Assembly: GCA_017436815.1 (NCBI GenBank)
Contig: JAFSCI010000057.1
Location: 1 to 35,165 of the forward strand
DNA: 35,165 nt
From: Clostridia bacterium
GTDB taxonomy: Bacteria > Bacillota > Clostridia > Oscillospirales > Acutalibacteraceae
Reading direction: 5' to 3'
A model generated the notes under the pieces. That model did no database searches and was not told where the DNA came from. It was given only the letters and a program-made list of their open reading frames with translations. A program made the position numbers and the translations under genes. Every line of letters starts with the position of its first letter. Within the stretch, counting starts at the first letter, position 1. Below are positions 1 to 35,165 of this stretch, piece after piece.

Positions 1-525
1 ACAGGTCGTGGTACAGTTGCTACAGGTAGAGTTGAGCGTGGTCAGTTAAAAACTTCTGAAGAAGTTGAAATCATCGGTCTTACAGAAGAGAGAGCTAAGA
101 CAGTTGTTACAGGTATCGAAATGTTCCGTAAGATCCTCGACTATGCAGAGGCTGGCGATAACATCGGTGCACTTTTACGTGGTGTTCAGAGAAATGAAAT
201 TGAGCGTGGTCAGGTTCTTTGCAAACCCGGCTCCATCAATCCTTTAACAAAGTTCCACGGCCAGGTTTACGTTCTTAATAAAGAAGAAGGCGGCCGTCAT
301 ACACCTTTCTTTAACAACTATCGTCCTCAGTTCTACTTCAGAACAACCGACGTTACAGGTGTTATTACTCTTCCCGCAGGCACAGAGATGTGCATGCCTG
401 GTGATAACGTAGAGATGGACGTTGAGCTCATCACTCCTATCGCTATTGAAGAAGGCTTACGTTTCGCTATCCGTGAAGGTGGCCGTACAGTTGGTTCTGG
501 CGTTGTTACCAAGATCAACGGCTAA
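1..525 (+). CDS. tuf: Elongation factor Tu, 3' part (5' end outside window)
   Basis: Carries aminoacyl-tRNA to the ribosome as a GTP complex. The frame is open from base 1; the first ATG inside it (121) is internal. The visible 174 residues are domains 2 and 3: [14 protein letters not shown] opens domain 2, and the C-terminal barrel holds GGRHTPFF and the [15 protein letters not shown] segment typical of EF-Tu. It ends with [10 protein letters not shown] and a TAA at 523. The GTPase domain lies upstream of the window. Codon choice is restricted (GTT, GGT, CGT), as expected for a very highly expressed gene. It is followed directly by a strong terminator, so it is the last gene of its operon. 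Confidence 0.98.
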
Positions 526-553
526 TTTGAATTAATTAGTTAAAAAACTTTCA

Positions 554-590
554 TTCCCAAGTGTCCATTCGGGCACTTGGGAATTTTTTT
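554..590 (+). terminator. Rho-independent terminator of tuf
   Basis: A 13-base-pair stem (554-566 with 571-583, one G-T pair) with loop ATTC is followed by seven T at 584-590. It lies 28 bases after the tuf stop. Confidence 0.93.
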
Positions 591-615
591 GTTTGTGTTA
601 TTATAAAACAAAAAC

Positions 616-645
616 TTGTAAATAGTATGCGTTTGGGTGTATAAT
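616..645 (+). promoter_or_regulatory. Promoter of the metF operon
   Basis: TTGTAA at 616 and TATAAT at 640 are separated by 18 bases. The predicted transcript would start near 652 and leave a leader of only about 33 bases before metF. That is too short for a SAM riboswitch or T-box, so methionine control, if any, is not by such a leader here. Confidence 0.7.
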
Positions 646-684
646 AAAAATGATTATAAAGTAATTGCAAAGGAAATGTTTTTT

Positions 685-1563
685 ATGAAGATTACAGATA
701 TAATTAAACAGAATACCTTTTCACTATCTTTTGAAGTTTTTCCGCCTAAAAGTGAGACTAGCTTTGAGAATGTAAAAGCTGCAACAGAGCAAATCGCTAA
801 GCTAAAACCCGCTTTTATGAGTGTTACATACGGCGCAGGTGGTGGAACAAGCGAATATACGCTTGACATTGCAAAAAATATAAAAAATCTTTACGGTGTG
901 CCAACATTAGCGCATTTAACCTGCGTTTGCTCTAATAAGGAAACAATAAACAAAAAAATTGAGCAAATTAGTGCATCGGGCATTCAAAACGTTATGGCGC
1001 TAAGGGGTGATATTCCCGAAGCGTTAAAAGATGCCGACCGCAGTGAGTGGGATTATAATTACGCTTTTCAGCTTGTAGAGCAGTTAAAACAGGCAAATCC
1101 CAACCTTTGTATAGGCGCTGCGTGTTATCCGGAAGTTCACCCCGAAAGCACAACACAGGCCGATGACATTAAGCGTTTAAAAGAAAAGGTAGATGCCGGT
1201 TGCGACTTTTTAACCACACAGATGTTTTTTGATAATAATCTTCTTTACAATTTCCTTTACAAAATTCGTGAAGCCGGTATTACAGTTCCGGTTATTCCGG
1301 GCGTTATGCCAATTACCAATGCGAATCAGGTAGAGCGGGCCATTAAACTTTCGGGCTCGTTTATGCCTCAAAGATTTAAAACCATTGTCGATAAATTCGG
1401 TACAACCCCTGCGGCTATGCAGCAAGCGGGTATTGCATACGCTACCGACCAGATTATAGATTTATATGCCAACGGCATTACTAATGTTCACGTGTATTCT
1501 ATGAACAAACCCGTTGTTGCCCAGAAGATACAGAGTAATTTATCCGAAATTTTAGGAGTATAA
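685..1563 (+). CDS. metF: 5,10-methylenetetrahydrofolate reductase
   Basis: Flavin enzyme of the MTHFR family. It reduces 5,10-methylene-THF to 5-methyl-THF, the methyl donor for the methionine synthase encoded next. The 292-residue product starts MKITDII and shows the family opening SLSFEVFPPKS, AHLTC near the FAD site, NVMALRGD, and GAACYPEVHPES followed by TTQMFFDN. Length matches bacterial MetF (about 290). The start chosen is ATG 685, with AAAGGA at 669-674 as ribosome site; a longer reading from GTG 637 would overlap the -10 box and is rejected. First gene of an operon; its stop is one base from metH. Confidence 0.95.
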   Translation: MKITDIIKQNTFSLSFEVFPPKSETSFENVKAATEQIAKLKPAFMSVTYGAGGGTSEYTLDIAKNIKNLYGVPTLAHLTCVCSNKETINKKIEQISASGIQNVMALRGDIPEALKDADRSEWDYNYAFQLVEQLKQANPNLCIGAACYPEVHPESTTQADDIKRLKEKVDAGCDFLTTQMFFDNNLLYNFLYKIREAGITVPVIPGVMPITNANQVERAIKLSGSFMPQRFKTIVDKFGTTPAAMQQAGIAYATDQIIDLYANGITNVHVYSMNKPVVAQKIQSNLSEILGV

Positions 1564-1564
1564 T

Positions 1565-3958
1565 ATGACCTTTGAACAGTTTTTAAAAGAGAATATTGTT
1601 TATCTGGACGGCGGTATGGGTACACTCTTGCAACAAAAGGGTCTACTTGCGGGTGAACATCCGGAGCTATGGAACATAACTCATAGCGACGTAATAAAGG
1701 ATATACATATTCAGTATTTTAATGCGGGCAGTAACGTTGTTTGCACAAATACCTTTGGCGCAAATTCGCTGAAGTTTAACGAAAATGAGCTCGATGAAAT
1801 TATAAAAGCGGCCATACAAAACGCAAAGGATGCCAGAGCTGAGAGCAATGAAAACACAAATAAATACGTAGCGCTCGATATTGGCCCTTTAGGCAAGCTC
1901 TTAAAACCGCTCGGCAGTTTGGATTTTGAAGATGCAGTAAATATATTCAAAAAATCGGTTTTACTGGGTGTAAAATATGGTGTAGATTTGGTCGTAATAG
2001 AAACTATGAACGACTCTTACGAAACTAAAGCAGCTCTTTTGGCCGTAAAGGAAACCTGTGATTTACCCGTAATAGTATCTAATGCGTACGGCTTGGACGG
2101 CAAGCTTGTAACCGGCGCAACTCCAAAAGCAATGGTTGCCTTAATAGAGGGTATGGGGGCCAGCGCCTTGGGAGCAAACTGCTCGTTCGGGCCCGATAAG
2201 CTGGGCAGTGTTGTAGACGAGCTTTTGGAAAACGCATCTATTCCCGTAATTTTAAAACCCAATGCAGGTATGCCGCAAATTTTAGACGGCAAAACCGTGT
2301 TCGATATTTCAGCATCGGATTTTGCAATCAAAACTGCTCAGTATGTAGAAAAAGGCGTAAGAGCGGTTGGCGGTTGTTGCGGTACAACTCCCGAATATAT
2401 AATGAAGTTGGTTGAAAAAACAAAAGACTTAAAACCAACCGCAATAACTCAAAAAAACAAAACCTTGGTTAGTTCGTACACCCATGCGGTAGAATTCGGA
2501 CATAACCCCATACTTATAGGCGAGCGAATTAACCCTACGGGCAAAAAGCGTTTTAAGCAAGCGCTTTTGGAAAACGATATTGATTATATTTTGTCTGAGG
2601 GTATCAACCAACAAAAAAAGGGAGTGCACGTTTTAGACGTTAACGTAGGACTGCCCGACATTGATGAAGAAAAAATGCTGACCACCTGTGTGGGCGAACT
2701 CCAAGCCGTTTGCGATTTACCATTGCAGATAGATACTGCCAATATTTCGGCGATGGAATCTGCTATTAGGCGTTATAACGGTAAGGCTTTAATAAACTCG
2801 GTCAACGGCAAAGAAGAGAGTATGCGCGCGGTTTTCCCGCTTGTTAAAAAATACGGCGGTGTGGTAGTGGCTCTTACCCTTAACGAAAACGGAATACCTT
2901 CTACGGCTGAGGGAAGGGTGAAAATAGCCGAGAAAATTTTAAAAACCGCAAACGAATACGGCATAGATAAAAAAGATATCATATTCGATACCCTTGCAAT
3001 GACGGTTAGCGCCGACGTTAATGCGGCCAACGTAACCCTTAGTGCGCTGAATACTATAAAGAACAAAATGGGTTGTCATACTTCCCTTGGCGTTTCTAAC
3101 GTGTCGTTCGGCTTACCCCAGCGTGATGCCGTTAACGGTGTGTTCTTTGCGCTTGCCCTAGAAAACGGACTGTCGGCCGCAATAATAAATCCGTACTCGG
3201 CCGATATTTTAAAGACCTATTATACCTATAAAATGCTAAAGGGCAACGATGAAAACTGCGCCGACTATATAGAAAACTGTCCCAGCTTTCAGATGCAGGC
3301 TACGGCAGTAATAAGTCAAAACTCAACTAATCTTCAAAGCAATAATGAGCTGACAGATTGCATTATTAAGGGATTTAAGGATAAAGCGGCCAAAATAACA
3401 AGTGAGCTTATAAAAACTGAGGAACCTCTAAGTATTATAAACGATTTAATTATTCCCGCACTTAACATAGTAGGCGAGGGGTTTGAGAAAAAGACGGTAT
3501 TTTTGCCTCAGCTTCTTATGAGCGCCGAGGCCGCAAAATCGGCTTTCGGTGTTATAAAACTTTCCCAAAGTTCGCATCAAAAAAACAATAATATGCCGAC
3601 CTTTGTAATAGCCACCGTTAAGGGTGATATTCACGACATCGGCAAAAACATAGTAAAACTATTGCTAGAAAATTACGGCTTTAACGTAATAGATTTAGGC
3701 AAAGACGTACCGGCTGAGGCAGTGCTCAAAAGCGTAATAGAAAATAACGCTCAGCTTGTGGGACTAAGTGCGCTTATGACTACTACGGTAGACGCTATGG
3801 CCGAGACTGTCAGTCTTATAAAGCAAAAAGCGCCCTGGTGCAAAACGGTAGTTGGCGGCGCAGTATTAACAAAGGAATTCGCCGATAAAATGGGCGCAGA
3901 TTTTTATGCAAAGGACGCAATGGAAACCGTACGCTTTGCGCAGAGCATAAATAAATAA
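1565..3958 (+). CDS. metH: Cobalamin-dependent methionine synthase lacking the reactivation domain
   Basis: Transfers the methyl group of 5-methyl-THF via cobalamin to homocysteine. The 797 residues run: homocysteine-binding barrel (about 1-285) with zinc ligands in GANCSFGP (near 205) and GGCCGTTPEY (near 270); pterin-binding barrel (about 310-570; IGERINPTGKKRF, DVNVGLPDIDEE); and cobalamin cap and B12 domain (about 590-797) with the GDIHDIG base-off histidine (near 688) and GLSALMTTT. E. coli MetH is about 1227 residues; the missing part is the AdoMet/flavodoxin reactivation domain, as known for many Clostridia, where a separate protein is thought to supply it. No such partner is in this window. 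Ribosome site AGGAG precedes the ATG; one base follows the metF stop. Confidence 0.95.
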   Translation: MTFEQFLKENIVYLDGGMGTLLQQKGLLAGEHPELWNITHSDVIKDIHIQYFNAGSNVVCTNTFGANSLKFNENELDEIIKAAIQNAKDARAESNENTNKYVALDIGPLGKLLKPLGSLDFEDAVNIFKKSVLLGVKYGVDLVVIETMNDSYETKAALLAVKETCDLPVIVSNAYGLDGKLVTGATPKAMVALIEGMGASALGANCSFGPDKLGSVVDELLENASIPVILKPNAGMPQILDGKTVFDISASDFAIKTAQYVEKGVRAVGGCCGTTPEYIMKLVEKTKDLKPTAITQKNKTLVSSYTHAVEFGHNPILIGERINPTGKKRFKQALLENDIDYILSEGINQQKKGVHVLDVNVGLPDIDEEKMLTTCVGELQAVCDLPLQIDTANISAMESAIRRYNGKALINSVNGKEESMRAVFPLVKKYGGVVVALTLNENGIPSTAEGRVKIAEKILKTANEYGIDKKDIIFDTLAMTVSADVNAANVTLSALNTIKNKMGCHTSLGVSNVSFGLPQRDAVNGVFFALALENGLSAAIINPYSADILKTYYTYKMLKGNDENCADYIENCPSFQMQATAVISQNSTNLQSNNELTDCIIKGFKDKAAKITSELIKTEEPLSIINDLIIPALNIVGEGFEKKTVFLPQLLMSAEAAKSAFGVIKLSQSSHQKNNNMPTFVIATVKGDIHDIGKNIVKLLLENYGFNVIDLGKDVPAEAVLKSVIENNAQLVGLSALMTTTVDAMAETVSLIKQKAPWCKTVVGGAVLTKEFADKMGADFYAKDAMETVRFAQSINK

Positions 3959-3970
3959 TTGGAGAAATAA

Positions 3971-5191
3971 ATGACAAGCAAGAAAAAACAAAAGCGATGG
4001 CTGAAATTTCGCCACCGCATAGTACGAAATATACTTTACGTTATACTGTATCCGTACAGCGTAATAAGGTACGGTATAAAAATAGATAAATTTAAAGAGC
4101 AAGGTAAAAGGCCTTATTTAATCCTCTTAAACCATCAAACACCGTTCGATCAGTTTTTTGTGGGAATATCCTTTAAAAAACCTATTTATTATCTTGCAAC
4201 CGAAGATTTATTCTCTAACGGCTTTATATCAAAGGTTATAAAGTTTTTAATAGCTCCTATTCCAATAAAAAAGCAAACTACCGACGTTACGGCGGTTATG
4301 AATTGCTTAAGAGTAGCAAGGCAGGGCGGTACAATTTGCATAGCCCCCGAGGGCAACAGAACATATAGCGGCAAGACCGAATATATGAACCCTGCAATAG
4401 TACCTCTTGCAAAAAAACTCGGCCTTCCTATTGCGCTTTACAGAATTGAGGGCGGCTACGGCGCTGAGCCAAGGTGGAGTGACGTAATAAGGCGTGGAAA
4501 AATGCACTCATACGTTTATAGGGTTATCGAGCCCGATGAATATAAGCTAATGAGTGACGATGAGCTTTATAATGCCATAAAAACTGGTCTGTATGTAAAC
4601 GAAGCGGTGGCAGATATAACCTATAAATCAAACAAAAAGGCTGAGTATTTAGAGCGTGCAATTTATGTTTGCCCATATTGCAGCCTTTCTGAATTTGAAA
4701 GCAGCGGCAACGTGGTCGAGTGTAAAAAATGCCACAAAAAAATAGCGTATAATGATGATAAAACTCTAAGCGGTGTAGGCTTTGAGTTCCCGTTTAAATT
4801 TGTAAACGACTGGTATATGCATCAGTGCAAGGTAGTAGCCGATTTAGATTTATCGTCTTTTTTGGATACTCCGCTTTACAGCGAGAGCGTGCAGGTTAAA
4901 GAGGTTATTATTTATAATAAAAAAGTACCGCTAAAACACCTGAACAAACTCTCTGTTTATGGCGACCGCTTTGTTATAAATGAAGGCTTAGAAAACGAGA
5001 TAGTAATGCCATTTAAAGACACAAGCGCAGTATCGGTTTTAGGCCGAAACAAGCTTAATATTTATTTTGGCAAAACCGTTTATCAAATACGATACGGCAA
5101 ACGCTTTAACGCCCTTAAATATGTTAATATTTATTACTCATCTAAAAATATAAAATCAGATGGCTCTGATGAAAAATTTTTAGGACTATAA
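3971..5191 (+). CDS. PlsC-type lysophospholipid acyltransferase with C-terminal zinc ribbon
   Basis: Probably acylates 1-acyl-glycerol-3-phosphate or a similar acceptor at the membrane. The 406 residues contain the family HX4D motif as HQTPFD (H55, D60) and the second motif as EGNRT (127-131). A hydrophobic stretch around 20-33 could be a membrane contact. After the catalytic region comes a four-cysteine zinc ribbon (C234, C237, C251, C254), then about 150 residues with no domain I recognise. Classical PlsC is about 240 residues, so this is an extended version. It sits 12 bases after metH with its own GGAG site and is probably read through from the metF promoter; no functional link to methionine is evident. 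Confidence 0.82.
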   Translation: MTSKKKQKRWLKFRHRIVRNILYVILYPYSVIRYGIKIDKFKEQGKRPYLILLNHQTPFDQFFVGISFKKPIYYLATEDLFSNGFISKVIKFLIAPIPIKKQTTDVTAVMNCLRVARQGGTICIAPEGNRTYSGKTEYMNPAIVPLAKKLGLPIALYRIEGGYGAEPRWSDVIRRGKMHSYVYRVIEPDEYKLMSDDELYNAIKTGLYVNEAVADITYKSNKKAEYLERAIYVCPYCSLSEFESSGNVVECKKCHKKIAYNDDKTLSGVGFEFPFKFVNDWYMHQCKVVADLDLSSFLDTPLYSESVQVKEVIIYNKKVPLKHLNKLSVYGDRFVINEGLENEIVMPFKDTSAVSVLGRNKLNIYFGKTVYQIRYGKRFNALKYVNIYYSSKNIKSDGSDEKFLGL

Positions 5192-5201
5192 TAATAAAAA
5201 C

Positions 5202-5236
5202 TGCAACACTAAATAAAATTTAGTGTTGCAATTTTT
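5202..5236. terminator. Bidirectional terminator between convergent genes
   Basis: A perfect 12-base-pair stem (5202-5213 with 5219-5230) is flanked by A5 on the left and T6 on the right. It can therefore end transcription of the acyltransferase operon (+) and of the SGNH hydrolase gene (-). Confidence 0.88.
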
Positions 5237-5238
5237 TA

Positions 5239-5877
5239 CTATAGTTTTTCTAAAATCTGTTCGCAAATCTGTGACATACCCTTAATGGTCGGATGTCCGT
5301 TAAATTTATCAATATCCTTTAGTAACACCTGTTTTACGCCAAAGTGCTCGCAAATTTCAAAAAATGCAGTTGTAAGCTCGTACTTAAGCTCGGTATTTAT
5401 AATGCAAACAATGTTTGCGTTCGGCAAATACTCTTTTAAAAGCTTGAAAAAATAGCAAATTGCGGGTAAAACATTATAAAAATCGTTTTCCTCCCAGTCG
5501 GAAAATTTAAGCTTACCCAAGTTAGCACCGCACCAGTTGTCATTGGTGGCGCCAAAAACAAAAACGGTATCAATGGTATTTTTATCAAAAAAGCCCTCGT
5601 TTTTAAGCTTTCTTAATCTGTAAATAAATGAGCTTGTTTCAGAGCAGTCTGTGTTGTTGTAGCCGGTATATCCTATGGTTGAGCCCGACCAACTGTTATT
5701 TAAAACCAAATTTGATTTTGTGCTTTCGGCCAACTTGTGCCACCAGGTTTGCTTTACATCGGTAACGTCGGTCATACGTTGCGGCTCGTTATAATAATAG
5801 CAGGCGTATCCTTCCGGTATGCAGTCCTCAAAGGTAGAGTAGCTGTCACCAAAAATCATAAAGTTGTTGATTTCCAT
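5239..5877 (-). CDS. SGNH/GDSL-family hydrolase
   Basis: A 212-residue esterase-like protein. The block I serine is in FGDSYS (S12), block III is GATND, and the C-terminal histidine is in GHPTIKG, giving a Ser-His catalytic pair with the oxyanion Gly/Asn. No signal peptide is visible, so it is probably cytoplasmic. Substrate cannot be read from sequence; SGNH proteins include carbohydrate deacetylases, thioesterases and lipases. The start is supported by GAGGA about ten bases upstream. It is divergent from the glycoside-hydrolase-like gene, so a role in removing acyl groups from the same glycan is possible but unproven. Confidence 0.85.
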   Translation of the reverse strand: MEINNFMIFGDSYSTFEDCIPEGYACYYYNEPQRMTDVTDVKQTWWHKLAESTKSNLVLNNSWSGSTIGYTGYNNTDCSETSSFIYRLRKLKNEGFFDKNTIDTVFVFGATNDNWCGANLGKLKFSDWEENDFYNVLPAICYFFKLLKEYLPNANIVCIINTELKYELTTAFFEICEHFGVKQVLLKDIDKFNGHPTIKGMSQICEQILEKL

Positions 5878-5987
5878 TAAATCACATCCTCACATAAAAT
5901 TATATTAAAAACTCATTAAAAGTCAATATGTAAAAGAAATCCATATAAAACTTAAATACCTACATTTTCTTTTCAAAAATCTTATAG

Positions 5988-5993
5988 TATAAT
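5988..5993 (+). promoter_or_regulatory. -10 box upstream of the glycoside-hydrolase-like gene
   Basis: TATAAT at 5988 lies 33 bases before the ATG. No good -35 is seen 17 bases upstream, which suggests a promoter that needs an activator. Confidence 0.5.
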
Positions 5994-6025
5994 ACCCTTG
6001 TAATGTTAAAAGAGTAGGTGTTTTT

Positions 6026-7708
6026 ATGTCTTTTTGTATATCTAAAGATGGTGTTAACTTTACGCTCGAATGCGATTCGCTAACAAAAAACGGTGATTTG
6101 TACGAGCTTAATATTAAAGGCAACGTGCCCGTTCCTAGTCTTATTAAGGGTGACAGACTTTTACTGCCAATAGACGAGGGCGTTGCTTTGTCAGCCGACG
6201 GCGAGTATGAAAAAGCAGACCTTGATTTTAATAATTTAAGCAGTCCGTTTTGTAACCGTGAAGCCACTATGGGTATGTTTATAATCGAGCGGGATAACAA
6301 GTTTTTGCTTATTGCCATTAAAGACTGCGCAAATTCGGCCTACTCGCTTACCAAAAAAGGCGGCTTGTTCTCACTTTCGGTAACAAACGCAGAGCCTGTT
6401 TCGGTTTATTACGGCGTGTTCGATAATCTGCTTAGTGCTTGCAAAGCCTACCGCAATATTAAAAACCCCAACGCTATTCCTTTAAGTGAGAAGCTTAAAA
6501 ATAACCCCAATATTGAAAATCTTATTGGCGGCGGCATTTTCTGGATATGGAACGATAATTATGACGAGGTAATGTATTCACCCAACAATACCTTTCTAAG
6601 CGCTGCTACGGGTGAAGATTTGCTAAAGGTTTGCGGTGAACTAAAAACCAACGGCATAAATAAAGCTATGATAGGCATTTTCTTCGAAAAAGACAGTAAA
6701 TACGTAGAGCCTATTTATAAAAATTTTGGTTACATAGCCACCCAGTACGACAATTATAATGATTGCTTAAACCCTGCGCTTTTAGATCTTGTTCCAAGCA
6801 ACCGAGCAAGAAATTGCGATTATACGGCCAGACGTATGAAGGACTATCCACAAGGTGTACGCCGGGATAAAAACGGCAACCCCGTTAACGCCTGGGCATT
6901 AAAGGGCTTTGACGGTAAAATGTATAACCAAAATCAGCTTTGTCCTGCCGTTGCAAGAGACAGAATGAAAACCGAGGTTGCCGAAATTCTAAAGCAGTAC
7001 CCGTATTATAAGGGCAGATTTATAGACGTTTACGGAACCTCGCTTGCTGATTGCTTTGATGAAAATCACCCGATTACACTCAAAGAATGTATTTGTGTTA
7101 AGTCGCAGGCCTTTAATAATTTAACCGATATGGGTCTTATTGCAGGCACAGAAGACGGCTTTGACGATATTATAGACAGCCTTGTTTATTCCGAAGGTAT
7201 GCATTCGCCCGCACCATTTAGAATTATAAATTCGGGCCGCAGACACGCAAATATGTTTAATGAAACAGAACAAGCCTTTGCCCAAAAACAAATGCTGAAT
7301 CCTGCGCTAAGGGTACCGCTTTGGCAAATGGTTTACCACGAATGTTTAATTACCTATTCGTATTGGGGTGACTCAACCGACGATAGTGTAAAGCAGGTTG
7401 ACGATAAAATACTTTTTGCCTGCCTTTTTGGTTGCCCGCCGATTTATTCGTTCTCTATGAGCGATTTTGAGACCGTAAAACCTCTGATTATAAAAAGCTA
7501 TAAAAAAATATCGGAAGTGCACAGCAAGGTTGCTCTTTTACCTATAACCGAATACACGGTTTTAAAGGACGATTATTCCTTGCAAACCACGGTTTTCGGT
7601 AACGAGTACAGGGTAGTTGCAAACTTTGCCAATGAACCTGCAGAATATCTGGGTACAACTATTGCGCCTAAAGATATTTTGTTTATTAAAATACAAAAAG
7701 CAGAGTAA
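6026..7708 (+). CDS. Glycoside-hydrolase-like protein (GH101/GH129-like barrel, family uncertain)
   Basis: A 560-residue protein without signal peptide, so probably cytoplasmic. About 1-150 looks like a beta-rich N-terminal domain. About 170-470 looks like a TIM barrel, with WIWNDNYDEV, FIDVYGT (D334) and GTEDGFDD (E376) as candidate catalytic carboxylates, then the segment PLWQMVYHECLITYSYWGDS, a pattern I associate with uncharacterised relatives of endo-alpha-N-acetylgalactosaminidases. The C-terminus (about 500-560) is a small beta domain. The family assignment comes from motif memory and is not certain. It has a TAGGTG ribosome site. The gene's stop lies inside a hairpin shared with the convergent AraC gene. 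Confidence 0.55.
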   Translation: MSFCISKDGVNFTLECDSLTKNGDLYELNIKGNVPVPSLIKGDRLLLPIDEGVALSADGEYEKADLDFNNLSSPFCNREATMGMFIIERDNKFLLIAIKDCANSAYSLTKKGGLFSLSVTNAEPVSVYYGVFDNLLSACKAYRNIKNPNAIPLSEKLKNNPNIENLIGGGIFWIWNDNYDEVMYSPNNTFLSAATGEDLLKVCGELKTNGINKAMIGIFFEKDSKYVEPIYKNFGYIATQYDNYNDCLNPALLDLVPSNRARNCDYTARRMKDYPQGVRRDKNGNPVNAWALKGFDGKMYNQNQLCPAVARDRMKTEVAEILKQYPYYKGRFIDVYGTSLADCFDENHPITLKECICVKSQAFNNLTDMGLIAGTEDGFDDIIDSLVYSEGMHSPAPFRIINSGRRHANMFNETEQAFAQKQMLNPALRVPLWQMVYHECLITYSYWGDSTDDSVKQVDDKILFACLFGCPPIYSFSMSDFETVKPLIIKSYKKISEVHSKVALLPITEYTVLKDDYSLQTTVFGNEYRVVANFANEPAEYLGTTIAPKDILFIKIQKAE

Positions 7709-7722
7709 ATCTACTCTGCTTT
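7697..7722. terminator. Terminator hairpin containing the stop codons of two convergent genes
   Basis: An 11-base-pair stem (7697-7707 with 7712-7722), loop AATC. The + stop (7706-7708) and the - stop (7711-7713) both lie inside it. On the minus strand it is followed by T5, making it a convincing terminator for the AraC gene; on the plus strand the T run is short. Confidence 0.7.
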
Positions 7723-8532
7723 GGTAGTGGCGTTTAGCTTGCGGTATTGGGCGGGAGAGAGGCCGGTGTGTTTTTTAAAAATCCTTGAAAAATAGAATTG
7801 GTCCTCATAACCTACCGAGTTTGATATTTCTAAAATGCCCGCATCCGTAACCGATAAAAGCTCTTTTGCACGATTAATGCGCTTTTGTAAAATATACTGC
7901 TTTGGCGATACCCCGACGGTTTCGGTAAATATTCTCGAAAAATACGCAGGGTGGAACGACGAGTGCTTGGCTATTTGTTCAATAGATATATCACTGCAAA
8001 AGTTGTAATCTATAATTTTTAAGGCGCTTTTAATTACGTCGGTCTTAGGATAGAGCTTTGAGTTTTGCATAAGCACCGATAAAAACTCGTAAATAAGCGA
8101 CGTTATTTGCAAATTTGAGACAAGCGAATTTTCTTTGCAGGCATCAAAAATATTATCCAAAACAGCCTTAAGTTCATTGTAAAGCGAAATATGTATTATA
8201 GGATTTTTAGGGGATACATCAAGCAAATCAACAAACTCCTGTATGGTTTTGCCGTATAGCCCGACCCAACTTATACTCCAGTCGCTAAGTGCTTTGTAGT
8301 GTACGGTTTCATTTGGGTACATAATGAGTAAATCGTGCTCGCCGAAATTTATGCTACTTTCTGAAAAAAGCGTAGCATCACCTTTGTTTACGAGCACAAA
8401 TAAAAAGTGATTTCTCATTTCCGGTCCGTAAACGTGATTTTTTGTGCCAATACGCTCACCGCAATAGTAAAGGCCTATGTCATTTTTAAAATGTAGCTCT
8501 GAAAATCTTTCGGATATTGTAGAGTCCTTCAT
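7711..8532 (-). CDS. AraC-family transcriptional regulator
   Basis: A 273-residue activator type. The N-terminal sensor (about 1-160) is cupin-like with GDATLF and a predicted ligand pocket. The C-terminal pair of helix-turn-helix motifs (about 170-270) contains SIEQIAKHSSFHPAYFSRIF and GYEDQFYFSRIFKKHTGLSP, the AraC signature. The start is ATG 8532: a GGTGAT ribosome site precedes it, and an extended -10 (TGCTAAAAT, minus strand, TAAAAT at 8549-8554) falls inside the longer reading from 8589. It is divergent from the sugar-acid operon at 8875, which has a poor -35, so it is the likely activator of that operon and perhaps of the 6026 gene. Confidence 0.9.
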   Translation of the reverse strand: MKDSTISERFSELHFKNDIGLYYCGERIGTKNHVYGPEMRNHFLFVLVNKGDATLFSESSINFGEHDLLIMYPNETVHYKALSDWSISWVGLYGKTIQEFVDLLDVSPKNPIIHISLYNELKAVLDNIFDACKENSLVSNLQITSLIYEFLSVLMQNSKLYPKTDVIKSALKIIDYNFCSDISIEQIAKHSSFHPAYFSRIFTETVGVSPKQYILQKRINRAKELLSVTDAGILEISNSVGYEDQFYFSRIFKKHTGLSPAQYRKLNATTKAE

Positions 8533-8625
8533 AATCATCACCGACGTTATTTTAGCACAAAAAGTTAAAAAAGTCCATATATTTATCAATATTAGTTATT
8601 TAAGTATTTAAAAAGATAGAGTACA

Positions 8626-8835
8626 ATAATGATTGTAGTTAGTCGAAACGCTAAGAAGCGCTTCGACAAGCCGATTTTATCGGCTTTGCACAAATAAATT
8701 TTCAAAAATTTATTTGTGCACGACACTCATTGCAATGGATATAGTCAAATTTTCATTGAAAATTTGCTTCCAAATCAAAGATTTGGTGTCGAAACAGTAA
8801 AATTTTTTACTGTTTCGACTAACTATAACCATTAT
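8626..8835. repeat. Hairpin-string element with 24-base terminal inverted repeats
   Basis: The ends 8626-8649 and 8812-8835 are inverted repeats (22 of 24 match, 14 consecutive). Inside are seven palindromes laid end to end: 8642-8667, 8668-8686, 8687-8720 (16-base arms, perfect), 8728-8737, 8746-8766, 8770-8786 and 8788-8819 (15-base arms, perfect). The first and last hairpins share the GTCGAAAC core with the outer arms, so hairpins and outer stem are mutually exclusive folds. It fills the space between AraC and the dehydratase gene. It could be a MITE-like element or a structured leader of the operon: a TACAAT at 8622-8627 would start transcription almost exactly at its left edge. Confidence 0.85.
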
Positions 8836-8874
8836 AAGCATATACCTTGTGTTACTTCGAATAGGAGGAGAATT

Positions 8875-10572
8875 ATGGAACATAACTATTCTGAAAAATG
8901 GAAAAAAAGAGGGGACAGAACAGGTCTTATCAGAAACGCCCTTATTAAGTCTATGGGCTATACCGATGCTGACATTGAAAAACCCTTTATAGGCATTATA
9001 AACACCTGGGCCGAAACAAACCCGGGTCATGTGCATTTCCGTCAGCTATCCGAAGCCATAAAGCGTGGCGTGTGGGCGGCAGGCGGCTTTCCTATGGAGG
9101 TAAACACACTCTCTATTTGCGAAGTATTTTTTGATTTATCGAGTCTTATATACCGCAATCTGTTATCTATAACCACCGAGGAGCTTATTGCTCGCCACCC
9201 GTTTGACGGCATTGTGCTTATTGGCGGATGTGATAAAAATATTCCCGCTCATCTAATGGCAGCGGCATCGGCAAACAAGCCTACCATTTATTTGCCGGGT
9301 GGCGCAATGCTGCCCGGAAGCTATAAAGGACAAACCCTGGCTTGCGGAACCGATAGCTTTTATCTTTACAACCGTTACACCTCGGGTGAAATTTCTTTAG
9401 AGGAAATGATAAAGCACGAGGGATGTCTTTACGGCAGTGCAGGCGCTTGCCCAATAATGGGTACTGCAAACACCTGCCAGACGGTAGTTGAGGCGTTGGG
9501 TCTGGCGCTACCTGGTTCGGCATCAAGTCTTGGTGTATCGGCCGAAAAGCTTCGCTCTTGCGAAGAAACGGGCAGACAGATAGTAAAACTTGTTGAAGAC
9601 GACGTAAAGTTTTTAGATATCTTTAACGAGAAATCTCTCGAAAACGCCATTAGAGTTTTAATGGCGGCAGGCGGCTCTACCAACCTTATAATTCACTTAA
9701 CCGCTATTGCAAAACGTGCGGGCATAGATTTAAAGCTTAGTGACTTTGAAAAAATCAGCAAAGAAACTCCCGTGCTTGTAAACGTTAAGCCTCACGGTGT
9801 TTCTACAGTTGGCACAGGCTTTCATGATGCAGGCGGTGTTGAGTCGCTAATGAAGGTTTTAGAGGGTAGCCTTAATACCGATTGTTTAACCGTTACGGGC
9901 AAAACTGTTGGTGAAAACCTTAAGGATGCCGATTTGCCGTACGACAACGACATTATAAGACCCCTTAATAACCCGTTGGAAGAGCAGGGCGGAATTGCGG
10001 TGCTTTACGGTAACTTAGCGCCTAAGGGAGCGGTTATAAAGCGCAGTGCCGCAAGCAAGCACTTGCTTAAACATAAAGGTCCCGCAAAGGTGTTCGAGTC
10101 TTTAGAAGAATGTCAGAAATATTTGCTCGATGAAAACAGCGACGTAACCGAAGATATGGTAATAGTTCTTCGTGGCTTTGGCCCCGTAGGAGCCCCCGGT
10201 ATGCCCGAAAACGGCAACCATATGCCTCTGCCGCCAAAGCTTAACAGAATGGGCGTTAAGGACTTTGTCAGAATTACCGATGCCAGAATGTCGGGCGGCT
10301 GCTTTGGCACTCAGGTGCTTCACGTTGCGCCCGAGAGCGCGGTCGGCGGTCCTTTGGCTGCGGTAAGAGATGGCGATATTATTCATTTGGATGTTGAAAA
10401 TAATCTTATTGAAGTAGAGCTTACCGATGAACAGATTGCCGAGCGCTTAAAGGACTTTAAACCAAAAACCCATCCCGATATTAAGCGTGGCTTTGTAAGA
10501 AACTTTATTGATAACGTAACCCAGGCAGACGAGGGTTGCGACCTTAAATATATGCAGTACGAGGAGGACTAA
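8875..10572 (+). CDS. IlvD/Edd-family dehydratase, probably acting on a sugar acid
   Basis: Iron-sulfur dehydratase of 565 residues. It removes water from a 2,3-dihydroxy acid to give a 2-keto-3-deoxy acid. Cluster and metal motifs are GGCDKNIP (C119) and SAGACPIMGTANTCQ (C192); the C-terminal half has RITDARMSGGCFG and HVAPESAVGGP, as throughout the family. A true branched-chain IlvD is not excluded by motifs, but there are no other ilv genes here, and aldolase, lactonase and SDR genes follow in the same operon, so a sugar acid (aldonate) is the better inference. Start ATG 8875 follows AGGAGGAG; upstream in-frame codons lie inside the hairpin element. First gene of the operon. Confidence 0.88.
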   Translation: MEHNYSEKWKKRGDRTGLIRNALIKSMGYTDADIEKPFIGIINTWAETNPGHVHFRQLSEAIKRGVWAAGGFPMEVNTLSICEVFFDLSSLIYRNLLSITTEELIARHPFDGIVLIGGCDKNIPAHLMAAASANKPTIYLPGGAMLPGSYKGQTLACGTDSFYLYNRYTSGEISLEEMIKHEGCLYGSAGACPIMGTANTCQTVVEALGLALPGSASSLGVSAEKLRSCEETGRQIVKLVEDDVKFLDIFNEKSLENAIRVLMAAGGSTNLIIHLTAIAKRAGIDLKLSDFEKISKETPVLVNVKPHGVSTVGTGFHDAGGVESLMKVLEGSLNTDCLTVTGKTVGENLKDADLPYDNDIIRPLNNPLEEQGGIAVLYGNLAPKGAVIKRSAASKHLLKHKGPAKVFESLEECQKYLLDENSDVTEDMVIVLRGFGPVGAPGMPENGNHMPLPPKLNRMGVKDFVRITDARMSGGCFGTQVLHVAPESAVGGPLAAVRDGDIIHLDVENNLIEVELTDEQIAERLKDFKPKTHPDIKRGFVRNFIDNVTQADEGCDLKYMQYEED

Positions 10573-10574
10573 TA

Positions 10575-11480
10575 ATGTTAAAAGGAATGTATCCTATTAT
10601 TGCTACTCCGTTTAATCAAGACGGCTCGGTAGATTACGAAGGCTTTGAAAACGTAATAAAAACTCTTATAACGGGCGGATGCGAGGGCGCTACGCTGTTT
10701 GGAATAGCAGGTGAATATTATAAGCTTTCGGCCGATGAAAAAGAAAAACTGGCTGTTATGGCGGTTGAGACCTGCCATAAATACGGCGGCAAGTCGGTTA
10801 TATCGGTAACCGAGCACGCAACCGAGGTTGCATGCGAGCAGGCAAAACATTTTGAAAAGCTCGGCGCAGACTGTCTTATGCTTTTACCGCCATTTTTCTT
10901 AAAGCCCGGTGCGGCAGCTATTTACGAGCATATAAAGGCGGTTGCAAATTCGGTAAAAATACCCGTTATGCCTCAGTATGCTCCCGAGCAAACAGGTGTG
11001 GCAATCCCGCCCGAAACATTTATAAATTTAAGCGCCGAGTGTCCAAACATTGAGTACTACAAGGTAGAATGCAAGCCCGTAGGCGCATATCTTACAAAAA
11101 TGCATTCTCAAAATGAAAAACTCGGTATATTTATAGGTAATGCAGGTTATCAGTTAATAGAGGGCTTTGACAGAGGCGCCATTGGTGCTATGCCGGGATG
11201 CTCAATGTTCGATGTGTACCTGGATATTTACAACCGTTATTTTGAGGGTGACAGAGAAGGAGCCGTTCAGGTGCACTCGGCACTTTTACCGATTTTAAAT
11301 CATATAAGACAAAACGTAGAGCAGATTATTTATTTTGAAAAGAAAATTCTTATGCTCCGCGGTATTATCAAGAGTGATTACTGCCGCAAGCCGTCATTTG
11401 TAAGTGATGAAATTTATGATGATATGTTCTATGATTATTACAACGAACTGGCCGAAATTTACGGCTGGAAAAAGGCTTAA
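10575..11480 (+). CDS. DHDPS/N-acetylneuraminate lyase-family aldolase
   Basis: Class I Schiff-base aldolase of 301 residues. The family fold is supported by GIAGEYYKLS (substrate loop, 43-52), Tyr135 in MPQYAPEQTG and the Schiff-base lysine K163 in EYYKVECKP. In this context it probably cleaves or otherwise processes the 2-keto-3-deoxy acid made by the dehydratase, giving pyruvate and an aldehyde; true DapA activity is less likely. It starts three bases after the dehydratase stop, and its ribosome site (GAGGAGGA) lies inside the dehydratase 3' end, so translation is probably coupled. Confidence 0.86.
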   Translation: MLKGMYPIIATPFNQDGSVDYEGFENVIKTLITGGCEGATLFGIAGEYYKLSADEKEKLAVMAVETCHKYGGKSVISVTEHATEVACEQAKHFEKLGADCLMLLPPFFLKPGAAAIYEHIKAVANSVKIPVMPQYAPEQTGVAIPPETFINLSAECPNIEYYKVECKPVGAYLTKMHSQNEKLGIFIGNAGYQLIEGFDRGAIGAMPGCSMFDVYLDIYNRYFEGDREGAVQVHSALLPILNHIRQNVEQIIYFEKKILMLRGIIKSDYCRKPSFVSDEIYDDMFYDYYNELAEIYGWKKA

Positions 11481-11483
11481 AAA

Positions 11484-12317
11484 ATGAGTGAATTTAAAGT
11501 TTTAGGAAAAGATAACGTTTTACTCGGCGAAGGACCTATGTGGGATGATGATTTACAAAGAGTAAAATATATCGATATTAACGGCAAAAGCTTAATAACA
11601 TTAAATTTAGATACCGAGCAGTGCGAAGTTCTCGATTTACCCGAGCAAACAGGTTGTATTGCAAAATGCTCGGACGGCCGATATTTATATGCCGCCACAA
11701 CTGCTGTTTTTGATGATAAACTAAACCGTATATGTTCATTCCCGAATGGCAAGGGCGCACGCTTTAACGATGGCAAGGCAACGCCCGACGGTAAATTTTT
11801 GGTAGGCACCATTGAGCGCAACTGCGGTGGCGGACTTTATTGTTTGGAAAATGGCAAACTTACCGAAAAAATTGGCGGTGTGAGCATTTCTAACGGTCTT
11901 GATTGGAGCTTAGATAATAAGATTTTGTATTATTGCGATACTCCAACAAGAAAAATAGTCGCATATTCGTATCCCGAATTTGAATTTATAAAAACCGTTA
12001 TTGATTTTAATGAAATAGACGGCTTTACAGGCAACCCCGACGGACTTTGTATAGATATGAACGAAAATTTATGGGTAGCCATTTGGGGTGGCTCGTGTGT
12101 GGTTTGCGTGGATACTAAAACCTCAAAAATCACACAAAAAATCGACTTCCCCGTAAAATACATTTCTTGCCCTTCATTTGTGGGAAAGAATATGGATCTG
12201 CTTTTTCTAACGTCTGCCAAACACGATGATACGGCCTCTCTTGCAGGCAAATGCTTTGTCTTAGACGTTGGAGTAACGGGACGCAAGCCTTACAAAGTTG
12301 ATACCAAAAATTTATAA
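11484..12317 (+). CDS. SMP-30/gluconolactonase-family lactonase
   Basis: A 277-residue six-bladed propeller enzyme that opens sugar lactones to aldonic acids. Metal-binding positions of the family are visible: Glu in LGEGPMWDDD near the N-terminus, Asn in FNDGKATPDG, Asn in SNGLDWSLD and Asp in NPDGLCIDMNENLW. No signal peptide, so it acts in the cytoplasm. It lies three bases after the aldolase gene and has only a weak ribosome site, so coupling to upstream translation is likely. It supplies the lactone-to-acid step that would precede the dehydratase. Confidence 0.88.
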   Translation: MSEFKVLGKDNVLLGEGPMWDDDLQRVKYIDINGKSLITLNLDTEQCEVLDLPEQTGCIAKCSDGRYLYAATTAVFDDKLNRICSFPNGKGARFNDGKATPDGKFLVGTIERNCGGGLYCLENGKLTEKIGGVSISNGLDWSLDNKILYYCDTPTRKIVAYSYPEFEFIKTVIDFNEIDGFTGNPDGLCIDMNENLWVAIWGGSCVVCVDTKTSKITQKIDFPVKYISCPSFVGKNMDLLFLTSAKHDDTASLAGKCFVLDVGVTGRKPYKVDTKNL

Positions 12318-12331
12318 AAAGGTGATAGAAA

Positions 12332-13084
12332 ATGATAGCACTTGTTACCGGCGCCGGAACAGGCATAGGCAAGGGCATAGCGCTAAAACTCGCTTATAGC
12401 GGTTATGACGTAGCGGTACATTATAATTCGAGCTCTTTAGGTGCCGATGCCGTTTGCGAGCAAATTGCAGCCCTGGGCAAAAAAGCAATTTCAGTTAAGG
12501 CAGATTTGTCCGACGTTTCTTCAATCGCCAAAATGTTCGATTTTGTAGAAGAAAATTTAGGCCCGCTTGATTTATTCGTAAACAATGCAGGCATTACCGA
12601 TAAAGCTCCGTTTTTAGAAACCACCGAGGAGCTTTTTGAAAAAATTTATAAGGTCGACGTTAAAGCATCGTACTTTTGTATGCAAAACGCTTGCAAGCAA
12701 ATGATAAAGCACAACAAAAAGGGAAGTATTGTTGCAATATCGTCAAACCATTCATCTGCTCATTTTGCCGATGTTAGCGTTTACGGTACAATGAAGGCTG
12801 CTTTAAATAAAATGGTAGAACACATTGCTATAGAAATGGCAAAATACCGTATAAGAGCCAACACTATATCGCCCGGTTGGGTAGATACTGGTGCTGAACG
12901 TTTAGACAACAAGGAGTCAACCTACTACAAAGTGCCGCTTAAAAAGTGGGCAACCGTAGAAGAGGTGGCTGATACAGTCGTGTTTTTGGCATCAGATTCT
13001 GCTGCATCTATTACTGGCGCAAATATTGTTATAGATAACGGCGCTCTTTTGCTTTGCGATAAGGGTGAAAGATATGGTCTGTAA
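12332..13084 (+). CDS. Short-chain dehydrogenase/reductase
   Basis: NAD(P)-dependent oxidoreductase of 250 residues. The Rossmann motif TGAGTGIGKG, the NNAG motif, catalytic Ser in ISSNHSS and YxxxK in YGTMKAA are all present, as is the SPGWVDT segment of classical SDRs. In this operon the natural role would be oxidation of a sugar at C1 to its lactone, or reduction of an aldehyde or keto product; sequence alone cannot decide. Ribosome site AAGGTGAT precedes the ATG by six bases. Confidence 0.9.
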   Translation: MIALVTGAGTGIGKGIALKLAYSGYDVAVHYNSSSLGADAVCEQIAALGKKAISVKADLSDVSSIAKMFDFVEENLGPLDLFVNNAGITDKAPFLETTEELFEKIYKVDVKASYFCMQNACKQMIKHNKKGSIVAISSNHSSAHFADVSVYGTMKAALNKMVEHIAIEMAKYRIRANTISPGWVDTGAERLDNKESTYYKVPLKKWATVEEVADTVVFLASDSAASITGANIVIDNGALLLCDKGERYGL

Positions 13085-13106
13085 AAGACCTTAGGGGGAA
13101 GTACAA

Positions 13107-13754
13107 ATGAGAGAACAAGTTATTGAACAAATTTTAGACAGTAAAATAATCGCTATTATAAGAGGTGTCGATTCGAAAAAGCTAATAAAGGTAGCTCAGG
13201 CTATGTATGACGGCGGAATCAGACTTTTAGAAATTACATACTCGGCAAACGGGTCGGTAAGCGATGAAGAAACCGCAAACAACATTAAGCTTTTAAGCGA
13301 GCATTTTAAGGGTAAAATGTTTATAGGCGCAGGCACTGTTTTAACCACAAAGCAGGTTAAGCTTACAAAAAAGGCGGGCGGACAGTTTATTATTTCGCCC
13401 GACGTTAATGTGGCTGTTATAAAAAAGACCCGCAAGCTGAAAATGGTATCGTTACCGGGTGCGCTTACGCCTACCGAAATTCAAACGGCTCATAACGCAG
13501 GGGCCGATATGATTAAGTTGTTCCCAATAACCAATATGGGACCCGATTACGTTAAGGCTATAAAAGCACCGCTTTCTCACGTAAAAATGCTTGCAGTTGG
13601 CGGCGTTAACCTTAATAATATGGCCGACTATTTGTCGGTTGGTATCAACGGATTTGGACTTGGTTCGAACATTACCCCCAAAAAGCATATTGATGAAGAA
13701 AACTACCCCGAAATTACCGCGCTTGCAAAACAATATGTAGATGCATGTAAATAA
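13107..13754 (+). CDS. 2-keto-3-deoxy-6-phosphogluconate (KDPG/KHG)-type aldolase
   Basis: Class I aldolase of 215 residues, a full-length Eda-type protein. It has IIRGV (R19), the catalytic Glu in LLEITYS (E42), GAGTVLT, SPDVN, SLPGALTPTE and the Schiff-base lysine K137 in MIKLFP. It normally splits KDPG to pyruvate and glyceraldehyde-3-phosphate. No sugar-acid kinase is present in the operon, so it may act on an unphosphorylated or imported phosphorylated keto acid. It is the second aldolase in one operon. Ribosome site AGGGGGAA. Last gene before a strong terminator. Confidence 0.9.
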   Translation: MREQVIEQILDSKIIAIIRGVDSKKLIKVAQAMYDGGIRLLEITYSANGSVSDEETANNIKLLSEHFKGKMFIGAGTVLTTKQVKLTKKAGGQFIISPDVNVAVIKKTRKLKMVSLPGALTPTEIQTAHNAGADMIKLFPITNMGPDYVKAIKAPLSHVKMLAVGGVNLNNMADYLSVGINGFGLGSNITPKKHIDEENYPEITALAKQYVDACK

Positions 13755-13790
13755 AAACAAAAGCACTGCCGTGGCGGTGCTTTTGTTTTT
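13753..13790 (+). terminator. Terminator of the sugar-acid operon
   Basis: Arms 13753-13770 and 13773-13790 form an 18-base stem (one G-T pair) whose outer part is an A-rich/T-rich tract. It overlaps the last bases of the aldolase gene. Confidence 0.88.
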
Positions 13791-13854
13791 GATAATCGTT
13801 AAAATTCATATTTCATAAATATACAAGAAAACCGTCGAAAAACCCAAAAATTCC

Positions 13855-13883
13855 TTGACAGTATAACTTAAAATTACTAAAAT
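13855..13883 (+). promoter_or_regulatory. Promoter of the phosphate transporter operon
   Basis: TTGACA at 13855 and TAAAAT at 13878 have a 17-base spacer. A second TATAAT at 13883 is out of spacing. No clear Pho-box repeat was recognised. Confidence 0.75.
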
Positions 13884-13932
13884 ATAATTGACCCCGTTTG
13901 TAGATTCAAGCGGCAAAAAAAGGGGGCAGTTT

Positions 13933-14988
13933 ATGAATTCAATTTTAGATTTTTGGTATCAGATGACGGCAAATCCGTTGTTGTTCGTGGCAGTAGTGTT
14001 AACACTGGGTGTTATTTTGGTAAACGGCTGGACCGATGCTCCAAATGCTATTGCAACGTGTGTTGTAACAAGGTGTATGCCTCCAAAGGCCGCTATACTT
14101 ATGGCTGCGGTGTTTAACTTTTTGGGCGTTTTTGTAATGACCAAAATCAGTAACGAGGTAGCCGTAACAATTACAAGTATGGTTAACTTCGGTGAAAATG
14201 ACGGTCGCACGGTAATTATTGTTTTGTGTGCTGCAATGCTTGCTATTGTAGCTTGGGCGACTCTGGCGTGGGTGTTTGGTATTCCAACCAGCGAAAGCCA
14301 CGCTCTTATTGCAGGTCTTACAGGCGGCGCAATGGCGCTTTGCGGTATGAATGCAATCGTTTGGTCACAGTGGTTAAAGGTTATTTACGGTATTGTAATT
14401 TCTGTTACTTTGGGCTTTGGATTTGCATGGGTAATATGTAAAATAGTAACGCTTATTTTCTTTAAAGCAAACCGCCCCAAAACCGAGCCTTTCTTTAGGG
14501 GCGCGCAAATTGTAGGTGCCGCATCAATGGCATTTATGCACGGCGCACAGGATGGCCAAAAATTTATGGGTATTATTTTGCTGTGTGTGTTCACACTTCA
14601 GGGTAGCGGCGCTGCAGGTTCTACTTTTGAAATTCCTACCTGGCTTATGGTTTTGTGCTCGGTTGTTATGGGTCTTGGTACCGCAATGGGCGGCAAGAAG
14701 ATAATAAAATCGGTTGGTATGGATATGGTTAAACTCGAAAAATACCAAGGCTTCTCGGCAGATATTGCATCGTCTTTAGCGCTTGTGTTCTGTTCGGTTT
14801 TCGGCCTTCCCGTTTCTACTACCCACGTAAAAACCACCTCTATTATGGGTGTTGGCGCAGTAAAAAGAGTTTCGGCTATTAACTTTGGCGTTGTTAAAGA
14901 AATGGTGCTCACCTGGGTATTAACCTTCCCGGGCTGCGGAATTTTAGCATATTTAGTAACAAAACTGTTCTTATTGATTTTTAACTGA
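13933..14988 (+). CDS. PiT-family inorganic phosphate transporter
   Basis: Membrane carrier of the PHO4/PiT family (351 residues) that moves phosphate with a cation. The family signature appears twice in inverted relation: NGWTDAPNAIAT near the N-terminus, and MHGAQDGQKFMG with GLPVSTTHVKT in the C-terminal half. About ten hydrophobic segments are visible. The start is ATG 13933 with AGGGGG upstream; a longer reading from TTG 13888 would begin inside the promoter. It is followed 17 bases later by a PhoU-like gene, the standard PiT partner. Confidence 0.93.
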   Translation: MNSILDFWYQMTANPLLFVAVVLTLGVILVNGWTDAPNAIATCVVTRCMPPKAAILMAAVFNFLGVFVMTKISNEVAVTITSMVNFGENDGRTVIIVLCAAMLAIVAWATLAWVFGIPTSESHALIAGLTGGAMALCGMNAIVWSQWLKVIYGIVISVTLGFGFAWVICKIVTLIFFKANRPKTEPFFRGAQIVGAASMAFMHGAQDGQKFMGIILLCVFTLQGSGAAGSTFEIPTWLMVLCSVVMGLGTAMGGKKIIKSVGMDMVKLEKYQGFSADIASSLALVFCSVFGLPVSTTHVKTTSIMGVGAVKRVSAINFGVVKEMVLTWVLTFPGCGILAYLVTKLFLLIFN

Positions 14989-15005
14989 TAGAAAGGAATT
15001 TTAAA

Positions 15006-15626
15006 ATGGCTAAAAGTGATAAATTTTATTTTCAAAATTTTGAAGACAGTACCGCTCTTTCTAAAAAAGCAGCATTGTACTTAGTAGAGTGTTTAGAAAA
15101 TTACGATGCAAATAATATTGAGCAAATGCTCACCACTATGCACGAGATAGAGCACAGCGCCGATATAAAAAAGCACGAGATGAGCGCTGCTCTTGCAAAG
15201 GCCTTTGTAACCCCGGTTGACCGCGAGGATTTAGATTTGGTAAGCCATAATTTAGACCAGGTAACCGACACAATTGAAGAGGTTTTACAAAAATTCTATA
15301 TTTACAATATTCAGACTGTAGATGCATCTGCTATAGAGTTTGCAAAAAAGCTTGTTAAATCTTGTGAGCTTTTGTGCGAGCTTATGTCTGAGTTTGAAAA
15401 CTTTAAGCGTTCTAAGAAAATTCACGAGCTTATTGTTGCGCTTAACGACGTTGAAGAAGAGTGCGACAGACTTTATCTTTCGTCTATGCGTGAATTAACA
15501 GCAAATGCCAAAGACGCCCTTACAGTTGTTTTCTATCACAAAATTTACGACTGCTTTGAGTCGTGCGCCGACGCTTGCGAGCACGTAAGCGAATGCATAG
15601 GCTCGGTTATAATGAAAAATACCTGA
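15006..15626 (+). CDS. DUF47/PhoU-like partner of the PiT transporter
   Basis: A 206-residue all-helical protein of the DUF47 (PhoU_div) family, with repeated acidic helix motifs (MHEIEHSADIKKHEM, VDREDLDLV and LNDVEEECDRLY). Such proteins accompany PiT carriers and are thought to modulate phosphate uptake. Ribosome site AAAGGA. It ends just before a terminator shared with the LysR gene. Confidence 0.9.
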   Translation: MAKSDKFYFQNFEDSTALSKKAALYLVECLENYDANNIEQMLTTMHEIEHSADIKKHEMSAALAKAFVTPVDREDLDLVSHNLDQVTDTIEEVLQKFYIYNIQTVDASAIEFAKKLVKSCELLCELMSEFENFKRSKKIHELIVALNDVEEECDRLYLSSMRELTANAKDALTVVFYHKIYDCFESCADACEHVSECIGSVIMKNT

Positions 15627-15635
15627 TATAAAAAT

Positions 15636-15667
15636 AAAAACGGCGAGGAATTTTCCTCGCCGTTTTT
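15636..15667. terminator. Bidirectional terminator between PiT operon and LysR gene
   Basis: A 15-base stem (15636-15650 with 15653-15667) with A5 on one side and T7 on the other, placed between convergent genes. Confidence 0.9.
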
Positions 15668-15675
15668 TTATATAA

Positions 15676-16575
15676 TTATTGACTCAACAGTTCTATTGCG
15701 TATTTTGCATACTCACAAACAGGCCTTGAGCGTTTGGTTATTATTACGGGTTGCCTTGAGTACGTATTATCGGTTATTTTTAAAAGAGTGATCTTGTCGT
15801 TATTGAATTTATTTTTGCTTACAAACTGTAACGGAACAATGGTAGCGCCTATGCCTTCTTGTGTCATAGCCCAGGCGGTTGTTATGCCAATAACCTCCAT
15901 ACTTATGTTGGGATGTACGTTTGCAGTGGCACACAAACGGTCAAATAAGGTGCGCATTTCTTTTTCGTGCTCAACAACCACAAACGGCAAACCTGAACAT
16001 TCCTTAAAGCTGATTTGTCCGTTATTACTCGTGGCGGTTTTGGGGAGTAGGCCGAGCATATTATTTGGAACGGCCAGAACCAAAACGTCAGATTCAATCG
16101 GTGTATATTCGAACAAGCAGTCGTCTATCGGTAAATTTACAATAGCAAAATCCAGCTTGCCGCTTTCAACGTCCTCTCTTAATTGGTCACTGCTCTCATC
16201 ACAAAGCTTAATTTGAATGTCAGGATATTTTTCTTTGATTTTTTTTATAAGTTTAGGCATTAAATATAAAGCTCTGAACGGCGAAGCGCCAATTGTCAAC
16301 CTGCCTTTTTTGCCGGTGCTAAAATGCTCCATAGAACGCTTTAGTTGTTCTTCTTTATCTATTATTTCTTTTATTTCGTTAACAAAATATTCTCCGGCAG
16401 GTGTTAATTTGAGCGGTGTGCAATTGCGCTCGAACAGTTTAACGTCGAGCTCTTTTTCAAGCTGAATTATTTGTTTGCTAAGAGCGGGCTGGCTAATCTT
16501 TAAATTTTCGGAAGCCTTTGAAAAATTACAGGTTTTAGCCAACTCGATAACATATTGCAGTTGTTTTGGATTCAA
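15676..16575 (-). CDS. LysR-family transcriptional regulator, TTG start
   Basis: A 299-residue LTTR. The winged helix at the N-terminus has NFSKASENLKISQPALSKQI and LFERN; the rest is a type 2 periplasmic-binding-like effector domain (TIGASPFRALYLMPKLI, and AMTQEGIGATIVP). The start is TTG 16575: an AGGAGG lies a few bases ahead of it, inside the reading that begins at ATG 16593, and the resulting MNPKQLQYVIELA fits the usual LTTR opening. It is divergent from the TRAP-type permease gene and most likely controls it in response to the transported substrate or a metabolite. Confidence 0.92.
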   Translation of the reverse strand: MNPKQLQYVIELAKTCNFSKASENLKISQPALSKQIIQLEKELDVKLFERNCTPLKLTPAGEYFVNEIKEIIDKEEQLKRSMEHFSTGKKGRLTIGASPFRALYLMPKLIKKIKEKYPDIQIKLCDESSDQLREDVESGKLDFAIVNLPIDDCLFEYTPIESDVLVLAVPNNMLGLLPKTATSNNGQISFKECSGLPFVVVEHEKEMRTLFDRLCATANVHPNISMEVIGITTAWAMTQEGIGATIVPLQFVSKNKFNNDKITLLKITDNTYSRQPVIITKRSRPVCEYAKYAIELLSQ

Positions 16576-16607
16576 AAAATATCCTCCTCGCATCAGTCGT
16601 ACTACCT

Positions 16608-16640
16608 ATATAGAATATATCTTATTTTAAAAAAAATCAA
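16608..16640 (-). promoter_or_regulatory. LysR promoter overlapped by a T-N11-A palindrome
   Basis: On the minus strand TTGATT (16635-16640) and TATTCT (16612-16617) are 17 bases apart. The palindrome ATATA-GAA-TATAT (16608-16620) covers the -10 and fits the loose LTTR T-N11-A rule, which suggests autoregulation. AT-rich sequence makes chance matches common. Confidence 0.4.
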
Positions 16641-16656
16641 GAATAAAATTTAATAC

Positions 16657-16685
16657 TTGACATTTTGACGAATACGTTGTATTAT
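16657..16685 (+). promoter_or_regulatory. Promoter of the TRAP-type permease operon
   Basis: TTGACA (16657) and TATTAT (16680), spacer 17. It lies about 40 bases from the LysR palindrome, a normal distance for an LTTR-controlled divergent promoter. Confidence 0.78.
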
Positions 16686-16731
16686 AACTTAAAGTAATAA
16701 TTGCTATAACCAAAAAGAAAGAGGTGCGCTT

Positions 16732-18093
16732 ATGCCGGTAGAAATCTTATACTTACTTGCAATTTTTGCCGTTATGATTTTATTCTTTTCTGTTTTCAAG
16801 CGTCCACTGTACGAATGTATGTTAATAGCCTTTATAGTATTGGTTGCTATTACGGGTACGTGGTCAAACGTGGGAAGCTATATAGTTGATGCGCTGCAAG
16901 AACCCACGTTATATGTTATTTTTGCATTTATTCTTTCGGCAGAATTGTTATCCAAAACATCTATTATAGACGATTGTATAGCTATAATACTTTCAATCTT
17001 CGGCCGATTCAGAGGCGGCGCAGGCTTCGTTGCTGTTATAGGCAGTGCGTATATGGGCTCGCTTTCAGGTTCCGGCCCCGGAAACGTGGCAACTACGGGT
17101 GTTTTCACCATTCCTGCTATGATTCGTTCAGGTTTCCCGCCTCATTTGGCAGCTAACGTAGAGGCACACGCAAGTACTATGGGTAATATGATACCGCCCG
17201 CCGGTATGATTGGTATTGCCTTTGCCATTTTAGACGGCCTTTATCCCAATACCTACACATTGCCGCAATATTGGGTGCTTTTGTGGGGAATAGCAATTTG
17301 GTTTATTGCCCAGCGTATTATTACCCTTTATGCTATGTGCAGATATTATAAGGTTGAGCCAATGCAAAAGGTAGATATACCTAGCTTCAGAGAATCCGTA
17401 AAGCACGGCTGGAAGGCAGTATTTTTGCCCATTATAGTTTTTGTTCCGTTTATTCTCACAAGCAAGTTTGCAAGCTTCTTTGAGGCACGTTTGGGAGCCG
17501 GTGCAAAATCGTTAAACAACAGTCTTTTGTTAATAATTCCGGCGTTAATAGTTGTTTGCGGTTGGATGTTATCAAACAAGAAAACAAAATCCCAAATATC
17601 TTTCAAGGGCGTTTACGATTCTATTACTAAGGGTATGCTTAAGGTTGTGCCTACCGCAGCGCTCGTTTTATTTGCGTATTTTGTAGCTAACGTTTTAGAG
17701 GGACTTAACGTTGAAAAGGCAATAGGCGCTTACTTTGCAGAGCTTAATATGAGCCGTGTTGCTCTTTGCTTTTTAATTCCGCTTTTATGTGCGGTTCTCG
17801 GAATGTTCTTACCAGGTTCGTCACAGGTTAAAATTTTTGGCGGTATAATAATAACCATAATGGCTACTGCAGGCTCTAATCCGATGTTAGTTGCAGGTAT
17901 GCTGCCTTGCATTTGCGGTGCAATGCACGGTGTTACTCCGCCGTATTGCGCATGCGTTTATACCGGAATGGGTATTGCTCAGTCACAACTAAAGCCGACA
18001 CTTCTAAACTGTGCGATTTGGATAGCCGGACATTATCTGTTATCGGTATTGGTTTTACTAGAGGTACTGCCCATTTGGGGCTTAATAAGATAG
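16732..18093 (+). CDS. TRAP-type large permease subunit (DctM-like)
   Basis: A 453-residue polytopic membrane protein with about 11-12 hydrophobic segments. The stretch SGSGPGNVATTGVFTIPAM, followed by ASTMGNMIPPAG, matches the substrate-site hairpins of DctM-like TRAP permeases; a second related region with GSSQVKIFGG, then HGVTPPYCAC, lies in the C-terminal half. These use ion gradients to import organic acids or similar solutes. No extracytoplasmic binding protein (DctP/TAXI) is present nearby, which is unusual. Controlled most likely by the divergent LysR protein; a small two-helix protein gene follows 12 bases later. Confidence 0.75.
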   Translation: MPVEILYLLAIFAVMILFFSVFKRPLYECMLIAFIVLVAITGTWSNVGSYIVDALQEPTLYVIFAFILSAELLSKTSIIDDCIAIILSIFGRFRGGAGFVAVIGSAYMGSLSGSGPGNVATTGVFTIPAMIRSGFPPHLAANVEAHASTMGNMIPPAGMIGIAFAILDGLYPNTYTLPQYWVLLWGIAIWFIAQRIITLYAMCRYYKVEPMQKVDIPSFRESVKHGWKAVFLPIIVFVPFILTSKFASFFEARLGAGAKSLNNSLLLIIPALIVVCGWMLSNKKTKSQISFKGVYDSITKGMLKVVPTAALVLFAYFVANVLEGLNVEKAIGAYFAELNMSRVALCFLIPLLCAVLGMFLPGSSQVKIFGGIIITIMATAGSNPMLVAGMLPCICGAMHGVTPPYCACVYTGMGIAQSQLKPTLLNCAIWIAGHYLLSVLVLLEVLPIWGLIR

Positions 18094-18105
18094 GGGGAGT
18101 TAAAT

Positions 18106-18393
18106 ATGCGTAAAAAGATTTTTGACCTGATCAGTAAAATATACGGCGCACTTATGATGGCTTCCTTCTTTGGCGGACTTCTGCCGCTGTTCCCATTCAT
18201 TTTCGCACTGATAGTCGGCGGAGATTTGGCCGAAAAGATTTCGGTATTCCTTTACGATAAATATTATCCCTGGGTTATAATTGTTGGATCCATTGCGCTT
18301 GTGTTCGGTTTAATTGCTATGTATATAGGCAAGCTTGAAGGACTAAGCATTAAAAGCGTTGGTGCCGATAATGATAAAAAAGAGGACAAATAA
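18106..18393 (+). CDS. Small two-helix membrane protein, possible permease partner
   Basis: A 95-residue protein with two hydrophobic segments (about 12-38 and 52-72) and a charged C-terminal tail (NDKKEDK). It is co-transcribed with the TRAP-type permease. By position it could be the small subunit, but it is shorter than usual DctQ (about 160 residues, four helices) and I recognise no family. GGGGGAG ribosome site. Confidence 0.7.
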   Translation: MRKKIFDLISKIYGALMMASFFGGLLPLFPFIFALIVGGDLAEKISVFLYDKYYPWVIIVGSIALVFGLIAMYIGKLEGLSIKSVGADNDKKEDK

Positions 18394-18406
18394 AATTCAA
18401 CAAAAC

Positions 18407-18438
18407 AAAAAGTCAGATGCCGTAGCATCTGACTTTTT
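18407..18438. terminator. Bidirectional terminator
   Basis: A perfect 14-base stem (18407-18420 with 18425-18438), loop CGTA, A5 and T5 flanks. It separates the permease operon from the convergent ATP-grasp gene. Confidence 0.92.
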
Positions 18439-18455
18439 ATATTTATTTTATATTT

Positions 18456-19727
18456 TTAACTTAATTTAACCAAAGAGTTTCCTAGCGCATCATAAACTTT
18501 ATAGAGTAGTTCGATTTGTTTGATCATTTTCTCAAATTCGGTCCAGTCTTTAGCCTTTATCCAAACGGAAAGTAGTTTTTGTGCGGTGGTACCTTCTTTA
18601 CCAACTGTCTGACCCACACGAAGACTTTGCGAAACCTCTAAGACACCCGGCAAAGCCAATATATCATCAATACCGTCGATTTTGGCAATAACACTTTCGG
18701 CTATACCCGAGATATGAATCATACCGCAGCACTCTTTAAAGTGGGGGTTTTCTTTAGATTTATCATAACTGCTTAAAGTACCGGTTACGGCAAACTCTAT
18801 AAGCAGTGCAAGTCCGTTTATGCCGCTTTGGTCGGCTATAACTGTGTAGTGGTGTCCGCCGCTTGGACGGTAGGTCATTTCGCACCAGTAAAAACCGTCG
18901 TCATCAACGTAACCCATTATGCCTACCATTCCGTCTTTGAATCCGTTCTCACGGAACATACGCTTAATGTTTTCGTCCTCTTCTTTAATAAAGCGGTCTA
19001 AATATTCAGAAGGATATCTGGCCTGCGAGGTATATGCCGAGCCGCTTTCCTTAGACATATAAACGTAGCGGTCACAAAAAGCCGAAAGGGTTGCGTCCTC
19101 GCCGCATAGCTGATACGAGCATACGACCGATTCACATTCCATGAATTTTTCTACGATTACGTTTTTCGATTTAGAATACGATAGCGCATATTCGTAGCAT
19201 TCTTTAAGCTTGTCGGCGCTTTCGCACTTTATAACACCTCTTGAACCGCTATTATCGGTAGGCTTGAGAATAAGCGGATAACCGTTTTTATGAGAAAACT
19301 CCAAAACGGTGTCAAAATCGTAAGCGTTGGTGCCGGGAATTACTCCAACCCCGCTTTTAATGCAGGCTTTTTTGAACAGCATTTTATCGGTAGCAACACC
19401 AAATGCGGCATCAGAGCCATAGTAGGGAAGACCTGCCGCCTCACAAATGGTTTTATATTGCAACAAATACGAATCCGTAAAGCCTGCAAGGGCGCCGTCT
19501 ATATTGTTTTCTTTTATGTAATTAACAACGGCCTCGGTATCGAAAATACTAATGTCAGAGTAAGCATCAGCAATTAGTTTTGCAGGGGAACGAAGAGTAT
19601 CGTAATAATCTACAATATGTACCTCACAACCCATTTGTTGCGCGAGTTTGGTAACGTTTACCATTTGTGCGCCGCCGCCGAGAATTAACAGTTTTTTGCC
19701 GTTTAAAGAAGGATATATTACGTTCAT
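18456..19727 (-). CDS. ATP-grasp ligase of unknown substrate
   Basis: A 423-residue ATP-grasp enzyme. The N-terminal Rossmann-like part has LLILGGGAQM; the ATP-grasp core (about 115-310) has YPLILKPTDNSGSRGV (P-loop-like lid), VIVEKFM, and the metal-binding segment WCEMTYRPSGGHH. The C-terminus (about 330-423) resembles the lid domain of carboxylate-amine ligases. Such enzymes join an acyl phosphate to an amine or thiol; substrate cannot be inferred because the gene stands alone with its own promoter and terminator. Related folds include PurK, carbamoyl-phosphate synthase and amino-acid ligases. Confidence 0.85.
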   Translation of the reverse strand: MNVIYPSLNGKKLLILGGGAQMVNVTKLAQQMGCEVHIVDYYDTLRSPAKLIADAYSDISIFDTEAVVNYIKENNIDGALAGFTDSYLLQYKTICEAAGLPYYGSDAAFGVATDKMLFKKACIKSGVGVIPGTNAYDFDTVLEFSHKNGYPLILKPTDNSGSRGVIKCESADKLKECYEYALSYSKSKNVIVEKFMECESVVCSYQLCGEDATLSAFCDRYVYMSKESGSAYTSQARYPSEYLDRFIKEEDENIKRMFRENGFKDGMVGIMGYVDDDGFYWCEMTYRPSGGHHYTVIADQSGINGLALLIEFAVTGTLSSYDKSKENPHFKECCGMIHISGIAESVIAKIDGIDDILALPGVLEVSQSLRVGQTVGKEGTTAQKLLSVWIKAKDWTEFEKMIKQIELLYKVYDALGNSLVKLS

Positions 19728-19763
19728 ATCAATAATTCCTTTTCACAAAATTATATCTATATA

Positions 19764-19792
19764 ATTATATCATTCTGAGGGTAGTGTGTCAA
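19764..19792 (-). promoter_or_regulatory. Promoter of the ATP-grasp gene
   Basis: Minus strand TTGACA (19787-19792) and TATAAT (19764-19769), spacer 17, about 37 bases before the start codon. Confidence 0.85.
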
Positions 19793-19810
19793 GATACAGT
19801 AACTCTACAT

Positions 19811-19845
19811 AAAAAAGGCATCGGGATTTTCCCGATGCCTTTTTT
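19811..19845 (-). terminator. Terminator of the alcohol dehydrogenase gene
   Basis: A 16-base stem with A6/T6 flanks (19811-19826 with 19830-19845) lies just after the dehydrogenase stop on the minus strand. Confidence 0.9.
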
Positions 19846-19863
19846 GATTTTAAGGTAATTAAA

Positions 19864-20997
19864 TTATTCCATTACGATAGCAATCTTAACGCCTGTAAGA
19901 GAAATGTTCTTTTCCATAGCGTCAACGTACTGCTCGAGCGGGAAGTGGTGTGTTACGAGCTTTTCAATCGGAATAGACATCTCGCTTGCCTTCTTAATAA
20001 AGCCAAGAGTCTCGATGTATTCGTTTGCGCTGTATACCCAAGAACCAACCAAAGTGATTTCCTTATTGCAAAGGTCAAAGTGGGGGTTCATTGTGCATTC
20101 GCCTGCATTTACAAAGAAGCCCATCTCGCAGTAACCGCCGCCACGACGAACGTACTTGTAAGCATCAGCAGCTGCCTGAGGAACGCCTGTGCACTGGAAT
20201 ACGAAGTCAGCACCAAAGCCGCCTGTTAATTCCTGAACCTTAGCAACTCTCTCTTCAATAGTCTTAAGCTCTTTAAAGTTAATAACTGCAGTAGCGCCCA
20301 TTTCCTTTGCAAGAGCTAAACGTGTGTCAACACCGTCAACTGCAATAATGTTTACAACGCCTGCTGCCTTTAAAACAGCAATCTGCATTAAGCCTATAGG
20401 ACCGCAGCCCTGTACTAATACGGTAGAACCAAAATTGATTATGTTTGTGGACTTTGCGCGGTTCCAAGCGTGAACGCATACGCAAGCGGGTTCAATAAGC
20501 ATTCTCTCGTCAACGCTCATACCGTTAACAACGAAAATAGAAGAATTCTTACGAACTAAAATATGTTCTGCAAACCAACCGTTGTTGTGATGATCATTGT
20601 CGTCTTCAATAAGACCGTAAACGCCAAGACCTGCGCAAAGGTTAGGAAGCTCGGGGTAACGACGGCAGTAGTCACACTCACCGCAAAGTAAAACGGATGT
20701 AACAACCTTGTCGCCAACTTTAATGGGGTCGCCCTTTGTATCAACAGTAACGCCCTCGCCAATAGCTACAACTTCGCCTGTGCCTTCGTGGCCAAGAACG
20801 ATTTCCTTGTAACCAAACGGGTTGTAACGGTATTCGTGAACGTCGGTACCGCAAATGCCGCAGCCTTCAACCTTAACGAGAATTTCACCCGGACCCGGAG
20901 TGGGAATTTCAATGTCGCGTAGCTCTACAATAGCTTCGCCTTCAACGCCGTCTACAATCTTCGGCTTAACAAGATAAGCCACTTTTGATGTTGCCAT
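19864..20997 (-). CDS. Zinc-dependent alcohol/polyol dehydrogenase (MDR family)
   Basis: A 377-residue medium-chain dehydrogenase. Catalytic zinc ligands are C49 in GICGTDVHE and H70/E71 in GHEG; the structural zinc site is C105, C108, C111 and C121, with two residues more than usual before the last cysteine. The NAD domain has VQGCGPIGLMQ. Substrate is a sugar, polyol or diol; threonine- and sorbitol-dehydrogenase relatives share these motifs. Codon choice is more restricted than in its neighbours and close to tuf, pointing to high expression. Single-gene unit with strong promoter and terminator. Confidence 0.92.
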   Translation of the reverse strand: MATSKVAYLVKPKIVDGVEGEAIVELRDIEIPTPGPGEILVKVEGCGICGTDVHEYRYNPFGYKEIVLGHEGTGEVVAIGEGVTVDTKGDPIKVGDKVVTSVLLCGECDYCRRYPELPNLCAGLGVYGLIEDDNDHHNNGWFAEHILVRKNSSIFVVNGMSVDERMLIEPACVCVHAWNRAKSTNIINFGSTVLVQGCGPIGLMQIAVLKAAGVVNIIAVDGVDTRLALAKEMGATAVINFKELKTIEERVAKVQELTGGFGADFVFQCTGVPQAAADAYKYVRRGGGYCEMGFFVNAGECTMNPHFDLCNKEITLVGSWVYSANEYIETLGFIKKASEMSIPIEKLVTHHFPLEQYVDAMEKNISLTGVKIAIVME

Positions 20998-21047
20998 ACT
21001 TAATTACTCCTTTTACAATATAAATTTCGGCTAATCGCCTTGAAAAC

Positions 21048-21076
21048 AGTATAACAGATTGTCAAAACTTTGTCAA
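21048..21076 (-). promoter_or_regulatory. Promoter of the alcohol dehydrogenase gene
   Basis: Minus strand TTGACA (21071-21076) and TATACT (21048-21053) with spacer 17. A second TTGACA on the same strand overlaps the spacer. Consistent with strong expression. Confidence 0.83.
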
Positions 21077-21129
21077 TCTACTATATGGCGAATTTGAATG
21101 GTTTGGCTAAAAGTTAAAGTTGTCGTTTC

Positions 21130-21158
21130 TTGACAATTTTGCGCTAATGGAATACAAT
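21130..21158 (+). promoter_or_regulatory. Promoter of the alkaline phosphatase gene
   Basis: TTGACA (21130) and TACAAT (21153), spacer 17, about 30 bases before the ATG. Confidence 0.82.
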
Positions 21159-21188
21159 TAAAACAGAACAAACCAAGGAGTAAAAAAT

Positions 21189-22349
21189 ATGAAAAAGTTT
21201 TTATCAGTTGTCTTATCTTTATTTTTAGTCTTTAGCCTTTGTGCCTGCGGCGCACCAAAGCAAGACGCTAATTATAACGGTTGGTATACCGACGGTGAAA
21301 TTAACATCACCAAAAAGCAGGTTCAAAAAATTGTAAACGGCGAGTTTGATACGCCTAAAAACGTTATTTTAATTATTGGCGACGGTATGGGCCCTAACGA
21401 TATTACGCTTGCCGAGGAGCACGCGAACGGTGTTTACGATTTTGGCCTTGTTTTAAATCAGATCAAAAACCACGGTCTTGCAACCACCCATTCGGCTGAT
21501 AACGCTATAACCGACTCTGCCGCAAGCGCTACCGCACTGTCTACAGGTGTTAAAACAAATAACGATTATATCGGTAAGGACGTGGACGGCAACGACCTTA
21601 AGACTATGGCCGAGCTTGCCCGTGAACAAGGCAAAAAGGTTGGTATTATTACCGATGAAGATTTATCGGGTGCAACGCCTACCGCCTTTGTTGTACATAA
21701 TATTTCGCGTTCAAACACCAAAGAGCTTACCAACGCAATGGTGCAGTTTAAGCCTGATGTTCTTATGTGTCAGGACTATATAAGCGTGTCGTCGCTTTTA
21801 GAGGGTGAGGCTCGCACAATTTTTGAGAACGAGTACCTCGTAGCCAAAGACTTTAAACGCTTTAAAAACGTTTTAGATACAGATGCAAACTGCGAAAAGT
21901 CCTTCTTCGGCTTTTTAAACGGATTCTCTACCGTAGCATCTTATAACCTTGCTCAGTGTACCGAGGTAGCCTTAAAGCGACTAGAGAATGACAACGGCTT
22001 TTTCCTTATGATAGAAAGCTCGGGTACCGATAAATACGGTCACAAAAACAATATGACCGGCAAGCTTAACAGCGTTGTAACACTTGACCGCACCGTAGCA
22101 GCAGTACTTAAATTTATGAGTGAAAATCCCGACACACTTTTAATTGTAACCTCTGACCACGAAAACGGCGGAGTAAGACTACCCGAAAACGATAGTGAGA
22201 AGCTAAGCGATTTACTTACCGTTACCGAGCACACCGCAGCAGACGTTCGTGTGTTTGCAGTAGGCAAGGGCTCGGAATATTTCAGCGGCAAAACTGTAGA
22301 TAATACCGACATAGGCAAATTCTTAATAAAAACCATTAAAGGCGAATAA
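21189..22349 (+). CDS. Alkaline phosphatase, secreted lipoprotein
   Basis: A 386-residue phosphomonoesterase that releases phosphate outside the cell. The N-terminal signal ends in the lipobox FSLCAC, giving lipidated C20. Metal and catalytic motifs match PhoA: D65 in IIGDGMGPND, nucleophile S110 in TDSAASATALSTG, ESSGTDKYGHKNN and TSDHENGG. It is shorter than E. coli PhoA (about 470), as many Gram-positive forms are. AAGGAG ribosome site. The single-gene unit ends in a repeat-type terminator. Together with the PiT operon it gives a phosphate scavenging set, though the two are not adjacent. Confidence 0.93.
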   Translation: MKKFLSVVLSLFLVFSLCACGAPKQDANYNGWYTDGEINITKKQVQKIVNGEFDTPKNVILIIGDGMGPNDITLAEEHANGVYDFGLVLNQIKNHGLATTHSADNAITDSAASATALSTGVKTNNDYIGKDVDGNDLKTMAELAREQGKKVGIITDEDLSGATPTAFVVHNISRSNTKELTNAMVQFKPDVLMCQDYISVSSLLEGEARTIFENEYLVAKDFKRFKNVLDTDANCEKSFFGFLNGFSTVASYNLAQCTEVALKRLENDNGFFLMIESSGTDKYGHKNNMTGKLNSVVTLDRTVAAVLKFMSENPDTLLIVTSDHENGGVRLPENDSEKLSDLLTVTEHTAADVRVFAVGKGSEYFSGKTVDNTDIGKFLIKTIKGE

Positions 22350-22356
22350 CAAAAAT

Positions 22357-22388
22357 ACAGCGGAGTGAATTTCACTCCGCTGTGATTT
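22357..22388 (+). terminator. Repeat-type palindromic terminator, copy 1
   Basis: ACAGCGGAGTGAA (22357-22369) pairs with its complement at 22371-22383, followed by GATTTTG. Same palindrome as at 25149 and 28252. Confidence 0.75.
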
Positions 22389-22432
22389 TGTAAGAAAATC
22401 TTAATACAATTGTTTTAGCGCCATGGTATAAT
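22388..22432 (+). promoter_or_regulatory. Promoter and operator-like palindrome of the two-component operon
   Basis: TATAAT at 22427 is preceded by TGG, giving an extended -10. Upstream, TAAGA-AAA-TCTTA (22391-22403) contains TAAGAAA, the same heptamer that is repeated at 24201 and 24212 upstream of the protease gene. This suggests the response regulator binds its own promoter. Confidence 0.55.
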
Positions 22433-22462
22433 AGAAAAAATATTTGCTTTAAGGTGGAAGAT

Positions 22463-23152
22463 ATGAGCATTATAATAGTTGATGATGAAAAAGAAATCGC
22501 CGACTTGGTTGATGTTGTTTTAAAAAATGAGGGGTATGAAACCCTTAAGTTTTATGATTCAGGCGATGCATATAAAGAAATACAAAACAATAAAAACATA
22601 GATCTGGCCATTCTTGATGTTATGATGCCCGGTATTGATGGATTCGAACTTTGCAGAAAAATCCGAGAGAGCTATACATATCCAATTATTATGCTGACTG
22701 CCCGAGTGGAAGATGTTGATAAAATAACGGGACTTAGCATAGGAGCCGATGATTATGTGACAAAGCCGTTTAATCCGCTCGAATTATTAGCGCGTGTAAA
22801 GGCGCAGCTGCGCCGTTATAAAAAGTATGATGCTATCACAACGTCGGGGGTAGAGGTGTTTGAGAACAACGGCCTTGTTATTAACAAGCAGGAACACACG
22901 GTCTTACTTTTCGATGAAAATATAAATCTTACACCTACCGAATTTGATATACTTTGGTTACTTTGCGAAAATGCGGGTAACGTGGTTTCGTCTGAAAGCA
23001 TATTCGAAGCGGTTTGGAAAGAAGATTATCTTGACAGTAACAATACCGTGATGGTTCATATTCGTAGAATACGTGAAAAACTCAAAGAGCCGCCCAAAAA
23101 TCCTAAAATTATTAAAACAGTATGGGGAGTAGGTTATAAAGTTGAAAAATAG
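22463..23152 (+). CDS. OmpR/PhoB-family response regulator (VanR-like)
   Basis: A 229-residue DNA-binding regulator. The receiver domain has D7/D8, phospho-acceptor D52 (LAILDVMMPG), T79 and K101 (VTKPFNP); a winged helix follows (TPTEFDILWLL; VMVHIRRIREKL; WGVGYKVEK). Start ATG 22463 is chosen because AAGGTGG lies seven bases ahead; the GTG at 22454 overlaps that site. It overlaps the histidine kinase gene by 11 bases. Similar to VanR-type regulators of cell-envelope functions, but no van ligase genes are nearby. Confidence 0.94.
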   Translation: MSIIIVDDEKEIADLVDVVLKNEGYETLKFYDSGDAYKEIQNNKNIDLAILDVMMPGIDGFELCRKIRESYTYPIIMLTARVEDVDKITGLSIGADDYVTKPFNPLELLARVKAQLRRYKKYDAITTSGVEVFENNGLVINKQEHTVLLFDENINLTPTEFDILWLLCENAGNVVSSESIFEAVWKEDYLDSNNTVMVHIRRIREKLKEPPKNPKIIKTVWGVGYKVEK

Positions 23153-24203
23153 TGCTATTCAAAGATATATAACACAGGTTTTGGTGTATACGATTGCATT
23201 TGTTTTGTTTATCATCATAATGGATAACGTTTTTAATGGTGCGGTAGTTGATTATCTTTATGATATTCTTCCGTATAACTTGTTTTATATGATCAACAAT
23301 AATCGCACGTTCACCTCATTTTTTATATATGTATTAGGGCTGGTAATAATATCTGTTATTTATGTTTTCAAGCTAAGCAAATTACTTAAACTGGCAAGCA
23401 CTTCTATTTTAGAAGAAGAACCTGAAATTTTTGGATCCGATTGTCCCGATGAACTTAAAGATTTTAGTCAAAAACTAAAGGATTTCAAGTTTGTACTCAA
23501 AGAAAACGAACGGGCGAGAACGATTGCAGAGCAACAAAAAAATGACTTAATAGTATATTTGGCTCACGATTTAAAAACACCCTTAACGTCGGTTATAGGA
23601 TATTTAAGCTTGCTTGAGGAGGCGCAAGATCTGCCTATAGAACAGCGGGCAAAATATACCTCGGTTGCACTAGATAAAGCCTACAGATTAGAACAACTCA
23701 TAAACGAGTTTTTTGATATAACCCGTTTGAATCTACATACCATTGAGGCGCAAAAATCAAAGGTTAATTTAACAATTTTATTGGTACAGGTTTTAAACGA
23801 ATTCTTTCCAATGTTTGAAGAAAAAAAGCTTAATATTGTGCAAGAAATCGAGCCGGAAATAGTTTTATTTGCCGATGCCGATAAATTGGTTCGTGTTTTC
23901 GATAACCTGTTCCGTAATGCCGTTAATTACAGTCATAACGGCACCGATATAATTTGCTCAGCCGTAAAAGAAGAAAACCAAATAGTAATACGGGTTAAAA
24001 ATAAAGGAGATGATATCCCTAAAGAAAAACTTGAACGCATTTTTGATAAATTTTATCGTGTTGATAATTCAAGAAGAACGGCCACGGGCGGTTCGGGATT
24101 AGGTCTTGCCATAGCAAAGCAAATTATAGAGCTTCATAACGGCACAATTACCGCTTCTTGTAATGATGGTGTAACGGAATTTGAGGTTATTCTGCCCTCG
24201 TAA
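23142..24203 (+). CDS. Sensor histidine kinase (VanS-like), TTG start
   Basis: A 353-residue membrane kinase with two membrane helices (about 11-28 and 57-76) and a short outside loop of roughly 28 residues, as in VanS-like sensors. The dimerisation motif is YLAHDLKTPLTSVIGYL with H142. The ATPase domain has the N box RNAVNYS (N near 259) and GGSGLGLAIAKQI. The start codon is TTG 23142 with GGAGTAGG ahead of it, inside the regulator's last codons. The small outside loop suggests sensing within or at the membrane. It phosphorylates the upstream-encoded regulator. Confidence 0.93.
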   Translation: MKNSAIQRYITQVLVYTIAFVLFIIIMDNVFNGAVVDYLYDILPYNLFYMINNNRTFTSFFIYVLGLVIISVIYVFKLSKLLKLASTSILEEEPEIFGSDCPDELKDFSQKLKDFKFVLKENERARTIAEQQKNDLIVYLAHDLKTPLTSVIGYLSLLEEAQDLPIEQRAKYTSVALDKAYRLEQLINEFFDITRLNLHTIEAQKSKVNLTILLVQVLNEFFPMFEEKKLNIVQEIEPEIVLFADADKLVRVFDNLFRNAVNYSHNGTDIICSAVKEENQIVIRVKNKGDDIPKEKLERIFDKFYRVDNSRRTATGGSGLGLAIAKQIIELHNGTITASCNDGVTEFEVILPS

Positions 24204-24240
24204 GAAAAAATTAAGAAAGCCTTAAAAGAGACGTAAAACA
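24201..24240 (+). promoter_or_regulatory. Four 11-base-phased TAAGAAA-like repeats upstream of the C39 protease gene
   Basis: TAAGAAA (24201), TAAGAAA (24212), TAAAAGA (24223) and TAAAACA (24234) are spaced exactly 11 bases apart and end at the expected -35 position of a TAAAAT -10 box (24259). OmpR-family regulators bind head-to-tail repeats with one helical turn between them, so this is the likely target of the adjacent response regulator. The first repeat includes the kinase stop codon. Confidence 0.65.
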
Positions 24241-24296
24241 AAAAAGTTTCCGTTGCGCTAAAATATTCTTATCGAAACAAGATAGGAGTATTTTTT

Positions 24297-25127
24297 ATGA
24301 AAAGACGAAGAAAAGGTAAATATACGTACGGTTGCCTGATAATGTTGCCATACATAATTATGGTTGCACTTTTAATAACAGTAATGTTTTCGTTAGCAAG
24401 GTGTGTAGGCAAAAATATAGATGCTCCCAACACACGCACGAATTCTTCACAGTGCGACTCTTTAGACGCTAACGCCATAATAGAAGAATTTGCCAAAAAC
24501 AACAATTTGCAAACAAACGAATGGCCTGATGAGCTGGTTGAATTATTGGATAAAAATCCCGAAACAAAGAGCTTTGTTTTAAATTACCCGTTTAAGAAAG
24601 ATGAAAAGTTTAAAATTGATTTAAGCGAGTATAAAAACAGCAAAAAAGTTCCGTTGTTTATGCAGTGGGACGAGCGTTGGGGATACAGTAGGTATGCAGG
24701 AGATTTAATGGGTCTTACAGGTTGCGGCCCGACCTGTCTTTCTATGGTTAGTGTTTATCTTTTAAACGATACCAAATATACTCCAAAATATGTAGCCGAT
24801 TTTTCCGAAAGAAACGGATATAGCGTATCGGGAAACGGCAGCTCCTGGAGTTTGATATCGAAAGGCGGGAAAAAGCTGGGGCTGGACGTAATAGAAATAC
24901 CTCTTGATGAAAACAGAATTATAAAGAATTTAAAGGTCGGTAATCCCATTATTTGTATAATGGGCCCCGGTGATTTTACTACGACGGGGCACTTTATAGT
25001 AATGACCGAATATGTTGACGGTAAAATTAAAGTTAATGATCCTAACAGCAAAACCCGATCCGAAAAGCTTTGGAATTTGCCTGATATCAAAAATCAAATC
25101 CGTAATTTGTGGGTGTGCAGAAAATAA
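24297..25127 (+). CDS. Membrane-anchored C39-like cysteine peptidase
   Basis: A 276-residue protein with a basic N-terminus (KRRRKGK), one membrane helix (about 12-34), a linker, and a C39_2-like papain-fold domain facing outside (about 115-276). Candidate catalytic residues are Q123 in FMQWDERWG, C143 in TGCGPTCLSM, H232 in TGHFIVM and D248 in VNDPN. Unlike the peptidase of the nearby exporter it is not fused to a transporter. Possible roles are processing of peptides or remodelling of surface proteins. Its promoter carries phased repeats, so it is probably the output gene of the two-component system. TAGGAG ribosome site. Confidence 0.85.
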   Translation: MKRRRKGKYTYGCLIMLPYIIMVALLITVMFSLARCVGKNIDAPNTRTNSSQCDSLDANAIIEEFAKNNNLQTNEWPDELVELLDKNPETKSFVLNYPFKKDEKFKIDLSEYKNSKKVPLFMQWDERWGYSRYAGDLMGLTGCGPTCLSMVSVYLLNDTKYTPKYVADFSERNGYSVSGNGSSWSLISKGGKKLGLDVIEIPLDENRIIKNLKVGNPIICIMGPGDFTTTGHFIVMTEYVDGKIKVNDPNSKTRSEKLWNLPDIKNQIRNLWVCRK

Positions 25128-25148
25128 AAAATCGAATATTAAAAGATA

Positions 25149-25177
25149 AGCGGAGTGAATTTCACTCCGCTGTTTTT
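25149..25177. terminator. Repeat-type palindromic terminator, copy 2 (bidirectional)
   Basis: AGCGGAGTGAA (25149-25159) pairs with 25161-25171; T5 follows on the plus strand. It lies between the convergent protease and exporter genes and overlaps the end of the latter by a few bases. Confidence 0.85.
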
Positions 25178-27431
25178 ATTGATGATTATATAATTCGAAA
25201 TATTTGCCTTGTTGACGCAATAGTTGTTCGTGTGTTCCTATTTCAACGATAGATCCTTTATCCATTACTATAATTTTGTCACAATTTTTAATTGTGCTTA
25301 ATCGGTGGGCAATAATAATACAGATCATTTCTTTGTTTAAATCAAAAATTGTATCTTTAATGGCGTTTTCTGTTATGGTATCAAGATTACTTGTTGCTTC
25401 ATCAAATATAATTAGTTTAGGATTTCGCAATAAGGCTCTTGCAATAGCTATGCGTTGCCTTTGACCGCCCGAAAGATTTTTGCCGTTTTCGTCAAGAAAA
25501 GTATCGTAACCGAATGGTAAGTCTTGTATAAACTTATCTGCTTTTGCTAATTCGCAAGACTTAATAATCTCTTCGTCGCTGACCGTGTTGCAACCTAATA
25601 TAAGATTATTTTTTACTGTATCAGAAAACAGAAATGTGTTTTGATCAATATATGAAATTGCATCTCTAATATAATCTGTTTCAATAGAAGATATTTTAGC
25701 TCCGTCTATTAAAATGCTGCCGTTTTCAGCCTCGTAAAACTTTAGCAATAGTTTTGCAAGAGTTGTTTTTCCGCATCCGCTTTCACCAACAATGGCAACT
25801 TTTTCACCTTTTTTAATTTCAAGTGAAATATTTTTTAAAACTAATTCATGATTACCATAGCGAAAATCTACGTTCGAAAATTCAATGGTGTTAAATGCTA
25901 TGTTAGCATCTTGTTTTATCTGTTTGCTTTCGACGGGAATATCCAATATATCGTTAAGCCTTTCGGCTGCAATAATAGCAGTCTGCATCATAGGTTGCAG
26001 GCTAATAAGATTTTTTATAGGCTCTGTAAAATATGCGAGCAGAGCGTAAAAGGTTATAAGAGAGCCTATAGTAACCGTATTAGCCAGTACCATTCCAAAG
26101 CCAACCCAAAGAATTATTACAATTCCGACAAGCTCGATTAAATCGCAAATACTGTCTTGCGAAATCGAAATAATGTTGTCCTTGAAAGCAGCATTAATAA
26201 GTTTTTGAAATTTAAAGCTGTTCTTGCTTTTGGCAGAGTTTTCTGCTTTGTGCGATTTTAGTGTTTCAATTCCGTCAATAGATTCCTTTAAATATGACTG
26301 AACTTTTGCATTGTTTTCCATAACTTCACGGTTAATATTTGCAAGAGGTTTTCTATAGCACAAAACTATAGCAGCATAAAGTAATATAACGACCAAAGAT
26401 ATATAAAACAATGTAGCATTTTCTAAAAATAAAATAACTCCACAGGCGATCACCATAAAAGAGTCTAATATTAGGGTAAGTGTAGCACCGGATACAGCTT
26501 CTCTAACTGCATCGGCATCGGAAAAACGAGATAAATATTCACCTGTTTTACGAGTGTTTACTGCAGACAGTGGCAAGTCTATAATATGGTCATAATACGG
26601 AATCATAAGCCGGATATCGATTTTCTTTGATACAAGAGATATTAAATATCCTCGCAAAAACTGTATTAGTGCTTGCAGAATATAAAGTCCAATCAAGCAA
26701 ATGAAAAAGATATTGAAATTTGAGGCGTTGTCAGTTAAAAAGCCGATAATTTCATCAAAAACATTTTCGCTTTCGGCTACAGTTTCTTCTGTAATATGCT
26801 CATGTTCATCGGTACAGTCGTCCTCGCAGATAATTGTTTCATTGACTGTATAAAAATCATCAATAATAATTTCAAACACAAAAGAGCCTATGATACCGAT
26901 CAAAGATATTATCAAAGACAATGCTATCACTGATGAGAGTTTTGTATATTGTCCTTTAAGCAAAGAAAAGAATTTTTTAAAACTGCCCTTTGTATAATTA
27001 CCTTTTTGAAAATTTTCAGTTTTTTCAAAGGTTACAATGTAGCCATTCCATAACTCTGCGAATTGTTCTGCCGTATATCTAATCTTGCCTTTTGCAGGGT
27101 CGGCTATGATGAACTTGTTGTTTTTTATGTTCAATACAACAACAAAATGTTGCATGTAGTCTTCGTTAATAATGTGGGCAATAAATGGGAATTTTATGTC
27201 ACCTTTTTTTACACCATCAAGCAACTCGTCCATATTTCCCGAAAGGGCATCTGCTTGAAAACCGATTTTTTGCGCAGCATCACAAAGACCGTAAAGGTTT
27301 GCACCGTTTTGGTCTGTTTTTGTAAGTTCTCTATATTTAGAAATTGGGTGCTTTAACCCATAATGCGATGCTATCATCGAAAGGCAGGCCGCACCGCAAT
27401 CCCGCTCGTCGTGTTGTTTTGTTGTTTTCAT
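25176..27431 (-). CDS. Peptidase-containing ABC exporter (C39 peptidase-TMD-NBD) for a double-glycine peptide
   Basis: Cuts a leader after Gly-Gly and exports the core peptide. The 751 residues comprise: C39 peptidase (1-130) with Q6, C12 (RDCGAACL), H95 (YMQHFVVV) and D111 (IADP); a membrane domain (about 160-470); and an ATPase (about 505-751) with Walker A GESGCGKTT, signature LSGGQRQRIA and Walker B IIFDEATSNLD. Catalytic residues look intact. The outside loop between the first two helices (about 191-240) is long, acidic and carries C202, C206, H210 and H212, which is unusual. The gene lies downstream of the peptide gene on the same strand, so it is the dedicated exporter. GGAG ribosome site. 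Confidence 0.94.
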   Translation of the reverse strand: MKTTKQHDERDCGAACLSMIASHYGLKHPISKYRELTKTDQNGANLYGLCDAAQKIGFQADALSGNMDELLDGVKKGDIKFPFIAHIINEDYMQHFVVVLNIKNNKFIIADPAKGKIRYTAEQFAELWNGYIVTFEKTENFQKGNYTKGSFKKFFSLLKGQYTKLSSVIALSLIISLIGIIGSFVFEIIIDDFYTVNETIICEDDCTDEHEHITEETVAESENVFDEIIGFLTDNASNFNIFFICLIGLYILQALIQFLRGYLISLVSKKIDIRLMIPYYDHIIDLPLSAVNTRKTGEYLSRFSDADAVREAVSGATLTLILDSFMVIACGVILFLENATLFYISLVVILLYAAIVLCYRKPLANINREVMENNAKVQSYLKESIDGIETLKSHKAENSAKSKNSFKFQKLINAAFKDNIISISQDSICDLIELVGIVIILWVGFGMVLANTVTIGSLITFYALLAYFTEPIKNLISLQPMMQTAIIAAERLNDILDIPVESKQIKQDANIAFNTIEFSNVDFRYGNHELVLKNISLEIKKGEKVAIVGESGCGKTTLAKLLLKFYEAENGSILIDGAKISSIETDYIRDAISYIDQNTFLFSDTVKNNLILGCNTVSDEEIIKSCELAKADKFIQDLPFGYDTFLDENGKNLSGGQRQRIAIARALLRNPKLIIFDEATSNLDTITENAIKDTIFDLNKEMICIIIAHRLSTIKNCDKIIVMDKGSIVEIGTHEQLLRQQGKYFELYNHQ

Positions 27432-27446
27432 GAAAAATCTCCACTA

Positions 27447-27475
27447 AAATCGAGATGACTATTCCATCTCGATTT
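27447..27475 (-). promoter_or_regulatory. Intercistronic hairpin between peptide and exporter genes
   Basis: An 11-base perfect stem (27447-27457 with 27465-27475), seven-base loop. Only TTTT follows on the minus strand, so it is probably a leaky terminator or RNA-processing/stability hairpin that keeps peptide mRNA above exporter mRNA, as in many bacteriocin operons. Confidence 0.65.
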
Positions 27476-27483
27476 ATATTGAA

Positions 27484-27669
27484 TTACTTATATTTTACAA
27501 TACCAAAGGCTGCTTTCGCTGCTTCCCAAGGGTGTGCAGAAATAGCGTGTAAAACATGTCCAGTTTTGGTCAAACTATATTTTTTGATACCCTTTGATTT
27601 ACAAATTAAGCACCTGTAGTATGCACCGCCTTCAACATTGCGCATTTCCACAGCATTAACTTTTGTCAT
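27484..27669 (-). CDS. Double-glycine-leader peptide with zinc-finger-like core (bacteriocin or signal candidate)
   Basis: A 61-residue precursor. The start is ATG 27669, eight bases after a strong AAGGAGG; a reading from 27723 would place that site inside the gene. The leader MTKVNAVEMRNVEGG (15 residues) fits the double-glycine rule: V-12, E-8, M-7, V-4, G-2, G-1. The predicted 46-residue core starts AYYRCLICKSKGIKK and is basic. It has C20-x2-C23 followed by H38, H41 and H46, with Y18, Y31 and L33/L40 placed rather like a C2H2 zinc finger. I know no named bacteriocin that it matches. The C39 exporter is next downstream and an XRE regulator is divergent. No immunity gene is evident. Confidence 0.82.
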   Translation of the reverse strand: MTKVNAVEMRNVEGGAYYRCLICKSKGIKKYSLTKTGHVLHAISAHPWEAAKAAFGIVKYK

Positions 27670-27755
27670 TAATTTCACCTCCTTTTTAACAGTTCTGTAA
27701 TGCAAGAAAAGCGGAATAGTCACTTTTCAGGCACCCCAGGAACCATATTTCTTAA

Positions 27756-27825
27756 ATTATACACCCATAGTTCCTATTTGTCAACAAAAATGGGAAGTAT
27801 AATTCCTATATAGAACAATATAGGA
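27756..27825. promoter_or_regulatory. Divergent promoter/operator region between peptide and XRE genes
   Basis: Minus strand: TTGACA (27779-27784) and TATAAT (27756-27761), spacer 17, driving the peptide gene. Plus strand: TATAAT at 27798 for the regulator. TTCCTAT occurs at 27771 and 27803, and TCCTATA/TATAGGA form an inverted repeat (27804-27810, 27819-27825) that reaches the regulator's ribosome site. These are likely operator sites for the XRE protein. Confidence 0.7.
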
Positions 27826-27834
27826 GGAAGAATA

Positions 27835-28164
27835 ATGCTTGTATTCGATTTTAAGGTTATTGGTAATAAACTATATGAAACAAGAAACAAAAAAATTATG
27901 AGCAGGGCAGAGGTTGCGGAGAAAGCAGAGCTTTCGGAACGTACCTATGCTGATATTGAACGTGGCAGTGTTAATATGCGACTCGAAACATTGCTAAAAA
28001 TATGTAGAGCTCTAAATATTACACCTAATGATATTTTGACTATTGAACAGCCAAACACATTTTCCGAATCAGACATTGCTGAAATAATTAATAAATGCTC
28101 TGAATCAGAAAAACAAACGGCTTTGAATTTATTAAATGTTTATTTGGATTCATTAAACAAATGA
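27835..28164 (+). CDS. XRE-family (HTH_3) transcriptional regulator
   Basis: A 109-residue protein. A Cro/CI helix-turn-helix (about 8-66: MSRAEVAEKAELSERTYADI and LLKICRALNITPNDIL) is followed by a short helical tail (about 75-109) that may dimerise. It is divergent from the double-glycine peptide gene and shares a control region with it, so it is the likely regulator of peptide production and of itself. AGGAGGAA ribosome site. Confidence 0.92.
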   Translation: MLVFDFKVIGNKLYETRNKKIMSRAEVAEKAELSERTYADIERGSVNMRLETLLKICRALNITPNDILTIEQPNTFSESDIAEIINKCSESEKQTALNLLNVYLDSLNK

Positions 28165-28171
28165 AAGTAAA

Positions 28172-28226
28172 ACTCCTTTATTTATAGATAATAAGAGTAT
28201 TATCAAATAAACAAAGGAGTATTTTT
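28172..28226 (+). terminator. Long hairpin terminator of the XRE gene
   Basis: ACTCCTTT at 28172 pairs with AAAGGAGT ending at 28220, with further pairing inside (including GATAATA-AGAG-TATTATC, 28187-28204), then ATTTTT. Confidence 0.7.
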
Positions 28227-28251
28227 CAATATCTTTATACATATGAAAACA

Positions 28252-28278
28252 ACAGCGGAGTGAATTTCACTCCGCTGT
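28252..28278. terminator. Repeat-type palindromic terminator, copy 3
   Basis: Identical 27-base palindrome to that at 22357. It sits just past the stop of the minus-strand YgjV-like gene. Confidence 0.75.
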
Positions 28279-28282
28279 GATT

Positions 28283-28801
28283 TTATGTATTATTCTTTTT
28301 CCTGTCGTGCATTATCATACCGAAAATAATGGTCGAAAGCTGAATTGCGTGTGTACTTAATGGGCCGTAGGAATGGGTAAGAAAGTCGTATATTATCCAC
28401 AGGGCCGTATTTATAAAGGTCCACAAGCGGTATTTTTTGCCGCTTTTTACACTTATTCCCATTACAAACATAAGGGCGGCCAGAATGGCTATTATATCAA
28501 ATATATTTGAAAAAACAATAAGGTTCGCCGCTACAAACGTTATAGCGTACGTTACAATAAGCCAAACGGGTATGGGCTTAAGCTTACGCTCGAAAAAGAA
28601 GTTTATAATTGTCTGCACAGCGCCAACGCAGCAGGTTATTGCGCCGCCGGTGGCGCCGGTTAACAAATAGCTTGCCGCAATAAGCACGTTAGTTAAAAAT
28701 ACAAGCAGTAAAATCAACTTCATATTTTTGCCCTTTAAAAGCGGCGGAATACAAATGCACACCGTACCAAGTGTGCTTAATACAAAAGCCAGAGTTTGCA
28801 T
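28283..28801 (-). CDS. YgjV-like inner-membrane protein
   Basis: A 172-residue polytopic protein with about five to six hydrophobic segments. The pattern (small glycine-rich helix start, FFFERKLKPIP loop, C-terminal HAIQLSTIIFGMI) resembles the Imp-YgjV family, whose function is unknown. It is 14 bases downstream of the lipoprotein gene on the same strand with its own AGAGGA site, so the two are probably co-transcribed. Confidence 0.7.
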   Translation of the reverse strand: MQTLAFVLSTLGTVCICIPPLLKGKNMKLILLLVFLTNVLIAASYLLTGATGGAITCCVGAVQTIINFFFERKLKPIPVWLIVTYAITFVAANLIVFSNIFDIIAILAALMFVMGISVKSGKKYRLWTFINTALWIIYDFLTHSYGPLSTHAIQLSTIIFGMIMHDRKKNNT

Positions 28802-28815
28802 ATATTTTCCTCTTT

Positions 28816-29379
28816 TTAGAATTTTTCGGTGTTTTCTTTTATGTAGCGGGTAATATAATCTGTAAGTTCGGGCAGCGTTGTGTATTTATTATCAAAGGAA
28901 TCAAAATCATAACGCTTTGTCTGTGATTCATACTGGTCCAGGTCGTTAATAATGAAAGAGTCAAGATCATTTACGTCAATATTATTGTTTTCTATAAAAT
29001 CGGCAAACAGCTTTTTGTGTTCTGCGGCACCTACTTTTTCAAGACTGTCCTCAACGTAAGGCGCAAAAGCACGTGAAGAATTCACAAAGAACTGACACAA
29101 ACCGCCGTTTTGAATTTCCATATCATAAGTACCTAAAATATAAACGGTTTTTTGCTCAACATTTATTTGCGAAAGAGCGGCTTCTTCGTTATCAAAAGAC
29201 TCAACAGTATCGAGAATTTGGAAATATACCGTTTCAAAAAGCTCAACATCAGAAAGCTTTTTTAATTCATCACCGTGTACCTGTTTTGTGCCCAAAACAC
29301 CGCACGAAGACAAAAGCACAGTTATAAATGACAGCAACACCATAAAGGCCGATTTGAATTTTATAAAAATTTTTTTCAT
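28816..29379 (-). CDS. Lipoprotein with DMP19/DUF4375-like domain
   Basis: A 187-residue surface lipoprotein. The signal ends in VLLSSC, giving a lipidated cysteine near position 26. The rest matches the DMP19-like pattern, notably YDMEIQNGGLCQFFVNSS and a following acidic helix. In other organisms this domain occurs in DNA-mimic proteins, but here it is predicted outside the cell, so that role need not apply. It has its own promoter (29400-29428) and AGGAG site, and is followed by the YgjV-like gene. Confidence 0.8.
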   Translation of the reverse strand: MKKIFIKFKSAFMVLLSFITVLLSSCGVLGTKQVHGDELKKLSDVELFETVYFQILDTVESFDNEEAALSQINVEQKTVYILGTYDMEIQNGGLCQFFVNSSRAFAPYVEDSLEKVGAAEHKKLFADFIENNNIDVNDLDSFIINDLDQYESQTKRYDFDSFDNKYTTLPELTDYITRYIKENTEKF

Positions 29380-29399
29380 ATAATCATCTCCTGAAATTT

Positions 29400-29428
29400 A
29401 TTTTAGCACATTTAACCTTAAAAGTAAA
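29400..29428 (-). promoter_or_regulatory. Promoter of the DMP19-like lipoprotein operon
   Basis: Minus strand TTTACT (29423-29428) and TAAAAT (29400-29405) with TGC ahead (extended -10), spacer 17. The predicted start site is 12-15 bases before the start codon region's ribosome site. Confidence 0.65.
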
Positions 29429-29486
29429 TCCCGCAGAGAGTTTTTTACTATTGCTAAAAAGCCAGACACTTGATTATCTATTAAAA

Positions 29487-29816
29487 TATGATATAATAAC
29501 CTCAAACCGACGGCGGTGGAACGCCGCCGAAACGCATTCGTGTTTGAAAATTTGACAATTTTCGTTTGAGAACATTGAATCATTAAACCTGCCGCGTTGC
29601 GACGCGGCAACTGCTCTGCAGTTTCAAAGGCGCTGCCTTTGGGTTTATGATATAATAACCTCAAACCGACGGCGGTGGAACGCCGCCGAAACGCATTCGC
29701 GTTTGAAAATTTGATAATTTTCGTTTGAGAACATTGAATCATCAAACCTGCTGCGTTGCGACGCGGCAACTGCTCTGCAGTTTCAAAGGTGCTGCCTTTG
29801 GGTTTATGATATAATA
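29487..29816. repeat. 159-base tandem duplication of a structured (multi-hairpin) element
   Basis: Two full units (29487-29645 and 29646-29804) plus the first 12 bases of a third. They differ at five positions, all C/T. Each unit folds into two branched parts: outer stem CTCAAAC/GTTTGAG (29501, 29564) around three hairpins, and AAACC/GGTTT (29585, 29642) around three hairpins (TGCCGCGT, AACTGC and CAAAGGC stems). The three substitutions in stems (29541/29700, 29593/29752, 29631/29790) all keep pairing. The repeat start TATGATATAATA holds a -10-like box; the third partial copy sits just before the lipoprotein gene. No coding gene lies in this 430-base gap. Confidence 0.9.
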
Positions 29817-29833
29817 AAGCAAAGGTGATATTT

Positions 29834-30340
29834 ATGTTTTTTAAAAAGCTATTAAACAGTAAAAAATCGGGAAGTATGGTATATATCAGAAGAGCATTTA
29901 CTTTTCTGCTGGTATTAACCTTAACTTTTTGCATATCTGCTTGCGGAGTAAATGAAAACGACAGGGTTTCGGCCGCGGTGAATGAACTGAAAAATCATTG
30001 GCAAGACGTATATAATGATTCTAAGGTCGATACCGACGGATATTTTGAAATTAAAAACACACGAATAATAAATATTAAAAATAACACCACAGAAGAATTT
30101 AAAGACGTTGATTATATAGTTGAATTTGTGTTATATACCGATTTGTTCGGTTCTGCACCATATTATCAGATTGCGGGTATAGATGACACGGTTGTTGTGT
30201 ATAAAAACGGCACAACTGAAGTCCAGAGCAATTTAATAAACAGATACAGAACCAAGCATTTTACCAACGATTTTTCCGAGTTTATAAAATCAATAGAAGA
30301 TTGCGGCGATAAATACAATTGCACCGAGAAATTAAAATAA
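29834..30340 (+). CDS. Small lipoprotein of unknown function
   Basis: A 168-residue protein with a long basic N-terminus, a hydrophobic signal (about 22-37) and a lipobox FCISAC before the lipidated cysteine. The mature part is polar and mixed alpha/beta with no domain I recognise. Start ATG 29834 has AAAGGTGAT ahead of it; the GTG at 29825 overlaps that site. Its promoter may be the -10 (TATAAT, 29810) in the truncated third copy of the tandem repeat. The TIR-TPR gene follows 44 bases later and may be co-transcribed. Confidence 0.75.
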   Translation: MFFKKLLNSKKSGSMVYIRRAFTFLLVLTLTFCISACGVNENDRVSAAVNELKNHWQDVYNDSKVDTDGYFEIKNTRIINIKNNTTEEFKDVDYIVEFVLYTDLFGSAPYYQIAGIDDTVVVYKNGTTEVQSNLINRYRTKHFTNDFSEFIKSIEDCGDKYNCTEKLK

Positions 30341-30384
30341 GAAATAATCAATTATAAAACTTTTTTAATGAGTGGAATGATGTT

Positions 30385-32562
30385 ATGGCAATTTTTAAAA
30401 TAAAAACGCTAGACAAGATTGATATAGAAAAAAAGCCTAGAGTGTATTTTACCTGTCATCCGGACGATTTCGATAAATATTTTAAAAAAGTTTGCGAAGA
30501 TATCTTCAAAACACACGATTGTGCGATTTATTATACCGAAGATATGAACGAGGTTATACCTGAAGATGAAAAACAAGTAGATCTCGGCCGTAACAACCTG
30601 TTTGTTGTTCCTGTTACTTTTAAGTTATTGACTACACCAAACAGAGCAATGGACGACGATATTCCTTACGCAGTACAAGAACATATTGCCGTATTGCCCA
30701 TTATGATGGAACACGGAATAGAAGAGTTTTATTCTGATCCTCATAAATTTGGCGAGTTGCAGTATATAAATCCATTTAGCACAGATTTAACGGAAATTTC
30801 TTATGAAGAAAAGCTAAAGAATTATTTAGAGTCTGTTCTTGTCAGCGATGAGACGGCAAAGCGTATTCGTGCGGCGTTTGATACATATATATTTTTGAGC
30901 TACCGTAAAAAGGATCGCAAATATGCCAATGAGCTAATGCGACTTATTCATAGTATTCCTGAGTGCCGTGACGTAGCAATTTGGTTTGATGAGTTTTTGA
31001 CTCCGGGTGAAAGCTTTAAAGATAACATAAGCAAGATGTTAAATAACAGTAAGCTGTTTGCTTTGCTTGTTACACCTAATTTGTTGGAAGAACCAAACGG
31101 CAAGCCTAATTTTGTTATGGGCGAAGAGTATCCTGCGGCTAAACAATCTGATATTGATATTCTGCCTGCCGAAATGGAATATACCGATAAAGCCGCTCTT
31201 GAGACAAAATTTCAGGGGTTGCCAAACTGTGTTAATCCTTATGATAATGAAGCGTTTAAGACACGCCTGCTTGAAACCATTACAAAACTTGCAAACCAGT
31301 CCAGCGATATGCCCGAACACAACTTCTTGATAGGTCTTGCTTATCTTGACGGCATAGACGTTGAAGTTGACCGTGAACGAGGTGTGCAGCTTATATTGTC
31401 GGCTGCAGAAGCCGGACTGGTAGAGGCAATGAAAAAATTGTGCTATATATACCGTACGGGTAAAGGTGCAAAATGCGATTGTAAAGAAGAAGTCAAGTGG
31501 GCCGAGAGAATAGTGGATTACTATGTTCAGCAATGCGGAAATGAGCATACGGACACGCTTGATGCCTTGGAAAATCTTGGATTCGCTTACGATGATTTAG
31601 GCAATTATCATAAAGCGTTGCAAATAAAAGAACAAGTGTACGAACAAAGTTGTAAAGTTTTGGGCGAGAAGCATTTAGACACGTTATCACGCTTAAATTC
31701 GTTAGTATCAGTTTATGATAAATTTGGTTACAGTGGATCGCAGATGTGGGCAAAAAACTTTTTATATAAGAAATTTGGAAAATTTTTAGGAGAAAAAAAG
31801 CTAAAAGAGACTTTATCGCAGTGGAATGCCGTAACAGATTATCATGATATATCCGATTACCGTAAACCGCTGGAGCTCGGCGAGAAAGCATATACACAGC
31901 TTTGTGAGATTTTAGGAAAAGAACATCCCCAAACGCTTCATGCACTTAGAAATTTATCAAATGTTTATACTGGCTTGGGTGATTTTAAGAAAGCGTTGCA
32001 ATTAGCTGAAGAAATATATGCACTAGCTTGTAAAATTTGGGATGAAGAAGATCCGTACATGCTACCATATTTGAATAATCTTGCGGTATTAAACGGCTAC
32101 GTGGGTGATTCGCAAAAAGAGTTATTGTTAGAAGAGAAGGTATATAAACAAGCTTGTGAAATTTTTGGAGAAGATGATTTTGAAACCATAATATTTATGA
32201 ATAATTTAGCAACAACGTATGATGAAATAGGTGAACACCAAAAAGCGTTAACGTTGATAGATAAGGCGTATACTCAAAGTTGTAAAATTTCGGGTGAAAG
32301 CCATCCTAATACAATAACAATTCTGGGCAATATGGCAGGTGTTCATAAAGAATTAGGCAATAGGAAAAAAGAATTAGAGTTAAGAGAACGGGTGTATGAA
32401 TTACGATGTAATGTTCAAGGTCAAGAACATCCTAATACAATAAGCGCGCTTGATTGTTTAATGGGTGCGACTTTTAAAAACTGGAAATTTTTAAAAGGAG
32501 CGAAGCTCTTTGCTAAATATTACAAGGCGGTGACTCGTTCGCTATTGGGAGAGCGAAAGTAA
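30385..32562 (+). CDS. TIR-domain protein with TPR repeats
   Basis: A 725-residue protein without signal or membrane segments. About 17-130 looks like a degenerate TIR-like domain (RVYFTCHPDDFDKYF). About 165-300 is a TIR domain: DTYIFLSYRKKD, IWFDEFLTPGESF, LFALLVTPNLLEEP and GEEYPAAK, where the glutamate could be catalytic. About 310-370 looks like a Sel1-type repeat (EAGLVEAMKKL), followed to the C-terminus by kinesin-light-chain-like TPRs of about 42 residues (GNEHTDTLDALENLGFAYDD, GKEHPQTLHALRNLSNVY, GESHPNTITILGNM). TIR domains in bacteria often cleave NAD or signal in antiphage defence; TPRs would bind a partner. Function here is unproven; no other defence gene is adjacent. Confidence 0.85.
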   Translation: MAIFKIKTLDKIDIEKKPRVYFTCHPDDFDKYFKKVCEDIFKTHDCAIYYTEDMNEVIPEDEKQVDLGRNNLFVVPVTFKLLTTPNRAMDDDIPYAVQEHIAVLPIMMEHGIEEFYSDPHKFGELQYINPFSTDLTEISYEEKLKNYLESVLVSDETAKRIRAAFDTYIFLSYRKKDRKYANELMRLIHSIPECRDVAIWFDEFLTPGESFKDNISKMLNNSKLFALLVTPNLLEEPNGKPNFVMGEEYPAAKQSDIDILPAEMEYTDKAALETKFQGLPNCVNPYDNEAFKTRLLETITKLANQSSDMPEHNFLIGLAYLDGIDVEVDRERGVQLILSAAEAGLVEAMKKLCYIYRTGKGAKCDCKEEVKWAERIVDYYVQQCGNEHTDTLDALENLGFAYDDLGNYHKALQIKEQVYEQSCKVLGEKHLDTLSRLNSLVSVYDKFGYSGSQMWAKNFLYKKFGKFLGEKKLKETLSQWNAVTDYHDISDYRKPLELGEKAYTQLCEILGKEHPQTLHALRNLSNVYTGLGDFKKALQLAEEIYALACKIWDEEDPYMLPYLNNLAVLNGYVGDSQKELLLEEKVYKQACEIFGEDDFETIIFMNNLATTYDEIGEHQKALTLIDKAYTQSCKISGESHPNTITILGNMAGVHKELGNRKKELELRERVYELRCNVQGQEHPNTISALDCLMGATFKNWKFLKGAKLFAKYYKAVTRSLLGERK

Positions 32563-32637
32563 TAAGCATTCCGTAAAATGATGTTTCTATTTAACACATT
32601 TATGTTGAAGAAAAGTTTTATTGCGTCTATAAATATA

Positions 32638-32669
32638 ACAGCGAGGTGATTTCACCTCGCTGTTTTTAT
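32638..32669. terminator. Repeat-type palindromic terminator, copy 4 (bidirectional)
   Basis: ACAGCGAGGTGA pairs across TT (32638-32649 with 32652-32663), then T5. Same family as copies 1-3 with a GAGGTGA arm. Between convergent genes. Confidence 0.85.
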
Positions 32670-33358
32670 CTGCTAAAGAACTTTTCCTGTTTTTCAAGAA
32701 AGCGTTGTCGTTCGGCATCGCTTAAATTATTAAACTTGGTAAGAACTTTTGATATTTTTTTGTTTTTGGTCAGTCGTTTAACCCGACTTACTTGTATTGG
32801 ATATGTAAATAGTGTTGCAAACAATCCGTTTCCAAAAACTTCGGCAAAACCAAATGTTTTTGCGAAATTAAGCACGTCTTTTCGATTAGTTTCGTAAGCG
32901 TCGGTCAATTTATAATATTCGTTAAAATTGGCTACTTCAAAAAACATATAACACATCGGCACCAATTCTAATATATCAAATCGGTCAAATGTTCCAAAAG
33001 CATAACTTTGTAATGTAATATCTAAACGGTCACCATCTTGCAATCCCTCAATATGATAATTACAACCAACACGAAGAATCATCTTATCCAGAGAATTCAT
33101 CAAAAAGCCGGTAGCTTTTTTGGCAAGTTTATCTTTCCAATCGTTTGCCGTACTTTCGTCTAAGGCGGATTTCACATCTGACGTTATTGGAATAAGAGAT
33201 ATAGAAAACTCGTTATCAAAAACTTCTGCTATAATTGAAGGTGAGGTCATCCCTTCCTCGTACAAAGCCGAAATATAGTAATGCCGTTCACCGCGTGAAT
33301 CGGATATTTTTATTTTGCAGTCATAAATACTTTCTTTTAGTACAAGGGAAATTTTCAC
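32666..33358 (-). CDS. Hypothetical protein
   Basis: A 230-residue protein I do not recognise. No signal peptide; one weakly hydrophobic stretch (ILELVPMCYMFFEVANF) is unlikely to be a membrane segment. The C-terminus is basic and helical (KRLTKNKKISKVLTKFNN). The first half looks beta-rich. AAGGCGGTGA lies ahead of the ATG, and an extended -10 (TGATATAAT on the minus strand) further upstream. Convergent with the TIR-TPR gene, sharing its terminator; no operon partner. Confidence 0.75.
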   Translation of the reverse strand: MKISLVLKESIYDCKIKISDSRGERHYYISALYEEGMTSPSIIAEVFDNEFSISLIPITSDVKSALDESTANDWKDKLAKKATGFLMNSLDKMILRVGCNYHIEGLQDGDRLDITLQSYAFGTFDRFDILELVPMCYMFFEVANFNEYYKLTDAYETNRKDVLNFAKTFGFAEVFGNGLFATLFTYPIQVSRVKRLTKNKKISKVLTKFNNLSDAERQRFLEKQEKFFSR

Positions 33359-33490
33359 AAAATCACCGCCTTTATTTTATTATATCACAACCAACTAAAA
33401 AAGTAAATTCACACGGTATAAATTACCACAATTACAGATAATAAGAACCATACGGCGTCCTAACCCAAAATTTTGACATATAAATACAAC

Positions 33491-33518
33491 AGCGAGGTGA
33501 AATTCACCTCGCTTTTTA
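33491..33518. terminator. Repeat-type palindromic terminator, copy 5
   Basis: AGCGAGGTGAA (33491-33501) pairs with 33503-33513, followed by T4. It stands between two minus-strand genes, 40 bases past the AraC gene stop. Confidence 0.75.
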
Positions 33519-33557
33519 GCTCTTGTAAACATTCTGGAATAACTGTCCCCATGTGCC

Positions 33558-34376
33558 TTAGAGCCGGCCATTCCTTGTTTTTAAACTTCTTACATATTCT
33601 CCGGGGGTAAAACCGAAATATTCCGTAAACTTTCGTATAAAATAACTTGCATCGGCATAACCGCACATAAAAGCGGTTTCTCTTACGCCGAATCCTTGTT
33701 TCAAAATATTTTGAGCGTTGTTGATTCGTATTAATGATATATATTCATTAATCGTCATACCGTTTTGTTTTTTAAAATCACACACTAATTTGGCTCGGCT
33801 AATATAATATCGTTGTGCTAATTCTTCCAATGTTATATTTTCCTGATAATTTTCTGCAAGATACTGCATTACATGGTGAATATATGCTGTCCTTGAGCGC
33901 GGTGACGGCTCACACTGTATTAGTTGCCAACAGGACAATTCGTACAGCATCCATGTTGCCAAAAGCTCCATGGCCGCTGCGCTGTTGTGATAATTGAGTC
34001 TATCAAAATATGAAAGCAAAATTTGTTTTTTTGTATCGTCAAGGGTAATGACAGTGAGGGGGTTGTTTTTGACGAAATTCGACATTTTACAGAGAAAATC
34101 AGATTTCAAAATATTATCATCAAAGATCAATTTATATCTGTCATATATTTTATCGTCTAAAGAAGCACCGCTATGAATACTGTAACTGGCAAATATTAAC
34201 ACCGCCGGTCCTTTAACGGTCACTATTTCGTTATTGCATTTTGCGGTCATATTGCCATCCACCAAAAAAAACAATTCGTTTTTATTGTGCATATGACCGT
34301 TGTTCATTGGCGTAACATAAGATACTGTGCGAGCAACACCGCAGGACACGGGATCGAAAATAGACGTTTGTTTCAT
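33558..34376 (-). CDS. AraC-family regulator with cupin sensor
   Basis: A 272-residue regulator. The N-terminal cupin (about 15-100) has HMHNKNELFFLVDG, typical of sugar-binding AraC proteins; the C-terminal double helix-turn-helix (about 170-270) has ITLEELAQRYYISRAKLV and GYADASYFIRKFTEYFGFTP. GGGGTGAT ribosome site. It is divergent from the uroporphyrinogen-decarboxylase-like gene and a palindrome lies between them, so that gene is its probable target. Confidence 0.93.
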   Translation of the reverse strand: MKQTSIFDPVSCGVARTVSYVTPMNNGHMHNKNELFFLVDGNMTAKCNNEIVTVKGPAVLIFASYSIHSGASLDDKIYDRYKLIFDDNILKSDFLCKMSNFVKNNPLTVITLDDTKKQILLSYFDRLNYHNSAAAMELLATWMLYELSCWQLIQCEPSPRSRTAYIHHVMQYLAENYQENITLEELAQRYYISRAKLVCDFKKQNGMTINEYISLIRINNAQNILKQGFGVRETAFMCGYADASYFIRKFTEYFGFTPGEYVRSLKTRNGRL

Positions 34377-34397
34377 AAAATCACCCCATTTGCGATT

Positions 34398-34465
34398 ATT
34401 TTAGCAAATAGTCATATTTTTGTCAATGGAATGAAGTCCATTATCATATTACACTATGATATAAT
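34398..34465. promoter_or_regulatory. Divergent promoters with palindromic operator between AraC and UroD-like genes
   Basis: Minus strand: TTGACA (34421-34426) and TAAAAT (34398-34403), spacer 17. Plus strand: TGATATAAT extended -10 (TATAAT at 34460). The inverted repeat AATGGA-N6-TCCATT (34425-34442) overlaps the minus -35 and the place expected for the plus -35. Confidence 0.68.
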
Positions 34466-34495
34466 CAAACAAATCGAAAAAAGGAAGTGCTATCC

Positions 34496-35165
34496 ATGAA
34501 ACTCAATCTTGATATAGAGCAATTTTGGAAAGATGAGGAAACTGCTCACGATGAAAACTGTTTTTCAAAACATGCAGCACAAGTGGCTTTGGGTATTCGT
34601 ATGAGCGATGAGTGCGTTTTTGCTGAATTGGGTGAGGAAGGTCAGCCTTGGGGTTACACATCACCCGAAAGACGTTATGACTTGAATTGTCGATATAACG
34701 AAAAAGCAATACAAATTGTCGGACGACCTTTGCTTTCAGAAAACAAACCCTTGCTAAATGAGAAACACCCTACCGTTACGATTCCGAAGTTCAAAAATAT
34801 CGGCGAGGTGTTTGGCGGTCAATATATTTTTGATGGCAATACCACTTGGTTGAAAAGCAAGATGCAAACCGCAGAGGATTTAATTAAGCAGTTAGATGCA
34901 GTAGAGAGGATGACTAAAGATGAAGAAGCGTTCCGTTCTTTTGTTCTTCCAACTGATTGGGACGAACGTTGCAAGGCTGTATTTGAAAAATATGGAAAAC
35001 GCCCTGCCCCTTTTACGGGTGTTCGCGGACCGGTAACCCTTGCGACTTCCGTTTTTGGAGTGGAAAACCTGACCTACCTTTATTATGACGACCCAGCGTT
35101 ATTTACTCGTTTTGCCGATGTCATTGGTGATGTGGTGGTAGCATATATTGATCTTTTTTTGAAGG
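34496..35165 (+). CDS. Uroporphyrinogen decarboxylase-like / corrinoid methyltransferase-family protein, 5' part
   Basis: An open frame from ATG 34496 to the window end (223 codons, no stop), with AAGGAAG seven bases ahead. It begins MKLNLDIEQFWKDE. The segment GVRGPVTLATSVFGVENL, followed by YYDDPALFTRFADVIGD, matches the URO-D/MtaA-like barrel family. True HemE is unlikely: the N-terminus lacks the HemE opening, and such proteins under AraC control usually belong to methyl-transfer or carbohydrate-linked sets of unknown reaction. The C-terminal half is outside the window, so family members cannot be separated. Confidence 0.82.
   Translation, partial: MKLNLDIEQFWKDEETAHDENCFSKHAAQVALGIRMSDECVFAELGEEGQPWGYTSPERRYDLNCRYNEKAIQIVGRPLLSENKPLLNEKHPTVTIPKFKNIGEVFGGQYIFDGNTTWLKSKMQTAEDLIKQLDAVERMTKDEEAFRSFVLPTDWDERCKAVFEKYGKRPAPFTGVRGPVTLATSVFGVENLTYLYYDDPALFTRFADVIGDVVVAYIDLFLK

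Follow-up and report, generated by a model that had tools for sequence, protein, structure and literature searches.

A double-glycine peptide of gut Clostridia with a putative metal-binding core and a candidate kissing-loop pair around its cistron

Leaders of the substrates of C39 peptidases end in Gly-Gly (GG) and carry hydrophobic residues at positions −4, −7 and −12 and Glu at −8. Among bacteriocins, the pediocin-like (class IIa) peptides combine an N-terminal Cys module, which holds a disulfide and a YGNGV box, with a helix-like tail. Classical C2H2 zinc fingers conform to the consensus C-x2-4-C-x12-H-x3-5-H. Long-range RNA contacts are known from plant-virus RNAs, in which 5' and 3' kissing loops form, and from Staphylococcus icaR, in which the 5' and 3' untranslated regions pair.

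Here we describe a locus in which elements of these systems appear to be combined. It lies in a stretch of 35,165 nucleotides from a Clostridia bacterium (contig JAFSCI010000057.1), referred to below as the window (Table 1). We judge it slightly better than an even bet that this locus encodes a cationic, bacteriocin-like peptide held by a metal staple, and that a long-range kissing loop in the RNA controls its cistron.

Table 1. Positions of the features discussed, numbered along the window
Feature	Position	Strand	Basis
GG-leader peptide gene, 61 aa	27484..27669	-	ORF list and sequence
Finger-like module, C20-x2-C23-x14-H38-x2-H41, then x4-H46	27532..27612	-	sequence, alignment
Sigma-70 promoter, TTGACA-N17-TATAAT, 12 of 12 matches	27784-27756	-	
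Hairpin 1, mRNA 5' leader, 8-bp stem, loop ACUAUUC	27706..27728	-	
Hairpin 2, 11-bp stem, loop GAAUAGU	27447..27475	-	
C39 peptidase/ABC exporter, 751 aa, TIGR01193	25176..27431	-	profile match, motifs
Exporter insert CEDDCTDEHEH, between membrane helices 1 and 2	26796..26828	-	helices by eye
Divergent XRE (HTH_3) regulator, 109 aa	27835..28164	+	Pfam

The peptide gene, its exporter and its neighbors

The 61-residue open reading frame is a real gene, as judged from its ATG start at 27669, the ribosome-binding site AGGAGGTGA at 27675-27683 and a promoter that matches the sigma-70 consensus throughout. The leader of the precursor, MTKVNAVEMRNVEGG, has Gly at −1 and −2, Val at −4, Met at −7, Glu at −8 and Val at −12, and so conforms to the rule for C39 substrates given above. 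An earlier note on this DNA had described a clean Gly-Gly leader, which these positions bear out, and had placed C20, C23, H38, H41 and H46 correctly. Cleavage is predicted after G15 and would release a core of 46 residues that begins with A16 and has a net charge of +8, with His not counted. No modifying enzyme is present among the six neighboring proteins that were scanned with Pfam, and a small cationic core, here of 46 residues and +8, without a modifying enzyme is what is found in class II bacteriocins. Searches of Pfam, NCBIfam and PHROGs gave no significant match to the peptide.

The adjacent exporter matches TIGR01193 above the cut-off (E 5e-189). It contains the Peptidase_C39, ABC membrane and ATPase domains, with Walker A, signature and Walker B motifs, and its residues Q6, C12, H95 and D111 are retained in 18/18 aligned exporters (18 of 20 loci, with L095 and L099 left out). 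The dedicated C39 exporter proposed earlier is therefore intact in its active-site motifs. Judged from the anatomy of the genes, export of the peptide by this protein appears close to certain. An insert of the form C-x3-C-x3-H-x-H occurs in the exporters of the window, L032 and L033, that is, in three of the 18 that were aligned; the corresponding insert in L058 is acidic and has no Cys, and the other 14 are without the motif. By analogy with the architecture of the family, this loop would lie on the outside or exit face of the membrane.

A Pfam HTH_3 match confirms the divergent XRE regulator that had been noted on the other side of the peptide gene. XRE-type genes stand divergently ahead of the peptide in 6/7 loci by Pfam, and none is seen in L059. 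In the window protein, Pfam shows the HTH domain only. Close behind the exporter, no same-strand gene with a start signal is found in the window, L032, L033, L058 or L088, whereas L059 carries a 159-residue gene 14 nt downstream (L059:4142-4618) that has no Pfam match at 0.01 and may encode an immunity protein or a regulator. No clear immunity gene was found in these operons, the operon ends with the exporter in five of the six intact loci, and the immunity gene that accompanies class II bacteriocins in their operons is thus not seen here.

Several other features lie in the surroundings. Convergent to the exporter, at 22454-25127, the window holds what by eye are a response regulator and a histidine kinase, together with a C39_2 peptidase-like protein (Pfam); no such genes were seen next to the exporters in L032 and L033. 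At 29495-29830, a tandem direct repeat of ~160 bases, in two copies by eye, separates two lipoprotein-like genes, and at 30385-32562 a large protein appears by eye to combine a TIR-like domain with TPR repeats behind it and might have a role in defense. Type IV pilus-like genes lie upstream in L058 (by eye).

Relatives and the Cys/His pattern of the cores

Searches with the peptide itself reach nothing beyond the window. Among 148 genomes the only match was its own genome, and the genome contigs, phages and plasmids gave no other locus or record. The L066 peptide found nothing in phages and plasmids. Viral contigs gave nothing with the peptide profile or with the exporter, and one distant locus with the exporter profile. 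Relatives were instead reached through the exporter, except for L047, which came from a weak match to the peptide profile. Scanning the genome contigs with the exporter yielded L032 from goat colon (75%) and L033 from roe deer colon (79%), together with L034 from goat cecum (81%), where the contig ends before the peptide. Searches of the order and the class, which used the first 192 residues of the exporter or a profile made from them, added L052/L058 (G541), L053/L059 (G317) and L066/L088 (G935). In L047/L060 (G394), the exporter gene is broken. These four genomes represent four families, none of them that of the window, and a search among the relatives of all four found no further group member. 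The resulting exporter group comprises seven loci with eight GG peptides, two of which (L059a and L059b) are in L059.

The group is rare. Counting its own genome, the exporter threshold was passed by 7/394 genomes of the order and 20/341 of the class, and among the genomes that passed it, peptides with C-x2-C were found only in the own genome, G541, G317 and G935. The highest likeness of a plasmid exporter was 43.7% among the best 15 of at least 5000 records, and that of a phage exporter 41.5% among the best 15 of 546. Three exporters from the window's own family (L110, L111 and L112; 35 to 43% over their length) accompany GG peptides that have no C-x2-C and were set aside, and the weak profile matches L048-L050 were rejected on reading, as they are not GG peptides.

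The earlier note had proposed a core with two Cys and two or three His residues arranged as in a zinc finger. Taken alone, the window is only suggestive of this, because 1.3% of 20,000 shuffles of its core reproduce the pattern C-x(2-3)-C-x(8-35)-[HC]-x(2-8)-[HC]. The relatives indicate that it is more than chance, because C-x2-C falls within the first 22 core residues of 7/8 peptides of the exporter group versus 0/28 others (Fisher, 1e-6). The exception in the group is L047, which has C-x3-C. The wider form, C-x(2-3)-C...[HC]-x(2-8)-[HC], likewise separates the sets by 7/8 to 0/28, with L052 as the peptide that fails. The 28 comparison peptides were chosen by eye from regular-expression hits beside less related exporters; plainly non-leader hits were left out and identical copies were counted once. 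Net charge also differs, from +3 to +10 in the cores of the group compared with −2 to +2 in 27/28 of the comparison cores.

Cys or His residues are also abundant, though arranged differently, in two members of the comparison set, L110 and L089. The L110 peptide (L110:9391-9657) has a Cys/His-rich core of +8 without C-x2-C beside a 43% exporter, and that of L089 (L089:362-598) has seven His and one Cys in its core next to a long-branch exporter. A third GG peptide, L091:2937-3128, looks pediocin-like (KYPNGLYC...) and comes from a genome with three C39 exporter hits.

In an alignment with L059b, L053 and L066, the residues C20, C23, H38 and H41 of the window occupy invariant columns. BLASTP aligns the window peptide with L059b at 39% over 59 residues, with both Cys and both His matched. 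Three core homologues from two other families (L059a, L059b and L066) share the arrangement C-x2-C-x13-H-x3-H, from which the x14 and x2 spacings of the window differ; neither version conforms to the C2H2 consensus. The recurrence that the earlier note had looked for beside C39 exporters is thus present, twice in L059 and once in L066, for the two Cys and two His residues, and the third histidine, H46, is not conserved in the core homologues. That note had also asked about homologues that keep the leader and lose these residues: L032 and L033 keep both the leader and C-x2-C, with other His and Cys residues. Because these two cores differ in this way, the three-histidine pattern is not a signature of the family. 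Across the peptide group, the sequences point to a metal site as the shared feature, and they support the finger-like reading for cores of the window type, though not in its exact three-histidine form.

Libraries of known domains add little to this picture. No zinc family in Pfam or NCBIfam matches the window peptide, the curated zinc-finger models give only sub-threshold hits for L059b and L066, and a PDB profile search returned RING-finger hits at E 0.26 to 0.51, which are not significant. The lack of a zinc family match, the roughly 1 in 80 shuffles that reproduce the window pattern and the drift of ligand sets between relatives would also suit an ordinary GG bacteriocin or pheromone, in which the Cys pair forms a disulfide or stays free and the histidines are incidental. 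We consider this explanation unlikely, though it carries real weight: C-x2-C stays constant in seven of the eight peptides while the remainder of the core varies, and a C2H2-like spacing is retained in three homologues.

The cores appear to be of two types. Likeness was scored by local alignment against 1,000 shuffles. The window core resembles both L059a and L059b (0/1,000 shuffles as good in each case) and, weakly, L066 (39/1,000), and these four cores have in common C-x2-C, a His pair and an aromatic tail. The second type is represented by L033, whose core is like those of L052 (0/1,000) and L032 (4/1,000) and not clearly like that of the window (116/1,000). Cores of this type (L033, L052 and L032) have C-x2-C-G knuckles, which take the form CPxCG in L033 and L052, with other His and Cys partners in a zinc-ribbon-like arrangement; the L052 core departs from the four-ligand pattern. 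For L032, L033, L052 and L047, likeness to the window core is not significant.

The exporter and leader of the window are closest to those of L033 and L032. The histories of core and exporter therefore disagree, because the kin of the core are in L059 and L066 and those of the exporter and leader in L033 and L032. It is as if cores had been exchanged or remade under a constant leader. When 30 exporters were placed on a tree, two changes sufficed for the six rows with intact C-x2-C loci, a number as low as this being reached in 0/500 shuffles, but only 16% of bootstrap trees set these rows apart on one side of a branch. A fully supported branch splits off 23 of the 24 other rows; L089 is a very long branch. 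Separately, the two finger-type GG peptides of L059 lie in tandem ahead of one exporter (L059:6991-7167 and 7271-7465), an arrangement that resembles two-peptide bacteriocins.

Hairpins that enclose the peptide cistron

Two hairpins flank the peptide gene, and their loops are exact 7-nt complements of each other. Hairpin 2 begins 8 nt past the peptide stop codon and ends 15 nt ahead of the exporter ATG. Folded alone, hairpin 1 reaches −12.9 kcal/mol (z −4.0) and hairpin 2 −13.9 kcal/mol (z −4.7), although the folding program adds a G-U pair that reduces the window's loop 2 to 5 nt. The minimum-energy fold of a 350-nt stretch contains both hairpins; its total energy is not unusual (z −1.5). Hairpin 1 of L033, folded alone, does not stand above shuffled sequences (z −0.9).

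To assess how often such an arrangement occurs, we scanned for two hairpins with pairing 7-nt loops that lie 100 to 450 nt apart, in 1.08 Mb over both strands, taken from the 73/117 sources that remained once contained duplicates and three later loci had been removed. Each stem had to score at least 5.5 and the two together at least 13.5, a threshold that was fixed after the first pairs had been noticed by eye. Exactly five pairs were obtained, and 5/5 enclose the peptide gene (in the window, L032, L033, L058 and L060), so that 5/7 loci of the exporter group have one. In the scan that had first found these pairs, before overlapping loci were removed, shuffled sequences gave one pair in 7.46 Mb. 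With single stems of at least 4 and a total of 13.5, shuffles gave four pairs in 5.4 Mb, which corresponds to 0.8 expected versus five seen. Relaxing the total to 12 gave seven seen versus 2.2 expected, and to 11, eleven versus 5.8. The location of all five pairs at one gene is a stronger argument than the excess of pairs. When the window's own 350-nt transcript was shuffled, such a pair arose once in 20,000. When the gap is set to 222-252, the exact loop pair is present at a single site of the own genome and in 2/63 other genomes; the reversed control was found in 20/64 genomes.

The stems covary extensively. Pairs were counted with a gap-free script, as MAFFT had gapped the joined hairpins. 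Pairing is retained in 37/40 cells of stem 1 and 50/50 of stem 2, and changes on both sides occur in 8/8 and 10/10 columns, respectively. Arms swapped across loci pair on average at only 4.75/8 positions in stem 1 and 5.05/10 in stem 2. All five loci have loops that pair at 7/7 positions, and among them are one compensatory change from U-A to C-G (L058) and one U-G pair (L033). Because the loops are nearly constant, such that swapped loops still pair at 6.8/7 positions on average, covariation of the loop contact itself rests on one pair. Of the loci beyond these five, L088 keeps hairpin 1, with the loop AUUAUUC, and its hairpin 2 is strong but has a non-matching loop, and in L059 neither hairpin of the pair was found.

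Among known RNA families, Rfam gave just one sub-threshold microRNA hit when region 27380-27900 of the window was searched, and in six loci it detected only SRP RNA, tRNA and a c-di-GMP-I riboswitch. The riboswitch (L052:1124-1208, 70 bits) lies between hairpin 1 and the start of the GG peptide; because of it, at least one relative has a regulatory RNA in this leader. Hairpin 2 was also considered as a terminator, but the window shows no terminator-like site, although a T run closes hairpin 2 in L058.

Most likely, a loop-loop contact would connect the 5' leader with the end of the peptide cistron and may influence its expression. The main rival is that the hairpins are DNA recombination sites, with inverted 7-bp cores and palindromic arms, by which the peptide gene would be inverted or exchanged. 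As DNA the loops are indeed one word in inverted orientation, and differing cores under similar leaders are what a cassette exchange would produce. We disfavor this interpretation, and hold it to be very improbable, because the arms are complementary only to themselves and share no sequence between sites or loci, the loops of L033 are unequal as DNA and still pair as U-G, and the orientation is the same in 5/5 loci. No recombinase was noticed by eye among the ORFs of the window.

Proposed function and comparison with known systems

Under the explanation that we favor, the operon would produce a small, cationic peptide that folds around a metal ion, and would export it. The C39 domain would cut the precursor after Gly15, and the 46-residue peptide would leave the cell. 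C20, C23, H38 and H41 might hold the metal, most likely zinc, as a staple that takes the place of the disulfide of pediocin-like bacteriocins, and the C-terminal part, PWEAAKAAFGIVKYK, could form a membrane-seeking helix. On the message, the leader hairpin and the hairpin after the stop codon would kiss through a 7-bp loop-loop contact, closing off the peptide cistron and perhaps setting the ratio of peptide to exporter or the stability of the message. That the peptide acts as a narrow-spectrum, bacteriocin-like agent has, in our estimate, about an even chance.

Because no gene follows the exporter in 5/6 intact loci, a signal and a metal carrier also have to be weighed. As a signal, the peptide would inform the population, and the XRE protein might provide feedback; the divergent XRE-type gene in six of the seven loci, the lack of a clear immunity gene and the c-di-GMP-I riboswitch just ahead of the L052 peptide are consistent with such a role. 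We rate it as rather improbable, given that the XRE protein of the window shows no domain besides its HTH, that no recurring receptor gene lies beside the loci that were read and that the cores are long and variable for a pheromone. Still less probable, and by a clear step, is a secreted zinc- or copper-binding carrier that serves uptake or starves neighbors. Metal-like residues both in the peptide and, in three loci, in the exporter loop would fit it, as would five intact operons of six without an immunity gene, but the regulator is of the XRE type, no uptake system is seen among the neighbors scanned with Pfam, and strongly cationic cores with a helix-like tail look directed at membranes. 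Taken more broadly than the favored bacteriocin-like reading of this one locus, the data may tentatively be read as a family of secreted metal-finger peptides of gut Clostridia that have exchangeable cores under a constant leader and exporter, a cistron that a kissing loop turns into a closed unit under separate control, and an exporter with a metal site of its own at the exit, a proposal that we think possible but hold with less than even confidence.

A metal staple in place of a disulfide would suit anaerobes, and metal-stapled peptides would add a class for which the libraries searched contain no profile. The hairpin pair would offer a compact, testable case of long-range loop-loop control in a bacterial operon, for which the natural compensatory change in L058 can guide the design of loop mutants. 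In the part of the literature that our search covered, which includes PMC13289728 and PMC12648078, we found no zinc-finger GG peptide and no kissing loop beside a bacteriocin gene.

Like other C39-exported peptides, among them class II bacteriocins and GG pheromones, the window peptide has a GG leader, an adjacent TIGR01193 exporter and a small cationic core; it is set apart by the finger-like C-x2-C...H-x2-3-H core, the hairpin-enclosed cistron and the lack of a clear immunity gene. With pediocin-like bacteriocins it shares an N-terminal Cys module followed by a helix-like tail, but YGNGV is absent and the cysteines are two residues apart and have His partners. The cores recall C2H2 fingers, with C-x2-C and then a His pair in the window type, and zinc ribbons, with CPxCG knuckles in L033 and L052. 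Unlike either, they are joined to a GG leader and an exporter and have no significant Pfam match, and the window spacing is off that of a C2H2 finger by one or two. As in plant-virus kissing loops and icaR, a 5' leader would pair over a long range with a distal element, whereas the pair described here lies inside a bacterial operon, with covarying stems around one cistron. Thus, GG peptides and their exporters are already known; within the searches made, the novelty lies in the finger-like cores, the exporter insert and, most of all, the enclosed cistron.
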